In this document: positions 1 through 64,000 of the stretch, piece after piece
How positions within the stretch are numbered: position 1 is the first letter of the stretch
Layout: every line of letters begins with the position of its first letter
From: Patiriisocius marinus
Lineage (GTDB): Bacteria > Bacteroidota > Bacteroidia > Flavobacteriales > Flavobacteriaceae
Length of the DNA stretch: 64,000 nt
Direction of reading: 5' to 3'
Assembly (NCBI RefSeq): GCF_008974325.1
Contig: NZ_BKCG01000002.1
Location: 1 to 64,000 of the forward strand
Translations under genes and position numbers: made by a program
Notes under the pieces: model-generated
Databases searched by the model: none
The model's input: the letters and a program-made list of their open reading frames with translations, nothing else
What the model was told of the DNA's origin: nothing

Positions 1-99
1 GCTAATTGGAAAATAATAATCTTTTAAATTTCCTTGCGCTGAACAGCTCGAAAGAACAAATATTAAAATTAGAAAATGTATGTTTTTTATTATTCGCAT
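1..99 (-). CDS. Lipoprotein, N-terminal 33 residues only (cut by window edge)
   Basis: The minus strand reads ATG at 99-97 and stays open to base 1. The visible peptide begins MRIIKNIHFLILIFVLSSCS: a basic start, a hydrophobic core and the lipobox LSSC with Cys19. This is the signal of a lipoprotein exported by Sec and lipidated. The rest lies outside the window, so no function can be given. The start codon is preceded by a run of A residues on the coding strand (plus-strand T run 99-108). The gene lies 21 bases after the GTTGCC box of the attC-like site at 120-249, in the same orientation as the two genes to the right, so it looks like the next cassette of the same array. Confidence 0.7.
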   Translation of the reverse strand, partial: MRIIKNIHFLILIFVLSSCSAQGNLKDYYFPIS

Positions 100-119
100 T
101 TTTTTTTTAAAAGCTTGAT

Positions 120-249
120 GGCAACGGGATTGTATAAGAATAGTGCGGTTTTGTATGCGAGGATTTTCTGAAGGAAAATCAGACGTAACAAAACTGCACT
201 AACCTTTGATTAAGCACTAACTACCGCATTATTTTTATACGGTGTTACC
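120..249 (-). repeat. attC-like integron recombination site (site A)
   Basis: This is a 130-nt imperfect palindrome. On the plus strand the outer boxes are GGCAAC (120-125) and GTTACC (244-249). The inner arms are GTATAAGAATAGTGCGG (132-148) and CCGCATTATTTTTATAC (224-240), with two mismatches that are both G-T pairs. The spacers are 6 nt on the left and 3 nt on the right. Two further nested stems lie inside: 142-154 with 188-200, and 162-168 with 174-180. The loop shares a motif (196-217) with site B. Box, asymmetric spacer, arm and loop is the attC layout. The family R-box consensus is only matched at the AAC/GTT core. Read on the minus strand, it closes the TM2 cassette. Confidence 0.6.
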
Positions 250-259
250 TACCGTATTT

Positions 260-565
260 TTATTCGGCTGTCTTATTTTCCGCTTGAACAGGAGCAGGTG
301 TTGGCTGCGTTGGAGCAGTAACATTTACGACAACATTTTGATTTTGATTTACATTTCCTCTGTTCGGTCCGATAAATCCGTTCATTAAATTGTATTTATC
401 AACCATTCCTCCAAGAATAAATAGGTCAATTATCCATCCGATTCCGAATAATTGTCCTGTTAATAAATACAGAATTCCACTTCCAACTTTTCCAAGGTAA
501 AATCTATGGGCAGAAAATATCCCAAGAAAAAACCATAATAAGTAAGCTACTCCTTTTGATTTCAT
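260..565 (-). CDS. TM2 domain-containing membrane protein
   Basis: This is a 101-residue protein with a TM2 domain at about residues 1-60: two hydrophobic helices joined by a short turn, with the family pattern FFLGIFSAHRFYLGK followed by GSGILYLLT and IGWIIDLF. The tail (about 65-101) is polar, rich in Asn, Gln, Pro and Val, and probably disordered. The molecular role of TM2 proteins in bacteria is not settled. The gene lies alone between attC-like sites A and B and reads in the same direction as its neighbours, so it is the cargo of one cassette. Its leader of about 160 nt (566-726) is long for a cassette, and I see no clear promoter box in it. Confidence 0.85.
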   Translation of the reverse strand: MKSKGVAYLLWFFLGIFSAHRFYLGKVGSGILYLLTGQLFGIGWIIDLFILGGMVDKYNLMNGFIGPNRGNVNQNQNVVVNVTAPTQPTPAPVQAENKTAE

Positions 566-721
566 AAAATTATTTTTTTGCTTATTAGATATAAATTCAG
601 CGTTAGTTAATTGATTAGAGTTTGTAAATCTTTATCAGAGTTTAGTCCAATAACAAACTTTTTATTTATTTTTCTATGTTATTTACTTTTCATATCTATC
701 TCAATTTTTGTCAATATGGTA

Positions 722-851
722 GGTAACGGTTAGTATATGAAAAGTAGGCGATTTTGAAGCACTAAACTTTCGGTTAAGCACAAAGTTTGATACGAGCCAC
801 AACCCTCGAATTTACTACTGTTTCGCCTATTTTTTATATACATTGTTGTAC
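722..851 (-). repeat. attC-like integron recombination site (site B)
   Basis: The outer boxes are GGTAAC (722-727) and GTTGTAC (845-851). The inner arms are GTATATGAAAAGTAGGCGA (733-751) and TCGCCTATTTTTTATATAC (823-841), with two G-T pairs. The left spacer is 5 nt (728-732) and the right spacer 3 nt (842-844), so the layout matches site A. The loop motif at 759-781 is nearly the same as 196-217 in site A. On the minus strand the site follows the PHP-ATPase gene directly and precedes the TM2 gene. The extended first box (845-858) is the inverse of 3642-3655, just upstream of the ATPase gene. Confidence 0.6.
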
Positions 852-859
852 TGCGTTAT

Positions 860-3628
860 TTATCCTATTTTTTGATATTTATTTCTTCTTTTTTCAAATG
901 CAATTTCACCACCTTCAAGGATTTGACAGATTTTAGAATTTATTTCATTATCCTCAAGACTTCCGCTAGTGTAATTAAGTTTTCCATCAAGATTTGAAGC
1001 GACAATTACTTGTTCTGCATCTGCGTTTACAACCAAGTTTGCATTATGTGTAACAATAATCACTTGTCTGTATTGCTTTAATTCCTTGAAAAGCCCAATC
1101 AGATTTTGCATAATAAACTCATTATCTAAATCATCTTCTGGTTGGTCAAAAATTATTGGTTTAGAAAAAGCTTCTGTTGCGAGCATCATCTTTAAATAAA
1201 CAGTTCCTTTTTGTCCAACAGAAATTTTGTTTAAATCCTTGCCTTTGTACTTCAGTATCGGAAATACTTTTAAATACTTTTTCCTTTCTAGTTCGTCAAA
1301 GAGTTTGTTTTTAAAAGTTTTACTATGAATACCATCATAATGATAAAATTCAAGATATCTGTTTCTAAGAAATTCAAAAAACGTATCTAAGTCTCGAATT
1401 TCAAAGGAGTTTTTTTGAGCTTCTTTATTTCCTTTAATTCTCCATTTTGCTCCATCTATGCAATGATATATTTCATCATAAAATTTTGAAACATCAAAAT
1501 CTACTTTAACCTCAATTTCAAGGTCAGTTAAAAGATTTTTCATTATAGATTTTTGAGAGGGATTTAAGGTGTCTTTTGAATCTACATCCTTAAATTCGTC
1601 CCAACTTTTAATAAGCTCAACGACTTGGTTGTCATAGTCAAGCTTCATCTTGTCTATTAATGAAATAGAATCGTCTGTCGTTTCGAAAATTGATATTTTC
1701 AAACTTTCAAGTCTTTCTTTTCTAGTTTTTGAGACAGCAATGTTTTCACGAATTTCAGATAAGCTTTTTTGAAATTTATCAATGTCATTTAAAAGCGTTG
1801 TTAGGTCACCTTTGTAATCCTTGAATTCCTCTTTAACAACAGATATAGTTACAGATATAGATGCTATTTCTTTTTCGAGTTCACCTTTCCAATTGTTGAT
1901 TTCGTCAAATTGTTTTTGTAAAGAATTCAATTCAATAATTGATATTCTTTTTAAATCTCCATTTGTTTTGATGATTTTTAAATTGAGTTCTTCAATAGCA
2001 TTTTTAAGTTCGTTTTCTAACTCCAATAATTCCTTCAGCTTAGAGTTTAAGTTGTTTCTAAGCCTTAAGTTCTCTGAATATTTTTCAAGTTTATCTTTAT
2101 TTTCACTAGTAGTGATATTGCTAATGAAATCGTTAATTGATTTTTCTTGAATTTCTAAATATTCTATTGAGTTTATTAAATTATTATCCTCATCCTTTTG
2201 TTCGAAGAACCTCTCCAGTTCGTGATACTCATTAATCGATTCACGAATTTTCTTGTCTAACTCTGTATTAAATTCTGGTTGCTTTAGTTTGGCTAATCGT
2301 CTGATTGAATTTGCAAGTTGGAATTGCTTGTCTTTCTTTTCAACTAAGTTTTTTAGACGACCTTGATTGATGTAAATGAAATCAACAGCTTTTTTATCCT
2401 CGGTCAAGTCAAAATTTATAATATCCTCCTCACTTTGATTCGACTTATGATATGATAAATTAACAACACCATTTTTATTGAAATCACCCTCTTTAGAATG
2501 TTCTTGGCCTATAAAACTACTGGCTAAATAATCTGTAAGCATACTTTTTCCTTCTCCACGTCCTCCGATAATTGCAACGAGGTTCTGATTTAAAGGTATG
2601 CTTTCATTTTTTGAAAAACTTAAATCTTCTTCATCTTGAAATACGTTTACATCATCATTAATTGTGATATTTGAGATGTAAGGTTTATCAAATTCTAAAT
2701 TCGGATTGCTATCAGAGATTTTTATTCTCTCATTTGGTTCATATAATATTTGAACTAATCCTTCAAAAGTAGGGTCTGCTTTAATCCAAGTAAAACAGTT
2801 ACCAATTCTATCCTTGTCAGTTTCTGTGGATAAATAATGCGAATCACTACAATCCAAAAGTATATCATTTACTTGTTGAGCTGTTAGTTGTGATTTGGCT
2901 TTATGATAAGCTTCAATGGACTCAGAAGCTGTAAAAACAATGTCCGCTTTGTTAATTATTGATTTTTTAGTCGCAATAGACGCATCAGTCCACTTTAAAT
3001 CACCCCATTCTGTTTTTCCAATAGCAATTAGGTATTTTCCTTTGAAACAATCTTTTTGTAACGCTTCGAAAATCTTATCCTCTTTTACATTTAAATTATT
3101 GAATCCTTCAGTTAAATCAGTACCATATTTGTGTAATTGCTCTGGGGGAACACTACTCTTTATTTTTGCACCAAGTTCTTGAACGCTTTCTTTTGTTATT
3201 GCTCTTGTCCATTGTTCTCCATTTTCTAAAAAATAACTTTGTTCAAGAGTTTGTAAGAATTGACTTTTGATAGTTTCTAAAGGTAATTCATTAGAAAAAA
3301 TAACGTGTAAATTGATTCTCTTTAATTGTCCGAAATCGATTCCTGCAAATTTTTCAATTCTAAATTCAACAACAGGTAATAAAAGGTCAATGTTTTTAAG
3401 TTTACCGTTAGTAGTCTTTTCGTTAACAAGCCTCTCATAGCCATCAATGAAGAAATAATCATTGATTCCTAATACTGAAAAATCAGAAGGTAATTTTTCT
3501 AAATCGTCAATATATTTTTCCCAAGTTTCTTCAGTATCTGCACCATATCTATGGTAAATTGAGGAAGGTGTATGAACGTGTAAATCCCATTTTCTCCATT
3601 CAGAACCTTTCGGATATTTTTTACTCAT
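860..3628 (-). CDS. PHP domain plus SMC/ABC-type ATPase (TrlF-like)
   Basis: This 922-residue protein joins two modules. The N-terminus is a PHP-type phosphoesterase: DLHVHTP at residues 15-21, an INDYF segment near 55, and a CSDSH metal motif near 260. Then comes an ABC/SMC-type ATPase: Walker A GGRGEGKS near 355, a long coiled coil about 440-690, signature ISVGQKG near 804, Walker B IIFDQPEDDLD near 828 and the H-loop VTHNANL near 861. All catalytic motifs look intact. It resembles the TrlF family of AAA-like ATPases. PHP-SMC fusions are often found in defence and nucleic-acid repair settings, so a defence role is my inference, not shown. The gene starts 13 bases after the cassette boundary (3642-3655) and ends directly against site B, so it is a single-gene cassette of about 2.9 kb, large for an integron. 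Confidence 0.85.
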   Translation of the reverse strand: MSKKYPKGSEWRKWDLHVHTPSSIYHRYGADTEETWEKYIDDLEKLPSDFSVLGINDYFFIDGYERLVNEKTTNGKLKNIDLLLPVVEFRIEKFAGIDFGQLKRINLHVIFSNELPLETIKSQFLQTLEQSYFLENGEQWTRAITKESVQELGAKIKSSVPPEQLHKYGTDLTEGFNNLNVKEDKIFEALQKDCFKGKYLIAIGKTEWGDLKWTDASIATKKSIINKADIVFTASESIEAYHKAKSQLTAQQVNDILLDCSDSHYLSTETDKDRIGNCFTWIKADPTFEGLVQILYEPNERIKISDSNPNLEFDKPYISNITINDDVNVFQDEEDLSFSKNESIPLNQNLVAIIGGRGEGKSMLTDYLASSFIGQEHSKEGDFNKNGVVNLSYHKSNQSEEDIINFDLTEDKKAVDFIYINQGRLKNLVEKKDKQFQLANSIRRLAKLKQPEFNTELDKKIRESINEYHELERFFEQKDEDNNLINSIEYLEIQEKSINDFISNITTSENKDKLEKYSENLRLRNNLNSKLKELLELENELKNAIEELNLKIIKTNGDLKRISIIELNSLQKQFDEINNWKGELEKEIASISVTISVVKEEFKDYKGDLTTLLNDIDKFQKSLSEIRENIAVSKTRKERLESLKISIFETTDDSISLIDKMKLDYDNQVVELIKSWDEFKDVDSKDTLNPSQKSIMKNLLTDLEIEVKVDFDVSKFYDEIYHCIDGAKWRIKGNKEAQKNSFEIRDLDTFFEFLRNRYLEFYHYDGIHSKTFKNKLFDELERKKYLKVFPILKYKGKDLNKISVGQKGTVYLKMMLATEAFSKPIIFDQPEDDLDNEFIMQNLIGLFKELKQYRQVIIVTHNANLVVNADAEQVIVASNLDGKLNYTSGSLEDNEINSKICQILEGGEIAFEKRRNKYQKIG

Positions 3629-3641
3629 AAAGTTTGTTTTT

Positions 3642-3660
3642 TAATGCAGTACAACTCGTT
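3642..3660 (-). repeat. Cassette boundary, half-site next to core genome
   Basis: On the minus strand the sequence is ATAT, then the 5-nt spacer AACGA, then the box GTTGTACTGCATTA (3655-3642). This is the right half of a site like A and B, where TATAC plus 5-6 nt precedes GTT. I find no matching left half in 3661-3746. The box is complementary to 845-858 at 13 of 14 positions. It marks the junction between the cassette DNA and the core gene at 3747, and could be an attI-like site or a worn attC. Confidence 0.45.
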
Positions 3661-3703
3661 ATATAATTAACTTTGTCATGGTTATCCCGTATTATAAACA
3701 GGA

Positions 3704-3732
3704 TAACAAAGGGAATATGTCATGCATATCCC
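3704..3732 (-). terminator. Possible terminator of the glutamate-synthase-like gene
   Basis: On the minus strand a hairpin forms from CCC/GGG-bounded arms (3724-3732 with 3711-3719, one bulged base) about 15 nt after the stop at 3747. It is followed by TTTGTT. A second stem (3681-3687 with 3701-3707) lies next to it. The T stretch is short, so this is a modest call. Confidence 0.4.
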
Positions 3733-3746
3733 GTAACTAAAATAGA

Positions 3747-5357
3747 TTAATACCTTACGTTATCTTCTTTCAAAGCTTCTTTTACGACTTTCTTTTCTGT
3801 TTTAATACTGTAGCCACCTCCTAAGTGTTCACAGTTTTGTAAACTACTAATGCCATTAAATAAAACAGGTTTCTTGTTATATTTAAAAATAGAAGATAAA
3901 TCATTAATCATTTCTTTATCGCTAGTTGCCATTTCAACATCGTCCATTGTAAACTGCGAAGGGTGTTCATACCCTGCAGCGTGTGTCATTTCTAAAAGCT
4001 CTTTTCTAAAATTTTTAAAATAATAGTGGGTTCTTATAGATTTGGCATCAACATCAATACCACGTTGTTTCCATTTACTTTGTGTAGCAACACCACTTGG
4101 GCATGCATTTGTATGGCATAATTTAGCTTGTATACATCCTATAGACATCATTGCCTCACGTGCAACATTAATACAATCTACTCCCATTGAAAAAGCCATA
4201 ACAGCCCTCGCAGGAAACCCTAATTTCCCACTACCTATAAAAACAACACGCTCTGTTAAATTATACTTTTTAAAAATTTGGTAAATAGCTGAAAATCCAT
4301 AAATCCAAGGTAATGCAACGTGATCTGCAAAACTAGGTGGTGCTGCACCAGTTCCACCTTCACCACCATCAACGGTAATAAAATCGGGACCCTTTCCTGT
4401 AGCGGCCATTTTAGAAGCAAGTGCTTCCCAATCTTCTAGTTTTCCTATTGCTGCTTTAATCCCAACAGGTAGACCAGTATTTTCCGCAATATCTTCAACA
4501 AAATCTATCAATCCATCAACTCCAGAAAAGGCTGAGTGGGTAGGAGGAGAGAGTACATCTTTTCCAATAGGTACATTTCTAATTTCAGCAATTTCAGGAG
4601 TAATTTTAGAACCAGGAAGTACGCCTCCTTTTCCAGGCTTAGCACCTTGACTTAATTTAACTTCTACAGCACGTACTTGAGGATTATTTTTAGTAAGTTC
4701 CTTCATCATTTCCATAGAGAAATTTCCATCGTTATCGCGTACACCAAAATAACCAGTACCAAAATGAAATACAACATCACCACCTTGCTTGTGATAAGGT
4801 GATAATCCACCTTCACCAGTATTGTGATAAGCGTGCGATAATTTACACCCTATGTTTAATGATGCAACAGCACGAGCAGATAATGATCCAAAACTCATAG
4901 CCGAAACATTAATAACCGAAGCTGGTCTAAATGGACGTTTTCTGCGCCCTTCTCCCATCACTTTTGCACAAGCAAGAAAGTAAGGGTCTTTATGATTAGG
5001 GTGTTTTTTGTCCACTCTATAAGGCATCATAGCATTTTTTACAAAAATGTAATTAGAGTCATAAATATCTCTGTCAGTACCGAAACCTTCATAGTTGTTT
5101 TCATTTTTAGATGAAGCATAAATCCATCCACGTTCTATACGGTTAAATGGTAGCTCCTCTCTATTGTTTGCAACTAAGTATTGGCGTATTTCTGGACCTA
5201 TACTTTCAAGCATATATCTAATATGTCCCACAATTGGGTAGTTGTGTAAAATAGTATGTTTTTTCTGAAATATGTCGTAGATAAATATAATAGCAAGCAC
5301 TACAATAAGCCAGCCCCACCAAGCGATGTTACCTAAAAAAGTTAAAATGTTCTCCAT
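3747..5357 (-). CDS. FMN-binding glutamate synthase family protein
   Basis: This 536-residue protein has one membrane helix at about 10-28 (GWLIVVLAIIFIYDIF) followed by the FMN-binding barrel of the glutamate synthase large subunit. Visible are GEGGLSPYH, the glycine-rich ITVDGGEGGTGAAP phosphate-binding stretch, and CIQAKLCHTNACPSG, whose three Cys match the 3Fe-4S cluster ligands of GltB. The glutaminase and GXGXG domains of true GltB are absent, so it is a stand-alone oxidoreductase of unknown substrate, tethered to the membrane. It stands alone on the minus strand and is the first core gene beside the cassette cluster. Confidence 0.88.
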   Translation of the reverse strand: MENILTFLGNIAWWGWLIVVLAIIFIYDIFQKKHTILHNYPIVGHIRYMLESIGPEIRQYLVANNREELPFNRIERGWIYASSKNENNYEGFGTDRDIYDSNYIFVKNAMMPYRVDKKHPNHKDPYFLACAKVMGEGRRKRPFRPASVINVSAMSFGSLSARAVASLNIGCKLSHAYHNTGEGGLSPYHKQGGDVVFHFGTGYFGVRDNDGNFSMEMMKELTKNNPQVRAVEVKLSQGAKPGKGGVLPGSKITPEIAEIRNVPIGKDVLSPPTHSAFSGVDGLIDFVEDIAENTGLPVGIKAAIGKLEDWEALASKMAATGKGPDFITVDGGEGGTGAAPPSFADHVALPWIYGFSAIYQIFKKYNLTERVVFIGSGKLGFPARAVMAFSMGVDCINVAREAMMSIGCIQAKLCHTNACPSGVATQSKWKQRGIDVDAKSIRTHYYFKNFRKELLEMTHAAGYEHPSQFTMDDVEMATSDKEMINDLSSIFKYNKKPVLFNGISSLQNCEHLGGGYSIKTEKKVVKEALKEDNVRY

Positions 5358-5467
5358 AAAAAGTATAAATCTATAATATCAAAAAGTAAAAGTAATTATC
5401 CAAAACCGAAGACCAACTATATCGGGAATATAAAAGCCAAATTATTGTTGTATGTTTCTAAAAGCTA

Positions 5468-6748
5468 CTAGTTATTTAAATAATCAATTGCAAGTTGGCT
5501 CAATGCTTTTACACCTAGTAGCATTCCCGCATCGTCAATTTTAAAATCGGGTGTGTGGTGCGGAAACGATTCGGTATTTCCTGGTGTCATTCCACCTAAA
5601 AAGAAATATACTCCAGGTACTTTTTCTTGAAAGTAACTAAAATCTTCCCCACCAGTAACGGCTTTCATATCAAGTACTTTGTCATCTCCGGCAACCCTTT
5701 TTAACGTGCTAATTGCTTTAGTTGTCAATGCAGGGTCATTGTAGGTTACTACCGTGTTGTTTTGCCATTCAATAGTTGCTTTCCCTCCGTGAGCTTCTGC
5801 GATTCCTGCAGCCATCTCATTCATACGTTTCATAATATGTGTACGCATATCTGGGTTTAATGTTCTAACCGTTCCTATTAACTCAGCAGTTTCAGGAATA
5901 ATATTAAAACGAACACCACTTGTAATTTTCCCCACGGTAATTACAGCAGGTGCAGTTACTAAATTAGATTCTCTAGAAATAATAGATTGAAATCCATCAA
6001 TAATTTTTGCCGAAATATAAATAGGATCAACACCACTCCATGGTGCTGAGCCGTGCGTTTGTTTTCCATCGACAGTTACAACAAATCGCTCAACGGCAGC
6101 CATAATTCCTTCTGGTTTTAACGTGATTGTTCCCACGGGAGTACCACTGTTTATGTGTAGTCCGTAAATAGCATCAACTTTAGGGTTTTCAAGAACACCT
6201 TCTTTTACCATTAAGCTTGCACCACCTTCTTCTCCTGGTGGCGGACCTTCTTCTGCAGGCTGAAATATAAATTTAATAGTACCGTTAATTTTGTCTTTAT
6301 GCTTGCTCATTACTTCAGCAACACCCATTAAAATGGCAATGTGTGTATCGTGACCACAAGCGTGCATTACGCCAGTTTCAGTGCCTAAAAACGTATCAGT
6401 TACATTACTTTTAAAAGGCAAACTGTTCCTTTCGGTTACAGGTAAAGCGTCAATATCAGCTCTTAAAGCAACTACTTTCCCTGGGTTGTTTCCTTTTAAT
6501 AATCCTACAACACCCGTTTTAGCAACGCCTGTTTGTACTTCCATTCCTAATTTTTTTAGGTGTGCAGCAATTTTTTTAGCAGTGTTAAATTCGCGGTTTG
6601 AAAGTTCAGGGTTTTGATGAAAATCGTGACGCCAATCGATAACTTTGTTTTCAACATTTTCAATGTCCTTTAATATGGAGGCATCCATTTGAGCTTGCGA
6701 TGTGTAAACAAAGGCTGTGACCAGTAGTAGTAATAAGCAGTTTTTCAT
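5468..6748 (-). CDS. M20 family metallo-amidohydrolase, secreted
   Basis: This 426-residue protein begins with a Sec signal peptide (MKNCLLLLLVTAFVYTSQAQ). It is followed by the M20D amidohydrolase fold of N-acyl-amino-acid and hippurate hydrolases. Metal and catalytic motifs are RADIDALPV near 97-104, HACGHDTH at 129-136 and PAEEGPPPGEEGG near 205. A dimerisation lid and a C-terminal GGEDFSYF motif complete the domain. The probable reaction is hydrolysis of an N-acyl or N-aminoacyl amide in the periplasm; the substrate is unknown. A CTTCGGAAATAT motif (6749-6760) touches the start codon, and the upstream gap is shared with the divergent helicase gene. Confidence 0.9.
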   Translation of the reverse strand: MKNCLLLLLVTAFVYTSQAQMDASILKDIENVENKVIDWRHDFHQNPELSNREFNTAKKIAAHLKKLGMEVQTGVAKTGVVGLLKGNNPGKVVALRADIDALPVTERNSLPFKSNVTDTFLGTETGVMHACGHDTHIAILMGVAEVMSKHKDKINGTIKFIFQPAEEGPPPGEEGGASLMVKEGVLENPKVDAIYGLHINSGTPVGTITLKPEGIMAAVERFVVTVDGKQTHGSAPWSGVDPIYISAKIIDGFQSIISRESNLVTAPAVITVGKITSGVRFNIIPETAELIGTVRTLNPDMRTHIMKRMNEMAAGIAEAHGGKATIEWQNNTVVTYNDPALTTKAISTLKRVAGDDKVLDMKAVTGGEDFSYFQEKVPGVYFFLGGMTPGNTESFPHHTPDFKIDDAGMLLGVKALSQLAIDYLNN

Positions 6749-7021
6749 CTTCGGAAATATTAATTATGGAACGTTTGCTAAAGATATTGAAATCTATAGA
6801 AACGCGAAATATTATCCGGTTTTCATTAATTTTCAATTCAACGTAAGATTATTTTTACCTTTTCAACTTCATTTTCAATTTGGATATCGAACTGTTTATA
6901 ACTTCGGAAATATCACACATTTGAATCTTGTTAAATTGCGTAAATTCACAGTCCAAAATTTACTCACCAAAGCATATTTCCGAAGAGAGATAATCGCTGT
7001 TTATAATTTCAGTAAAAAGAC
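6749..7021. promoter_or_regulatory. Divergent intergenic region with a 12-bp motif present three times
   Basis: This 273-bp gap separates two diverging genes. CTTCGGAAATAT occurs at 6749-6760 and 6902-6913, and its inverse ATATTTCCGAAG at 6974-6985. The inverted pair could form a cruciform or a paired operator. Related ATTTCCGAAG copies occur before other genes (15421-15430, 40690-40699). I see no clear TAnnTTTG box for either gene. An open frame through this gap on the plus strand has no family features and is not called. Confidence 0.35.
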
Positions 7022-9340
7022 GTGCAAGAATATTTAAGCCAACTTAATGAAGCCCAGTTAGCGCCTACAATCCAAAAGGATGGTGCAATGATCGTGATAG
7101 CAGGAGCGGGCTCTGGTAAAACCCGAGTATTAACCTATCGCATTGCTTTTTTAATGTCTAAAGGGGTGGATCCATTTAACATTCTCGCCTTAACATTTAC
7201 AAACAAAGCAGCCCGAGAGATGAAAAAGCGTATTTCGGAAATTGTAGGATCAAGCGAAGCAAAAAATTTATGGATGGGGACATTCCATAGTATTTTCGCT
7301 AAAATTCTACGTTTTGAAGCTGATAAATTAGGCTACCCATCTAATTTTACCATCTACGACACACAAGATTCCCAAAGTGTAATTCGTGCGGTAATCAAGG
7401 AAATGAATCTTGATAAGGATGTTTACAAATACAAACAGGTGTATTCTAGAATTTCATCGTACAAAAATAGCTTGGTTACGGTTAAGGCATATTTCAGTAA
7501 TCCAGAATTAATGGAGGCAGATGCTATGGCTAAAATGCCACGTTTGGGAGAGATTTATAAAAGTTACTGCGATAAGTGTTTTAAAGCAGGAGCAATGGAC
7601 TTTGATGATTTACTGTTGAAAACCAATGAGCTGTTAACACGCTTCCCCGAAGTACTTGCTAAATACCAAAACCGATTTAGATATATATTAGTAGATGAGT
7701 ACCAAGATACCAACCATAGCCAGTATTTAATTGTTCGCGCACTAAGCGACAAGTTTCAAAATATTTGTGTGGTAGGGGATGATGCGCAAAGTATTTATGC
7801 ATTTCGTGGTGCTAATATTAATAACATTTTAAACTTTCAGAAAGACTATGACGATGTGAAAATGTTTAGGCTTGAGCAAAACTATCGCTCAACTAAAAAC
7901 ATTGTAAATGCAGCGAATAGTATTATTGAAAAAAATAAAACCCGACTTGATAAAGTTGTTTGGACGGCAAATGACGAAGGAAATAAAATAAAAATCAATC
8001 GCACCATGACTGATGGTGACGAAGGGCGTTTTGTTGCAAGTAACATTTTTGAAACTAAAATGAACGAGCAACTAGATAATGGCGATTTTGCTATTCTATA
8101 TCGTACCAACGCACAATCGCGTGCAATGGAGGATGCCTTGCGTAAAAGAGATATTCCATACCGTATTTATGGTGGACTTAGTTTCTATCAACGAAAGGAA
8201 ATTAAAGATGTTATTTCGTATTTACGCTTAATATTAAACCCAAAAGATGAAGAGGCTTTAAAACGAGTAATTAATTATCCTGCACGTGGTATTGGACAAA
8301 CAACTATTGAACGTTTAACGGTGGCTGCAAACCATTACGATAAGTCAATGTTTGAAGTAATGCAGCATATTGAAAAAATAGGGCTGAACATTAATAAAGG
8401 TACTCAGCAGAAATTGCAGGACTTTGTGGTAATGATACAAAGTTTCCAAGTGCTTAATAAAAGCCAAGATGCTTTTATGATGGCAGAACACGTTACTAAA
8501 AAAACGGGTTTATTTACAGAGCTTAAAAAAGATGGAACTCCAGAGGGTATTGCTAGAATAGAGAATATTGAAGAGTTGCTAAATGGGATGCGCGATTTTG
8601 TTGAAGAACAAAAAGAAATTGCAGATTCTACAGGTTCATTAAATGAGTTTTTAGAAGATGTAGCACTAGCAACAGATTTAGATAACGATAATGGCGATGA
8701 TGATCGTGTTGCCTTAATGACGGTGCACTTAGCTAAAGGACTTGAGTTTCCATATGTATATATTGTGGGAATGGAAGAAGAGTTGTTCCCTAGTGGAATG
8801 TCAATGAATACTAGGGCAGAACTGGAGGAAGAACGCCGTTTATTTTATGTAGCATTAACAAGAGCTGAGAAACAAGCTTATTTAACATACACGCAATCTC
8901 GTTATAGATGGGGAAAATTAATTGATGCAGAACCAAGTAGGTTTATTGATGAAATTGAAGATTCGTATAAAGAATATTTGACACCCATTACACAACACCG
9001 TTTTAAGCCATTATTAGACGCTGATATTTTTGGTGAAGTAGATCATAGTAAATTGCGTTTAAAGAAACCAACCGCAGGAAAACCGCCAACAGGCCCAACC
9101 GAAGAACAATTAAGAAAACTTCGAAAAATACGACCAGTTGCAAGCGCTACGGAGAAAAATTTTAGTGCTGCAGATGCAAACTTGCATGTAGGGACTATGG
9201 TAGAACATCAGCGTTTTGGAAAAGGTAGAATTACAAAAATTGAAGGAATAGGAGCAGACACAAAAGCCGAAATTGATTTTGATAATGGTGGCTTGAAAAA
9301 GTTGCTATTACGTTTTGCTAAGCTCAGTGTTATTGAGTAA
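7022..9340 (+). CDS. uvrD: UvrD/PcrA-type superfamily 1 DNA helicase
   Basis: This 772-residue 3'-5' DNA helicase of the UvrD/PcrA group unwinds DNA during excision repair and replication. Motifs are complete: I AGAGSGKT at 27-34, II VDEYQDTNHSQ near 224, III GDDAQSIYAFRGA near 250, IV QNYRSTKNI, V LMTVHLAKGLEF and VI FYVALTRAEKQAYL. The C-terminus has the beta-rich segment VGTMVEHQRFGKGRI typical of PcrA. The start is GTG at 7022 with an in-frame stop only six bases before it (7013-7015), so no longer start is possible; MQEYLSQLNEAQ fits the family N-terminus. Confidence 0.93.
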   Translation: MQEYLSQLNEAQLAPTIQKDGAMIVIAGAGSGKTRVLTYRIAFLMSKGVDPFNILALTFTNKAAREMKKRISEIVGSSEAKNLWMGTFHSIFAKILRFEADKLGYPSNFTIYDTQDSQSVIRAVIKEMNLDKDVYKYKQVYSRISSYKNSLVTVKAYFSNPELMEADAMAKMPRLGEIYKSYCDKCFKAGAMDFDDLLLKTNELLTRFPEVLAKYQNRFRYILVDEYQDTNHSQYLIVRALSDKFQNICVVGDDAQSIYAFRGANINNILNFQKDYDDVKMFRLEQNYRSTKNIVNAANSIIEKNKTRLDKVVWTANDEGNKIKINRTMTDGDEGRFVASNIFETKMNEQLDNGDFAILYRTNAQSRAMEDALRKRDIPYRIYGGLSFYQRKEIKDVISYLRLILNPKDEEALKRVINYPARGIGQTTIERLTVAANHYDKSMFEVMQHIEKIGLNINKGTQQKLQDFVVMIQSFQVLNKSQDAFMMAEHVTKKTGLFTELKKDGTPEGIARIENIEELLNGMRDFVEEQKEIADSTGSLNEFLEDVALATDLDNDNGDDDRVALMTVHLAKGLEFPYVYIVGMEEELFPSGMSMNTRAELEEERRLFYVALTRAEKQAYLTYTQSRYRWGKLIDAEPSRFIDEIEDSYKEYLTPITQHRFKPLLDADIFGEVDHSKLRLKKPTAGKPPTGPTEEQLRKLRKIRPVASATEKNFSAADANLHVGTMVEHQRFGKGRITKIEGIGADTKAEIDFDNGGLKKLLLRFAKLSVIE

Positions 9341-9358
9341 TTGCAATGTAAGTTTTTT

Positions 9359-9838
9359 TCAATGTTTAAATTTAGTGCTGAGTATGTCGTCTTCAGTATT
9401 TAAGATGCCGTCTTTGCCCTTAGAAATTAAGATGTAACTAGAGTCTTTGTCAATTACTTTGTAATGGAATTTATTATTCCAATAATCGAGAATACTTCGC
9501 TTTTTTAGGGGATTATTTTTGGTTATGGCTTTTAATTCAATTGGGTATTCGCCCAGAGTACTTTTTCGTTTTTCAAGCAATAATTCTATTTTAGTAATCT
9601 TTTCGGAAGTTTTACTAATTCCTTTATTTGGATTGAAGTAGCTACTGCTTACTAGTTTTAGTACTACTACAATCAATAATAAAACCCCTATTACTATTAC
9701 AATGGGAGAAATCATTAACTTTTTAGGAAGGTTTTGCTCTTTCTCTAAAGCGCGTCTTGCTTTTTTACGTTTAGAAAATGAATAATCTTCGCGCCAAAAG
9801 AATAGCTCTCCAAAAAATAATGCGATATCTTCTATCAT
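9359..9838 (-). CDS. Membrane protein with a GspG-like C-terminal segment
   Basis: This 159-residue protein has a charged N-terminus (about 1-42), a single membrane helix (about 44-65, ISPIVIVIGVLLLIVVVLKL) and an outside domain. The C-terminus, YPIELKAI then DYWNNKFHYKVIDK then YILISKGKDGILNTEDDI, matches the pattern of type II secretion major pseudopilin GspG (YP-x-L, D-x-W-N-x-x-Y, S-x-G-x-D-G-x-x-x-T-x-D-D), including the acidic calcium-binding turn. There is no type IV prepilin cleavage site and no secretion operon, so it is a GspG-C-like domain in another protein. It overlaps the upstream gene by 4 bases and is cotranscribed with it. Confidence 0.6.
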   Translation of the reverse strand: MIEDIALFFGELFFWREDYSFSKRKKARRALEKEQNLPKKLMISPIVIVIGVLLLIVVVLKLVSSSYFNPNKGISKTSEKITKIELLLEKRKSTLGEYPIELKAITKNNPLKKRSILDYWNNKFHYKVIDKDSSYILISKGKDGILNTEDDILSTKFKH

Positions 9839-10128
9839 TCCAGTAAAACATTAAAAATAACTATTGCATTAATAACACATATAACTGTAGCAAGAAATGC
9901 ATATGCACACCAATTGTAATAATATAGATATTCAGCTTTCTTTTCAGCTGATTCTTCGGAAATTATAAGTTTTTTAAACTTTGCTAAATCATCAAAAATC
10001 CAATTAAAAAACCACGAAATTGCTATCCCTTTTTGCTCTAAAATGCTTCTTATAGTTATATAATTTGTGCCAAATATTATGGCCGCTAGAAAACTTAGAA
10101 AAAGTAATATACCAAAAAGTATAGCCAT
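9835..10128 (-). CDS. Small membrane protein, unknown function
   Basis: I do not recognise a family in this 97-residue protein. It has a hydrophobic segment at about 2-24 (ILFGILLFLSFLAAIIFGTNY) and another at about 73-95 (AYAFLATVICVINAIVIFNVL), with a charged, Trp- and Lys-containing stretch between them. Its stop overlaps the start of the GspG-like gene (9835-9838), which suggests the two act as a pair in the inner membrane. Confidence 0.6.
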   Translation of the reverse strand: MAILFGILLFLSFLAAIIFGTNYITIRSILEQKGIAISWFFNWIFDDLAKFKKLIISEESAEKKAEYLYYYNWCAYAFLATVICVINAIVIFNVLLE

Positions 10129-10143
10129 TAATTTTTGTAGTTA

Positions 10144-11058
10144 TTACTCAGCAATAGTTAAGTAGGTGTCAATATAGATGGACACTTTTTGTTCTAAATC
10201 TGCAAACTGAACTTGGTTCCAATCTCCGTGACCACCATCGTAAATAGTATACTGATGATCAATTCCACTCGTTTCAAGTTTTGTGTTAAGCGTGTTTCCG
10301 TTAGTTAAAGGTACAAGGTCATCCATATTTCCGTAGAATAACATTGTAGGGCTCGTTTTAATACTCACTTGTAATGCAGGACTCAAGGCTACTGCAAGAT
10401 CAGTCCCTGGAGGATAAGCACTTTCATCTGTAAGAGTTGCTAAGTATAAGTCAAAATTAGGGTTTTCTTGGTAAAAAGGATCTGTAAAATCACAAGGGCC
10501 TACAATATTACAAACAAACTTAACATCGTCATCTAAGTCATATACGCTATCATATTGTAACGAAATATGAGCACCAGCACTTAACCCAATTAAACCAAAT
10601 TCTGGTAAAATTTGATAGGTGTCTTTTTGTGAAATAACTTGGTTTATTACAGATTGAAGGTCCAGAAACTGATTAGGGAAAGCTGGGGTGTTAAGGGTTG
10701 CTAACCTATAATTGATATTTACAATAGCGTGATTTGGGTTGTTAATTTGTAATAGATTAATAATATCAGTCACATCTGCTTTATCACCTTCAATCCACCC
10801 ACCTCCGTGCACAATAACAATAACTTTAGTCTTGTCAGCCGAACGGCCAGCAGGTAAGTACAAATCATAGACCTGTTGTGGGTCGTCTCCATAAGGCACA
10901 TTTAGTTGAACGTCTGCGGTTAATGGATCAATTGTCATATCGTCATCATCCATTACATCATCCGTATGTTGGACAACTACATTATCATCTGTATCGCAAG
11001 AAGTGAATGTTACCGTAGTACTTAGTACAAGAGCAAACAAAAAAAGAATCTTTTTCAT
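10144..11058 (-). CDS. Alpha/beta hydrolase (carboxylesterase-type) lipoprotein
   Basis: This 304-residue protein starts with a lipoprotein signal (MKKILFLFALVLSTTVTFTSC, lipobox FTSC, Cys21) and an Asp-rich linker (33-43) that probably spaces it from the membrane. The fold is an alpha/beta hydrolase of the esterase/acetylesterase group: oxyanion HGGGW at 84-88, nucleophile GLSAGA with Ser160, an Asp in NMDDLVPL near 250 and His in GGHGDW near 277. It probably cleaves ester bonds in sugars or lipids at the cell surface; the substrate is unknown. It stands upstream of the two small membrane protein genes, 15 bases apart, and may head that operon. Confidence 0.85.
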   Translation of the reverse strand: MKKILFLFALVLSTTVTFTSCDTDDNVVVQHTDDVMDDDDMTIDPLTADVQLNVPYGDDPQQVYDLYLPAGRSADKTKVIVIVHGGGWIEGDKADVTDIINLLQINNPNHAIVNINYRLATLNTPAFPNQFLDLQSVINQVISQKDTYQILPEFGLIGLSAGAHISLQYDSVYDLDDDVKFVCNIVGPCDFTDPFYQENPNFDLYLATLTDESAYPPGTDLAVALSPALQVSIKTSPTMLFYGNMDDLVPLTNGNTLNTKLETSGIDHQYTIYDGGHGDWNQVQFADLEQKVSIYIDTYLTIAE

Positions 11059-11167
11059 AAGTGTTTTTTTATTTAACGTTAAAAATACTGATTTATGTTA
11101 AGGATGTGTTATTTAGTATTTCTGAAATTTTAAAAGTTTGTAACTTTAGTTAAAAGAGATAGAAATT

Positions 11168-11377
11168 ATGATAAAAGAAGGAACAGTAGTAAGTTGGAAA
11201 TGGGCTAACGGAACCGCTTCAGGGAAGGTGAAAAGTACTTTTACAAAAAAGGTAACTAGAAAGATTGATGGCACTGAGGTTACTCGTAATGGAGAAGAAG
11301 GAAACAAAGCACTTTATATAGAAGTGGAAGATGGTAATAATGTTCTAAAGTTAGAAAGTGAAGTAAGTAGAAATTAA
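11168..11377 (+). CDS. DUF2945 (HVA1, TUDOR-like) family protein
   Basis: This small protein of 69 residues, MIKEGTVVSWKWANGTASG onward, has the pattern of the DUF2945/hypervirulence-associated TUDOR-like family: a G-x-x-V-x-W start, a G-x-V strand, T-x-K-V and a K-A-L-Y-I-E-V strand. It lacks a signal and would be cytoplasmic. The cellular role of the family in bacteria is not known. Upstream, TAACTTTA at about 11142 is one base off the usual -7 box. Confidence 0.75.
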   Translation: MIKEGTVVSWKWANGTASGKVKSTFTKKVTRKIDGTEVTRNGEEGNKALYIEVEDGNNVLKLESEVSRN

Positions 11378-11471
11378 AAGAAAGAGTATCTTTAAATTAT
11401 TATTTGTTAGGCGTACTGATTATTAAATTCGGTTTAGTTATTTTTCAACATCAAATGCTCAATACATTACA

Positions 11472-12089
11472 ATGGCACAATTAATTAAAATTTACGAGGA
11501 CAATCCTAATCCTAAGGATATTAAAAAGGTGGTGGATGTTTTAAAAAAAGGCGGACTTATCATTTATCCAAGTGATACCGTTTATGCTTTGGGTTGTGAT
11601 ATTACTAATAACCGTGCCTTAGAGCGTGTTGCTCAACTAAAAGGTGTTAAACTTGCTAAAGCTAATTTCTCATTTGTTTGTGAAGATTTAAGTAACCTTT
11701 CTGACTATGTGAAGCAAATTGATACAGGAACATTTAAAATTTTAAAACGAGCCCTTCCAGGACCTTATACTTTTATCTTACCAGGAAATAACAATTTGCC
11801 TAGCGTATTTAAAAAGAAAAAAGAAGTTGGTATTAGAGTGCCAGATAACTCTATAGTACAAGCGCTTGTTCGTGAATTAGGAAATCCAATAGTATCCACA
11901 TCTATCAAAGATGATGATGAGGTTATTGAATACACTACAGATCCAGAACTAATTTTCGAAAAATGGGAAAAATTAGTTGATGTTGTAATTGATGGTGGAT
12001 ATGGTGGAAACATTGCCAGTACTGTAATTGATTTAACAACAGGCGAACCACTGTTAATTAGAGAAGGTAAAGGAAGTTTAGATATTTAA
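11472..12089 (+). CDS. YciO-type Sua5/YrdC family protein
   Basis: This 205-residue protein has the YrdC nucleotide-binding fold, with GGLIIYPSDTVYALGCDI near 30-47, LPGPYTFILPG near 95 and a GIRVPDN segment. The opening (MAQLIKIYEDNPNPKDIKK), the FSFVCEDLSNLSDY segment and the ending (VIDLTTGEPLLIREGKG) follow E. coli YciO more closely than TsaC. A second, TsaC-like member lies at 24127-24687, so this copy is probably not the main threonylcarbamoyl-AMP synthase. Its stop codon overlaps the stop of the convergent gene (12086-12089). Confidence 0.8.
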   Translation: MAQLIKIYEDNPNPKDIKKVVDVLKKGGLIIYPSDTVYALGCDITNNRALERVAQLKGVKLAKANFSFVCEDLSNLSDYVKQIDTGTFKILKRALPGPYTFILPGNNNLPSVFKKKKEVGIRVPDNSIVQALVRELGNPIVSTSIKDDDEVIEYTTDPELIFEKWEKLVDVVIDGGYGGNIASTVIDLTTGEPLLIREGKGSLDI

Positions 12090-12784
12090 TTATTGAGATT
12101 ATAAGTCAATTTAAATCCAAGAGAGAAGTTTATTCCTACTCTTGTGCCACTATCTTCTCTGTAATTCTCGAAAAAATCATCGTCGTCAAAAAAGTTATCT
12201 GCCCTAGGGTTTACAATATTTGAATACGTATTTTTTCTAGAACGAATTCCTAAACCACCTGAAATATCAATCCCAATTGGCGCATTTCCGAAAGGAATAT
12301 AAACGCCGTATAATAAATTAGCACCTACTTTTTTACGGTTATAGTCAGCTTGATCATAACGAATTTGAACTCTCAAATCACTATCAAAGTAGCTGTTGTT
12401 GAAAAATTGCTCATCTTGATTTAAATAAAAACCTTGTAATGCTATATAATGGTTAACAGGATATGTAGGGTTAAATATGTATGTTATCTGCGGTAGTACT
12501 TCAAACAATGCGTAATTATCACGATCACTAAAATCGTCATCGAAAATTACAACAGTAGTATTTTCATTTCCATAACCAACTTCAATACCTGCACGAAGAT
12601 GTCCTGAAATTCCGTGAGTGTATCCTAAACGATAGCGAGGAGTATCAAATGCAAGAGGTGTAAATAAATTGAATGTTAGTAATCGTATATCTTCATTTGG
12701 AAATTCATTTTTGTCTGTTTTATCTTGAGCAAATAATGAAATTGAAAGACATAAAATTACCAATAAAAAGAGTTGCTTTTTCAT
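12086..12784 (-). CDS. Outer membrane beta-barrel protein, unknown function
   Basis: This 232-residue protein has a Sec signal peptide (MKKQLFLLVILCLSISLFAQD). The mature part is a series of amphipathic strands with aromatic ends (RYRLGYTHGISGHLRAGIEVGYG, YALFEVLPQITYIF, HYIALQGFYL, VGANLLYGVYIPFG), and the last residues, VGINFSLGFKLTYNLNN, look like a barrel closing strand. This suggests a small outer-membrane porin-like barrel. I do not recognise a family. Confidence 0.65.
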   Translation of the reverse strand: MKKQLFLLVILCLSISLFAQDKTDKNEFPNEDIRLLTFNLFTPLAFDTPRYRLGYTHGISGHLRAGIEVGYGNENTTVVIFDDDFSDRDNYALFEVLPQITYIFNPTYPVNHYIALQGFYLNQDEQFFNNSYFDSDLRVQIRYDQADYNRKKVGANLLYGVYIPFGNAPIGIDISGGLGIRSRKNTYSNIVNPRADNFFDDDDFFENYREDSGTRVGINFSLGFKLTYNLNN

Positions 12785-12859
12785 CTTGCGTTTTTTTGTA
12801 AAACTAAAAGATTAAATGGATTGAGCAGAATAAATCAATGTTATTAATAAATGTAAATA

Positions 12860-15295
12860 TTAATAATTGATATAGACAAAGCCAGTAAAGGCTTCTTTAA
12901 AGTTTGAGTCGTTGAGTACTAATACATAATAATAGGTTCCAACAGGGACAATTTTATCTGTATACAATAAACCTGTGTTAGGAAATCCATCCCAAAAACC
13001 AAGATCATTTCCACCAGTGTAAATTAAGTTTCCTTCTCTACTGAAAATCTGAAGTTCAAAATTTTCAAATACATTAAGTAATCCGCTAATTTCAAATTCA
13101 TCATTAATACCATCACCATTAGGTGAAAATCCTTGGGGAATAAAAGGCGGGCAATTTTCGGTAGTTAATATAAAAGATGTTGTTGTAAAGCAAATTTCAT
13201 TCTCTAAACGCACAAAAATAGCTTGTGGGTCCATAGTGTTTATGAAATTTTCAGGATCTGAAATAGGGTTAAATTCATCAAAAGCATTCACTGCACTTGT
13301 ATAATAAGTAATGGTATCGAAAGGGTTTGTAGAAATCAAATCGTCTTGTACTGTTAAATCAAATGTTGCACGGTTAAATCCTTCGTCACATTCATTTAAA
13401 TCGGGTAATAATCCAATAGAAGGGATGTCTTCAAATACTACGGTTGTAGTAAATTGATTATTGGTTTCATCAAGCTCCTCAACAATTCCAGTTTGTGTTC
13501 CTGTGTCATCTACAATAACTATAAGCGTAAAAGTATCTGCCACATTTTCTGAAAGTGCGATTTCAATTGTTCCTGTTTCGCTTCCGCCTATTGGAATGAT
13601 TCCTTGTGTAAATGCTTGTGCTATATATTGCCCTGAAATATAAAAAGCAATGGGAGTATTAGCTGGTAGTGATGCTGTTCCTAAAGTATTATAAACGGTG
13701 TATTCTATAGTTAAATCTCTACGCCTACACGCGTTTAAATTATTATCAATACTAACCGTAGCGTCTGGCAATGGACAAATAATAACTTCAATCATAAAGC
13801 TATCTACAAGTTGGCAATCACCATTGTCTGCACGAACAAAAATTTCTTGTGGGTTTTCGGTATTTACAAAGTTGAAAGTAGTTACTATGGGGTTTGTATT
13901 AGCATTCGCATCAACTTCATTTAAGTGTAAGCTTATAATTAGATCATCATCGATATTCACTAAAGCTTCGTTTAAGTTGAAATATTCAATTCCCACGGCA
14001 TCGCACTCATCAAGATCAAGTAATGGATTTAAGTTTGGGAAGTCTAGCAATATTAAATCTAAAACTTCAGCCTCGTTATTATCTTCATTAATTTCTGGGA
14101 CTATGCCTGTTCCATTTCCAATGTCATCAACAATAGCAGTAATACTAAAAGGAGAAGTGATTGCAGCAGGAATTGTTAGGGTTGTAGTTCCACCTTCGTT
14201 ACCGCCAATAGGAATATCATTTATAGTTTCACTCTGCCCAACATATGTGGAATTAGCGTAAAAAGAAATTGGGGTATTTGCGGGTAAAAAATCGGTACTG
14301 TTTTCATTGTAAACGGTGTATTGAACATTTACATCACGCGCTCCACAAGTAGCATCTGCTACAACCGTGTCAAGGCTAATTGTTGCATCGGGCAATTGCG
14401 AATTTAATACGGTAATTACATTATTGATCATCACAAAATCCTGACTCGAAGTCAAGTTGATTTGGACGCTTGTATCGCCAGGACTTATGTTGTTTTCTAT
14501 AGAATAGAAGTCAATATCCATATTGTATTGTGTACCACTTCCCGTAAAGCTGTTGGTACCATTAAAAGCATTATCCGATGGATTTAAAGGTGGATTGCTT
14601 ATAAGGTTTCCGTTGACTAATAGGGTTTCATTATTGTTCAATGACATATCACCTTCCCAAGAAAGAAAACCTATTTTAGCTCCATCTACATCAAGTACAT
14701 TTACATTTTGTAGAGGTATACTCAAGTTGTTATTTACTGCTGAAACGCTCTCTAAACCATCAAATACGCTTACTTGATTTAAGGGTAGTGAGGCGTCTTC
14801 ATAAATTACATTTATAGCCCAGCCACCAAAGTTTGTTGTGTTACCACAATATGCTGCAATTACATCAGTTAGGTCAAGATCTGAAAGGGTGTACATTCCA
14901 TTACCTGTGTTTGTAATGAGATCAGTTACATCTGCATAAGCGGCAAAATAGACTAACTCTTCAGATAGGCTATCTGCAAAAGTTCTTTCTGCTGTTATTG
15001 GAGTTCCGTTTAGGAGAACTTGAAAATCACCAGCTCCAGAACCAGCCCAATATAAGCTTGCCGAAATAATAGTTTGATCAGGTTGTAATGCAAAAGGAGC
15101 ACTGCTGGAAGTGAGAATATTACAAGGAGGATCTGGTCCGCCAGGGTTTGTATTCTCTACAATGTTTAAAGTATTTCCAAAAGCTACATAGTCATATCGC
15201 CCATTAAATTGTTGAAATATTTCAACATCTTGGGCATTCATTTGAATACCACAAAACGTGAATATAGTAAGAAATAATAGTAATAGTTTTTTCAT
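12860..15295 (-). CDS. T9SS type B sorting-domain surface protein with CARDB-like repeats
   Basis: This protein has 811 residues. I start it at 15295 because the signal peptide MKKLLLLFLTIFTFCGIQMNAQD begins there; a frame ten codons longer adds a non-signal extension. The N-terminal part (about 25-300) resembles the non-catalytic surface module often found in such proteins. It is followed by two copies of a CARDB-like module (PDATISLDTVV... and PDATVSIDNNL..., each ending in an EINEDNNEAEV or ELDETNNQFTT strand), joined by DxxECD-containing segments. The C-terminus, FIPQGFSPNGDGINDEF to GFVYINY, is the gliding-motility-associated type B domain that directs type IX secretion. The protein is thus a secreted adhesin or scaffold. 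Confidence 0.85.
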   Translation of the reverse strand: MKKLLLLFLTIFTFCGIQMNAQDVEIFQQFNGRYDYVAFGNTLNIVENTNPGGPDPPCNILTSSSAPFALQPDQTIISASLYWAGSGAGDFQVLLNGTPITAERTFADSLSEELVYFAAYADVTDLITNTGNGMYTLSDLDLTDVIAAYCGNTTNFGGWAINVIYEDASLPLNQVSVFDGLESVSAVNNNLSIPLQNVNVLDVDGAKIGFLSWEGDMSLNNNETLLVNGNLISNPPLNPSDNAFNGTNSFTGSGTQYNMDIDFYSIENNISPGDTSVQINLTSSQDFVMINNVITVLNSQLPDATISLDTVVADATCGARDVNVQYTVYNENSTDFLPANTPISFYANSTYVGQSETINDIPIGGNEGGTTTLTIPAAITSPFSITAIVDDIGNGTGIVPEINEDNNEAEVLDLILLDFPNLNPLLDLDECDAVGIEYFNLNEALVNIDDDLIISLHLNEVDANANTNPIVTTFNFVNTENPQEIFVRADNGDCQLVDSFMIEVIICPLPDATVSIDNNLNACRRRDLTIEYTVYNTLGTASLPANTPIAFYISGQYIAQAFTQGIIPIGGSETGTIEIALSENVADTFTLIVIVDDTGTQTGIVEELDETNNQFTTTVVFEDIPSIGLLPDLNECDEGFNRATFDLTVQDDLISTNPFDTITYYTSAVNAFDEFNPISDPENFINTMDPQAIFVRLENEICFTTTSFILTTENCPPFIPQGFSPNGDGINDEFEISGLLNVFENFELQIFSREGNLIYTGGNDLGFWDGFPNTGLLYTDKIVPVGTYYYVLVLNDSNFKEAFTGFVYINY

Positions 15296-15452
15296 AGCAG
15301 CAATTACTCTGCTAAATATACACAATTTTCAAACGGATTAATTTGCCAATTTGCTTAGTATTAAGCAATGCCGAAATTTTAACAATTTATTACTCGTGCA
15401 CAAGGTTTCAAATACTTAAAATTTCCGAAGAAAAGCTTCTTTTATTTTGTGA

Positions 15453-16289
15453 TTATAAATCACGTTTCTTAAGTATCTTGTAGGAACCATAAATAAAAAT
15501 AGCTGACCAAGCTGCAACAATTAGAACAGTGTACCAGTTTACAGCATACGATTTGCTAAACTCTTCGCCAACTTGGTTAGCAATAGTACGAACACCTCCA
15601 AGGCGTGTAACAGGTTCTACAATTAGATCTGCCATTGCTTCAAGCGGAAAAAAGTTAATTATTTTATCGGCTAACTCTGTGTCTTTAAAAAGCTGCCATT
15701 TCATTACAGCGTAAATAATCCCTTCTATTATTTGCCAGATAATTAGAAAACCTAATGCAAAAGCTGAGCGTTTTACTAAGATTCCTAAAAATAAACAGAA
15801 AGAGAAAAAGCCAACGAGTTTTATAAAATATGCAAACAAGTATTCCATATCTCTAAAGATGACAATAGCTTCAGTGTGATCAGAGAAAAACATCCCTAAA
15901 ACAAACGATACCAGAAATACAAAAAGCGTTGAGGCTAATGCAAAACCAACAACTGTTATAAACTTTGAAAAAATAAATTCTTTTTTACTTAAGCCATCAA
16001 TTAAGTTTTGTTTTAAGGTTCGGTAGCTGTATTCATTCGCCATCATGGAAACAATAACAATGGCTAAAAATATTTTTAAAATTCCTGCAACATAAGTGTT
16101 AAAGTGCCATATAAAAGGAAAATTGAAAATACCTTGATCTGCAATTCTAAAATTGACATTGGCAAAGTTAAATTCGATTGAAGCAATAAGAGCTATTGCA
16201 ATAATGAGCAAAAAGTACACGCTCACTATTACTTTAGCAGCCTTGTTACGTTTTATTTTATCTAATTCTATGGAAAGTAATCTAATCAT
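15453..16289 (-). CDS. ABC-2 type transporter permease
   Basis: This 278-residue membrane protein starts with MIRLLSIELDKIKRNK, a usual opening of ABC-2 permeases. I count about six membrane helices (near 20-38, 62-82, 110-132, 150-168, 172-192, 250-268). It follows the ATPase gene with 9 bases between (16290-16298), so the two form one exporter. The substrate is unknown. No auxiliary protein is present in this operon. Confidence 0.85.
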   Translation of the reverse strand: MIRLLSIELDKIKRNKAAKVIVSVYFLLIIAIALIASIEFNFANVNFRIADQGIFNFPFIWHFNTYVAGILKIFLAIVIVSMMANEYSYRTLKQNLIDGLSKKEFIFSKFITVVGFALASTLFVFLVSFVLGMFFSDHTEAIVIFRDMEYLFAYFIKLVGFFSFCLFLGILVKRSAFALGFLIIWQIIEGIIYAVMKWQLFKDTELADKIINFFPLEAMADLIVEPVTRLGGVRTIANQVGEEFSKSYAVNWYTVLIVAAWSAIFIYGSYKILKKRDL

Positions 16290-16298
16290 AACTATGGC

Positions 16299-17207
16299 TT
16301 ATTTAGTTGAGGTTGTGTTTTTTGTAAGTTCAAGAAATTGCTCTTCGAGACTTTCTTTTCTTTTTACTAAGTGTGAAAGGGAAATGCCTTTTTCAAACAA
16401 TAATTTGTTTAATGAGGACGCATCCATTTCTTCATTTAAATAAGCTACTATATATTCTCCTTCTTCTGTTATTTTGCCAAAACCTTTATGGGAAGAAAGT
16501 ACTTCTTTTAAAAGAGGCATATTATCGCATTGCATGGTCACAAAGCCAAAACTAGCGTTCATTTCGTCCACTTTACCAACGTATAAACTCTTTCCTTTGC
16601 GTAATACAACAACGTGGCTACATACTTTTTCAACTTCGTCTAATAAATGTGAAGCTAATAAAATAGTAGTTCCGTTAGCGGCAATACGTTTTATGATTCC
16701 TCTAATTTGATGAATCCCCTGTGGGTCTAATCCGTTGGTAGGTTCGTCGAGGATTAGTATTTCAGGTTCGTTTAAAAGGGCAGAGGCAATGGCTAGTCGC
16801 TGTTTCATTCCTAAAGAGAAACCTTTAAACTTATCATCTTGTCTATCCAATAAATCAACTATTTCTAGTGATTTTTGAACTTGATTTTTAGCAACGCCTT
16901 TAATTTTACATACAAGCTCAAGATTTTGCTTGGCTGTCATATAAGGGTAGAAATTAGGATGTTCAATAATTGCTCCTACTTTCTTTAACGCTTCGTGCGT
17001 TGATAGTTTTCCACCAAACCAAGAGAAATCCCCTGATGTTTTATTTACAACATTTAGTACAATACCAAGAGTCGTGGATTTACCACTTCCGTTAGGTCCT
17101 AATATACCATATACATTCCCTTTTTCGATATTAAATGAAACATCGTTTACGGCTATGAGTTTACCATATTTCTTAGTAAGATTTTCAATTTTCAGGATTG
17201 TTTCCAA
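16299..17207 (-). CDS. ABC transporter ATP-binding protein
   Basis: This 302-residue ATPase has Walker A GPNGSGKS near 38-45, a Q-loop region at about 80-90, the signature FSLGMKQRL (the usual LSGGQ replaced by SLGMK, as in many ABC-2 exporters of the CcmA/BcrA type), Walker B ILILDEPTNGLDP near 150 and the H-loop LLASHLLDEVE. A C-terminal extension (about 215-302) is typical of bacitracin-type exporters. It drives the permease encoded directly downstream. Confidence 0.9.
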   Translation of the reverse strand: METILKIENLTKKYGKLIAVNDVSFNIEKGNVYGILGPNGSGKSTTLGIVLNVVNKTSGDFSWFGGKLSTHEALKKVGAIIEHPNFYPYMTAKQNLELVCKIKGVAKNQVQKSLEIVDLLDRQDDKFKGFSLGMKQRLAIASALLNEPEILILDEPTNGLDPQGIHQIRGIIKRIAANGTTILLASHLLDEVEKVCSHVVVLRKGKSLYVGKVDEMNASFGFVTMQCDNMPLLKEVLSSHKGFGKITEEGEYIVAYLNEEMDASSLNKLLFEKGISLSHLVKRKESLEEQFLELTKNTTSTK

Positions 17208-17308
17208 AAGCGGTTGGGTTTAATGGTTGGTGATTGTATGACGAGATACTCTAGTTTTTGTTACAGGAAAAGAGTTAATGATTTACGGTTAGTTGTCTAA
17301 AATGTTTT

Positions 17309-17342
17309 AAAAATAACAGAAGCTCCCAATGGGAGCTTCTGT
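17309..17342 (-). terminator. Rho-independent terminator
   Basis: The arms ACAGAAGCTCCC (17316-17327) and GGGAGCTTCTGT (17331-17342) form a perfect 12-bp stem with loop AAT. Read on the minus strand the stem is followed by TATTTTT. It lies about 65 nt after the stop of the nucleoid-associated protein gene (17407). Confidence 0.85.
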
Positions 17343-17406
17343 TTGAGATTCATTTAAACTTGAAATCCGTTATTATCCAGGTTTATATTATTAAAAATGT
17401 AACCAC

Positions 17407-18465
17407 TTAGTTTTTCTCTTCTTTATTGAAATAAACTAGGTAGTAATACATTTGTTTTTCTTCATCCCAACCTTTTTCTACAAACTTATCTGCGCTTTCT
17501 GGGTTGATGAAATCTAATTTAATTTGAATATTAGTATCAAGATTAATTACATTTTTTATTTTCTTTCTCGCTGCTGTTACTGCTGTATTTGCAATGGGAA
17601 AGGTAGTTAAATCTTCAATTTTATACTTTGGAGACTGCTCAGTTTTATAGTGATTAAATTCCGGAATTAAATCTGGATTTTCAATTACTTCATTCATAAA
17701 AGCACTTTCGTTAAAAGTGTCATTTTTAGCAAAATGATTTACAGCACGGTTCATAAAAAGCACTTCTTCCTTTTTATCTTCCGCAGGTAATACTACATCT
17801 TTTGCAAAATCTTGACAAAATTTTAAATACTTTTTAGTGTAGAAATTATCATCCTCAAAAGCTTCAACTCCTAGAAAACTTTCTAACCAATAACGTGCAT
17901 CGTATCTATTACTGTCTACTGAAAGTATTTTGTAACCTTCTTCTTTTTTAGAATTGAAAATTAAACACCCTTTGTCTAATTTATTAAGGTTAACTCCTTG
18001 TTTTAAGTGCGCTTTTAATTGATCTTCATCTTCTGTAAATTGAAGAAAATCTTGTTTTAATTCACTTTTAAAAATACCAATGGCATCCATTTTTACATTG
18101 TCTAACTGTACGTTTTCGAGATAAGCAATGTACACCTCACCACTTTTAATATGGGGATGAGTTGATTGATCAAATAAATGTTTGGTTATTTTTTTACTTA
18201 CTTCGTGAATGGTTTCTGGATTGTCAAAAATTGCTGAAGCGTGATTGAACATATCGTGAAACTCAAGCCCTGCATCAAGCACAAACTGAAAGTAATTTTC
18301 TTCTTTATCTCTAAAAGGCTTTAAAAAAAACTCCTTCATCAAAGGCGTAATTTCATCATCCATTTTATAAGGCACAGATGAAAGTAACATTGGTTCATTT
18401 TTACTTTTATTTCCCACTCTATGTATTGATAGTGAAGCAATGTGCGTATTAAATAAATTAATCAT
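17407..18465 (-). CDS. Nucleoid-associated protein (YejK/NdpA family)
   Basis: This 352-residue protein has the 37-kDa nucleoid-associated protein pattern: it starts INLFNTHIASLSIHRVGNK, continues with a phosphoprotein-like middle (EVYIAYLENVQLDNVKMDAIGIFKSELKQ) and ends in a C-terminal domain containing FMNEVIENPDL. Relatives bind DNA and are found with the nucleoid; their precise function is unclear. The gene ends with the strong hairpin at 17316-17342. The next gene upstream (18545-19075) reads the same way with 79 bases between. Confidence 0.8.
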   Translation of the reverse strand: MINLFNTHIASLSIHRVGNKSKNEPMLLSSVPYKMDDEITPLMKEFFLKPFRDKEENYFQFVLDAGLEFHDMFNHASAIFDNPETIHEVSKKITKHLFDQSTHPHIKSGEVYIAYLENVQLDNVKMDAIGIFKSELKQDFLQFTEDEDQLKAHLKQGVNLNKLDKGCLIFNSKKEEGYKILSVDSNRYDARYWLESFLGVEAFEDDNFYTKKYLKFCQDFAKDVVLPAEDKKEEVLFMNRAVNHFAKNDTFNESAFMNEVIENPDLIPEFNHYKTEQSPKYKIEDLTTFPIANTAVTAARKKIKNVINLDTNIQIKLDFINPESADKFVEKGWDEEKQMYYYLVYFNKEEKN

Positions 18466-18544
18466 ATTTGGGTGTTTTGCAGTATTATTTAGTAAACCGA
18501 AATTTTAATAATTGAAACTAGCTTTTATGAATTTAAAAGTTTAG

Positions 18545-19075
18545 TTAATTCCAATTTTCATCAAAGTCAAGGTCTTCGTAGTCATTGGTTCCAGGAATAT
18601 ATTCGTCATCGTCATAATCGTCATCATATGGATCATCCCCATCTAAGCTTTCCGAAACAAATTCAGGTTCTTGTGCCGTCATAGGTACTTCACCGTGAGC
18701 GTACATTAAGTGTGGGTATGAGAACCCTGGGTCTGGCGCTACAATATCGGCTAATTCAACTATAAAAGTCCACATATTTAGAAAATCATATATGTAAACT
18801 AAATTACGGTTTTCAGCATCAATGATATCGCTAATTAAGGTAGACCCCATTGTGCGAACAGGTCCTTCAGCATCGCCCATATCAAACAATACTATTTCCT
18901 CAAGTTGTTCCCATTTTTCGTTACTGATGTAAAAGGAAGCCATGTCTTGTCCGTCAAATCCAAATGCCTGTGTTACAACATTATGAAAGTCTTCAAAAGT
19001 AGCATCTGCTTCAATCTCTATATCTCTATATACTTCTTCACTAGTGTTTAGAATAGCTCTAAATCGATAAATCAT
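18545..19075 (-). CDS. pRiA4b ORF-3-like (IS1096 TnpR-like) family protein
   Basis: This protein has 176 residues from the start chosen at 19075 (MIYRFRAILNTSEEVYRDIEI). The longer start at 19099 overlaps the promoter box at 19097-19104 and cannot be used from it. The domain (about 1-125, with FHNVVTQAFGFDGQDMASFYIS and LVYIYDFLNMWTFIVEL) matches the pRiA4b ORF-3 family; despite the name no transposition function is implied here. The C-terminal 45 residues are very acidic (DGDDPYDDDYDDDEY), probably disordered. Function unknown. Confidence 0.8.
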   Translation of the reverse strand: MIYRFRAILNTSEEVYRDIEIEADATFEDFHNVVTQAFGFDGQDMASFYISNEKWEQLEEIVLFDMGDAEGPVRTMGSTLISDIIDAENRNLVYIYDFLNMWTFIVELADIVAPDPGFSYPHLMYAHGEVPMTAQEPEFVSESLDGDDPYDDDYDDDEYIPGTNDYEDLDFDENWN

Positions 19076-19096
19076 ATCCTGTTTTTTTAAGGACGA

Positions 19097-19104
19097 CAAA
19101 GATA
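19097..19104 (-). promoter_or_regulatory. -7 box TATCTTTG for the pRiA4b ORF-3-like gene
   Basis: CAAAGATA on the plus strand is TATCTTTG on the minus strand, an exact fit to the Bacteroidota -7 consensus TAnnTTTG. It places the transcript start about 15-20 nt before the ATG at 19075 and rules out the longer start. Confidence 0.6.
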
Positions 19105-19173
19105 CAATTATTCACCTTTGGAAATGTTCCATTGTGGATAAATAGGGAAGAAAATTTCGGTTAAATTAAAACA

Positions 19174-20187
19174 CTATTTTGTGAAACGATGCAATGTAAA
19201 AGTCATTGCCGCTAAAAGTACAAATGCTGTAACTTGGTGTAAAACTCCTAAAATTACAGGTACTTGCCATAGTAGTGTTAATACGCCTAAAACAAATTGA
19301 ATCCCAACAAGTGCAACTAAAATGTTAACACCTCTTTTTTGCAATACTGTTGTTGTAAGTTTTTTAGATTTATACCAAATTAGTCCTATAAAGGCTACAA
19401 CGATATAAGCTAATGTGCGATGTATAAATTGAACACCACTTTTTCCTTCAACAAAGTTGCGCCAAACTGGTGTTTGCTCAATGGTAACGCTATCGTGAAT
19501 AAATTGTCCATCACTCATTAATGGCCAGTGGTTGTGCACCCATCCTGCATCAAGTCCGGCAACAAATGCCCCCCAAATAATTTGTAGTATTAAAACAGCT
19601 GCACTTGCACGAATCAAATTTCGGAATGAAATTGAAACCTCTTTCCTATTAGGAAACCATAAATCTAGTGCTACCCAAAAAGTATATGCAAACGTTAAAA
19701 ATGCTGTGGTAAGGTGCATTGCTAGTCGATAATGGCTAACATCTGGTCGATCTACTAATCCGCTGCTTACCATATACCAACCTAAAAACCCTTGAAATCC
19801 ACCCATTACCATAAGCAGTATGCTTTTACGTATAGTGGCTTTTGTAAGTTGTTTTGTGAGTAAGAAATACATAAACGGAATGAAGAACACCACACCAATA
19901 AATCGACCTATAACACGGTGAATCCATTCCCAGAAATAAATATCTTTAAAATCCTCTAAGGACATACCTTTATTGATTTTTTGATACTCAGGATATTGTT
20001 TATAAAGATCAAAAGCGTTATTCCATTCAACATCGTTAAGTGGAGGAATAGTTCCTGAGATCAATTTATAATTTGAAATTGAAAGTCCGGAGTGTGTAAG
20101 TCTTGTAATACCACCTACAATTACCATAATAAAAATAAGTGCACATCCAGTTAAGAGCCAGTATATTACTTTTTTATTATCCTTCAT
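19174..20187 (-). CDS. ctaA: Heme A synthase (COX15/CtaA)
   Basis: This protein has 337 residues from the ATG at 20187 ([14 protein letters not shown]); ten further codons upstream are possible but less like the family. About eight membrane helices are visible. Family motifs include GGITRLTHSGLSI near 30, the His of FWEWIHRVIGR near 90, HLTTAF, VAGLDAGWVHNHWPLM and QFIHRTLAY. CtaA/Cox15 oxidises heme O to heme A for the aa3-type cytochrome oxidase. It is the last gene of an operon cca - GNAT - ctaA; its start overlaps the GNAT gene's end by 11 bases. Confidence 0.92.
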   Translation of the reverse strand: MKDNKKVIYWLLTGCALIFIMVIVGGITRLTHSGLSISNYKLISGTIPPLNDVEWNNAFDLYKQYPEYQKINKGMSLEDFKDIYFWEWIHRVIGRFIGVVFFIPFMYFLLTKQLTKATIRKSILLMVMGGFQGFLGWYMVSSGLVDRPDVSHYRLAMHLTTAFLTFAYTFWVALDLWFPNRKEVSISFRNLIRASAAVLILQIIWGAFVAGLDAGWVHNHWPLMSDGQFIHDSVTIEQTPVWRNFVEGKSGVQFIHRTLAYIVVAFIGLIWYKSKKLTTTVLQKRGVNILVALVGIQFVLGVLTLLWQVPVILGVLHQVTAFVLLAAMTFTLHRFTK

Positions 20188-20707
20188 AATTAGTTGTTTT
20201 AAGCGAATACCAATCAAGTGTTGTTGTTTCTTCGGGGTAAGTTTTTGTTTCTATATGTTGAAAACCTAGTTTTTTTAAAACAGCAGTAGAAGCTGAATTT
20301 TCAGGATATACTGTTGCAATTACTTCGGCTAACTTTTTATCTTCAAAAGCAAATTTCAAAATGGATTTTGAAGCTTCTGTTGCAATGCCTTTTCCCCAAT
20401 ATTCTGGCAAAAATCGATAGCCTAAATCTGTAGCTTGAATATCTTTCAGAAATTTTATACTGTTGAAACCTATTATTTTATTGTCAGTTTTGTGGATTAC
20501 TGCAAAACGGCCGTAACCAAACTCAGCATAATCCTTTAACCAAACATTTTCAATTAAATCTTGCGCAGCATCTCTTGAAGTAATAACATCGTTTCCTGTA
20601 TGTTGCTGGCAAAATTTGTTAGATGCGAACTCAAAAACACCATCGACATCGGCTAAAGTAAATGGACGTATGAGCAATCGTTCTGTTTCTAAGGTTATGT
20701 GTTTCAT
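20177..20707 (-). CDS. GNAT family N-acetyltransferase (RimJ/RimL type)
   Basis: This 176-residue protein has the opening [24 protein letters not shown] and the acetyl-CoA binding strand and loop [19 protein letters not shown] (Q/RxxGxG/A type, here WGKGIA), which are typical of RimJ/RimL-like acetyltransferases acting on amino groups of proteins or small molecules. The substrate is unknown. It overlaps cca by 4 bases upstream and ctaA downstream, so its expression is coupled to both. Confidence 0.85.
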
Positions 20708-22128
20708 TTCGCAACTTTCAATCCTAAGGCTTCTCCTTTAGAGAGCATAAAGGCCTTTGCGGCTTCATATTCATTAGCAATTTCTCCTTCTAAAATAGCT
20801 TCTTTGATAGCGTCTTTTATAAGTCCTATTTCACGAGACGGTTTTAAACCAAAGGTGCTCATTATTTCTTCTCCACTTACTGGAGGTTGGAAATTACGAA
20901 CACTATCGCGTTCTTCTACTTCTACAATTTTTTCACGAACTAGTTGAAAATTGTTGTGATATTTTTTAAATTTCTTAGGGTTTTTCGTCGTAATATCTGC
21001 TTCGCAAAGCGTCATTAAGTCCTCTACATATTCGCCTGCATCAAATATTAATCTTCTAACAGCACTGTCTGTAACATCACTAGCCAATACTATTGGACGG
21101 GAACTCATGAAAACCATTTTCTGAACAAATTTCATTTTATCATTCAAAGGCATTTTCAACCTTTTAAATAATTTGAAAACCATTTTTGATCCTACAAATT
21201 CATGTGCGTGAAAAGTCCAACCTACTTTTTTGTCAAACCTTTTTGTTGGAGCTTTTCCAATATCATGTAAAAGTGCAGCCCAACGTAACCAGAGATTGTC
21301 TGTGGTTTTGGCAATATTATCTACTACTTCTAGCGTATGCCAAAAGTTGTCTTTATGTTTTTGTCCTTCTTTTTCATCAACTCCTTGTAGCGCTGTAAGT
21401 TCTGGTAATAGTAGAGGCAGTAAACCCGTTTTGTGTAATAATGCAAAACCTACTGATGGAACTGGCGCCGCAAGAATTTTATGTAACTCATCAACAACAC
21501 GTTCCTTTGAGATAATTTTAATTCTATCAGCATTTCGTGTTATAGAGTCTATGGAAGCTGCATCAATTTTAAAGTTTAATTGTGTAGCAAACCTAATAGC
21601 ACGTAACATCCTTAATGGATCGTCACTGTAGGTTATATCTGGTCCAAGAGGTGTTTTTATAGTCTTGCTATCAAGGTCTTCAATACCATTAAATGGATCA
21701 AGTAGATCACCATAATTAGCATCGTTTAGACTTATAGCTAAAGCGTTGATAGTGAAATCTCTTCGGTTTTGGTCATCTTGTAATGTGCCGTTTTCAACAA
21801 CAGGGTTTCTACTGTCTTCAGAATAGGATTCCTTTCTAGCGCCTACAAATTCTAATTCTACACCGCCACTTTTAAGCATTGCAGTTCCGTAGTTTTTAAA
21901 TACTGAAACATTAGGTTTTCCAGGAAGTAGTGCCGAAACTTTCTTTGCAAGATCAATTCCGCTACCAATAGCAACAATGTCTATATCCTTGGCATCGCCG
22001 CGTTCTAGTAAGAAATCGCGAACAAAACCACCAATGACATAACATTCAACACCCAAAGCTGAAGCTGCTGCCGAAACAGTTTTGAATACAGGATTTTTTA
22101 GTGCGTTTTTATAGTTGTTTGTAGCCAC
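20704..22128 (-). CDS. cca: CCA tRNA nucleotidyltransferase with HD domain
   Basis: This protein has 474 residues from a GTG start at 22128 ([14 protein letters not shown] after the initiator). The longer TTG start at 22155 lies inside the promoter box at 22153-22160, so I reject it. The N-terminal nucleotidyltransferase domain shows GGFVRDFLL, the DIDIV acidic pair and [10 protein letters not shown]; the tRNA-binding middle follows with [11 protein letters not shown]; the C-terminal HD phosphohydrolase has HDIGKAP. It adds or repairs the CCA end of tRNAs. It is first in the cca - GNAT - ctaA operon. Confidence 0.92.
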
Positions 22129-22152
22129 AGGAATTGTTCTTTTTAGCGACTG

Positions 22153-22160
22153 CAAAGATA
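22153..22160 (-). promoter_or_regulatory. -7 box TATCTTTG for cca
   Basis: The plus strand reads CAAAGATA, which is TATCTTTG on the minus strand. It overlaps the TTG at 22155 that the longest open frame would use, so translation must start further in (GTG at 22128). Confidence 0.6.
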
Positions 22161-22220
22161 GGGGTAAAGAAGAAATTTTCTTTGTAGTTTTAATAGAAGA
22201 ATACTATAATAAAATTTCCT

Positions 22221-22259
22221 CAAAAAAAAAACACTTATGATTCTAGAACCATAAGTGTT
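22221..22259 (-). terminator. Rho-independent terminator
   Basis: The stem AACACTTATG (22230-22239) pairs with CATAAGTGTT (22250-22259), with an inner TTCTAGAA palindrome at the top. On the minus strand it is followed by nine T residues (plus-strand A run 22222-22230). It ends the DUF5648-type lipoprotein gene 13 nt after its stop. Confidence 0.88.
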
Positions 22260-22272
22260 AATTATATTAGAG

Positions 22273-23004
22273 TTAATTATATAAATAAAATACTATGCCC
22301 TCGTATATATAACCATAATTACCATTACCTAAATCATTGTAATTATTAGTGAAATAGTGGTCATTTGCACTTGAATTATAATAAGAATAAATAGCTTTTG
22401 TACCTCCTGATTTGCCTAAAAGTCCCTCGTACCTCCAATCACCATTAGGTGTTGCTGGGTCAGATGTGATATTTGTTCCTGGTATACGATTTGGTGAAGC
22501 GGGTAAATCACAGAGATAAACTGGATTAGTCGGGGTTAAACAATGCCATTGGTCGTTCATATTAGTATAAATAGCGGGAGTTGAAGAAACACTTTGGGTC
22601 ATATATCGATCGCCACTATGAATATTATACCATCTTGTTAATTGGATTTGTGAACCACTTGCAATAAGAGATTTTCCTAAAATACCTTCATAGGTATATC
22701 CAGCATTAAATCCTTCGGATTGATTAACAGTATAAAAGTGATCCCCATCTTTATAAAATCTGTAAATAAAATTATAACTATTTTGAGCAGCAAAATTTTG
22801 GGACGATTTATTAATACTATTTATATCTTCTTCAACAGACGAAATTTTAAATACTGGAATTTTCTTTTCAATTGAAATTACAAGACCTTCATCAACAGAA
22901 GTATTAGACTCTTCTTTAATTTCGTCTAAATTATCTTTACTGCAAGAGTAAACGAAAATAGAAATTAATGTGATAATTGAAATTTTTAATAGATAATTTT
23001 TCAT
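22273..23004 (-). CDS. Lipoprotein with DUF5648-type repeats
   Basis: This 243-residue protein starts MKNYLLKISIITLISIFVYSC, with lipobox VYSC and Cys21. The mature part carries the repeat pattern of DUF5648 three or four times: FIYRFYKDGDHFYTVN ... YTYEGILGK; LTRWYNIHSGDRYMTQ; and AIYSYYNSSANDHYFTNNYN ... YIYEGIVFYL. These units, H-F-Y-T and Y-E-G-I/L, form a beta-trefoil- or propeller-like surface domain in secreted proteins. The function is unknown; carbohydrate or surface binding is a guess. It is monocistronic, with its own terminator. Confidence 0.75.
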   Translation of the reverse strand: MKNYLLKISIITLISIFVYSCSKDNLDEIKEESNTSVDEGLVISIEKKIPVFKISSVEEDINSINKSSQNFAAQNSYNFIYRFYKDGDHFYTVNQSEGFNAGYTYEGILGKSLIASGSQIQLTRWYNIHSGDRYMTQSVSSTPAIYTNMNDQWHCLTPTNPVYLCDLPASPNRIPGTNITSDPATPNGDWRYEGLLGKSGGTKAIYSYYNSSANDHYFTNNYNDLGNGNYGYIYEGIVFYLYN

Positions 23005-23112
23005 GTTTTTTTGTTTAAGTTAAGAGTGCGAAACTAATCCAAAAAACAAGCTATTTGTTAATTTTTTAGGTTAAGATAAGATTAAATAATTTTAAACTTT
23101 TTTTACATATTA

Positions 23113-24078
23113 TCATTTAAATCTTCTTTTACGAAGAATATAAATCGCTTGATCTCCTAAATTATTTTTGTTTAGGTTTTTTGCTTTGATATTGTATGTT
23201 GCTTTTTGATATTTTCTTTTCAATTTTTTGAAGAATCGTTTGTCTTTCTTCTGATTTAAAGGGATGTCTTTAATGTAATTTTCACTACCTATAAATTGGA
23301 AATTTGTGGAGTCGTATAAAATCTTGTCAATCGTAAAGTTCGATTTTTCAGATAATATCTTAAGGCTTTCGGTTGAGTGTAAAAATAAATGTCGTGGTGC
23401 ATCAAGTTGTACCCAGTTTTCTTTATAATGTTCCCAAGCATAAGATGAAACTGTCGGTATTCTGAGTACACAAACGCCATCTTCTTCTAATAAATCATAA
23501 ATTTTATGTAGATGCTCTAAAGGGTTTTCAAGATGTTCAAATACGTGATGATATGTTATTAAATCCCATTTCGTGCTAATGTCAAAAACTTCTTTTTTAA
23601 GTATTTTAAGACCATTATCGTAGGAAAGACCCTTTGATAAATATGGATCGCAACCCAGTAGATTTGTAAAACCTACTTCTGCCAGTGGGTGTAAAAAATT
23701 CCGACCATTACCACAACCCACATCAAGAATTTTTGAAGTTGTGTTAATATTCAAATGTTTCAAGAATTGGAATTCTGTTACTTTATAAAAGTGTTTTAGA
23801 ATACCTTTATTTAATGCAGATGCCTTATATAATGATTTTTTAATATTTCCGAAGGTACCCTCAAATCGTTTGTCTTTAAATTCGTCCAGACTGTAATATG
23901 CAGTTGGATAATGGTCATGCAAATTATCAGGAACCTCATTAATTTGTAGACACTTACAAGTAGTACATTGAAAATATAGAAATTTTTCTCTTGTACCGTA
24001 CATCATTTCTTTAACTAAAAAAGTTTTGTTTTCATTTTTGGTATTGCAGACTTTGCACGTGGAGCTTAATGTATTCAT
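23113..24078 (-). CDS. Class I SAM-dependent methyltransferase with N-terminal zinc ribbon
   Basis: This 321-residue protein opens with two Cys pairs, CKVCNTKN and FQCTTCKCLQ (about residues 8-42), forming a likely zinc ribbon. The methyltransferase core starts near 115 with ILDVGCGNGRNFLHPL (motif I), then DLITYHHVFEHLENP (motif IV) and LLEEDGVCVLRIP. Such ribbon-methyltransferases occur in surface-glycan clusters, where they methylate sugars or lipid-linked intermediates. The position at the edge of the glycan locus fits this. The substrate is unknown. Confidence 0.82.
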   Translation of the reverse strand: MNTLSSTCKVCNTKNENKTFLVKEMMYGTREKFLYFQCTTCKCLQINEVPDNLHDHYPTAYYSLDEFKDKRFEGTFGNIKKSLYKASALNKGILKHFYKVTEFQFLKHLNINTTSKILDVGCGNGRNFLHPLAEVGFTNLLGCDPYLSKGLSYDNGLKILKKEVFDISTKWDLITYHHVFEHLENPLEHLHKIYDLLEEDGVCVLRIPTVSSYAWEHYKENWVQLDAPRHLFLHSTESLKILSEKSNFTIDKILYDSTNFQFIGSENYIKDIPLNQKKDKRFFKKLKRKYQKATYNIKAKNLNKNNLGDQAIYILRKRRFK

Positions 24079-24126
24079 TTAATATTTTTTTATAATAACG
24101 ATATACTATTTAATTAGTTTCAAAAA

Positions 24127-24687
24127 TTATTCTCTAATTATTTTAACTTGTCCGTCTTTCGTCAACTTAATAATTGCCGAAGGAGTGTCTAATTGTTCAT
24201 TTTGAGCAAAAGGAACAATGTAATCTACACCGTCTTTAATTACTTGCGAAATTTCTTTAAAGTTTTTAGGTGTTTTCTCTCCGCTAATATTTGCTGAAGT
24301 AGAAACCACAGGCCTTCTAAACTTACGCACTAGTTTTTTACAAAACTCATCTTGCACTACGCGTAATCCAAGCGAATTATCAGCTGCTATTATATTTTCG
24401 GCAACTCTAATTGGGTCGTCGTAAATTATGGTAGTTGGTTTTACGGCATATTTTAAAATATCGTAAGCAACTTCCGGGATATCTTCGATAAATTGGTTTA
24501 GCATTTTAAAATCGTGTACGATACAAATCATCGACTTAGAATCGGCACGTTTTTTCAACTTGTAAATTTTGTCAATTGCATCAGGATGTGAAGCATCGCA
24601 ACCTATTCCCCATACTGTATCAGTAGGGTAGAGTATAATTCCTCCACGTTTCATTACAGCAATTGCTTCTTCAATTTCTTTATACAT
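24127..24687 (-). CDS. tsaC: L-threonylcarbamoyladenylate synthase (TsaC/YrdC type)
   Basis: This 186-residue protein is the single-domain YrdC/TsaC form: RGGIILYPTDTVWGIGCDA near 14-32, KLKKRADSK (with the KR-x-x-x-K/S core) near 45, LGLRVVQDEF and PVVSTSANISGE near 125. It makes threonylcarbamoyl-AMP from Thr, bicarbonate and ATP for the t6A modification of tRNAs. It overlaps the upstream glycosyltransferase gene by 8 bases, so it is transcribed with the glycan genes, an unrelated function. The YciO-type paralogue is at 11472-12089. Confidence 0.88.
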   Translation of the reverse strand: MYKEIEEAIAVMKRGGIILYPTDTVWGIGCDASHPDAIDKIYKLKKRADSKSMICIVHDFKMLNQFIEDIPEVAYDILKYAVKPTTIIYDDPIRVAENIIAADNSLGLRVVQDEFCKKLVRKFRRPVVSTSANISGEKTPKNFKEISQVIKDGVDYIVPFAQNEQLDTPSAIIKLTKDGQVKIIRE

Positions 24688-25585
24688 AACGTATTTTTTG
24701 TTGTTGTTTTAGGGAGCTTGTTAAGGCATTTCCTTTTATGATTGTTGGTAATAGATACCATTTTTTTGGCTTTATGCTAATTGCTAAAGTCAAGTAACTT
24801 TTAATAATTAAATACTTTAAATAACCACGATTCTTTTTAATTACATAAAGGTAACTAATATAGCTTTCGTTGCTTATAGGTTTAGATGTTCCTGTGCTAA
24901 CTCCTTGATAATGTAATATTTTAGCTTCGGAAATAAGCCACGTTGAATATCCTGCTTTTTTAAGTCGATGGCAGACATCCATTTCTTCCCAATAGAGAAA
25001 AATAGTTGTATCAAAACCACCAATTACTTCAAAGGCAGCACATCTAAAAAACAAAAAAGCGCCATTTACCCAATCAACTTCCAACGGTTCAGAATAAGAA
25101 GCTTTACGTTTTGGATACCGTTTTGGGTTTGATTTTTCTAAATATCCACGTCCTAAAAGTAATCTACGTAATCCTTTGTTATGGTCAAACGATGGTACTA
25201 ATTGATTATTGTCGTCGTAATTTTGAGCTGTACAAACGCCTACTTTTGGATGTGCATCCATATAGGTTTTTAAAATGCTTAAACAGTCATTGAGTAGCAT
25301 AGCATCATTATTCAGAAATAACAAATACTCGGCATTTGCATATTGTGCACCGTGCATATTTCCGCCGCCAAAACCTGTGTTAATAATACTTCTATGTAGT
25401 GTGCAATTAGATTTGTCAGGAAAATTTGTTTTTAAATTATTGTAATCTGCTTGTACGCTATTGTTATCGACAACAATTATTTGAATGTTTAAAGCGCTCG
25501 AAGTATGCTTATATACAGCATTTATACACTCTAGAGTGTATTTAGATGAATTGTAATTAATGAGTATAACGGCAATATCGTGCAT
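24680..25585 (-). CDS. Glycosyltransferase family 2
   Basis: This 301-residue protein begins with a GT-A fold: DIAVILINYNSSKYTLECI, a VDNNS segment, NTGFGGGNMHGA, LFLNNDAMLL (the DxD-like acidic region) and the acceptor-side motifs VDWVNGAFLFFR and EEMDVCHRLKKAGY. It resembles rhamnosyl- or galactosyl-type GT2 enzymes of O-antigen or core synthesis. A -7 box (25590-25597) lies five bases before the ATG, so the mRNA is nearly leaderless. It is followed by tsaC with an 8-base overlap. Confidence 0.88.
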   Translation of the reverse strand: MHDIAVILINYNSSKYTLECINAVYKHTSSALNIQIIVVDNNSVQADYNNLKTNFPDKSNCTLHRSIINTGFGGGNMHGAQYANAEYLLFLNNDAMLLNDCLSILKTYMDAHPKVGVCTAQNYDDNNQLVPSFDHNKGLRRLLLGRGYLEKSNPKRYPKRKASYSEPLEVDWVNGAFLFFRCAAFEVIGGFDTTIFLYWEEMDVCHRLKKAGYSTWLISEAKILHYQGVSTGTSKPISNESYISYLYVIKKNRGYLKYLIIKSYLTLAISIKPKKWYLLPTIIKGNALTSSLKQQQKIRYV

Positions 25586-25589
25586 TGTG

Positions 25590-25597
25590 CAAATCTA
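25590..25597 (-). promoter_or_regulatory. -7 box TAGATTTG for the GT2/tsaC pair
   Basis: The plus strand reads CAAATCTA, which is TAGATTTG on the minus strand, an exact TAnnTTTG match ending five bases before the ATG at 25585. The pair therefore has its own start of transcription although the next gene upstream (25605-26672) reads the same way. Confidence 0.5.
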
Positions 25598-25604
25598 TAC
25601 CAAA

Positions 25605-26672
25605 TTATCTTAAAATTGTTTGATACACCTTAATGTATTCCTTGGCAGTTGTATCCCAATTAAAGCTTTTAGCGCGATCTATGTACCATTGGGTATAAAA
25701 ATCCTTTTGGTCATTATATTTCTTCATTCCGTTTTTAAGAGTACCAGCCATATATTGTGGTTCGTAATGATCCCAATAAAAACTGTGTTCACCACCTATT
25801 TCGGGTAGGGAGGTGTTGTTTGAAATAAATACGGGTTTCCCAAATCGCATAGCTTCAATGGGGGGTATACCAAAACCTTCGCGATGACTTGGAAATACAA
25901 AAGCAGCACATTTAGAGAGATAGTATTTTTTTTCATCGTCGCCTATTTTTCCAGTTTGAATTACACGATTTTGTACGCCTAGATCTTCGGCTAATTGTGT
26001 TAATTGATCAGCATAAATGGAGCTGTTGTTTCCAGACAGTACTAAACTGTATTCTGGTAAAAACGGTAACATAGAAACGAGGCTTTTAAAGTTTTTGCGT
26101 TCACTAAAATCGCCAATTGAGAACAGAAATTTATCAGGTGTTGGTTTGCCAAGCTTAAACGTTTCAGGTATTGAAACATCAGTAATCGTGTTTCCATTAT
26201 AGATTACATATTCAGGTATATTTGGCACGTTGAAATGGCTGTTGGTATCTTGCTTCGCAAATTTTGAAATGTAGACAATAGCCGTTGCGCGGCTTAATTT
26301 CTCTTCAAACTTTTCTCTTAATTTTTTTTGTAACGTTTCAGACCCTTCAGTTACAAAATGAATATCATGTACTGTAAGTAAATATGGTATTTTAAAAAAA
26401 GGTTCAATTTTAATATTCTGATTTAAAGAATGCCAAAGATTGTATTTCTTTTTAATACGGAAAGGTTTGTGGCGTTGTATACTTTGGTAGCGTTTATATT
26501 TAAAGGAGTTGCCAAACTCAGCTTTCATTCCTATAACATCTTGCACATTGAGCATCATTTTAAAACCAGGAGTTTCCTGTTTTGATAAGGCTTTAATTAA
26601 GTGATAATTAAATTGCCCAAAACCAGAGAACTTGTTTTTTAGATTATGTGCTTCTAGGAATACGGTTTTCAT
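25605..26672 (-). CDS. Glycosyltransferase family 4 (GT1-like fold)
   Basis: This 355-residue protein has a GT-B fold: an N-terminal part with GFGQFNYHLI, then the C-terminal donor domain with SIGDFSERKNFKSLV near 190, VIQTGKIGDDEKKYYLSKCAAFVFPSHREGFGIPPIEAM (including the E-x7-E motif, EGFGIPPIE) and GKPVFISNNTSLPEI. It is a retaining sugar transferase, probably of core or O-antigen sugars. It lies between GT2 genes on the same strand, so it belongs to the glycan locus. Confidence 0.88.
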   Translation of the reverse strand: MKTVFLEAHNLKNKFSGFGQFNYHLIKALSKQETPGFKMMLNVQDVIGMKAEFGNSFKYKRYQSIQRHKPFRIKKKYNLWHSLNQNIKIEPFFKIPYLLTVHDIHFVTEGSETLQKKLREKFEEKLSRATAIVYISKFAKQDTNSHFNVPNIPEYVIYNGNTITDVSIPETFKLGKPTPDKFLFSIGDFSERKNFKSLVSMLPFLPEYSLVLSGNNSSIYADQLTQLAEDLGVQNRVIQTGKIGDDEKKYYLSKCAAFVFPSHREGFGIPPIEAMRFGKPVFISNNTSLPEIGGEHSFYWDHYEPQYMAGTLKNGMKKYNDQKDFYTQWYIDRAKSFNWDTTAKEYIKVYQTILR

Positions 26673-26733
26673 TTGGTGTTTTTTAAAATCTTATGTTTTG
26701 AAGTCGAAATCGAACTTAAAAATTTAAAATATA

Positions 26734-27495
26734 TTATTCAATATTTCGATACAGCAACCACAAGTTAACGTAGCGTTTAAATACGGAGAAGGCACTTACG
26801 TATGCTAAAATAAAACCTTCTGTACCATCAAGGATTCCTAATTTAAAAAAATACTGATTTACAAAACGGTACCAAGGTCTAAAGAAAAAATGATACGCAT
26901 TTGGTTTCTTTCCTTTTTCATAAAGCATTTGCGCTTTTAAGTCACTGTATTTATGCATTTTTCCTGTGTAATCGTCAAACGATTTGTAAGTATGATGTGG
27001 TACTTTAGTGGAGAGACGACTTACTTTGCCATCTGTTTCCATTGTTTCGTGAACTAGGTTTCCGTTGTAGTTACAGTAATTTTTATTGAAAAACCGAATC
27101 ACATAATCATTCTGCAATCCGCTATATTTTATGCGTTTCCCCATAAAATAAAAAGTCCTGTTTACCTCATAAGCAATGGCTTTAGGTTGCTTTAATTCGG
27201 TTAAAATTTCCGAAGCCAATTCTTTAGAGATTACCTCGTCAGGATCAAAAAATACTAACCAATCATTAGTAGTTTTTGAAATCGCATAATTTTTTTGAGA
27301 GGAAAAGTTGTCAAATGTTCTCTCAAACACAGTGACTTTTGAATGTTTTTTAGCAACAGCAACAGTGTTATCTGTGCTAAAACTGTCTACAATTATAATT
27401 TCGTCTGCAAACCAAAGGCTTTCAAGGAAGGCTGGCAAAGCAGTTTCTTCGTTGAGTGTGATGACAACTGCAGAGATTTTAGGTAGATTTTCCAA
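26734..27495 (-). CDS. Glycosyltransferase family 2 (WaaE/KdtX-like)
   Basis: This 253-residue GT2 resembles the WaaE group: ISAVVITLNEETALPAFLESL, IIIVDSFSTDNTVAV, FSSQKNYAI and DWLVFFDPDEVIS, followed by an acceptor region with MGKRIKYSGLQ and GNLVHE. Relatives add a glucose or other sugar to the LPS inner core. A close paralogue lies at 28282-29019 on the same strand, with a polysaccharide deacetylase gene on the other strand between them. Confidence 0.85.
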   Translation of the reverse strand: MENLPKISAVVITLNEETALPAFLESLWFADEIIIVDSFSTDNTVAVAKKHSKVTVFERTFDNFSSQKNYAISKTTNDWLVFFDPDEVISKELASEILTELKQPKAIAYEVNRTFYFMGKRIKYSGLQNDYVIRFFNKNYCNYNGNLVHETMETDGKVSRLSTKVPHHTYKSFDDYTGKMHKYSDLKAQMLYEKGKKPNAYHFFFRPWYRFVNQYFFKLGILDGTEGFILAYVSAFSVFKRYVNLWLLYRNIE

Positions 27496-27553
27496 ATACT
27501 AGTAAATGTTTGGGTAAAAATACTAATTTTACGAAGATAACACCGTAGCAATT

Positions 27554-28258
27554 TTGAGCAGACTTTCCATTTTAATGTATCACCACATCACCCAAGAGGA
27601 GGGTAGTGGGTTGACAATTTCAGCCGCTAAGTTTGAGGAGCAGTTGCAGTACCTTTCTAAAAAGGGGTACACTTCGTATCATTTAAAAGAGTTGTTGATA
27701 CTTAAAAAGTTGCCAGCTAAAAAAAATGTAGTCATTACTTTTGATGATGGTTTCGAGAGTCAGAGAGAGTTCGCGCTTCCGTTGCTTAAAAAGTATGGGT
27801 TTAAAGCGACCTTTTTTATTCCTTTAAAATATTTAGGTACTAACGATTCGTGGCATACTAAAGAGATTCCAATAATGACTTCGGAAACTTTAAAAACATT
27901 AGACCTTAGCACTGTAGAATTAGCGCACCACAGTTATGCTCACCGAAAATATGATGCGCTTACAATTCCTGAAGTTGCTGAAGATGTACGGTTAAGTTTT
28001 GAAACGCTAGATAAAAACGATATGTCTTTTGGACCTTTTATGGCGTATCCTTATGGTAAATTTCCAAAACTCGCTGCGTCTAATCTACAATTTAAAAATC
28101 AGCTTCGTGATGCAGGTTTTGCGTATGGACTACGTATTGGGAATCGTGTAAATACGTTTCCTTTTAAAGATCCTTTCGAGATACAGCGTATTGATGTGAA
28201 AGGGGAGTTTTCATTAAGAAAGTTTAAGCGTAAAGTTAGATTCGGCAAGTTTTTTTAA
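27554..28258 (+). CDS. Polysaccharide deacetylase family protein
   Basis: This 234-residue protein starts at TTG 27554 (MSRLSILMYHHITQ); an in-frame ATG seven codons later would remove the first strand of the fold. It has the NodB-like pattern: LMYHHI, VVITFDDGFESQRE (catalytic Asp and the FDDG motif), GFKATFFIPLKYLG, VELAHHSYAHRKYDAL (metal His pair HSYAH) and FMAYPYGKF. It removes acetyl groups from a sugar polymer or a glycan intermediate. It has no signal peptide, which suggests an inner-face or intermediate substrate. Confidence 0.85.
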   Translation: MSRLSILMYHHITQEEGSGLTISAAKFEEQLQYLSKKGYTSYHLKELLILKKLPAKKNVVITFDDGFESQREFALPLLKKYGFKATFFIPLKYLGTNDSWHTKEIPIMTSETLKTLDLSTVELAHHSYAHRKYDALTIPEVAEDVRLSFETLDKNDMSFGPFMAYPYGKFPKLAASNLQFKNQLRDAGFAYGLRIGNRVNTFPFKDPFEIQRIDVKGEFSLRKFKRKVRFGKFF

Positions 28259-28281
28259 GCCAAAATTTTAAAGCTTTATTA

Positions 28282-29019
28282 TTACCTCATTCCTTTATAA
28301 AGGAGTCTCAGCTTTACGTAACGCTGAAAAACTCCGTAAGCATTTACTGCAGCAACAGTAAGTCCTGGAACACCATCTTTGAATCCGCCTTTTAAAATAA
28401 ACGAACTAAAAAAACGATAAATGGGTTTAAAGAAAAAGTGAAATAATGTCGCTTTTTTACCTTTGTTGTATAGTTGTTCTGCTTGATACCAGGCGTAACT
28501 TTCTTTTTTAGTGATATAATTGGTTAAACCTTTGTAGGTGTAATGGAGCATTTTATTTTCAAGTTTCCCAATAGATCCTTCGCAGGTTAGTTTTTCGTGT
28601 ACTTTACCGCTGTAACTAGCGCCTTCTCGTTTTACTAATCTAAGCACATCATCACTGTGGCTGTATAGAAAACGGTTCATATAAAAATGTGGAAAATTTA
28701 TTTTGTAGCCTCCGTGTTTAGGATTAGCAATTGTAGCTTTAATTTCTTGCTCGAGCGATTGTGTAACACGCTCATCTGCATCTAAAAACAGCACCCAATC
28801 ACCAGTAGCGTGTTGTAAAGCTGCATTTTTCTGACCACTAAAATTATCGAACTTTCGTTCTAAAACTTTCGTAACTAGTGGTTTTGCTAGCGCTACTGTT
28901 TCATCATCACTAAACGAATCTATAAGGATTATCTCATCAGCAAAAGCAACAGACTTGAGCGCGTCTATGATATAGGCGGCTTCATTATACGTGGGTATGA
29001 TTACTGTAAGTGTAGACAC
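28282..29019 (-). CDS. Glycosyltransferase family 2 (WaaE/KdtX-like), paralogue
   Basis: This 245-residue protein has the same fold and motifs as the gene at 26734-27495: TVIIPTYNEAAYIIDALKSV, ILIDSFSDDETVALA, FSGQKNAAL, DWVLFLDADERVT, and the C-terminal YVKLRLLYKG matching RYVNLWLLYRN. It comes from an old duplication, with sequence now clearly different. It probably adds another core sugar. It converges with the deacetylase gene, 23 bases apart. Confidence 0.85.
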   Translation of the reverse strand: MSTLTVIIPTYNEAAYIIDALKSVAFADEIILIDSFSDDETVALAKPLVTKVLERKFDNFSGQKNAALQHATGDWVLFLDADERVTQSLEQEIKATIANPKHGGYKINFPHFYMNRFLYSHSDDVLRLVKREGASYSGKVHEKLTCEGSIGKLENKMLHYTYKGLTNYITKKESYAWYQAEQLYNKGKKATLFHFFFKPIYRFFSSFILKGGFKDGVPGLTVAAVNAYGVFQRYVKLRLLYKGMR

Positions 29020-29141
29020 GCTTCAAAATTATAGAAATACGAATGGATAATTGATATTTCAGAAGAAAATATTAAGATAAATTGATTCTAATAGTTGTTT
29101 GGTTTTTAATATTTCAGAATTAATAAAACTGCAATTTGTCC

Positions 29142-29149
29142 TATCTTTG
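29142..29149 (+). promoter_or_regulatory. -7 box TATCTTTG before the double GT2 gene
   Basis: This is an exact TAnnTTTG match ending five bases before the ATG at 29155. A start 4-7 bases downstream of the box would fall at the ATG, giving an mRNA with almost no leader. Confidence 0.55.
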
Positions 29150-29154
29150 TAAAC

Positions 29155-30795
29155 ATGCAACAACTGGATACTTCTATAATTATTAGCACATATAATGCGA
29201 TAGATTGGTTAGAGAAAACCTTATTGGGTTATAACAATCAAACCTATAGAATGTTTGAAATTGTTATAGCAGATGATGGTTCTGGGCCTGAAACTAAAGC
29301 ATTATTAGATAAATTGCGTGAGGAGGTTTTTTACCCAATAGTTCACGTATGGCACGAGGATAATGGTTTTCAAAAATCTCAGATTTTAAATAAAGCGGTA
29401 CTACAATGCAGTACTCCTTATATAATAATGAGTGATGGCGATTGTATTCCACGAAAAGATTTTGTGGAGCAACACGTTAAATATCGTGAAGAAGGGTTCT
29501 TTCTTTCTGGAGGATATTTTATGTTGCCAATGAATATTTCAGAAAAAATTACAAAAGAAGATATCTACGAGGAGCGGTGTTTTGATCTTAATTGGTTAAA
29601 AGAAAATGGATTGAACACCTCGTTTAAAAACCAAAAGTTAACTGCAGGAAAGGTTACGGCGTCTATTTTAAATTTAATAACACCTACTAATGCTAGCTGG
29701 AATGGACATAATGCTTCTGGATGGACGAAAGATATTATTGCAGTAAATGGGCTTAACGAGGAAATGCAGTATGGAGGACAAGACCGTGAGTTAGGAGAGC
29801 GCCTTTTTAATGCAGGAATAAAGTCTAAACAAATTAGATACAATGCTATAGTAGTGCATTTGGATCACCCTCGTGGTTATAAAAATGAAGCTTCAATTAA
29901 AAAAAATCAAGCAATTAGAAAGGAAACCCGCGAACTTGAAAAGGCGTGGACAGAACACGGTATTTTAAAAGAACCGAATAAAAAACCTAAAATATCAGTA
30001 ATTGTAAGTACATATAATCAACCAAGATGGCTTGAGAAAGCCTTATGGGGATTCGAGCAACAACAAGTTTCAGATTTTGAAATTGTAATTGCAGATGACG
30101 GTTCCACAAATGAAACCAAAAATCTTATTGATCGATTTATAGCAAATTCTAAGTTGAGAATTACCCACGTTTGGCAAGAAGATGATGGTTTTCAAAAGAC
30201 TAAAATTTTAAACAAAGCCATAGTTGCAAGTCAGGGAGATTATTTGATTTTTACTGATGGAGATTGTATTCCAAGAAACGATTTTATTTTTAAACATTTA
30301 AAACATCGCCGAAAAGGGTATTTTTTATCTGGTGGTTATTATAAACTATGCGAACCTATTTCTGAAGCTGTAAGTAAAGAAGATATTGAAAAGCAAACTT
30401 GCTTTGATGTGGATTGGCTAGTGGCTAATGGGCAGAAAAAATCGTTTAAAATGAATAAGCTTACTTCAAAAGGAGCTAAGGAAAGTTTGTTGAATACTAT
30501 TACAACAACAACGCCTACTTGGGATGGAAATAATGCTTCAGGGTGGCGAGAGGATATTTTAGCGGTAAATGGTTTTGATGAGCGAATGCAATATGGAGGT
30601 GAAGATAGGGAGCTTGGAGAGCGTTTAACAAACTATGGCGTTCAAGGTGTTCAAATACGTTATAGTGCTGTCACTATACATTTAGCTCACGCTCGTGGTT
30701 ATGTAACGGAAGATATGATTGTGAAAAACAAAGCGATTAGGGCAACTACTAAAAAAGAAAATAAGGTTTGGACGGAGTACGGAATTGAGAAATAA
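29155..30795 (+). CDS. Tandem double glycosyltransferase family 2 protein
   Basis: This 546-residue protein is made of two full GT2 units. Unit 1 (about 4-270) has IIISTYNAIDWLEKTL, IVIADDGSG, DGDCIPRKDF, LSGGYF and GGQDRELGERL. Unit 2 (about 275-543) has VIVSTYNQPRWLEKAL, IVIADDGST, DGDCIPRNDF, LSGGYY and GGEDRELGERL. Both keep the acidic DGDC motif and the catalytic-type ED/QD-RELGERL loop, so both sites may be active, as in bifunctional galactosyl- or heptosyl-type enzymes. It may add two sugars in turn. It reads opposite to most genes around it and has its own promoter box. Confidence 0.88.
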   Translation: MQQLDTSIIISTYNAIDWLEKTLLGYNNQTYRMFEIVIADDGSGPETKALLDKLREEVFYPIVHVWHEDNGFQKSQILNKAVLQCSTPYIIMSDGDCIPRKDFVEQHVKYREEGFFLSGGYFMLPMNISEKITKEDIYEERCFDLNWLKENGLNTSFKNQKLTAGKVTASILNLITPTNASWNGHNASGWTKDIIAVNGLNEEMQYGGQDRELGERLFNAGIKSKQIRYNAIVVHLDHPRGYKNEASIKKNQAIRKETRELEKAWTEHGILKEPNKKPKISVIVSTYNQPRWLEKALWGFEQQQVSDFEIVIADDGSTNETKNLIDRFIANSKLRITHVWQEDDGFQKTKILNKAIVASQGDYLIFTDGDCIPRNDFIFKHLKHRRKGYFLSGGYYKLCEPISEAVSKEDIEKQTCFDVDWLVANGQKKSFKMNKLTSKGAKESLLNTITTTTPTWDGNNASGWREDILAVNGFDERMQYGGEDRELGERLTNYGVQGVQIRYSAVTIHLAHARGYVTEDMIVKNKAIRATTKKENKVWTEYGIEK

Positions 30796-30810
30796 TTTCA
30801 CTACTCACTC

Positions 30811-31392
30811 TCACAACTTAGCGTAAACTCCCACTTTCCAATAGCGTAATTCCTCGTCTGTAGTTACATTAGTAAAGTCTAGTTCTTTTAGGTTTGTGTG
30901 ATCTTTAAAAAACTCCCAACAACCTGTTCCTTCTCTGTATATAGAAGTGATTATGATTCCATCTCCATTCAATGCGCTAATCATTCTGTCTAATACTTCT
31001 TGTTTTTTGGTATCGTGAATGTAGTAGAATGCTTCGTTAAAAATAATGACGTCAAATTTTCTTTTTGGGATATATGTGATCGCATCAGCCGTTTCAAATT
31101 CGGCGTTAGGAAGCTTTCGTGCTTTAGCTTTTTCGATTGATACTTTAGAAAAATCTAAACCTAGAAAATAGGAGTAGGGTGTTTGTTGCATTCGCATTGT
31201 TAAAACTCCATCACCAGAGCCAATGTCCATAACACTTGGGTTTTTATTTCCGTGAGTTTCTATGTAGTCTATTATTTGTTGGTAACGTTTTAGTTCTTTT
31301 TCACTTGCTAAACTATCCCAGCGACCACTTTTGTATTGCTTGTCCCAGCGCATTTTACGACGCCAATGATGGAATTTGTCGAGTATATTCAT
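30811..31392 (-). CDS. Class I SAM-dependent methyltransferase
   Basis: This 193-residue protein begins with a basic segment (HHWRRKMRWDKQYKSGRWDSL). The fold then shows motif I VMDIGSGDGVLTMRM near 75, an acidic residue after strand 2 (FLGLDFSKVSIEKA), FETADAITY and the FDVIIFNEAFYYIHD motif. It is a small-molecule or glycan methyltransferase; the substrate is not known. Its start lies 1 base after the GT9 gene's stop, so it is cotranscribed with it. Confidence 0.82.
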   Translation of the reverse strand: MNILDKFHHWRRKMRWDKQYKSGRWDSLASEKELKRYQQIIDYIETHGNKNPSVMDIGSGDGVLTMRMQQTPYSYFLGLDFSKVSIEKAKARKLPNAEFETADAITYIPKRKFDVIIFNEAFYYIHDTKKQEVLDRMISALNGDGIIITSIYREGTGCWEFFKDHTNLKELDFTNVTTDEELRYWKVGVYAKL

Positions 31393-31393
31393 A

Positions 31394-32473
31394 TTATTTT
31401 TTGGCGGTGTTTAAATGTAATTCTAAAAATGGTTTTAGTTTTTCTAGAATCATTTCTGGGGTTAATTTTTGATATAAGGCATCTGGGTTCTCTTCAATTT
31501 TACGGCGTTCCTCTAGTGTAAATGTGTTGAATAAATCTGGCTTCTCTTCTAATAAATGAATAGAGTCGTGATCATTTCCATCTTCAAAACTGCACCAATG
31601 TTCTTTATTGACATAAGGCGAATAAATTGTAAAAGTGGGAACATCAAGTGCTTTAGTAATATGTACGCTTCCTCCTTCATTACTTACAAGTAGGTCGCAT
31701 TGATTCATCAATTTTATAAAACCACGAATACTGTCTTCGTAAATATCAAGATTGATTTGCTCTTTATTATCACAGAGTTCGTAGATTTTTTGAGCTTCAG
31801 GTTTTTGGTGTGGTGCGTAATTAAATAATATTGTTCCGTTATAAGTTTTAGTAATGTAATTTATGATTTTGGCTATATAATTATACGGCATCGATTTTTG
31901 TGGAGTACTTCCAAGCACGCCAAGCATAATCACAGGTTTTTTTACCTCGGAAACAGGATTGTATTTTTTTTCTTCGGCTGTTAAAAATATTTTAGGCGCG
32001 TACTCAGGGTTTTCTAAACCGAAAACAGACTCAATCATATTAATACGATCTTCAATAGCTTTTCCACAGCTTTTAGTACGATGTTCAGCAAAATTAATAG
32101 GATGTGTAAAAAAAGGAAGCTTTAATGTTTTGTGAGCTCGTTTAAATCCTATGCGCGTTTCGGCTTTAGAAAACAGGCAAATTAGCCTACTTTGTAATTT
32201 AGAATAAGGATCGAAAATGATGTCAAATTTCTGTTTACGAATACGGCGGACCATTTTCATAAGCTCTAAAGGTTTTTTTAATACCTTTTCTTGAACTGAA
32301 ATTATATGGTCTATGTTGGGATTATTTTCTAAAACACCTGTGGTATAATCGTATACAAAATAAGTTACTTCGCTCTGCGGAAATACCTTTTTTATATTAT
32401 TTGCGATAACAGAGGAGATGAGTACATCGCCAATTCGTTTGTTTTGTATTACGAGAATTTGTTTCACTATCAT
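31394..32473 (-). CDS. Glycosyltransferase family 9 (heptosyltransferase type)
   Basis: This 359-residue protein has the WaaC/WaaF family opening ILVIQNKRIGDVLISS and the C-terminal donor motif NQCDLLVSNEGGSVHITKALDVPTFTIYSP (the usual DSGPxH is here NEGGSVH). It adds heptose or another sugar from an NDP donor in the LPS inner core. A TACTTTG box (one base short of the usual spacing) at 32479-32487 lies just before the start. The methyltransferase gene follows with 1 base between. Confidence 0.88.
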   Translation of the reverse strand: MIVKQILVIQNKRIGDVLISSVIANNIKKVFPQSEVTYFVYDYTTGVLENNPNIDHIISVQEKVLKKPLELMKMVRRIRKQKFDIIFDPYSKLQSRLICLFSKAETRIGFKRAHKTLKLPFFTHPINFAEHRTKSCGKAIEDRINMIESVFGLENPEYAPKIFLTAEEKKYNPVSEVKKPVIMLGVLGSTPQKSMPYNYIAKIINYITKTYNGTILFNYAPHQKPEAQKIYELCDNKEQINLDIYEDSIRGFIKLMNQCDLLVSNEGGSVHITKALDVPTFTIYSPYVNKEHWCSFEDGNDHDSIHLLEEKPDLFNTFTLEERRKIEENPDALYQKLTPEMILEKLKPFLELHLNTAKK

Positions 32474-32553
32474 TACCTTCGCAAAGTAGCTATTTTTAAG
32501 GTAAATTTAAATCAATATTGACTGATTTTAATTCCGTTTTACTGAAAAACCAC

Positions 32554-33300
32554 ATGAATTTAGAAATTATCATACATCCAGATTACGTATCGCAACACGA
32601 AGCGATTATTGCGTTACTTTTAGGTTTTGATAAAAATGAAAATTTTGTCACTAAGGGTGACCGTAATGTTATAAAAAAGGCAGGTTTAGGACAAAAAGTA
32701 GTGAATATTAAAAGTTTTAAAAAGCCGAATTTTTTCCAAAGCATCGTCTATGCATATGTACGTAAAAGTAAAGCAGAGCGTTCTTTTGAATATGCAAAAT
32801 TGCTAACCGAAAAGGGGATTAATACTCCAGCACCCATTGCTTACGCAATTAATAAAAAAGGTGGTATAGCAGAAAGTTATTATATTAGTGCTCATCTAAG
32901 TTACGATTTAGATTTTAGAGTTTTAAACCACACTCCTCTATATCCAGAACGCGATATCATCTTGCGTCAGTTTGCTGCTTTTACATTTAAGTTACACGAA
33001 GCAGGTATTGAGTTTTTAGATCATTCGCCAGGAAACACGTTGATTAAAAAAGTTTCTCCAGAACAATATGAGTTTTATTTGATTGATTTAAATAGGATGA
33101 AATTTGGTGAAATGTCTCTTGAAAAGAGAATGCATAATTTTAGACGCTTGTGGCTTTCTAAAAAAATGATAAATGTAATGGCTCCAGTGTATGCTAAGTT
33201 AGCTGGAGTTTCTGAAACTGAAATACATATGCTAATGTCAAAGTATAGCAAAGAGTTTCAGCGTAAAGTGAATAGAAAGAAATTAAGAAGGAGAAAGTAA
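32554..33300 (+). CDS. Kdo/WaaP-type lipopolysaccharide kinase family protein
   Basis: This protein has 248 residues from the ATG at 32554 (MNLEIIIHPDYVSQHEAI); a TTG twelve codons earlier (32518) is possible but adds an unrelated extension. The fold is the small bacterial kinase of the Kdo kinase/WaaP/InaA group: an N-lobe Lys segment (VIKKAGLGQKVVNIKSFK), an RSFEYAKLLTEKGINTP helix, the catalytic loop FLDHSPGNTLI with Asp-His and Asn, and the metal motif LIDLNRMKF. It phosphorylates a core sugar, probably Kdo or heptose. It is divergent from the GT9 gene. Confidence 0.8.
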   Translation: MNLEIIIHPDYVSQHEAIIALLLGFDKNENFVTKGDRNVIKKAGLGQKVVNIKSFKKPNFFQSIVYAYVRKSKAERSFEYAKLLTEKGINTPAPIAYAINKKGGIAESYYISAHLSYDLDFRVLNHTPLYPERDIILRQFAAFTFKLHEAGIEFLDHSPGNTLIKKVSPEQYEFYLIDLNRMKFGEMSLEKRMHNFRRLWLSKKMINVMAPVYAKLAGVSETEIHMLMSKYSKEFQRKVNRKKLRRRK

Positions 33301-33338
33301 TTATATATTTCTAGTTAAAGCCTAATATTATTGACTAG

Positions 33339-33953
33339 TTACAAGCTCTTTAGAATTTTTTGAAAATCTTCATTATAATCGTGGAGAACTACCATTGAAT
33401 ACGTTTCTAGATTTTTTGTAATTATAAATTGTGTAAAGTAGCGTGTGCTATTTTCGGTTTTTAACTGGTATTTTACTTTGATAGCTTTTAATGAATGTTG
33501 AGTAATAAATTTAGCTTCTAATCTGTCAAAAGATACACCTTGTTGCTCAGCGGGTTTTAAGAATTGCCTTTCTGTAGCGTTTACAAACTCGTTTACCAAT
33601 CCTTTGTTTATAGGGGTGTATGCACCAGGTAAAAACCAAATGGAGTTTGTGTTAACAATAGAGTCTTGGTATAAAACTGGAACATTTCCAGATTGGTCGT
33701 AAGATGAAGTTGCAAATTTATAATTCATCTTATCCAGTTTATTTAGATCTGGATTTTGTGTTAGCATTTCGCCTAATTCATCAAGATTTGTTTTTGTATA
33801 ATTACTTGGAATGTAGACTTTTTTATTTAGAAAATTAACGGGTTGCAAAGCGAACCCGTTAAAAATTTCTTTAGTAGAAGTGGATGTGTCATTACATCCT
33901 AATATGAATAGCAATAGTATACTAGCTAATGTGGCAATAGTTATTCTATTCAT
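33339..33953 (-). CDS. Lipoprotein of unknown function
   Basis: This 204-residue protein starts MNRITIATLASILLLFILGC (lipobox ILGC, Cys20). The mature part has mixed alpha/beta character with aromatic strands (YFTQFIITKNLETYSMVVLHDYNEDFQ). I recognise no family. It ends 10 bases before the dapD stop on the same strand, so the two may be in one transcript with dapD upstream. Confidence 0.65.
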   Translation of the reverse strand: MNRITIATLASILLLFILGCNDTSTSTKEIFNGFALQPVNFLNKKVYIPSNYTKTNLDELGEMLTQNPDLNKLDKMNYKFATSSYDQSGNVPVLYQDSIVNTNSIWFLPGAYTPINKGLVNEFVNATERQFLKPAEQQGVSFDRLEAKFITQHSLKAIKVKYQLKTENSTRYFTQFIITKNLETYSMVVLHDYNEDFQKILKSL

Positions 33954-33963
33954 TTAATAGTAT

Positions 33964-34788
33964 TTATACTGCAACATCATATTCTCTTAATGCAGCATTA
34001 AGCGAAGTTTTTTTATCGGTACTCTCTTTACGTTTTCCAATAATAAGTGCGCAAGGAACTTGAAACTCACCAGCTGCGAATTTTTTAGTGTAACTTCCCG
34101 GTATTACAACAGATCTTGCAGGGACTACACCTTTAGTTTCGATAGGGGTATCTCCTGTAACGTCTATAATTTTAGTGCTCATAGTTAATACTACGTTAGC
34201 ACCTAGAACAGCTTCTTTTTCTACACGAACTCCTTCAACAACGATACAACGTGACCCAATAAAAGCACCATCTTCAATGATTACTGGAGAAGCTTGTAAA
34301 GGTTCTAATACTCCACCAATTCCAACTCCACCACTCAGGTGAACATTTTTACCTATTTGTGCGCAGCTACCTACGGTTGCCCAAGTATCTACCATAGTAC
34401 CTTCGTCAACATATGCCCCAATGTTTACATAGCTTGGCATCATTACAACACCTTTAGAGATGTAAGCTCCATGTCGAGCTACAGCATTAGGAACTACTCT
34501 AATACCTTTTTCTGCATAGCCTTTTTTCAACGGAATTTTATCGTGGTATTCAAAAATACCCGTTTCTAATGCTTCCATTTTTTGGATTGGGAAATAGAGT
34601 ACAACACCTTTTTTCACCCATTCGTTTACTTGCCATCCACTTTCAGAATCAGGATTAGGCTCTGCGCAACGAAGAGTTCCGGCATCACATAATGCTACAA
34701 CTTCTCTAATTGCTGCAATAGTTTCTGGGTTAGTTAATAGGGAACGATCTTCCCATGCTGCTTCTATTTTATTTTTTAATTCGTTCAT
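33964..34788 (-). CDS. dapD: 2,3,4,5-tetrahydropyridine-2,6-dicarboxylate N-succinyltransferase
   Basis: This 274-residue protein is a left-handed beta-helix acyltransferase with hexapeptide repeats (GVVMMPSYVNIGAYVDEGTMVDTWATVGSCAQIG, GGVGIGGVLEPLQASPVIIEDGAFIGSRCIVVEG, VLGANVVLTMSTKIID). The family-specific RVVPNAVARHGAYI and WVKKGVVLYF segments precede it. It transfers succinate from succinyl-CoA to tetrahydrodipicolinate in the lysine and diaminopimelate pathway needed for peptidoglycan. The gene is divergent from ruvX. Confidence 0.95.
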   Translation of the reverse strand: MNELKNKIEAAWEDRSLLTNPETIAAIREVVALCDAGTLRCAEPNPDSESGWQVNEWVKKGVVLYFPIQKMEALETGIFEYHDKIPLKKGYAEKGIRVVPNAVARHGAYISKGVVMMPSYVNIGAYVDEGTMVDTWATVGSCAQIGKNVHLSGGVGIGGVLEPLQASPVIIEDGAFIGSRCIVVEGVRVEKEAVLGANVVLTMSTKIIDVTGDTPIETKGVVPARSVVIPGSYTKKFAAGEFQVPCALIIGKRKESTDKKTSLNAALREYDVAV

Positions 34789-34921
34789 TTTTAAAATGAT
34801 GTTTTATTCGGAAATTTTAATAATTCAACGTTTTTGGTATAAATTTAGATGAATCTTATAGCAAATATAACAACCCCAATCAATAACTTTTACATTTTTA
34901 GCGTACTATTAAGTAAAGCCT

Positions 34922-34929
34922 TATTTTTG
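34922..34929 (+). promoter_or_regulatory. -7 box TATTTTTG before ruvX
   Basis: This exact TAnnTTTG match ends six bases before the ATG at 34936. It lies inside the longer frame starting at 34849, which supports the shorter start. Confidence 0.5.
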
Positions 34930-34935
34930 CAGAGA

Positions 34936-35346
34936 ATGGGACGAATACTTGCTATTGATTATGGAACTAAGCGTACAGGCATTGCAGTGACTGATGAGTT
35001 ACAGCTAATTGCCAGTGGTTTGACAACAGTTGAAACGCATAATTTAATGCCTTTTATTGCTGAGTATTTAGAAAAAGAGCTTGTAGACACCATTGTCATA
35101 GGGCAGCCTACGCAAAAGGATGGTACTCCATCGGATGTTGAAGGAAATATTCAAAACTTTATAAATGGTTTTCAGATTAAATTTCCTAATATGATTATCG
35201 CTCGTGAAGAGGAGCGTTATACCAGTAATATGGCATTTCAAACAATGATTGATAGTGGTTTAAAGAAAAAACAACGAAGGAATAAAGCGTTAATAGACGA
35301 AATAGCAGCAACTATCATATTACAGAACTATATGCGTTATCGTTAA
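34936..35346 (+). CDS. ruvX: Holliday junction resolvase-like protein RuvX/YqgF
   Basis: This protein has 136 residues from the ATG at 34936 (MGRILAIDYGTKRTGIAVTD), the usual N-terminus of the family; an ATG 29 codons earlier lies before the promoter box. The RNase H-like core is clear: AIDYGTKRTGIAV with catalytic Asp7, a VIGQPTQKDGTPSD strand and loop, REEERYTS and KALIDEIAATIILQNY with the last acidic residue. The family acts on pre-16S rRNA 5' ends; the recombination role is uncertain. It precedes def by 59 bases. Confidence 0.92.
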   Translation: MGRILAIDYGTKRTGIAVTDELQLIASGLTTVETHNLMPFIAEYLEKELVDTIVIGQPTQKDGTPSDVEGNIQNFINGFQIKFPNMIIAREEERYTSNMAFQTMIDSGLKKKQRRNKALIDEIAATIILQNYMRYR

Positions 35347-35405
35347 TATTTCGGCTTTGCTTTATAAAAGAATTACAATAATTGATTAAAGAAAAAAGTA
35401 CAACA

Positions 35406-35996
35406 ATGGTATTACCAATTGTCGCTTATGGCGATCCAGTTTTAAGAAAAGAATGTGAAGATATTGATAAGGATTACCCTAATCTAGAGGCTCTACTTGA
35501 TAATATGTACGAGACCATGTACGCTGCTAGCGGTGTAGGTTTAGCTGCTCCTCAAATAGGGAAAGCTATCCGCGTATTTTTAGTGGATGCTTCGCCATTT
35601 GCAGATGAAGAAGAGATGGGTAAAGAAGAGTTTGAGTTAACATCTAACTTCAAAAGAACTTTTATCAATGCAACTATAATTGAAGAGTCAGGAGATGAAT
35701 GGGCTTTTAACGAAGGGTGTTTAAGTATTCCAGATGTGCGTGAGGATGTATTTAGACAACCTAATATTAAAGTGCATTATTTCGATGAAAATTTTAAAGA
35801 GCATACAGAGGATTTTACTGGTATTGTTGCTAGAGTAATTCAGCATGAATATGATCATATTGAAGGAATTTTATTTACAGATAAACTTTCTGCATTAAAA
35901 AAGCGTTTGATTAAAGGTAAATTAACGAATATTAGTAAAGGGAAAACGAATGCAGATTACAGAATGCGTTACCCAAATGCTAAAAAGAAACGTTAA
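35406..35996 (+). CDS. def: Peptide deformylase
   Basis: This protein has 196 residues from the ATG at 35406 (MVLPIVAYGDPVLRK). The earlier TTG at 35382 adds residues absent in the family. The three motifs are intact: GVGLAAPQIG (near 45), EGCLSIP (near 110) and QHEYDHIEG (near 150), with Cys and both His as metal ligands. A longer insert after motif 1 (about residues 61-85) is common in Bacteroidota enzymes. It removes the formyl group from new proteins. Confidence 0.95.
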   Translation: MVLPIVAYGDPVLRKECEDIDKDYPNLEALLDNMYETMYAASGVGLAAPQIGKAIRVFLVDASPFADEEEMGKEEFELTSNFKRTFINATIIEESGDEWAFNEGCLSIPDVREDVFRQPNIKVHYFDENFKEHTEDFTGIVARVIQHEYDHIEGILFTDKLSALKKRLIKGKLTNISKGKTNADYRMRYPNAKKKR

Positions 35997-36108
35997 GAGC
36001 ATTGCACATTTAAAAAATTCAAAACATCTTTGCCACCCCATAATGTAACACGGTACTAAAAGCGTCGTTTATTTAATGGATTAAAGATTAATAAGAAGAA
36101 CCTACAAT

Positions 36109-36651
36109 ATGAGTTTAGAAAAAGTATTATCAATTTCAGGAAAACCAGGTTTATATCGTTTGACAAATCAAACAAGAAGTGGTTTTTTAGCAGAGTCGTT
36201 ATTAGACAACAAGAAAATTAGCGTAAGTGCAAGACACAACGTGAGTTTGCTTTCGGAAATTGCTATTTATACGTTAACGGAAGAAGTTCCGTTAAGAGAA
36301 ATTTTCAAGAAAATCGCCGAAAAGGAAGAGGGTAAAGAAACTATAAGCCATAAAGTGCCAAAAATCGAACTTGAAGAGTTCTTTTTTAGTGTAGTGCCAG
36401 ACTATGATGAAGAGCGTGTGTACGCAAGCGACATTAAAAAAGTGGTGCAATGGTATAATCTATTAGTTAAAAACGGTCTTAATGATTTTTCTGAATCTGC
36501 AGCAGCAGCTAAAAAAGAAGATCAAGAAGTAGCTAAAGCAGCAGCGGCAGCACCTAAAGCAAAAAAAGCAGCACCTAAATCTGCAGCGCCTAAAGCTGCT
36601 TCAGGTAAAAAAGGAGCAGCAGCTAAAAGTACAGCAGCAAGAAAAAAATAA
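36109..36651 (+). CDS. DUF5606 domain protein with histone H1-like tail
   Basis: This 180-residue protein has a folded part (1-128: MSLEKVLSISGKPGLYRLTNQ, then SVSARHNVSLLSEIAIYT and FFSVVPDYDEERVYASDIKKVVQWY), which matches DUF5606, a Bacteroidota family of unknown role. The last 50 residues consist almost only of Ala, Lys, Pro and Ser (AAAPKAKKAAPKSAAPKAAS), like eukaryotic histone H1 tails. Such a tail suggests binding to nucleic acid; this is inference. It follows def and ends with a strong terminator. Confidence 0.82.
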   Translation: MSLEKVLSISGKPGLYRLTNQTRSGFLAESLLDNKKISVSARHNVSLLSEIAIYTLTEEVPLREIFKKIAEKEEGKETISHKVPKIELEEFFFSVVPDYDEERVYASDIKKVVQWYNLLVKNGLNDFSESAAAAKKEDQEVAKAAAAAPKAKKAAPKSAAPKAASGKKGAAAKSTAARKK

Positions 36652-36669
36652 AAGTTGTAAACTTTATAT

Positions 36670-36708
36670 AATCCCGTTATTCATATTGAATAGCGGGATT
36701 TTTTTTGT
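36670..36708 (+). terminator. Rho-independent terminator
   Basis: AATCCCGTTATTCA (36670-36683) and TGAATAGCGGGATT (36687-36700) form a 14-bp stem with one G-U pair and a 3-nt loop, followed by a run of T residues. It ends the DUF5606 gene 19 nt after its stop. Confidence 0.9.
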
Positions 36709-36753
36709 GTCACTATTTTAAAGGTTTAACTTTACGTTTCAATAATTTTACCA

Positions 36754-37527
36754 ATGAATACAAGAGCCCAACAATTAGCTGCATTTGATAGATTGCTAAC
36801 CATTATGGACGAATTGAGGGAGCAATGCCCTTGGGATAAAAAGCAAACAATGGAGACCTTACGCCATCTAACCATTGAAGAAACTTACGAGTTAGGTGAT
36901 GCTATTTTAGAAAAAGATCTAGAGGAGGTAAAGGGAGAATTAGGTGATTTACTTTTACATATCATTTTTTATGCTAAAATAGGAAGTGAAACAAAAGACT
37001 TTGATATTGCTGATGTTGCCAATCAAATTTGCGAAAAATTGATACATAGGCATCCGCACATTTACGGTGATGTTGAGGTTGCAAATGAAGAAGAGGTAAA
37101 ACAAAATTGGGAAGCATTAAAACTTAAGGAAGGTAAAACAAGTGTTTTACAGGGAGTCCCAAAATCATTGCCCGCATTAGTAAAAGCAAACCGAATTCAA
37201 GATAAAGTAGCTGGAGTTGGTTTTGATTGGGAATTTCCTGAGCAAGTTTTTGAAAAAGTAAAGGAAGAGCTTGGGGAATTACAAGTTGAGGTTGAAGCCG
37301 GTGATCAAGAAAAAATGGAAGATGAATTTGGTGATGTATTGTTTTCAATGATAAACTACGCTAGATTTTTAAAAATTGATCCAGAAAATGCGCTTGAACG
37401 CACTAATAAAAAATTTATAAAACGATTTCAGTATTTAGAAAAGAAAGCTAAGGAATTAGGTAAGTCATTGAAAGAAATGACCCTAGAAGAAATGGATATT
37501 TACTGGGAAGAAGCTAAAAAGAATTAA
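36754..37527 (+). CDS. mazG: Nucleoside triphosphate pyrophosphohydrolase
   Basis: This 257-residue protein has two MazG units. The first has CPWDKKQTMETLRHLTIEETYELGDAI and LGDLLLHIIFYAK. The second has VKEELGELQVEVEAGDQEKMEDEFGDVLFSMINYARF, with the EExE helix and ExxD motifs of the metal site. It hydrolyses NTPs to NMP and pyrophosphate, including ppGpp-related or oxidised nucleotides. The near-consensus TAACTTTA box at 36726-36733 may serve it. Confidence 0.93.
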   Translation: MNTRAQQLAAFDRLLTIMDELREQCPWDKKQTMETLRHLTIEETYELGDAILEKDLEEVKGELGDLLLHIIFYAKIGSETKDFDIADVANQICEKLIHRHPHIYGDVEVANEEEVKQNWEALKLKEGKTSVLQGVPKSLPALVKANRIQDKVAGVGFDWEFPEQVFEKVKEELGELQVEVEAGDQEKMEDEFGDVLFSMINYARFLKIDPENALERTNKKFIKRFQYLEKKAKELGKSLKEMTLEEMDIYWEEAKKN

Positions 37528-37623
37528 ATTATTGAATTTGTAAAATTTTCTTAAATTTGAAAGCAACCCTTTTAGAAAACCTGTATCTCTTTAAAAGAAC
37601 CACAGTAAAAATTGTAAAAGAAT

Positions 37624-38001
37624 ATGTTTTTAATCGCAAGATCAGTTTCAAGATGGTACCCTGAATTATTCCTAATTATTTCAGTGATAATTTATTGGGC
37701 TTCAGCGGGACAGTTTTTAAATCCTATTGCAATTATTCTCTTAACATTGTTATTTTCACAGCTTACTTATAAAAGCAGAACTTTAGGTTTAGTAATTGCG
37801 TCAATTTTAGTGTTGTTAGTGAGTTATTTATTTATAGCATTGATTTCTGATATACTTACTGCCAAATCATTTATTTGGTCAGGACTAAAAATGACAATTA
37901 TTGGAAGTGGTTATTTGTTTATAACAGGCTATTACTCTGTAGTTCTTTTTATGAAAAATATTGCAACTACGCCAGATCGTTACCCATTAGGAAGCGATTA
38001 A
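37624..38001 (+). CDS. Small four-helix membrane protein, unknown function
   Basis: This 125-residue protein has about four hydrophobic helices (near 13-30, 33-50, 55-77 and 85-107), with loops too short for a domain. The N-terminus is basic (MFLIARSVSRWYPELF) and the C-terminus ends TTPDRYPLGSD. I do not recognise a family. It sits between mazG and the pyrG promoter and has no partner on its strand. Confidence 0.65.
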   Translation: MFLIARSVSRWYPELFLIISVIIYWASAGQFLNPIAIILLTLLFSQLTYKSRTLGLVIASILVLLVSYLFIALISDILTAKSFIWSGLKMTIIGSGYLFITGYYSVVLFMKNIATTPDRYPLGSD

Positions 38002-38139
38002 CAGAGAAAGTTTTATTTCTGAAACTTTAAAAATCACAAAACATATTTTTTCACATACAATTTAGTGAAACTAGTCTATTGCGTTATCCTATAAGTTTTT
38101 AGAAATAACGGGTAACTCCTTCGGTATATCTTCATATAA

Positions 38140-39825
<1,686 letters not shown>

Positions 39826-39829
39826 TAAT

Positions 39830-40579
39830 ATGGCAATTAGACTTTGCATATTAAGTGTACTGATGTTTGTCATTAGTTCTTGTTCGTTAAACGATGATAA
39901 TTCAATTGTTATTAATGATGCTTTGTTAGTTAAATCTATAAGCACTAATGGCGTATTGACTGAAAGCTTTGTATATGATGATAACGATCATCTAATTACT
40001 AGGTTAGGGAGTTATGAGCTAGGAGCTACAAGAATTGAATTTGAATATGAGGAAAATTTAATTACCTACAATTATTACAATGATCAAAACGAATTGGTTA
40101 GAAGTTTAGAAAATCATCTTGAAGGTGGTGTTTTTACACGTCTAGATGAAATTGATGTTAATACAGGAGACGTATTTGCGTACAGATTGTATGCAACTAA
40201 TTCATCAACCTGTAATTTAGATTCAGTAACTTATTTTGACGAAAATCAAGAACAGTATTTGAATATTGAATTTGACTATTCAGATCAAAATTGTAGTGCA
40301 GAAATTTTATTGATAGATAGTAATCCTGATAATCGTTCTAGAAATATTACGGTAAATGACGGAAAAAACAGCGCTATTAAATCTTTAGGATATGCCTTTT
40401 ATGACACAGTTTTTGCTCATAATAGATTATCATATACTAACTATAATGATGCTAACGAAGTAATTCCGGAAATCTCATATAGTAATGAATTTACTTATAA
40501 TGAGCTTGACTATCCTATTACTGAAACTAGAACTTATGGTGATGAAAGGATTGTTGTATATAGCTATGACTATTATTAA
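39830..40579 (+). CDS. Lipoprotein of unknown function
   Basis: This protein has 249 residues from the ATG at 39830, where the signal begins (MAIRLCILSVLMFVISSC, lipobox ISSC, Cys18); a longer frame reaching into pyrG is not credible. The mature protein has repeated short strands (SFVYDDNDHLITRLGSYEL, RIEFEYEENLITYNYYNDQ, NEFTYNELDYPITETRTY), a pattern like RHS/YD-type or DUF4595-type beta repeats. It is probably anchored to the outer membrane. It is cotranscribed with pyrG. Confidence 0.7.
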   Translation: MAIRLCILSVLMFVISSCSLNDDNSIVINDALLVKSISTNGVLTESFVYDDNDHLITRLGSYELGATRIEFEYEENLITYNYYNDQNELVRSLENHLEGGVFTRLDEIDVNTGDVFAYRLYATNSSTCNLDSVTYFDENQEQYLNIEFDYSDQNCSAEILLIDSNPDNRSRNITVNDGKNSAIKSLGYAFYDTVFAHNRLSYTNYNDANEVIPEISYSNEFTYNELDYPITETRTYGDERIVVYSYDYY

Positions 40580-40635
40580 TTAAGACAATATGTCGTAATC
40601 TAAATTTAGGATAGATTATTGACTAAAGAAAAAAG

Positions 40636-40732
40636 TAATTTTGGCAGAGCCGAAATATTAAAGACATTAACTAAGTGAAAACCATTAAAATTTCCGAAGA
40701 AATTATTTTAGAAATTTTAAACATTAACTAAG
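40636..40732 (+). promoter_or_regulatory. yidC leader: -7 box and a direct repeat
   Basis: The region 40580-40771 has an exact -7 box TAATTTTG at 40636-40643. A 12-bp direct repeat ACATTAACTAAG occurs at 40664-40675 and 40721-40732, each preceded by a similar GAAATNTTAAA segment. The ATTTCCGAAG motif shared with other intergenic regions lies between them (40690-40699). The repeat may be a binding site or a copied leader segment. Confidence 0.4.
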
Positions 40733-40780
40733 CCTTTTATAGGTAAAAAGTTTCGCCTGCAGATACGGTGAATGAACGAT

Positions 40781-42667
40781 ATGGAAAATAAAAAATTTGA
40801 CCTCAATTCATTAATAGGATTTTTATTAATAGGTGCCATTTTTATATGGATGCTTTATTTGCAAAAACCAACTGATGAAGAAATTGCAGCTGAAGAAGCT
40901 AAAATTGAAGCACAGAAAGTCGCTGCTGAAAATGCAAAAAAACAAGCTGAAGAAGAAATTAAGTTAGCCGATGCCGCTGTATTGGAAGTGCCATCAGCAA
41001 CTGACTCACTAGGGTTATTAAAATTACAAAATGCTTTAGGGTCTTTTGCATATTCTGAAACACTACCGTCTGCCACTAATGCTACTACAGTTGTTGAAAA
41101 CGATGTTTTGTCTTTAACAATAAGTAATAAGGGTGGTTTTATTACTGAAGCTCGCTTAAAACAATTTAAAACATATGATTCTATTCCAGTATATTTAATA
41201 AAGGATGGGAATTCATCATTAAATTTTCAATTTGTTGCAGAGAATAGAACCTTAAACACTAAAGATCGTTATTTTGAACCTACACTTACTCAAAACGGTG
41301 AAAATCAAGTGTTAACTATGCGTTTGAAAACTTCGGCTAATGCCTTCGTTGAATATCGTTACGAGTTAATACCTGGAGAGTATATGACTAATTTTAGTAT
41401 TCGTTCTCAAGGATTAGAGAATGTTGTTGATACAAGTCAAGACATGTACCTTGATTGGAAGTTAAAAGGATACCGTCACGCTAAAAGTATCTCTTACGAA
41501 AATAGGTATACGCGTTTAACTTACGAATACGAAGGAGACAAGCATTCTAAGCTTTCGCCTACAGGTGATGATGATGAGGTTGAAAAAGATGTAAACTGGT
41601 TAAATATGCGTCAGCACTTTTTTAGCTCGATGTTATTGACTGATAAGTCATTTAAGGAAGTAGCTTTAAGTTCTAGAAACCTAGTTGAGGATGAAGAGAT
41701 AGATACCGTTTTTACAAAACAATATGGAGCTAAAATTTTATTAGAAGCTAAAGGGGGTGCAATTGCAGAAAATATGAATCTGTATTTTGGACCAACAGAT
41801 TATAAAATATTTAAAAAATACGATCGTAATCTTGATGAGGCTATGCCTTTAGGGTGGGGGATTTTTGGGATGATTAATAAGTTTCTTATTATACCATTAT
41901 ACGGTTTCTTAAGTGGATGGATGCCAGCAGGTATTGCTATTATTTTATTGACAATCATTTTAAAACTAGCATTATCTCCAGTACAATACAAACAATATGT
42001 AGCTCAAGCTAAGATGAAGGTGTTGAAGCCTGAAATTGATGCTATTAAGGAAAGAAACGAAGGTAATGCAATGAAGATTCAGCAGGAAACAATGAAACTT
42101 CAAAATATAGCAGGCGCCAGTCCATTGAAAGGTTGCCTCCCTGCACTATTGCAAATTCCTGTATTCTATGCGTTGTTTACATTTTTCCCAACAGCTTTTG
42201 ATTTACGTCAAAAAAGTTTCTTGTGGGCAGAAGATTTATCAAGTTATGATACCATAGCTGAATTGCCATTCCATATTCCATTCTACGGAGATCACATTAG
42301 TTTGTTCCCAATTCTTGCTTCGATAGCGATTTTCATATACATGACAATGACTATGGGGCAAAGTATGCAGACACAACAGCAGCCAGGAATGCCTAATATG
42401 AAGTTTTTAATGTATTTGTCGCCACTGTTTATGTTAGTGTTCTTCAATAACTATGCAAGTGGATTATCATTGTATTATTTTGTTTCTAATTTATTGACAA
42501 TAGGAATTATGCTCTTTATTAAGAATGTTATTATCGATGAAGATAAAATTCACGCTCAAATACAAGTGAATAAGGCAAAGCCGAAAAAACAAAGCAAATT
42601 TTCTAAGAAAATGGCTGATATGATGGAGCAAGCAGAAGCACAGAAAAAAGCTCAGAAGAAAAAATAA
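40781..42667 (+). CDS. yidC: Membrane protein insertase YidC
   Basis: This protein has 628 residues from the ATG at 40781 (MENKKFDLNSLIGFLLIG), preferred over an ATG three codons earlier because it matches the family start. It has an N-terminal helix, a large periplasmic domain (about 60-350) and the YidC/Oxa1 core with IFGMINKFLIIPLYGFLSGW, LSPVQYKQYVAQAKMKVLKPEIDAIKE, LKGCLPALLQIPVFYALF and MPNMKFLMYLSPLFMLVFFNNYASGLSLYYFVSN. The C-terminus is basic. It inserts and folds inner-membrane proteins. Confidence 0.96.
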   Translation: MENKKFDLNSLIGFLLIGAIFIWMLYLQKPTDEEIAAEEAKIEAQKVAAENAKKQAEEEIKLADAAVLEVPSATDSLGLLKLQNALGSFAYSETLPSATNATTVVENDVLSLTISNKGGFITEARLKQFKTYDSIPVYLIKDGNSSLNFQFVAENRTLNTKDRYFEPTLTQNGENQVLTMRLKTSANAFVEYRYELIPGEYMTNFSIRSQGLENVVDTSQDMYLDWKLKGYRHAKSISYENRYTRLTYEYEGDKHSKLSPTGDDDEVEKDVNWLNMRQHFFSSMLLTDKSFKEVALSSRNLVEDEEIDTVFTKQYGAKILLEAKGGAIAENMNLYFGPTDYKIFKKYDRNLDEAMPLGWGIFGMINKFLIIPLYGFLSGWMPAGIAIILLTIILKLALSPVQYKQYVAQAKMKVLKPEIDAIKERNEGNAMKIQQETMKLQNIAGASPLKGCLPALLQIPVFYALFTFFPTAFDLRQKSFLWAEDLSSYDTIAELPFHIPFYGDHISLFPILASIAIFIYMTMTMGQSMQTQQQPGMPNMKFLMYLSPLFMLVFFNNYASGLSLYYFVSNLLTIGIMLFIKNVIIDEDKIHAQIQVNKAKPKKQSKFSKKMADMMEQAEAQKKAQKKK

Positions 42668-42785
42668 CGTGGGTATTTAATATGTTTTAGAAAGAACTTG
42701 TTAAAATCGGCACTCTTTTTGAAAAGTGATATTTATTCAATAGAACTTAATTAAATACGTTATGTTATCTAAATCATCAGGATAT

Positions 42786-43487
42786 ATGAAATTTCTGCTC
42801 TCTTTTGTTATGTTGTTTTTAGTGTCTACAGTAACTTTGTTTGCTCAGGATATAAATCATACAGATGCTCAAGGCAACCGTCAAGGCGTTTGGAAAAAGT
42901 ATTTTAAAAATACCAAACAGCTTAGGTATGAAGGCCAATTTAAAGATGGAAAAGAGATAGGAACCTTTAAGTTTTATTGCGAAGAATGTAAAGATCAACC
43001 TTCAGTTATAAAAGAGTTTAGAAGTGACGGTTCTGCAAAAGTTTCATATTTTACTATTAAAGGAAAGTTAGTTAGTGAAGGCGAAATGGTTGGTAAAAAT
43101 CGTCAAGGTGAATGGTTAACATATCACAAAAAAGGGAATAAAGTGATGATGCGCGAAAACTACCTCGACAACAAGTTGGAAGGGGTTGTTACTGTTTATT
43201 ATGTAAATGATGTGGTTACAGAAACTACAAATTATGTAAATGGTTTAAAACAGGGGGTTAGTAAAAATTACTCAGTAAATGGCGTATTATTAAATGAGCT
43301 TAATTACCTCGATGATCAGCTGCAAGGTCGTGCTGTTTATTACGACAGTAATGGACAAATAACTATTGAAGGAACTTATAAAAAAGGACGTAAAGACGGT
43401 CTTTGGAAATATTATAAAAATGGAAAAGTAGAACTAGAAGAAATGCATCCAAAGCCATTAATTACAGGAAAGAAAATCAAGAATTAA
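42786..43487 (+). CDS. Secreted MORN-type repeat protein (YwqK-like)
   Basis: This protein has 233 residues from the ATG at 42786, where a signal peptide begins (MKFLLSFVMLFLVSTVTLFAQD); eight codons upstream also read open but precede the signal. The mature part has repeats of the MORN/YwqK type: YEGQFKDGKEIGTFKFY, VSEGEMVGKNRQGEWLTYHKKG, LEGVVTVYY, NGLKQGVSKNY, LQGRAVYYDSNG and IEGTYKKGRKDGLWKYYKNG. The YwqK antitoxin name of this family is not supported by any toxin gene here. It follows yidC and precedes a strong terminator. Confidence 0.8.
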   Translation: MKFLLSFVMLFLVSTVTLFAQDINHTDAQGNRQGVWKKYFKNTKQLRYEGQFKDGKEIGTFKFYCEECKDQPSVIKEFRSDGSAKVSYFTIKGKLVSEGEMVGKNRQGEWLTYHKKGNKVMMRENYLDNKLEGVVTVYYVNDVVTETTNYVNGLKQGVSKNYSVNGVLLNELNYLDDQLQGRAVYYDSNGQITIEGTYKKGRKDGLWKYYKNGKVELEEMHPKPLITGKKIKN

Positions 43488-43510
43488 AACGAATTAAATA
43501 GTTTTAAGTT

Positions 43511-43555
43511 AAACCCAAATTCTGATTTTTAATTAGAATTTGGGTTTTCCTTTTG
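43511..43555 (+). terminator. Rho-independent terminator
   Basis: AAACCCAAATTCTGAT (43511-43526) and ATTAGAATTTGGGTTT (43532-43547) form a 16-bp stem with one G-U pair, followed by TTCCTTTTG. It ends the MORN repeat gene about 24 nt after its stop. Confidence 0.85.
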
Positions 43556-43570
43556 CCATTATAAATGTTG

Positions 43571-43578
43571 TAATTTTG
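43571..43578 (+). promoter_or_regulatory. -7 box TAATTTTG before mnmA
   Basis: This exact TAnnTTTG match ends eight bases before the ATG at 43587, again giving a very short leader, just downstream of the preceding terminator. Confidence 0.5.
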
Positions 43579-43586
43579 TACCGATA

Positions 43587-44795
43587 ATGAACAATCAAAA
43601 AACAGTAGTAGTAGGCCTAAGTGGCGGAGTAGACTCTAGCGTTGCAGCTTATCTTTTAAAAGAGCAAGGTTATAATGTAATTGGGCTTTTTATGAAAAAC
43701 TGGCACGATGACTCTGTAACTATTAGTGAAGAGTGTCCTTGGCTTGAAGATAGTAATGATGCAATGTTAGTTGCCCAAAAACTCAATATTCCATTTCAAA
43801 CAGTAGATTTAAGTGAACAATATAAGGAGCGTATTGTAGACTATATGTTTAGGGAATACGAAATGGGAAGAACACCTAATCCAGACGTATTATGTAACCG
43901 CGAAATTAAGTTTGATGTGTTTATGAAAATAGCACTTGACTTGGGAGCAGACTTTGTTGCGACTGGGCATTATTGTAGAACTTCTACAACAGTAGTTAAA
44001 AATAATGGTGAGGATTTAAAGATTCATCAATTATTGGCTGGAAAAGATCCCAATAAAGATCAGAGCTATTTTTTATGTCAATTGTCTCAAGAACAACTTT
44101 CTAAAACGTTGTTTCCTATAGGAGAATTATTAAAGCCTGAGGTTCGTAAAATTGCAGCAGAACAAGAATTAATTACTGCTGAAAAAAGAGATTCACAAGG
44201 ATTGTGCTTTATAGGAAAAGTTAGGCTACCAGAATTTTTGCAACAGCAATTAGCACCTAAAAAAGGACAAATTGTTGAAATAGCTGCAGATTCAGATAAA
44301 TATAATAATGTAGCTATTGATGGTATAACCGAAATAGAAATGTTACAGAATATTTCGGCTAAAACCACTTATAATGTTTCAGATGGAAAAGTAGTTGGCG
44401 AACATCAAGGCGCCCATTATTTTACAAATGGTCAACGAAAAGGTTTGGCAGTAGGAGGTATGAAAGAGCCTTTGTTCGTGATTGCTACCGATGTTTCTGA
44501 AAATATTATTTATACAGGACAAGGTAAAAATCACCCAGGTTTATACCGTCGTGGCTTATTTGTTTCTAATGAAGAAACACATTGGATTAGAGAGGATTTA
44601 AAACTGTCAATTGGCGAAAAATTAGCAACTAAAGCGAGAATTCGATATAGACAACCTTTAGAAGATGCAGTATTATATCAAACTGAATTTGGATTGTATG
44701 TTATTTTTAATAATCCTCAGTCAGCAATTACTGCAGGACAATTTGTGGCTTGGTATGATGGAGAAGAGTGTTTAGGTAGTGGAGTAATTTCGTAA
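43587..44795 (+). CDS. mnmA: tRNA 2-thiouridine(34) synthase MnmA
   Basis: This 402-residue protein has the PP-loop ATP pyrophosphatase core [19 protein letters not shown] near 10-28. The catalytic Cys lies in [15 protein letters not shown] near 108, the second Cys in [15 protein letters not shown] near 210, and the central region contains HYCRT and DQSYFLCQL. It thiolates U34 of Lys, Glu and Gln tRNAs with a sulfur relay. The C-terminal half has the usual beta-barrel. Confidence 0.95.
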
Positions 44796-44850
44796 CTTTA
44801 CGAAAAAGTTGCAACCGTTACACTATTACTGATTATAAAAAAGAAAAATT

Positions 44851-46467
44851 ATGAGAAAAATTATGCTATTATTTGTCTTAGTTGCTACTGCAATGACAGC
44901 ACAAGAAGATGCTTTAGTTTTCTTTGCAGACAAAGTAGATGTCGCTGCTTCTGTAGCAAATCCTATTTCTATTTTAACGCAAAGAGCTATTGATCGTAAA
45001 CTTTTACACGGTACACCTATTGATGTTCGTGATGTGCCAGTTAACGAAGCATATATTACTCAAATTAAAAATACACCAGGAATAACAGTTTATGCTAAGT
45101 CTAAGTGGATGAACAGTGTTTATGTACGAGGATCAGAAACTAATATTAATAATCTTTTAGATCAATCATTTGTAACGGGTGTTGAGTTTGCAGATAAAAG
45201 TTTAAATCTTTACCCAATAGGTGGTGATGGAGCAGAAGATAAATTTAGAATGGAAAATGATTCTGCTCAAATAACATACGATTATGGTGCAGCAGATAGT
45301 CAGACAACAATGATTTCAGCTGATTTTCTTCACGATTTAGATTTCGCGGGTGAAGGGATGATTGTAGCAGTATTAGATAACGGTTTTCCAGGTGTATTTT
45401 CAAATCCAGCTTTTGCTCATATTGTTGATGAGGATAGAATTTTAGATACTTATGATTTTGTTGAGAGAGAAATTAATGCAGATGGAACAGGTTCGCATGG
45501 CTTAAATACCTTTAGTGATATTGGAGCTTTGTTGGGAGATCAAATGACAGGTACAGCCCCACAAGCTTCTTTTTATTTATATGTGACAGAAGATGGTTTT
45601 CAAGAAAATCCAGTAGAAGAAGCATATTGGGTAGAGGCTTTAGAAAGAGCAGATAGTTTAGGGGTAGATGTTGTGAATACTTCATTAGGATATCAAGATT
45701 TTGATAATCCAGCTTATGACCATAGTTATGCTGATCTAGATGGGCAAACTACTATAGCGGCAAGAGGCGGAAATCACGCTTTTGATAAAGGAATGATTTT
45801 AGTTACTTCAGCAGGAAATGATGGTCAGTCATTTGTACACGTTGCAACACCAGCTGATGCTCCAGGGGTTTTTACAATTGGAGCGGTAGATTCCGATGAA
45901 AATTACGCTAGTTTTAGTTCAATAGGACCAACAGTAGATGGACGTATTAAACCAGATGTAATGGCGCAAGGTGTTTCAGCAGCCGTTATAGACACAGGCG
46001 GAAATGTCAATTTCAGTAATGGTACATCATTTAGTTCACCTATTATGGCTGGAGCTATAGCTAGTTTATGGCAATCGAGACCCGAAACGACTAATGCACA
46101 ATTAATGCAAATTGTACGAGAGTCAGCGCATTTATTTGACAATCCAACTAATGAAATGGGATATGGAATTCCGAATATGGAAGAAGCTTATAATGCCTTA
46201 CAACTTTTAGGCAATGCCGAAATATTACAAGCAACACAAATTGCTATGTATCCAAACCCCGCACATTCGCATATAGCTTTCTCATTCCCAAATAATAATG
46301 CAAATGCTAGTGTAGCTATCTATGCTATAACAGGAAAATTAGTTTTTGAAATAGATTCTTTAGTTGAAAATCAACAATTAGATATTTCAGGATTGTCTTC
46401 TGGTGCGTATTTAGTAAAAGTGGTAACTTCAGAAACAGAAAATATATTTAAACTCATTAAAAACTAA
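44851..46467 (+). CDS. S8 subtilisin-like peptidase with T9SS sorting domain
   Basis: This 538-residue secreted protein begins MRKIMLLFVLVATAMTAQED. The subtilase domain (about 150-455) has the catalytic Asp in IVAVLDNGFPG near 173, a His in GSHGLNTFSDIGALL (with Leu-Asn in place of the usual HGTHVA) and the Ser in NGTSFSSPIMAGAI near 395. The C-terminus, QIAMYPNPAHSHIAFSF through LVKVVTSETENIFKLIKN, is a type A T9SS sorting domain. It is a secreted protease; its substrate is unknown. Its stop overlaps the start of the next gene (TAATG). Confidence 0.9.
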   Translation: MRKIMLLFVLVATAMTAQEDALVFFADKVDVAASVANPISILTQRAIDRKLLHGTPIDVRDVPVNEAYITQIKNTPGITVYAKSKWMNSVYVRGSETNINNLLDQSFVTGVEFADKSLNLYPIGGDGAEDKFRMENDSAQITYDYGAADSQTTMISADFLHDLDFAGEGMIVAVLDNGFPGVFSNPAFAHIVDEDRILDTYDFVEREINADGTGSHGLNTFSDIGALLGDQMTGTAPQASFYLYVTEDGFQENPVEEAYWVEALERADSLGVDVVNTSLGYQDFDNPAYDHSYADLDGQTTIAARGGNHAFDKGMILVTSAGNDGQSFVHVATPADAPGVFTIGAVDSDENYASFSSIGPTVDGRIKPDVMAQGVSAAVIDTGGNVNFSNGTSFSSPIMAGAIASLWQSRPETTNAQLMQIVRESAHLFDNPTNEMGYGIPNMEEAYNALQLLGNAEILQATQIAMYPNPAHSHIAFSFPNNNANASVAIYAITGKLVFEIDSLVENQQLDISGLSSGAYLVKVVTSETENIFKLIKN

Positions 46468-47408
46468 TGCAGAACAAGATTACAAAACTATTTAATGTTC
46501 AGTATCCTCTTATACAAGCAGGAATGATTTGGAACAGTGGATGGCGATTAGCAAGTGCAGTAAGTAATGCGGGAGGTTTAGGATTATTAGGAGCAGGTTC
46601 TATGTATCCAGAGGTGTTAAGAGAACATATTACTAAATGTAAAAAAGCTACGGATAAGCCTTTTGGTGTAAACGTTCCAATGCTCTATCCTAATATTGAG
46701 GAGATTATTAATATAATAATAGAAGAGAAAGTACCTATAGTGTTTACTTCAGCTGGAAATCCTAAAACGCACACAGCTCGATTAAAAGCTGAAGGTATTG
46801 TGGTAGTCCATGTAGTAAGTAGTGTAAAATTTGCATTAAAAGCCCAAGAAGCAGGAGTTGATGCGGTAGTTGCAGAAGGATTTGAAGCGGGAGGACATAA
46901 TGGACGTGATGAGACTACTACTTTTACTTTAATACCAATGGTAAAAGAGCAAATACGTATACCTTTAATAGCCGCAGGAGGCATTGCTACGGGTAGAGGA
47001 ATGCTAGCAGCCATGGTTTTAGGAGCTGATGCTGTGCAAGTGGGAAGTAGGTTTGTTGCGAGTGAAGAGAGTAGTGCCCATACCGCATTTAAAAATGAAG
47101 TTTTAAAAGCTAAAGAAGGAGATACAGTATTGACATTAAAAGAGCTAGCTCCGGTTCGTTTATTAAAAAATAAATTTTTTGATCAAGTAGCTGAATTGTA
47201 TACAAAGAGTCCGTCTAAAGAAGATTTAATAGAACTTCTAGGGAGGGCAAGAGCAAAACGAGGTATGTTTGAAGGTGATCTAGAAGACGGTGAACTTGAA
47301 ATAGGTCAAATTGCAGGATTGATTCATGAAATTAAACCAGCTGCTGAAATTGTAAAAGAAATTATTGAAGAGTATAATTTAGTGAAAAAAGAAAATTTTA
47401 GCTTTTAG
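46467..47408 (+). CDS. Nitronate monooxygenase family protein
   Basis: This 313-residue FMN protein of the 2-nitropropane dioxygenase/nitronate monooxygenase group has LIQAGMIWNSGWRLASAVSNAGGLGLLGAGSMY near 15-47, PFGVNVPML, EGFEAGGHNGRDETTTFTLIP (with the conserved His-Asn) and AAGGIATGRGMLAAMVLGADAVQVGSRFVASEES. The family oxidises nitronates or related compounds; some members act as enoyl reductases. Its start overlaps the protease stop, so the pair is cotranscribed. Confidence 0.9.
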   Translation: MQNKITKLFNVQYPLIQAGMIWNSGWRLASAVSNAGGLGLLGAGSMYPEVLREHITKCKKATDKPFGVNVPMLYPNIEEIINIIIEEKVPIVFTSAGNPKTHTARLKAEGIVVVHVVSSVKFALKAQEAGVDAVVAEGFEAGGHNGRDETTTFTLIPMVKEQIRIPLIAAGGIATGRGMLAAMVLGADAVQVGSRFVASEESSAHTAFKNEVLKAKEGDTVLTLKELAPVRLLKNKFFDQVAELYTKSPSKEDLIELLGRARAKRGMFEGDLEDGELEIGQIAGLIHEIKPAAEIVKEIIEEYNLVKKENFSF

Positions 47409-47468
47409 TATTTTAAAGTACATTTAAAATTAGAAACGATACATCGCATAAATAAAAACACACACACA

Positions 47469-47729
47469 ATGCCTTTAAACAACAACGATATATTTAAAAA
47501 ATTACGTGTAGCGCACAAATTGAGAGATGACGATATTGTGAAAATATTAGAGCTCGTTGATTTTAAAGTAAGTAAAAGTGAACTAGGTGCATTTTTTAGA
47601 AATGAAACACATCCTAAATACATGGAATGTGGAGATCAAATTCTACGCAACTTTTTGAATGGATTAATTATTCATTTACGAGGACCTATGCCGCCTAAAA
47701 AACCGAAAGAAAATACCGTTTCAAAATAA
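47469..47729 (+). CDS. DUF1456 (YehS-like) family protein, single-repeat form
   Basis: This 86-residue protein has the DUF1456 pattern: NNDIFKKLRVAHKLRDDDIVKILELVDFKVSKSELGAFFRNETHPKYMECGDQILRNFLNGLI. E. coli YehS has two such units and is about twice as long, so this is a single-repeat form, or the family's short version. It ends in PPKKPKENTVSK. The function is unknown. Confidence 0.8.
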   Translation: MPLNNNDIFKKLRVAHKLRDDDIVKILELVDFKVSKSELGAFFRNETHPKYMECGDQILRNFLNGLIIHLRGPMPPKKPKENTVSK

Positions 47730-47843
47730 ACAAGTTGATTTTATTAGTACTTTTTAAATGCTTCATGTTTCAGCTATAGATAGGGATTCCAAATTTTCAG
47801 TATATCCTATTAAAAAGTCTTAGTGCAATCACGAGGGATTTAC

Positions 47844-47851
47844 TATTTTTG
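47844..47851 (+). promoter_or_regulatory. -7 box TATTTTTG before sucC
   Basis: This exact TAnnTTTG match lies 55 bases before the ATG at 47907. The 177-bp gap around it also has an ACTTTTTAA/TTAAAAAGT inverted pair (about 47749-47757 and 47810-47818) of unknown role. Confidence 0.5.
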
Positions 47852-47906
47852 TAACGTTTTTAAAACATATTATTAATTAAAAAGTTCCCGTTGTACGGGC
47901 ATCACT

Positions 47907-49097
47907 ATGAATTTACACGAATATCAAGGAAAAGAAGTTTTAAGCAGTTTTGGTGTAACAATCCAGCGCGGTATTGTAGCTCAAACTCCAGATGAGGCGG
48001 TAGCAGCAGCTAAAAAGTTGACTGAAGAAACAGGAACTGGATGGCACGTGATTAAAGCACAAGTACACGCAGGAGGACGCGGTAAAGGTGGTGGAGTAAA
48101 ACTTGCTAAAAATCTTGATGAAGTTAAAAGTATAGCAAATGATATTATAGGGATGAACTTAATCACCCCTCAAACAAGCGCCGAAGGTAAAAAAGTACAC
48201 CAAGTACTAGTTGCTGAAGACGTATACTACCCAGGCGATAGCGAACCAGAAGAGTATTACATAAGTGTTTTACTTAACCGTGCTACTGGAAAAAATATGG
48301 TAATGTATTCTACCGAAGGTGGAATGGATATCGAAACAGTTGCTGAGGAAACACCACACTTAATATTTCATGAAGAAATTGATCCTGCAACAGGATTACT
48401 TCCTTTCCAAGCTAGAAAAATAGCATTTAACTTAGGATTAAGTGGCCAAGCTTTTAAAGGGATGACAAGATTTGTGACTGCACTTGTAAAGGCTTATGAG
48501 TCTAGTGATTCATCTATGTTTGAAATCAACCCAGTGTTGAAAACTAGCGATGATAAAATTATTGCAGTTGATGCAAAAGTAAGTATTGATGACAATGCAC
48601 TTTTCCGTCATAAAGATTACCTAGCAATGCGTGATTTACGCGAAGAAAACCCAGTAGAGGTTGAAGCTCAGGCAATGGGGCTTAACTATGTAGATCTTGA
48701 CGGAAACGTAGGGTGTATGGTTAACGGTGCTGGTCTTGCAATGGCAACAATGGATTTAATTAAGCAAGCAGGTGGTGAGCCAGCTAACTTTTTAGATGTT
48801 GGAGGTACTGCAGATGCTGAACGTGTTGAAGCGGCTTTCAAATTGATTTTAAAAGATCCTGCTGTTAAAGCAATTCTTGTAAATATTTTTGGAGGTATCG
48901 TTCGTTGTGATCGTGTAGCTCAAGGTATTGTTGACGCATACAAAAATATGGGAACTATTAATGTGCCTATTATTGTTCGTTTACAAGGAACAAATGCAGA
49001 TATCGCAAAGGAATTAATTGACAATAGTGGATTAGATGTACAAAGTGCAATTGAGTTCCAAGAAGCTGCAGATAAAGTACAAGCAGTATTAGCTTAA
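47907..49097 (+). CDS. sucC: Succinyl-CoA synthetase (ADP-forming), beta subunit
   Basis: This 396-residue protein opens with MNLHEYQGKEVLSSFGV, followed by the ATP-grasp core (VIKAQVHAGGRGKGGGVKLAKN near 48) and the C-terminal ligase domain with FLDVGGTADAERVEAAF and ILVNIFGGIVRCDRVAQGIVDA. It couples CoA thioester cleavage of succinyl-CoA to ATP formation in the TCA cycle, with SucD, which is not in this window. A strong terminator follows. Confidence 0.96.
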   Translation: MNLHEYQGKEVLSSFGVTIQRGIVAQTPDEAVAAAKKLTEETGTGWHVIKAQVHAGGRGKGGGVKLAKNLDEVKSIANDIIGMNLITPQTSAEGKKVHQVLVAEDVYYPGDSEPEEYYISVLLNRATGKNMVMYSTEGGMDIETVAEETPHLIFHEEIDPATGLLPFQARKIAFNLGLSGQAFKGMTRFVTALVKAYESSDSSMFEINPVLKTSDDKIIAVDAKVSIDDNALFRHKDYLAMRDLREENPVEVEAQAMGLNYVDLDGNVGCMVNGAGLAMATMDLIKQAGGEPANFLDVGGTADAERVEAAFKLILKDPAVKAILVNIFGGIVRCDRVAQGIVDAYKNMGTINVPIIVRLQGTNADIAKELIDNSGLDVQSAIEFQEAADKVQAVLA

Positions 49098-49119
49098 TCA
49101 GATTTTTAAATAAATTGTG

Positions 49120-49154
49120 AAAGCCTTGACAATTTTGTCAAGGCTTTTTTTATT
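49120..49154 (+). terminator. Rho-independent terminator
   Basis: AAAGCCTTGACA (49120-49131) and TGTCAAGGCTTT (49136-49147) form a perfect 12-bp stem with loop ATTT, followed by a T run. It lies 22 nt after the sucC stop. Confidence 0.9.
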
Positions 49155-49213
49155 TTTATAACTTTAGTAGTAGCATTAACTTCTGAAATATCAAAAATTT
49201 AAAACAAACTAAG

Positions 49214-49609
49214 ATGAATAAAGATAACCAAGCAATTATTAGCGACTTAATTGTCATAGCAAAAGCTGATGATAAGGTTACTGATGGGGAATATAATTTT
49301 ATTTTAAGTCTTGCGACTAAAATGGATATTAGTGAACAAGAAGTAAAAATACTTTTTGAAAACCCATTACCATCTAAAGTTTTAAAAACGGAGCTTGAGC
49401 GTATCACTCATTTTTATAAATTAATACTTACAATGAACATAGATAATGAGGCTCATGAAAAAGAATTAGTTGCTGTACGAAATTTTGGTTTAAAAATGGG
49501 AATTAGACAAGGTGTAGTAAATCAATTATTATTACGAATGAATGATTATGATAACAAGATTATACCAAGTGGAGATATTATGAAAATTTTTAATACCTAT
49601 TACAACTAA
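49214..49609 (+). CDS. TerB-like helical protein
   Basis: This 131-residue all-helical protein, with IISDLIVIAKADDKVTDGEYNFILSLATKM near 8-37 and a matching second half with MNIDNEAHEKELVAVRNFGLKMGI near 76-100, has the TerB-like pattern of two EF-like helical units with acidic loops (ADDKVTDGE, NIDNEAHEKE). TerB-family proteins bind metal and are linked to membrane stress functions. There is no ter operon here. Its stop lies in a 14-bp perfect palindrome (49604-49617) shared with the stop of the convergent gene. Confidence 0.7.
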   Translation: MNKDNQAIISDLIVIAKADDKVTDGEYNFILSLATKMDISEQEVKILFENPLPSKVLKTELERITHFYKLILTMNIDNEAHEKELVAVRNFGLKMGIRQGVVNQLLLRMNDYDNKIIPSGDIMKIFNTYYN

Positions 49610-49611
49610 GC

Positions 49612-50883
49612 TTAGTTAATTAAATTAGTGATCATATTATTATCGTGTTTATTGTTTAATGCATTTTTACTATCTGCTATTAGCGCCTGTATTTCATTTT
49701 CAATTGTGGTTTTGTAGGAATCTTTACACATTTCTTGAACACTTAAATAACGTAACATATATATAAGTTTTTGAATTATAATAGGATCGTGTTTACAGTA
49801 TGTTCTTAGTGATGCCATACAATTATATAATAACTGTTCAAAAGTAACCACAGCTAATTCAACATATGTTTTATTTTTGTGTTGATGTAGACTATTATCG
49901 TTTTTAGATAAACGATAGCTAAATAATTCGGTTAAATAATCAATAGCATTTATAGCGGTACCTGGATCATTTATCCCGGGAGACATAGCCTTAACTGCAA
50001 TCTCAGTTATTTGTTTAAATGCAAGAATATAATTATCCTCTACTAATTCACTTCTCGAAAAATTAATATTAGATAATATAGTTTCTATTTGATCATCATC
50101 TAACTCCTTTTTTGAATAGAAAAATATTTCATTTTGAAGAACAAAAAATCCTTTTGGTTTGGCAATGTATAGTAATGTGTTTTCACTTTCACAAAATTCA
50201 CATAAGTTTTGAATAGATACATTTTGAAAATATCCACTACTTGAAATACTATAAGAATACCAATTGTTATAATCAAATGGCTCTTGTGTTGTTTTTCCTT
50301 CCTCTTTAATAGCTTCAATTAAACGATCTCGTGAACCGTGATATATTTTATCAAGTATTGTGTTTATTTGAATACTTTCTGAAATATTATGAATAAAATA
50401 AATAAAGCATCCTAGACATATTATCGTTAAAGATATAGCGACAAGTATAGCGATTCCTGGTAAGGTATACTGTGCATCATCTGGTTCAATTGAGAATAAT
50501 GTGAAAATGGTATATATAATAGTGGCAAGATAAATACCTAATATTACTTGATGGCCTTTATTACTTATTAATCCTGGCAAAATTCTTGGAGAAAAATTAC
50601 TAGACGCTTGGCTAAGTAATAACATAACCATCGAAAAGCTAAAAACCATCATAGAAATAATACCTCCAACACAAGTGCTCATAACTGTAAGCGCTGTATC
50701 CCCATCTTCTAGCATTAGTTGAGGCATTATTTTCTGAAGACTTTGAGAAGCCCCTGTTTCTTCAATTGCAACCATAACAAGTGAAAGAACAAAACCAAAA
50801 ATTGCAAATAAAGTAGGGTAGAACGCAATTTTGCTTTGTATAGTATTAAAAAAATCGCGAGCTCTATTGTAAAGGAGTTTCAT
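49612..50883 (-). CDS. DUF2254 family membrane protein
   Basis: This 423-residue protein starts MKLLYNRARDFFNTIQSKIAFYP and has about four membrane helices in the first 175 residues (near 20-40, 64-90, 107-130, 140-165), with MMVFSFSMVMLLLSQASSNFSPRIL, a hallmark of the DUF2254 family. A soluble C-terminal part includes GINDPGTAINAIDYL. The role of the family is not known. It converges with the TerB-like gene. Confidence 0.88.
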   Translation of the reverse strand: MKLLYNRARDFFNTIQSKIAFYPTLFAIFGFVLSLVMVAIEETGASQSLQKIMPQLMLEDGDTALTVMSTCVGGIISMMVFSFSMVMLLLSQASSNFSPRILPGLISNKGHQVILGIYLATIIYTIFTLFSIEPDDAQYTLPGIAILVAISLTIICLGCFIYFIHNISESIQINTILDKIYHGSRDRLIEAIKEEGKTTQEPFDYNNWYSYSISSSGYFQNVSIQNLCEFCESENTLLYIAKPKGFFVLQNEIFFYSKKELDDDQIETILSNINFSRSELVEDNYILAFKQITEIAVKAMSPGINDPGTAINAIDYLTELFSYRLSKNDNSLHQHKNKTYVELAVVTFEQLLYNCMASLRTYCKHDPIIIQKLIYMLRYLSVQEMCKDSYKTTIENEIQALIADSKNALNNKHDNNMITNLIN

Positions 50884-51089
50884 CTATTGTTTTATTTACA
50901 ATAAAAATACCTAATTTGAATTCAGAGATGTATTAACAAAGTATTAAAGTAAGTGGTTGTCTACAGAAAAACACTTAATTTTAGGTGTTGGTAAGAAATA
51001 TGACATGTCTAAAATGTAGGTTTTCGACAATGTGCACGATAACAAAGCCTACTAAATTTAATGTAAGAGTAATAAATAGTAATTTTGTA

Positions 51090-51235
51090 GTGCTTGTAAG
51101 AGTTAGTGAGATTCTCTTGCACTTTCATAATTGAAATATGGTACAAAGCGGCTGGGAGATTTCGTAATTGAAATTTAATTTGGTTAGTTAGTTGAAAGAT
51201 CACACGTAACCCGGTCGACGTGTGATTATTTTTAA
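51090..51235 (+). ncRNA. Candidate small structured RNA with own promoter box and terminator
   Basis: The gap 50884-51231 carries no credible gene. On the plus strand an exact -7 box TAATTTTG lies at 51080-51087. From about 51090 the sequence folds into GTGC-AAGAG with CTCTTGCAC (51090-51102 with 51114-51122, one 4-nt bulge), then ATTTC with GAAAT (51159-51163 with 51170-51174), and ends with a hairpin followed by TTATTTTT (51199-51235). No plus-strand gene precedes it. The predicted RNA is about 145 nt. I cannot match it to a known family; 6S-type RNA is one option. In the left part of the gap a second hairpin (50970-50977 with 50982-50989) reads as a minus-strand terminator. Confidence 0.4.
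51199..51233 (+). terminator. Rho-independent terminator, plus strand
   Basis: ATCACACGT (51199-51207) and ACGTGTGAT (51218-51226) form a perfect 9-bp stem with a 10-nt loop, followed on the plus strand by TATTTTT. Read on the minus strand, it is followed by CTTTC, so it fits the plus strand better. The only thing upstream on that strand is the candidate RNA. Confidence 0.6.
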
Positions 51236-52095
51236 CTATTATTTCTGCCACGGCGGCGTCTGCCTCCTGTAGAATTCAATGGTTTTCTGGAGCTTCTAGG
51301 CTCGTTTTTAGTTTCCCTTTTTTTATACTCAGGTTCTTTTTTATTAGTTGTAGCATCTACAAAAGCACTATTGTCAGACTGTTCAACAGAATCTTTTAAA
51401 TCTTGAAGTTCTTTAACAGTTAAATCACGCCATTTTCCTATTTCTAAATCACCTAATTCAATATTCATAATACGAACTCGTTGTAATGATTCAACTTCAT
51501 AATCGAGGTATTCACACATACGGCGTATTTGTCTATTAAGGCCTTGTATTAATATAATCCTGAAAACAAATCTACTTAGCCTTTCTACCTTACAAGGTTT
51601 TGTCGTGGTCTCTAGTTCTGCAATAGGTATACCACTACTCATTCTTTTTAAAAAATCATCGGTTACATGTCTATTAACCCTAACAATATATTCTTTTTCG
51701 TGCTTATTGCCCGCTCGAAGTATCTTATTTACAATATCACCATCATTAGTCATTAATAATAAACCTTCACTAGGCTTATCTAATCTACCTACGTGAAATA
51801 TGCGTTCGCTATGTCCTATAAATTCAACCACATTACCTTCAACTCTTAAGTCTGTTGTGCAAGTGATCCCTACAGGTTTGTTAAGTGCAATGTAAACTAA
51901 GTTGTTGTTTTCGGTAATTAGATTTCCGTCAACTTCAATTTTATCGTCAGGCATCGCTCTATCGCCTAATGATACTGGAGCTCCATTTAAGGTAACACGA
52001 CCTTGTTCAATAAGGGTGTCAGCTTGTCTTCGTGAACAGTAACCGCTATCACTAATTGCTTTATTTAATCGAGTAGAATCTGGATGATGTGCCAT
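51232..52095 (-). CDS. rluF: 23S rRNA pseudouridine synthase, RluF type
   Basis: This 287-residue protein has an N-terminal S4 RNA-binding domain (RLNKAISDSGYCSRRQADTLIEQGRVTLNG), then the pseudouridine synthase core with LVYIALNKPVGITCTT, the catalytic Asp in VGRLDKPSEGLLLMTNDGD and GLNRQIRRMCEYLDYEVESLQRVRIMN. The line follows E. coli RluF closely, including the insert ILRAGNKHEKEYIV. The C-terminus is long and basic (NSTGGRRRRGRNN), as in RluF. It converts a uridine near the peptidyl transferase centre. Confidence 0.9.
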   Translation of the reverse strand: MAHHPDSTRLNKAISDSGYCSRRQADTLIEQGRVTLNGAPVSLGDRAMPDDKIEVDGNLITENNNLVYIALNKPVGITCTTDLRVEGNVVEFIGHSERIFHVGRLDKPSEGLLLMTNDGDIVNKILRAGNKHEKEYIVRVNRHVTDDFLKRMSSGIPIAELETTTKPCKVERLSRFVFRIILIQGLNRQIRRMCEYLDYEVESLQRVRIMNIELGDLEIGKWRDLTVKELQDLKDSVEQSDNSAFVDATTNKKEPEYKKRETKNEPRSSRKPLNSTGGRRRRGRNNS

Positions 52096-52099
52096 AGCG

Positions 52100-52107
52100 C
52101 AAAGATA
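52100..52107 (-). promoter_or_regulatory. -7 box TATCTTTG before rluF
   Basis: The plus strand reads CAAAGATA, an exact minus-strand match to TAnnTTTG. It ends five bases before the ATG at 52095, so the mRNA is nearly leaderless. Confidence 0.5.
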
Positions 52108-52231
52108 ACATTTATAAGGCTATTGCTTAATAATATTGTAGTACACTATCATTTTTTTAACGTTGTAATTATAATGGTTTTAGAAAGGTTAAAGTTGAAT
52201 TAAATAGAAAAGTGCATTAGTTGATAATTGT

Positions 52232-52239
52232 TAGTTTTG
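52232..52239 (+). promoter_or_regulatory. -7 box TAGTTTTG before the GH3 gene
   Basis: This exact TAnnTTTG match lies 18 bases before the ATG at 52257 in the 161-bp divergent gap with rluF. Confidence 0.5.
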
Positions 52240-52256
52240 AGTAAAACAGTAAAACC

Positions 52257-53780
52257 ATGGCAATTTTAGGATCAATTATTAAAGGTGCAATCGACTTACG
52301 AGGTAGTTTAATTTCTGAAACATCACCAAAAGAAGCTCAGTTACAAGTATTGAAAAATTTACTATCTACAGCAAAAGATACCGCGTTTGGGAAATACTAT
52401 TCTTTCGATTCCATTTTGGATTCAGAAAACCCTCAAAAAGAGTTTTCTAAAATAATTCCTTTTCACGATTACAATGCAATGAAGGAAAATTGGTGGAACC
52501 GCGTAATTGATGGCGCACACGATATTACGTGGCCTGGAAAACCGTCGTATTTTGCACTAAGTAGTGGGACAACTGGAAAAACTAGTAAACGAATTCCTGT
52601 TACGGATGAAATGATTGATGCTATTAAAGCTGCAGGAGTTCAACAGGTGGGTGCTTTAGTTAACTTCGAACTTGAATCTGATTTTTTCGAAAAAGAAATT
52701 ATGATGCTCGGAAGTTCAACAGATTTAGAAGAACGTGGAGAATTTCTTGAAGGAGAAATTAGCGGTATTACCGCTAGTAATATTCCGTTTTGGTTTAAAG
52801 GCTATTATAAACCTGGAGAAGATATTGCTAAAATTGATGATTGGGATGAGCGTGTTAAAACAATAGCTGAAAGAGCTAAAAGTTGGGATATCGGCGCTTT
52901 AAGTGGCATACCATCGTGGATGGAATTGATGATGAAAGAAGTAATTAATTACCACAATGCAGAAACAATACACGACGTTTGGCCAAATTTGCAAGTTTTT
53001 ACAAGTGGAGGTGTGGCATTTCAGCCCTATGAAAAAAGCTTTAATCTTTTGTTGTCTAAGCCTATAACAGTAATAGATACTTATTTAGCAAGTGAGGGAT
53101 TTATAGCATTTCAGAATAGACCAAATACAACCTCGATGAAATTAGTAACCGATGGCGGTATTTATTTTGAATTTATGCCATTTAAACCTGAATATATTAA
53201 TGAAGATGGTTCTTTAGATCAAAATGCTAAGGTTTTGACTATAGCTGAAGTGGAGGAGGATCAGGACTATGTATTGATTATGAGTTCAGTTTCTGGTGCG
53301 TGGAGATATATTATTGGAGATACCATTGCTTTTACAGATGTAGAAAAAGCTGAAATTGTAATAACGGGTAGAACTAAATTCTTTTTAAATGTTGTGGGTT
53401 CTCAGCTTTCAGTAAATAAGATGGACACAGCCTTACGCGAGTTAGAGCAAAAATTTGACATTGAAATCCCCGAATTTACTTTAGCAGCAGTTAAAAGAAA
53501 TGGAGAGTTCTATCATTCTTGGTACTTGGGTACTGAAGCAAATATAGACGTTGCAACATTAGCAAATGCTATAGATGAAGCCTTGAAAGGAGCTAATAAA
53601 AACTATAGAGTAGCTCGATCCAAAGCCTTGAAAGGGGTTGAAGTCCATAGCGTTTCACCTTCTGTTTTTTACGATTGGAATGAGCGTAACAAGAAAAAAG
53701 GAGGACAGGTAAAAATGGCTCGTGTAATGAAAGAAGAAAAGTTTAAAGAATGGGAAGACTTTGTTTCTTCGGTTAAATAA
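52257..53780 (+). CDS. GH3 family acyl-acid-amide synthetase-like protein
   Basis: This 507-residue protein has the GH3 adenylation fold: FHDYNAMKENWWNRVI near 76, the ATP phosphate loop ALSSGTTGKTSKRIPV near 101, VFTSGGVAFQPYEKSF, DTYLASEGFIAFQ and WRYIIGDTIAFTDVEKAEIVITGRTKFFLNVVGSQLS. Plant GH3 enzymes join amino acids to auxin; bacterial members have no known substrate. No carrier protein or signalling gene lies near it. Confidence 0.88.
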   Translation: MAILGSIIKGAIDLRGSLISETSPKEAQLQVLKNLLSTAKDTAFGKYYSFDSILDSENPQKEFSKIIPFHDYNAMKENWWNRVIDGAHDITWPGKPSYFALSSGTTGKTSKRIPVTDEMIDAIKAAGVQQVGALVNFELESDFFEKEIMMLGSSTDLEERGEFLEGEISGITASNIPFWFKGYYKPGEDIAKIDDWDERVKTIAERAKSWDIGALSGIPSWMELMMKEVINYHNAETIHDVWPNLQVFTSGGVAFQPYEKSFNLLLSKPITVIDTYLASEGFIAFQNRPNTTSMKLVTDGGIYFEFMPFKPEYINEDGSLDQNAKVLTIAEVEEDQDYVLIMSSVSGAWRYIIGDTIAFTDVEKAEIVITGRTKFFLNVVGSQLSVNKMDTALRELEQKFDIEIPEFTLAAVKRNGEFYHSWYLGTEANIDVATLANAIDEALKGANKNYRVARSKALKGVEVHSVSPSVFYDWNERNKKKGGQVKMARVMKEEKFKEWEDFVSSVK

Positions 53781-53789
53781 CTTTTTAAA

Positions 53790-54410
53790 TTATTTCAGTG
53801 TAGGTATTAGAGTTTCTAATTCATCATAACCAAAAATTACTTCGTTCTTATTCCAGATAACAGGAAAACGAATTTCAGTTTTTTCAGTGTAACTATTTTG
53901 TATAAAAGCCATAAACTGTTTGTATAAAACAGGGTCTTCGTCAATATTAAAATTTCGGAACATAATTCTACGATTTTTTAATTCATCGTTCAATTGCTCA
54001 CACCTATCACAATCTGATTTTGAAAACATCACTAATTTATCTTTTATAACTCGTTCAATATCTGAAACAGAATTTTTAAAAGAAATTTCCTTAGTATTGT
54101 CTAGTTCTTCGTTTATAATCAACTCATAAGTATAACTAGCAGTTTCGAGGTTTAGCTCAATTAAGGTTGTCACAGGTAGTTTTCGCTTTGCAGGAACATC
54201 CATTAAAATTGGTTTATCTGCACTACGTCGATATCCCTTTGCATCAATTAGTATGAAAATATTTAATGCCTCATCAGTAGTGTTCTCAGCAAATAAAACT
54301 ATACGTCTTCCTTTTTTTTCTTCGGAAATTATAATGCGGTCAGCTTGTGCGTATGATGTTAAAGTGCAACAAAAAATAAAAGCAGTAAAAATAAAGGTCA
54401 TTAATTTCAT
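53790..54410 (-). CDS. Secreted thioredoxin-like protein with CDRC site
   Basis: This 206-residue protein has a signal peptide (MKLMTFIFTAFIFCCTLTSYAQA), a beta-rich domain at about 25-110, and a C-terminal thioredoxin/glutaredoxin-like domain: KLVMFSKSDCDRCEQLNDELKNRRIMFRNFNIDEDP, with the CDRC pair near 133, and a cis-proline-like IRFPVIWNKN. It probably acts on periplasmic thiols. A -7 box CAAATATA (54415-54422, minus) lies just before the start. Confidence 0.7.
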   Translation of the reverse strand: MKLMTFIFTAFIFCCTLTSYAQADRIIISEEKKGRRIVLFAENTTDEALNIFILIDAKGYRRSADKPILMDVPAKRKLPVTTLIELNLETASYTYELIINEELDNTKEISFKNSVSDIERVIKDKLVMFSKSDCDRCEQLNDELKNRRIMFRNFNIDEDPVLYKQFMAFIQNSYTEKTEIRFPVIWNKNEVIFGYDELETLIPTLK

Positions 54411-54414
54411 AGGG

Positions 54415-54422
54415 CAAATATA
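54415..54422 (-). promoter_or_regulatory. -7 box TATATTTG before the thioredoxin-like gene
   Basis: The plus strand reads CAAATATA, a minus-strand match to TAnnTTTG ending five bases before the ATG at 54410. Confidence 0.45.
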
Positions 54423-54512
54423 CTAATTGGATTGTAAGTTATTTTTCAATTTTGAATCAAGGAATTTAATCCTCTTCAATTTCTAAGTATATTTGAATCA
54501 TAAATCATACCA

Positions 54513-55286
54513 ATGGAATTAAAACTCACAAAACCTATCTGTTTTTTTGATCTAGAAACGACAGGAATCAATATAGCAAACGATCGAATAGTAGAAATAT
54601 CTATCTTAAAAGTATTTCCAAACGGAAACAAAGAAAGCCATACTTGGCGAGTAAACCCAACAATTCCAATTCCTGCTGAAACTACAGCTGTGCACGGTAT
54701 TACAGATGAAATGGTAGCTAATGAGCCAACCTTTAAAGAGCTTTCTAAAAAAGTCTACGATTTAATTAAAGACAGTGATTTAGGCGGCTTTAATAGTAAT
54801 AGATTTGACATCCCTTTATTAGCGGAAGAATTATTGCGAGCTGAGGTTGATTTTGATTTAAAAAAGAATTTATCAGTAGATGTACAAACAATTTTTCATA
54901 AAATGGAAAAGCGAACACTAGAAGCTGCGTATAAGTTTTACTGTGGAAAAACACTTGTTGATGCGCATAGTGCTGCGGCAGATACAAATGCCACTTACGA
55001 AGTGTTAAAAGCGCAATTAGAAATGTATGATGATCTTGAAAATGACGTGCCTAAATTATCAGAATTTAGTGCTCACAAAAGATTTGCTGATTTTGCAGGA
55101 TACATTCACTTAACTAAAGATGGAAAAGAAACATTTGGCTTTGGAAAACATAAAGGAACTTTAGTCGTTGATGTTTTAGAGAAGGAGCCGGGTTATTTTG
55201 GATGGCTGTTAAATGCAGATTTTCCATTGTACACTAAAAAGGTGTTAACTAGAATAAAGTTAAGCTCATTAAATACTAAAATGTAA
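54513..55286 (+). CDS. 3'-5' exonuclease of the DnaQ/DEDD family
   Basis: This 257-residue protein has the exonuclease core: Exo I CFFDLETTGINIANDRIVEISI near 11-32, Exo II GFNSNRFDIPLLAEEL near 92, and Exo III DAHSAAADTNATYEVL near 151 with the last Asp. The C-terminal part, FGFGKHKGTLVVDVLEKEPGYFGWLLN, fits a DUF3820-like module found after such exonucleases. It is a single-strand 3'-5' nuclease, probably in repair or proofreading. Confidence 0.88.
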   Translation: MELKLTKPICFFDLETTGINIANDRIVEISILKVFPNGNKESHTWRVNPTIPIPAETTAVHGITDEMVANEPTFKELSKKVYDLIKDSDLGGFNSNRFDIPLLAEELLRAEVDFDLKKNLSVDVQTIFHKMEKRTLEAAYKFYCGKTLVDAHSAAADTNATYEVLKAQLEMYDDLENDVPKLSEFSAHKRFADFAGYIHLTKDGKETFGFGKHKGTLVVDVLEKEPGYFGWLLNADFPLYTKKVLTRIKLSSLNTKM

Positions 55287-55303
55287 CTATAAAAACACGA
55301 TTG

Positions 55304-55915
55304 ATGAAGATAATTTGTATAGGACGTAATTACACGGACCATATAGAGGAATTAGAGAATGAACGTCCTACAGACCCAGTGGTGTTTATGAAACCCGATA
55401 CTGCAATTTTATTGAAAAAACAACCGTTTTTTATTCCAGATTTTAGTGATGATGTACATCACGAAGTTGAAGTTCTAGTTAAGATAACTAGAATTGGAAA
55501 ACATATAGATCGTAAGTTTGCTCATAAATATTATGATCAAATAGGTTTAGGAATTGACTTTACAGCGAGAGATCTTCAGCAAAAACTCAAGGAAAAAGGC
55601 TTGCCTTGGGAAAAAGCAAAAGCATTTGATGGAGCAGCCGTAGTTGGTAAATTTGTAGATAAAGAAAAGTTCGAAAATATAAACGCCATAAGTTTTAGCC
55701 TAAAAAAAAATGATATTCTCGTTCAAAAGGGAAATACAAGCCTAATGTTGTGGAAAATTGATGCTTTAATCGAATATATCTCAAAATATTTCACTTTAAA
55801 GATTGGGGACATTATATTTACAGGCACCCCAAGTGGTGTTGCAAAAATACAACCTAACGATGTTCTTACTGGTTTTTTAGAAGGCGAGGAGAATTTTAAA
55901 ATTAAAATTAAGTGA
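55304..55915 (+). CDS. Fumarylacetoacetate hydrolase family protein
   Basis: This protein has 203 residues from the ATG at 55304 (the preceding TTG adds one codon). It has the FAH-type fold: KIICIGRNYTDHIEEL, PVVFMKPDTAIL, HHEVEVLVKITRIGKHI with the metal Glu pair, GIDFTARDLQ, AFDGAAVVGKF and IIFTGTPSGVAKIQ. Members hydrolyse or decarboxylate keto acids. Its stop overlaps the start of the Hpt gene (TGATG), so the two are cotranscribed. Confidence 0.9.
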   Translation: MKIICIGRNYTDHIEELENERPTDPVVFMKPDTAILLKKQPFFIPDFSDDVHHEVEVLVKITRIGKHIDRKFAHKYYDQIGLGIDFTARDLQQKLKEKGLPWEKAKAFDGAAVVGKFVDKEKFENINAISFSLKKNDILVQKGNTSLMLWKIDALIEYISKYFTLKIGDIIFTGTPSGVAKIQPNDVLTGFLEGEENFKIKIK

Positions 55916-56256
55916 TGAGTACACATTATTCAAAAGAGAGTTTAAGCGAAGTCGCTGGTGGAGATGAGGATTTTATGGAGATCGTAGCTAAAACTTTTCT
56001 TGAAGAAATTCCCCCGGACTTAACAGCTTTAGTAGAAGCTGTTAAAAATGATAATAAAGAGCTCGCATATCAATTTGCACATAAAATGAAACCAAACCTA
56101 GAAATGTTTGGTATTCCAGTTCAAAAAAATATTACTAGCATAGAAGCTTGGACAAAAACAAGCAAAAACAGTTCGACAGTTACAGAACATGTAGATCATT
56201 TAAATGAAGTGCTTCATCTTGTTTTTGAAGAGTTAAAAGCTGATTACCCAAGTTAA
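55915..56256 (+). CDS. Hpt domain phosphotransfer protein
   Basis: This 113-residue four-helix protein contains the Hpt site: ELAYQFAHKMKPNLEMFGI, with the phosphorylated His near 57, and the surrounding KNDNKELAY and TFLEEIPPDLTALVEAV helices. The usual HKLKG is AHKMKPN here. It passes phosphate between receiver domains. There is no histidine kinase or regulator beside it, so its partners lie elsewhere. It sits between the FAH gene and cinA with overlaps or short spaces. Confidence 0.82.
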   Translation: MSTHYSKESLSEVAGGDEDFMEIVAKTFLEEIPPDLTALVEAVKNDNKELAYQFAHKMKPNLEMFGIPVQKNITSIEAWTKTSKNSSTVTEHVDHLNEVLHLVFEELKADYPS

Positions 56257-56258
56257 AT

Positions 56259-57506
56259 ATGCTCGCAGAGATTATTACAATAGGAGATGAGATACTCATT
56301 GGTCAAATTGTAGATACAAATTCCGTCTTTATTTCCAAGGAGTTAAATAAAATAGGAGTAAAGGTTTATCAGATTACATCAATACAAGATGAAAAACAAC
56401 ACATAGTCAATGCTTTTAATGAAGCGATGAGTAGGGTTGATTTAGTGTTGATTACTGGTGGTTTAGGTCCTACCAAAGACGATATTACAAAGCAAACTTT
56501 TTTAGATTTTTTTCAAGATACATTAGTAGAAAATACTGATGTGCTTGAAAATGTGAAATTAATTTTTACTAAATATTTAGATAAAGAACCGTTGCCGTCA
56601 AATTTAGAACAAGCAATGGTGCCTTCTAAGGCAACAATTCTTGATAATCCTTATGGAACAGCTCCAGGAATGTGGATGGAAAAAGAAAACACTGTTTTTG
56701 TTTCTATGCCAGGAGTCCCTTTTGAAATGAAAAATTTAATGACGGAGCAAGTACTTCCTCGTGTTATTAAAAAGTTCAATAGGCCATTTATTTATCACAA
56801 AACTCTTTTAACCTACGGTAAAGGAGAAACCGAAATTCAAGAAATTATTTCAGATTGGGAAGAAGCACTTCCTAACCATATTAAATTAGCTTATCTTCCA
56901 TCATTAGGAAGAGTTAGGCTTAGGTTGTCTTCAACAAGTGAAGATGAAACCAAACTTAAAACTGAAATTGACTCACAAATGGATAGATTGCATGCTATTT
57001 TAAGTGATATAGCAATTGGTTATGAGGGAGATACAAGTTTGGTGCAGCAAATTTCAGAAGCGTTAGTAAGCCGAAAAGCAACTTTAAGTATTGTTGAAAG
57101 TTGTACAGGCGGTACTATAGCACAGGAAATTACTGCAATTGCGGGAGCATCATCATATTTTAAAGGTGGATTAATCCCTTACGACACTTCGATGAAAACA
57201 ACCATTCTTGGAGTTGAAAAAGAGTTAATTGAACAATATAATGTTGTTAGCATTGAAGTAGCTTCACAAATGGCTATTAAATCTAACATATTATTTGACA
57301 CTCAATATGCAATTGCTACAACAGGTATTGCTGGCCCATCAAAAGGAGACGGAGACGATGAGGTAGGTACGGTATGTATTGCTGTCGCTGGTCCACGTAA
57401 AGTAATAGTGGAAAAATTTAACTTTGGAAATGCTCGAGAACGAGTAATTTTGAAAGCAAAAAATAAGGCTTTGGAAATGCTTCTAAAAGAAATTTTAAAA
57501 AACTAA
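56259..57506 (+). CDS. cinA: CinA family nicotinamide-nucleotide amidohydrolase
   Basis: This 415-residue protein has an N-terminal MoaB/MoeA-like domain (ITIGDEILIGQIVDTNSVFISKELNKIGVKV, LVLITGGLGPTKDDITKQ) and the C-terminal CinA/PncC domain with SIVESCTGGTIAQEITAIAGASSYFKGGLIPY and ATTGIAGPSKGDGDDEVGTVCIAV. It hydrolyses NMN to nicotinic acid mononucleotide and acts on ADP-ribose. It starts 3 bases after the Hpt stop and precedes the ribosomal block. Confidence 0.93.
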   Translation: MLAEIITIGDEILIGQIVDTNSVFISKELNKIGVKVYQITSIQDEKQHIVNAFNEAMSRVDLVLITGGLGPTKDDITKQTFLDFFQDTLVENTDVLENVKLIFTKYLDKEPLPSNLEQAMVPSKATILDNPYGTAPGMWMEKENTVFVSMPGVPFEMKNLMTEQVLPRVIKKFNRPFIYHKTLLTYGKGETEIQEIISDWEEALPNHIKLAYLPSLGRVRLRLSSTSEDETKLKTEIDSQMDRLHAILSDIAIGYEGDTSLVQQISEALVSRKATLSIVESCTGGTIAQEITAIAGASSYFKGGLIPYDTSMKTTILGVEKELIEQYNVVSIEVASQMAIKSNILFDTQYAIATTGIAGPSKGDGDDEVGTVCIAVAGPRKVIVEKFNFGNARERVILKAKNKALEMLLKEILKN

Positions 57507-57516
57507 TTTTCTTTTG

Positions 57517-57547
57517 TTGTATGAACCAATAATATTAATTAAATTTG
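57517..57547 (+). promoter_or_regulatory. Promoter TTG-N20-TAAATTTG for the rpmB block
   Basis: TTG at 57517-57519 and TAAATTTG at 57540-57547 are separated by 20 bases, an almost ideal Bacteroidota promoter (TTG, about 20 nt, TAnnTTTG). The ATG of rpmB follows at 57583. Confidence 0.65.
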
Positions 57548-57582
57548 CAGCCTGTTTAAAAATAACTTAATAATTTACAGAA

Positions 57583-57822
57583 ATGTCAAGAGTTTGTGAA
57601 CTTACTGGAAAGAGAGCAATGGTTGGAAACAACGTTTCTCACGCGATGAATAAAACAAAACGCAAGTTTAATGTAAACTTAAAGAAAAAGCGTTTCTATT
57701 TACCTGAAGAGGATAAGTGGATAACTCTTAAAGTTTCAACTTCTGCTTTAAAAAATATCAATAAAAAAGGTATTGAAGCGGTAGTGAAAGAAGCTCGTCT
57801 TAAAGGGTTTTTAAACAAATAA
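57583..57822 (+). CDS. rpmB: 50S ribosomal protein bL28
   Basis: This 79-residue protein, MSRVCELTGKRAMVGNNVSHAMNKTKRKFNVNLKKKRFY, matches bL28 throughout. Only one Cys is left of the zinc-binding pairs seen in some bacteria, so this is a zinc-independent form. It starts the block rpmB - rpmG - DUF4295 - ftsY, read from one promoter. Confidence 0.96.
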   Translation: MSRVCELTGKRAMVGNNVSHAMNKTKRKFNVNLKKKRFYLPEEDKWITLKVSTSALKNINKKGIEAVVKEARLKGFLNK

Positions 57823-57844
57823 TTAACGATTAACGTCAATTACA

Positions 57845-58027
57845 ATGGCTAGAAAAGGAAATAGAGTACAGGTTATATTAGAATGTACAGAGCACAAAGA
57901 GTCTGGACAACCAGGAACTTCTCGTTACATAACTACGAAGAATAAAAAGAATACACCAGACCGTATGGAATTGAAGAAATTTAATTCTGTTTTGAAAAGA
58001 ATGACGGTTCACAAAGAGATTAAGTAA
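57845..58027 (+). CDS. rpmG: 50S ribosomal protein bL33
   Basis: This 60-residue protein, [19 protein letters not shown] through RMTVHKEIK, has the bL33 pattern with [22 protein letters not shown]. It has a single Cys14, so it is the zinc-free form. The gene follows rpmB by 22 bases. Confidence 0.95.
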
Positions 58028-58070
58028 TTAAACTAATTTCCTATTTTAGGGAATTGTAAATAAATTTACA

Positions 58071-58223
58071 ATGGCAAAGAAATCAGTAGCATCGTTACAA
58101 ACAGGGTCTAAGCGTCTTACAAAAGCTATTAAAATGGTAAAGTCGCCTAAAACAGGAGCGTATATTTTCACAGAGGCAATCATGTCTCCTGATGAAGTAA
58201 ACGACTGGATGAACAAAAAATAA
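58071..58223 (+). CDS. DUF4295 family small protein
   Basis: This short gene of 50 residues, MAKKSVASLQTGSKRLTKAI to SPDEVNDWMNKK, lies between rpmG and ftsY, 43 bases after rpmG. The sequence is basic and matches the DUF4295 family, which is nearly always placed beside rpmG in Bacteroidota. It may be a ribosome-linked protein; this is inference from position. The gene is easily missed because of its size. Confidence 0.85.
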   Translation: MAKKSVASLQTGSKRLTKAIKMVKSPKTGAYIFTEAIMSPDEVNDWMNKK

Positions 58224-58246
58224 CGAGCGTTATATACATAACAATG

Positions 58247-58283
58247 AAAGCCACTTTTTTACGAGAGTGGCTTTTCGTATTTT
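58247..58283 (+). terminator. Rho-independent terminator after the ribosomal block
   Basis: AAAGCCACT (58247-58255) and AGTGGCTTT (58266-58274) form a 9-bp stem with a 10-nt loop, followed by TCGTATTTTT. It separates DUF4295 from ftsY (58325), so ftsY may be partly read through or have its own start. Confidence 0.75.
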
Positions 58284-58324
58284 TATATAATTAAAATATT
58301 CCGGCGTATTTCCGAAAAAATAAT

Positions 58325-59281
58325 ATGAGCTTCTTCAAAAAAATATTCAATAAAGAAAAAAAAGAGACCTTAGATAAAGGTCTTGAAAAATCTAAAACAA
58401 CCTTCTTTGATAAACTGAACAAAGCAGTTGCAGGGAAGAGTAAAGTAGATGATAGTGTGCTAGATAATCTAGAAGAAATTCTTGTATCTAGTGACGTTGG
58501 CGTTACGACAACGTTAAAAATTATAGACCGTATTGAAGCACGTGTTGCACAAGATAAATATGTAGGGACAGGAGAGTTGAATAAAATTCTTCGTGAAGAA
58601 ATTGCAGGCTTACTTAGCGAAATAGATTCAGGTAATGCAACCGATTTTGTTGTTCCTAAGCATACTACAGGTCCTCATGTAATTATGGTTGTTGGTGTTA
58701 ATGGTGTAGGTAAAACTACAACTATTGGTAAATTAGCACATCAATTTAAAAGTCAAGGACTAAATGTAGTTCTTGGTGCAGCTGATACTTTTAGAGCAGC
58801 AGCAATAGATCAACTTCAAGTTTGGGCTGATCGCACAGGAGTTCCTATAGTAAAACAAGAAATGGGTAGCGATCCCGCAAGTGTTGCTTTTGATACTCTT
58901 CAAAGTGGTTTAAATCAAAACGCTGATGTTATTATTATTGATACAGCAGGAAGATTACATAACAAAGTAAACTTAATGAATGAACTAACCAAAGTAAAAC
59001 GTGTTATGCAGAAAGTGATAACTGATGCGCCCCACGATGTACTGTTAGTACTAGATGGTTCAACAGGTCAAAACGCATTTGAACAAGCAAAACAATTCAC
59101 CGCTGCTACTGAAGTAACTTCGTTAGCTGTTACAAAATTAGATGGTACTGCAAAAGGTGGTGTCGTTATTGGAATTAGTGATCAATTTCAAATTCCAGTG
59201 AAATATATAGGCGTTGGTGAAGGTATCGACGATTTACAAGTGTTCAACAAATTTGAATTTGTTGATTCTTTCTTTAAATAA
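58325..59281 (+). CDS. ftsY: Signal recognition particle receptor FtsY
   Basis: This 318-residue SRP GTPase lacks the long acidic N-terminal domain of E. coli FtsY, as is usual in Bacteroidota, and has a basic N-terminus (FFKKIFNKEKKETLDK). The NG domain has VVGVNGVGKTTTIGKLA, GAADTFRAAAIDQL, IIIDTAGRLHN and VTKLDGTAKGGVVIG. It docks the ribosome-SRP complex at the inner membrane. It is followed by rimO with 61 bases between. Confidence 0.95.
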   Translation: MSFFKKIFNKEKKETLDKGLEKSKTTFFDKLNKAVAGKSKVDDSVLDNLEEILVSSDVGVTTTLKIIDRIEARVAQDKYVGTGELNKILREEIAGLLSEIDSGNATDFVVPKHTTGPHVIMVVGVNGVGKTTTIGKLAHQFKSQGLNVVLGAADTFRAAAIDQLQVWADRTGVPIVKQEMGSDPASVAFDTLQSGLNQNADVIIIDTAGRLHNKVNLMNELTKVKRVMQKVITDAPHDVLLVLDGSTGQNAFEQAKQFTAATEVTSLAVTKLDGTAKGGVVIGISDQFQIPVKYIGVGEGIDDLQVFNKFEFVDSFFK

Positions 59282-59342
59282 TAACTTAGAGCATTACTTT
59301 TTCTAAGTCCCCAATCCCAATTTAATACCGATAATTCTAAAT

Positions 59343-60647
59343 ATGCGTACCAAAACACTTAAAAAAAATAAAATCAACGTTGTTACTCTTGGATGTTCAA
59401 AGAATGTTTATGATAGTGAAGTGTTGATGGGGCAACTTCGTGCTAATAATAAAGAAGTTGTTCACGAGGAAGAAGGTAACGTAGTCGTTATAAATACCTG
59501 TGGTTTTATTGCAAATGCGAAAGAAGAAAGTGTAAATACTATACTTGAGTTTGTTCAAAAAAAACAAGAAGGTTTAGTGGATAAGGTTTTTGTTACAGGA
59601 TGTCTTTCTGAAAGATATAAGCCGGATCTTCAAAAAGAAATTCCTGATGTTGACCAGTATTTTGGAACAACTGAATTACCAGGTCTTTTAAAAGCTTTAG
59701 GAGCAGATTATAAGCACGAACTTATTGGTGAGCGTCTTACAACTACACCTAAAAACTATGCATATTTAAAAATTGCGGAAGGTTGTGATCGACCTTGTTC
59801 TTTTTGTGCAATCCCAATTATGAGGGGAAAACACAAATCAACACCAATGGAAGATCTTGTTATAGAAGCTGAAAAGTTAGCTTTAAATGGTGTTAAGGAG
59901 TTAATTCTTATAGCTCAAGATTTAACATATTACGGCCTTGATTTGTATAAAAAGCGTAACCTAGCTGAATTATTAGAGAAACTAATTAAGGTTGAGGGCA
60001 TCGAGTGGATTCGCCTTCATTATGCTTTTCCAACAGGTTTCCCAATGGATGTTTTAGATTTAATGAACAAGGAGCCTAAAATATGTAATTATATTGATAT
60101 TCCTTTACAGCATATTGCAGATCCTATATTAAAGTCAATGCGCCGTGGTACTACTAAGGCAAAAACTACAAAGTTATTGCAAGACTTTAGAGCAGCTGTC
60201 CCAGATATGGCAATTAGAACAACATTAATTGTTGGATATCCTGGTGAAACACAAGAGGATTTTGAAACACTACGTGAATGGGTTCGCGAAATGCGCTTTG
60301 AACGTTTGGGCTGTTTTACCTATTCTCATGAAGAAAATACACACGCTTTCAATTTAGAAGATGATGTTCCAGAAGAAGTGAAAATGGAACGTGCTAATGA
60401 AATTATGGAAATTCAATCTCAGATATCATGGGAATTAAACCAACAAAAAATAGGAAAAGAATTTAATGTGATTATTGATCGTAAGGAAGGAACTTACTAT
60501 GTTGGTAGAACTGAATTCGATAGCCCAGACGTAGATAATGAAGTTCTTATCAATGCTGAAGATGGATATTTGAGAACTGGTGAGTTCTTTAATGTGAAGA
60601 TTACAGCAGCAGAAGATTTTGATTTATATGCTGAAGTAGTGAAGTAA
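59343..60647 (+). CDS. rimO: 30S ribosomal protein S12 methylthiotransferase RimO
   Basis: This 434-residue radical SAM methylthiotransferase has an N-terminal UPF0004 domain with three cluster Cys (CSKNVYDSE, NTCGF, GCLSERYK), the radical SAM motif CDRPCSFCAIPIMRGKH near 149, and the C-terminal TRAM domain. It methylthiolates an Asp of ribosomal protein S12. The gene order ftsY-rimO fits the phylum. A bidirectional terminator follows. Confidence 0.95.
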   Translation: MRTKTLKKNKINVVTLGCSKNVYDSEVLMGQLRANNKEVVHEEEGNVVVINTCGFIANAKEESVNTILEFVQKKQEGLVDKVFVTGCLSERYKPDLQKEIPDVDQYFGTTELPGLLKALGADYKHELIGERLTTTPKNYAYLKIAEGCDRPCSFCAIPIMRGKHKSTPMEDLVIEAEKLALNGVKELILIAQDLTYYGLDLYKKRNLAELLEKLIKVEGIEWIRLHYAFPTGFPMDVLDLMNKEPKICNYIDIPLQHIADPILKSMRRGTTKAKTTKLLQDFRAAVPDMAIRTTLIVGYPGETQEDFETLREWVREMRFERLGCFTYSHEENTHAFNLEDDVPEEVKMERANEIMEIQSQISWELNQQKIGKEFNVIIDRKEGTYYVGRTEFDSPDVDNEVLINAEDGYLRTGEFFNVKITAAEDFDLYAEVVK

Positions 60648-60670
60648 TTAGATTTTTAAAATCTTTGTTT

Positions 60671-60716
60671 AATATAAAAATCCCAAGTAGTTTTAAAAAC
60701 AACTTGGGATTTTTTA
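60671..60716. terminator. Bidirectional rho-independent terminator
   Basis: AATCCCAAGT (60679-60688) and ACTTGGGATT (60702-60711) form the stem, which extends inward through one mismatch. It is flanked by A and T runs on both sides, so it works both for rimO (plus) and for the convergent gene at 60719-61057 (minus). Confidence 0.85.
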
Positions 60717-60718
60717 TT

Positions 60719-61057
60719 TTATTTACGACTCTTGATATTTTTCTTTTTAGGTTTAGGAATGGTTCCTATCCAAGGACTATTTTTATTTATTAATTCTGCA
60801 ATAGTAGATGCATCTATTTCAAAAGTGTCACTATCTTCAGGAATCAGAAACCATTTTTTTGTACCAATCCTTTTAATAGCTTTGTATTCTTTCAAAAGAG
60901 GTAATAGTTTATCCTGATGCTCCAATGGTGCAACAACCCAAATACCTTTATCCTCTGGCCATTTTTCACTTGTACTTACAGCGAGAATAATTTTTTGACC
61001 CAAGTAATATGATTTAACTCCAAACATACTTTTTTGTACAATTGGTAACATGTGCAT
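60719..61057 (-). CDS. Hypothetical protein, possibly TfoX/YjbR-like fold
   Basis: This 112-residue protein contains SMFGVKSYYLGQKIILAVSTSEKWP and IWVVAPLEHQDKLLPLLKEY, then TKKWFLIPEDSDTFEIDASTIAELINKN, a spacing like that of TfoX-N or MmcQ/YjbR proteins (an FG-Y-G-K strand pair followed by a K-W strand and a helix). The C-terminus is basic (PKPKKKNIKSRK). The N-terminus is short for those families. The call is tentative. Confidence 0.5.
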   Translation of the reverse strand: MHMLPIVQKSMFGVKSYYLGQKIILAVSTSEKWPEDKGIWVVAPLEHQDKLLPLLKEYKAIKRIGTKKWFLIPEDSDTFEIDASTIAELINKNSPWIGTIPKPKKKNIKSRK

Positions 61058-61173
61058 TTGGTCAAAAAAAATTCATAAGTTTCCATTTGTTAAAATTACA
61101 AATTCTAAAGCTTTTATAGAACTGAGCTACTAATGCCATGCTATTTTAGTATTTTTATATTAAAATATACCTT

Positions 61174-62427
61174 TTGAAAAACATTCTATCCCTTGTCCTG
61201 TTTATATTGATAGCAAGTGTTTCGTGTAAAGAAAAACAAACCGAAATCTCTACAAATGCAGTTAACGATATTGTTCAAGTTGTTTACCCTTTAGTTAATC
61301 CTATAAAGGAAAATAGTGCTACTCCACGTTTGTTTAGTTCTGATTCTAAGTTATTTATGTCTTGGGTGTTCAAAATGGAAGAGGTTGCTCATCTTGAATT
61401 TGCCGCATTTGATGGTAAGATGTGGAATTCCCCATTTATAGTTTCAAAAGGAAAAGATTGGTTTAATAATTGGGCAGATTTCCCTACAATTACTGAAAGT
61501 AATAAAAATATTCTAACTACCTATTTGCAAAAATCTGCAGCAGATACGTATACTTATGATATTAAAGTAAATGTTTATGATGACTCTTTAAAAAAATGGA
61601 AGAAAAATATTCTATTACATACTGATGGAACTAAAAGTGAACATGGATTTGTGTCGACATCTTCAGATGAAAAAGGTGGTTTTTTTGTAAGTTGGCTAGA
61701 TGGTCGTAATACTGCTGGTGGAGGACATCACAATGAAGGACACAGTACAGATGGTGCAATGACTTTGAGAACTGCACATATTTCTGCAAAGGGGATAATA
61801 TCTAATGAACATGAGGTTGACTCACGAGTTTGTGACTGTTGCGGAACAAGTATGGCAACATTAAGCAGCGGTCCAGTGGTAGTTTATCGCGATCGTAGTG
61901 AGGATGAAATAAGGGATATTTCTATTAGCAGAAATATTAATGGTGTTTGGACGCAGCCACAATCAATTTATAAGGATAATTGGAAAATTTCTGGCTGCCC
62001 AGTAAATGGTCCAACGGTCTCTGCATTTGAAGAAAGTCTTGCGGTAGCTTGGTTTACTGGAGTAAATGAAAAGAATAAAGTTCAGTTAATTTTTTCAGAA
62101 GATGGTGGTGAAACTTTTGGACTACCTATTCGAATTGATACAAATTTAACTTTAGGTAGAGTAGATGTGGTTATGCTCAGTAAAAATGAAGCTGTTGTAA
62201 GTTGGATGGAACAAGTAGATGATGAAACGTTAATACAGCTTATGAAAGTTAATAGTAATGGTTCGAAAGGTGAAGTTATTACTCTCTCTAATACTAGTGC
62301 AGAGCGAGCGAGTGGTTTTCCTCAAATTGAACTATTTGAAAATAAAATTTTTGCAGCTATGACAATTACCTCAAAAGATAAGCCTTCAACTATCAAAACG
62401 GTGTCTGTTAATATAGAAGATTTATAA
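61174..62427 (+). CDS. Beta-propeller lipoprotein with conserved Cys motif
   Basis: This 417-residue protein has a TTG start at 61174; an in-frame stop lies at 61147-61149 with no ATG between. The signal KNILSLVLFILIASVSC ends in lipobox SVSC. The mature part is built of beta-propeller-like blades, with one Asp-box (FSEDGGETF). A distinctive stretch is WLDGRNTAGGGHHNEGHS, then SRVCDCCGTSMATL, then WKISGCPVNGP: His-rich and Cys-rich motifs that look like a metal or heme site. It is often labelled sialidase-like, but catalytic sialidase residues are not evident. It may bind or handle a metal at the surface. Confidence 0.7.
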   Translation: MKNILSLVLFILIASVSCKEKQTEISTNAVNDIVQVVYPLVNPIKENSATPRLFSSDSKLFMSWVFKMEEVAHLEFAAFDGKMWNSPFIVSKGKDWFNNWADFPTITESNKNILTTYLQKSAADTYTYDIKVNVYDDSLKKWKKNILLHTDGTKSEHGFVSTSSDEKGGFFVSWLDGRNTAGGGHHNEGHSTDGAMTLRTAHISAKGIISNEHEVDSRVCDCCGTSMATLSSGPVVVYRDRSEDEIRDISISRNINGVWTQPQSIYKDNWKISGCPVNGPTVSAFEESLAVAWFTGVNEKNKVQLIFSEDGGETFGLPIRIDTNLTLGRVDVVMLSKNEAVVSWMEQVDDETLIQLMKVNSNGSKGEVITLSNTSAERASGFPQIELFENKIFAAMTITSKDKPSTIKTVSVNIEDL

Positions 62428-62449
62428 AATTTAAAAAAATACAATCTTA

Positions 62450-63676
62450 GTGCAAAAAAAGCTTTTAATTATAGGTCATACATTCCCTGAGCCATCTACT
62501 ACAGCTGCAGGACAGCGTATGTTACAATTAATTGATGTCTTTTTAAATAAAGGTTTTTTAATTGAATTTGGAAGTACTGCGAGTGTTTCAACACATAGTG
62601 CAGATTTATATTCAAAAGGAATTACTTCGGAAATATTACAGCTTAACGATTCTTCTTTTGATGATTATATAGCTTCATTCCATCCAGATATTGTGTTGTT
62701 TGACCGTTTTATTACGGAAGAACAATTTGGTTGGCGAGTAGCAGAACAATGCCCAAAAGCGATGAGAATTCTTGATACGGAAGACTTACATTTTTTAAGA
62801 AAAGCTCGGCAAGATGCATTTAAAAAGGAAGGAAATTTAGCTAATGTAAATCTGTTTTCAGAAACCGCAAAACGTGAAATAGCTAGTATTTTGCGTTGTG
62901 ATATTTCACTAATAATTTCTGAAGTTGAAGTGGAACTTCTTGTAAATACCTTTAATATTTCAGAAGAACTATTGTGCTATGTTCCGTTTATGGTTGATGA
63001 GCAGGTATTAGATTTGAATCTTCCATCTTTTAGCGAACGCGAAGGTTTTATGACGATTGGAAACTTTTTTCATGCACCCAACGTCGATAGCGTTTTATTT
63101 TTAAAAAAAGATATTTGGCCTAAAATTCGTGAGCAACTCCCAAAAGCTACACTTTCTGTTTATGGTAATTATGCACCGCAACAAATTAGTGAGTTGCATA
63201 ACGAAAAAGAAGGATTCTTAATAAAAGGTTGGGCTCCAGATGTAGCTTCTGCTTTTATAAAAGCTAAAGTTTGTTTAGCTCCTTTGCGTTTTGGAGCTGG
63301 GTTAAAAGGTAAATTATTAGATTCATTAATTTATGGTACTCCTGCAGTTACTACTTCTGTTGGTGCTGAAGGAATGTACACAGATTTAGATAAAGCTAGT
63401 AATATAGGAAATTCTGTTGATGAGATTGTAAACTTGTCTGTAATACTCTATTCAGAAAAAAGTGATTGGCTAGATGGTCAGCAATCGGGTTTTAAAGTTT
63501 TAAAGAATAAATTTTCAACCAAGAAAATTTCTGAAGAATTGACAACTAAAATCACATTAGTATTTGATAACTTAGGTGGCCACAGACAAGAGAATTTTAT
63601 TGGTCAAATTCTACTACATCAATCACTACAAGCTACAAAATACTTGAGTAAGTGGATTGAGCAAAAAAACAAATAG
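62450..63676 (+). CDS. Glycosyltransferase family 4 (GT-B fold)
   Basis: This 408-residue protein starts at GTG 62450 (MQKKLLIIGHTFPEPSTTAAGQRM). The C-terminal donor domain has GFMTIGNFFHAPNVDSVLFLKKDIWP, LIKGWAPDVASAFIKAKVCLAPLRFGAGLKGKLLDSLIYGTPAVTTSVGAEGM, with the motif region of family 4 transferases. It has no other glycan genes beside it and lies apart from the locus at 23-33 kb. The acceptor is unknown. Confidence 0.85.
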   Translation: MQKKLLIIGHTFPEPSTTAAGQRMLQLIDVFLNKGFLIEFGSTASVSTHSADLYSKGITSEILQLNDSSFDDYIASFHPDIVLFDRFITEEQFGWRVAEQCPKAMRILDTEDLHFLRKARQDAFKKEGNLANVNLFSETAKREIASILRCDISLIISEVEVELLVNTFNISEELLCYVPFMVDEQVLDLNLPSFSEREGFMTIGNFFHAPNVDSVLFLKKDIWPKIREQLPKATLSVYGNYAPQQISELHNEKEGFLIKGWAPDVASAFIKAKVCLAPLRFGAGLKGKLLDSLIYGTPAVTTSVGAEGMYTDLDKASNIGNSVDEIVNLSVILYSEKSDWLDGQQSGFKVLKNKFSTKKISEELTTKITLVFDNLGGHRQENFIGQILLHQSLQATKYLSKWIEQKNK

Positions 63677-63803
63677 TATTCTAAGGTGCTATCATTACTA
63701 GGGTTATAAGATAAATTTGTTTTTGTGATTTTTTTAACTAGTTATTTATGTGCTATTTTTAATATATACTACACTAATAGTTTGTAAAAGACCACCATCC
63801 ATT

Positions 63804-64000
63804 TTGAAAGAAGAATTTGCAGATTTAATAGTACAACACAAAGCTTTAATCTATAAGGTTAGTAAGTTATACACTAATACTCTTGAAGATGAGCAGGACT
63901 TGTTTCAGGAAATAGTATTTCAACTATGGAAATCTTATTCCAGTTTTAAAGGTGAAGCCAAAATAACAACCTGGATGTACCGCGTAGGAATGAATACTGC
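63804..64000 (+). CDS. ECF-type RNA polymerase sigma factor, N-terminal part (cut by window edge)
   Basis: From a TTG at 63804 the frame stays open to the end of the window. The 65 visible residues, LKEEFADLIVQHKALIYKV onward, include the region 2 pattern DEQDLFQEIVFQLWKSYSSFKGEAKITTWMYRVGMNT, which is region 2.2-2.3 of an ECF sigma factor (D-x-x-Q-x-x-F, then W-x-S-Y-x-x-F, then T-W-x-Y-R-x). No ATG lies upstream in frame. Its target genes and any anti-sigma factor would lie to the right. Confidence 0.85.
   Translation, partial: MKEEFADLIVQHKALIYKVSKLYTNTLEDEQDLFQEIVFQLWKSYSSFKGEAKITTWMYRVGMNT

Follow-up and report, generated by a model that had tools for sequence, protein, structure and literature searches.

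The R box of classical integrons follows the consensus GTTRRRY. In the available part of a review on the V. cholerae island (PMC12409362), the first cassette position is assumed to be the most highly expressed in classical integrons, and integron defence systems are described as streamlined to small size, with systems of more than two genes absent. Defence genes travelling as integron cassettes are known from Vibrio and from mobile integrons, according to one source and the reference list of another (PMC12409362; PMC13092281). For Bacteroidetes, the available section of the IntegronFinder 2.0 report lists nothing beyond In0 elements, which come from an earlier study, and a single complete integron, that of Salinibacter ruber (PMC9024848), and an earlier survey, in its accessible portion, accepted only integrases with the additional domain (PMC2426708). 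Among single-gene defence systems, Ppl is presented in an excerpt of a 2026 review as a 3′-5′ single-strand exonuclease, whose PHP and NTPase parts are restrained by bound NTPs and freed when the phage drains the pool and 3′-OH ends appear (PMC12904381).

Here, we analysed a stretch of 64,000 nucleotides from Patiriisocius marinus (contig NZ_BKCG01000002.1, positions 1 to 64,000; hereafter the window), in which a large gene of the TrlF family lies in an integron-like array. The system shares with integrons a one-orientation array of mostly single-gene cassettes, a hairpin site at the 3′ end of the cassette, complementary cassette ends with a GTT/AAC core, a bottom strand that is calculated to fold better, a head site that is attI-like by sequence, and defence cargo. 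It differs from them in a recombinase that appears to lack the additional domain (I2) of the integron integrase IntI and that, in Flavobacteriaceae, points the same way as its array, in an R box that departs from GTTRRRY, in pairing that extends to 14 nt with a fixed mismatch, and in sites that are 122 or ~190 bp long. With CALIN elements it has in common the clusters of cassettes in a genome without IntI, whereas many clusters in relatives have a non-IntI recombinase at their head and this genome has several attI-like heads. Judged by sequence, we regard the platform as integron-like in manner and not as a classical integron by membership.

The window encodes a predicted fusion of a PHP domain and an SMC-type ATPase

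The protein-coding features of the cargo gene are as follows.

860..3628, minus strand: trlF-like gene, 922 aa, PHP plus SMC-type ATPase (NF045780 match)
2684..3628, minus strand: PHP domain, residues 1-315 (predicted fold and conserved D15, H19, D57, E88 and D262)
2543..2566, minus strand: Walker A, residues 355-362 (sequence and conservation)
1124..1159, minus strand: Walker B, residues 824-835 (sequence and conservation)

The initial annotation had read this gene as a 922-residue fusion of a PHP phosphoesterase with an SMC/ABC ATPase, all motifs intact, and the full-length family match, the predicted folds and the invariant residues bear this out. The protein matched the TrlF family of AAA-like ATPases (NCBIfam NF045780) with 525 bits against a cut-off of 350, covering model positions 1-944 of 944. 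Pfam alone reported no PHP domain and gave AAA_23 and SMC_N, both below the cut-off; a sequence search found no TrlF homologue with a solved structure. An AlphaFold model of residues 1-325 had a pLDDT of 88, and its best Foldseek match was Pol III alpha (9.9e-4). When the same model was compared by VIA-align, it aligned with Endonuclease Q (EndoQ; Z 14.2, rmsd 5.4, 227 aligned), with RNase AM (Z 13.8, rmsd 3.8, 225 aligned) and with the PHP domain of Pol III (Z ~12), and Z fell from 11.0 to 7.0 once the PHP proteins were passed. The model thus indicates that the PHP fold of the N-terminal part is real.

A model of the whole protein, built from 22 sequences (pLDDT 81, pTM 0.66), matched the heads of SMC, JetC, cohesin, condensin and Rad50. 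In an alignment of 22 divergent TrlF members, 18-82% identical to the query, D15, H19, D57, E88 and D262 were invariant in the PHP part, and we take these five residues to be the PHP metal ligands. In the ATPase part, G355, G360, K361, Q422, S803, G805, D828, P830, E831, D835 and H861 were invariant, so that the Walker A, Q, signature, Walker B and H-loop residues are all conserved across the 22 relatives. With Walker A, signature, Walker B, H-loop and a predicted SMC-type head, the C-terminal part has the features of an SMC/ABC ATPase.

The antiphage protein Ppl is similar in design, with PHP and NTPase in one chain and a related C-terminal ATPase: PADLOC matched TrlF to Ppl at 1.1e-23, in the C-terminal region only, the best stretch being the last 120 residues, and to LmuB at 9e-5. 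Against the Ppl model (NF042955), however, TrlF scored 106.1 bits, far under the cut-off of 1000. Wadjet JetC, Lamassu LmuB, Rad50 and SMC resemble it in the SMC-type head with a coiled coil, by predicted fold, but TrlF combines this head with a PHP domain in one chain, and its cassette contains no partner genes. We found no functional study of TrlF in the open-licence literature, and no mention of it in the accessible part of the DefensePredictor paper. A second, divergent TrlF gene of the same genome (G000 C4:10788-13631, L048) is without cassette ends.

The trlF gene forms a cassette behind an attI-like site

The cassette features of the window are listed below.

3656..3725, minus strand: attI-like site at the array head, adjoining the trlF cassette (conserved motif)
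727..3654, minus strand: whole trlF cassette as mobile unit, running from the T behind the cut in G|TT up to the G of the following GTT (cut position inferred by analogy with integrons)
3642..3655, minus strand: start of the trlF cassette, with GTT, private nucleotides and A at nt 11 (identical in Tenacibaculum L083)
845..858, minus strand: end of the trlF cassette, the reverse complement of the start except for the conserved mismatch at nt 11 (end pairing)
725..847, minus strand: attC-like hairpin site of the trlF cassette, a 123-bp imperfect palindrome (99.2 bits, covariance model)
126..726, minus strand: TM2 cassette, the second in the array, its ends at 714-727 and 244-257 (7/7 variable nt complementary)
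260..565, minus strand: gene of the second cassette, a TM2-domain protein of 101 aa (PF05154, 6e-20)
124..246, minus strand: attC-like hairpin site of the TM2 cassette (104.8 bits), beyond which the array continues up to base 1, where the contig ends

A single gene of about 2.9 kb between cassette ends had been proposed for this locus, and the unit measured 2.93 kb (727-3654). Its two ends form a case of perfect pairing, the start reading GTTGTACTGCATTA and the end, reversed, GTTGTACTGCGTTA; over the whole inverted repeat (3642-3655 and 845-858), 13 of 14 positions agree, and the sole mismatch is the conserved one. In a control of 2,000 random window pairs, an end-pair score of at least 10 occurred once. 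Searches of the window against Rfam and for tRNA genes gave no match.

Cassettes for which no preceding site was recognised had a conserved stretch of 70 nt upstream, ending in ATATAACnA before GTT; this stretch was defined on a subset, the other cassette starts having preceding sites that a simple scan had overlooked. The resulting attI-type motif matched seven times in 697,908 strand-bases of loci from this genome. All seven matches were array heads, one of them the head of the trlF cassette in the window. Since the 70-nt motif precedes the trlF cassette, this cassette is the first in its array, and the sequence argues for an attI-like site at the array head, as in integrons. When the window copy was used as the query in a DNA search, strong matches appeared at six further places in the genome. 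The copies at G000 C1:12012, C1:66232, C1:397454, C2:432099, C3:6475 and C5:62369 are dispersed and most of them head an array; no recombinase gene was noticed alongside. The fold of positions 3630-3745 was unremarkable, and a reading of this region as a degraded attC was rejected in favour of the attI-like head.

attC-like sites are widespread in the genome and the family

We built a covariance model (R1) from an alignment of 29 site copies of this genome and searched the whole assembly, which comprises 3.56 Mb in 28 contigs and is 100% complete. R1 matched 66 times with E ≤ 1, and 64 of these matches reached E < 0.01; the sites were clustered, with one orientation per cluster, many lying at contig ends or filling whole small contigs. 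In the direction of the gene, the sites have the layout AAC-3 nt-GTATATAAnnnATAGCGG...CCGCTACnnnTCATATAC-5 nt-GTT and are 122 or ~190 bp long. Counted from the G of GTT, the nucleotide at position 4 was a purine in 130/131 cases and that at position 5 in only 52/131, and the sites do not conform to GTTRRRY. Among related genomes, R1 sites were found in at least 174 of 199 Flavobacteriaceae; as at most 13 candidates were scored per genome in this search, and at most six in a search of 395 genomes, the site counts are lower bounds.

The cassette-specific nucleotides that follow GTT are complementary to the end of the same gene's cassette and not to the other end of the site. At least five of the seven variable positions were complementary in 66/72 consecutive site pairs (cassettes < 1.5 kb, with copies of a 242-bp cassette entered separately), in contrast to 11/131 when both ends came from a single site and ~10% for random pairs. 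The complementarity reaches nt 14 and is interrupted at nt 11 by a fixed A/G mismatch. Cassette ends that pair across the gene follow the same logic as integron cassettes, whose ends join in the excised circle to form the outer stem of the site. When junctions were closed in silico, the bottom strand had the lower folding energy in 103/104, a count slightly favoured by the choice of closed junctions, which partly used the A at nt 11; the site cores alone, free of this effect, folded better as the bottom strand in 116/128, as compared with 81/185 random 150-mers. In 61/77 validated cassettes the longest ORF was in the forward direction. The 242-bp cassette, which has no sizeable gene, occurs in identical form at four places in the genome (C20 twice, C10 and C1:400k; L043, L046, L146).

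Hairpins that are numerous and intergenic could in principle be chromosomal repeats, such as terminators or elements of the MITE or REP type, with the flanking genes there by chance. Given the private end pairing across genes, the attI-like heads, the same-strand arrays and the identical cassette ends in two genera, we consider this explanation extremely improbable, and on the basis of the end pairing we rejected a functionless chromosomal repeat as the identity of the site. Taken together, the imperfect hairpin, the complementary cassette ends and the GTT/AAC core are those of an attC site.

A recombinase related to IntI is associated with the arrays

No integron integrase scored over the cut-off in this genome, and none was found at 1e-60 among 299 Flavobacteriaceae; the same search across the phylum was positive in 107 of 395 genomes, one of them in the same class, and this positive control indicates that the search was sound. 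The best candidate of the genome is P0002, a tyrosine recombinase of 387 aa on contig C4 (L049:7851-9025). Its PDB matches include VchIntIA (2a3v; 1e-36) and XerA (3e-36), and it scored 202 bits with TIGR02249, below the cut-off of 265, model positions 180-240 being missing. The spacing of the catalytic boxes was 65 residues in the array recombinases, 106-107 in the IntI rows and 73 in the Xer-type row of this genome (L050), in a comparison that leaves out two rows of array recombinases (the same protein) and one Xer row. In a tree of 51 proteins, a branch with 100/100 support set 24 IntI apart, and the 22 array enzymes of Flavobacteriaceae grouped together (89/87). An integrase with I2, which is part of the integron definition, was thus not found here, with no IntI, a spacing of 65 versus 106-107 and separate clades, and by these sequence comparisons the recombinase at the array heads is a sister of IntI without I2.

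At 20 recombinase loci of relatives, 12 of which were picked for nearby sites and eight were not, R1 sites were found in 20/20, and thus in 8/8 of the unselected loci. Among the 19 loci with an intact ORF, 18 carried the attI-type motif 24-205 bp after the recombinase stop and the 19th at 2,022 bp; nine of the 19 were outside the definition of the motif, and in 9/9 of these it lay at 24-36 bp. Close relatives of P0002 (1e-70) occurred in 60/199 family members, of which at least 58 also have sites. By a hand count, at least 116 of the 139 genomes without such a relative still have sites, which means that the link between recombinase and sites is not exclusive. P0002 itself has no adjoining array; all that follows its stop is a truncated attI-like remnant, and the enzyme would therefore have to act in trans. 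It seems that the original platform of this genome has been lost, while copies of attI head arrays elsewhere.

R1 arrays also occur in distant Bacteroidota (L208, L210 and L212), where they adjoin recombinases without the I2 patch and with the 65-residue spacing; there, recombinase and array are divergent, which is also the arrangement of classical integrons, and a search behind the recombinase gene gave no attI motif. The genomes of L208 and L212 also contain IntI. In the neighbourhoods of IntI elsewhere in the phylum, 9/10 were without an R1 site, and in one (G432) R1 sites and IntI lay together on a stretch of 19.5 kb (L217). In other Bacteroidota classes, one genome can contain both R1 sites and IntI.

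The G432 locus, the occurrence of IntI in the phylum, the attC-like anatomy with its bottom-strand bias, and the ability of IntI1 to use an attC site of a Polaribacter phage, as stated in an excerpt (PMC9892861), would agree with a CALIN, that is, with plain attC sites moved by a classical IntI that now resides elsewhere, enzymes of the P0002 type being bystanders. We consider this unlikely, because IntI is absent from the 299 Flavobacteriaceae while sites are present in at least 174/199, nine of ten IntI neighbourhoods are without R1 sites, a patch-less recombinase with an attI-type site heads the arrays in 18/19 loci, and the GTTRRRY consensus is not kept. The motor of the cassette array is probably the non-IntI recombinase.

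The trlF cassette has moved between genera

Whether the same gene stands with the same type of site in other genomes had been raised as a check, and a copy in Tenacibaculum sp. 1_MG-2023 (L083) has both end sequences. The two TrlF proteins are identical at 759/922 residues (82%), and the start AGTTGTACTGCATTAAAAAACAAACTTTATG and end AACGCAGTACAAC of the Tenacibaculum cassette are identical to those of the window, while the surroundings differ. This cassette also lies behind an attI-like end, ATATAAACAA before GTT. An 82% identical copy with the same ends in other surroundings indicates that the unit has moved. No attC-like hairpin was recognisable after the 3′ end of the L083 copy; the site may have decayed there, which would fix the gene at that place. 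Tandem repeats that code for a low-complexity protein (L083:5265-5820) immediately precede the attI-like site of this copy.

Had trlF been a fixed core gene in relatives, the proposal of a moving cassette would have failed. Searching 59 genomes with the window TrlF at 1e-50 left 57 without a match, the two matches being the genome itself and G006, which has a divergent member at another location and without cassette ends; we thus rejected trlF as a core gene. TrlF genes were present in 29/397 Flavobacteriaceae genomes. Besides the window and L083, cassette-type ends with a score of at least 10 were found at L163, L165 and L167, with R1 sites on both sides of L167 and a partial R1 site behind L163, and R1 sites lay near L178 (score 8) and L177. 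Altogether, three clear and two likely loci with cassette ends were found among 29 further TrlF loci, and the majority of TrlF genes stand outside recognisable cassettes. Cassette ends at divergent TrlF loci of at least three further genomes, set against one in 2,000 random pairs, suggest that the system took up this family repeatedly. The trlF unit is almost certainly a mobile cassette. Of the earlier idea that the gene moves as an integron cassette, mobility stands, as seen from the Tenacibaculum copy and the absence of trlF from the core, but membership in the integrons in the strict sense does not, as IntI was found neither in this genome nor among 299 Flavobacteriaceae and the array-head recombinase is without I2.

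Sibling cassettes carry defence genes

Cassettes of this system had a median size of 837 bp (n=100), in agreement with the expectation that cassettes are usually below 1 kb, but this holds in a milder form, as 9/100 were 2.8 kb or longer. Using PADLOC and Pfam on 37 cassette proteins from this genome, we identified an EcoRI-type enzyme (3.2e-152), two type IIG restriction-methylation enzymes, AbiGi and AbiJ, and in addition a Schlafen AlbA domain and an interferon-inducible-type GTPase. At least six of the 37, TrlF included, matched PADLOC defence families. Among 63 proteins from elsewhere, Avs4, PD-T4-1 and further restriction families were found. The EcoRI, type IIG, AbiJ and AbiGi genes in other cassettes make a defence role of TrlF likely, and this role is plausible from its kinship with Ppl, its domain design and the defence genes in sibling cassettes.

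A real cassette could nevertheless carry cargo for another purpose, and TrlF might repair DNA ends or handle nucleotide stress: the repair enzyme EndoQ and the RNA-processing RNase AM are among its nearest PHP folds, its ATPase resembles Rad50 and SMC, and other cassettes carry non-defence cargo, for example TM2, TonB receptor and FMN-binding domains. We hold this to be the less likely alternative, given the patchy distribution of the family, the relationship to Ppl and the share of cassette proteins in PADLOC defence families. By analogy, we lean towards TrlF being a defence nuclease. As it has the two parts of Ppl and a related C-terminal stretch, a nuclease licensed by DNA ends or by stress is to be expected.

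Discussion

The observations as a whole are best explained, in our view with good probability, by a single-gene mobile trlF cassette that stands first in an integron-like array, has a non-IntI motor and carries defence cargo. The array would run from the attI-like site through the trlF cassette and the TM2 cassette on to the contig end, each cassette having its own inverted repeat of 10-14 nt. Upon excision as a circle, the two ends would meet and close the long hairpin that makes up the attC-like site. Cutting at G|TT and insertion of the cassette at the attI-like site would most likely be the work of a tyrosine recombinase, an I2-less sister of IntI, and in this genome the enzyme would be P0002, acting from contig C4 in trans; we infer all three of the recombinase role, the single-stranded substrate and the cleavage point. 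For TrlF, the example of Ppl suggests that the SMC-like ATPase may sense DNA ends or the nucleotide state and then license the PHP domain to cut phage DNA.

More broadly, the data tend to favour a second integron-type system of gene capture, beside true integrons, in Flavobacteriaceae and other Bacteroidota, in which an I2-less sister of IntI would move cassettes that end in hairpins, with folded single strands as the probable substrate, and stock them with large defence genes such as TrlF. In the open-licence literature, as far as its accessible parts go, we recognised no published description of such a platform under integrons in Flavobacteria or integron-like tyrosine recombinases, and a text search of the Commun Biol 2021 paper returned no mention of Bacteroid or Flavobacter. 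A platform with a different recombinase would escape integron definitions that accept only integrases with the additional domain. In contrast to the streamlined systems described for V. cholerae, a single-gene system of 2.9 kb and several restriction enzymes travel as cassettes here. If the proposal is true, I2 is not required for single-strand cassette recombination, and a natural array recombinase without I2 makes the I2 question testable. It would also give a large and common bacterial family its own cassette library.
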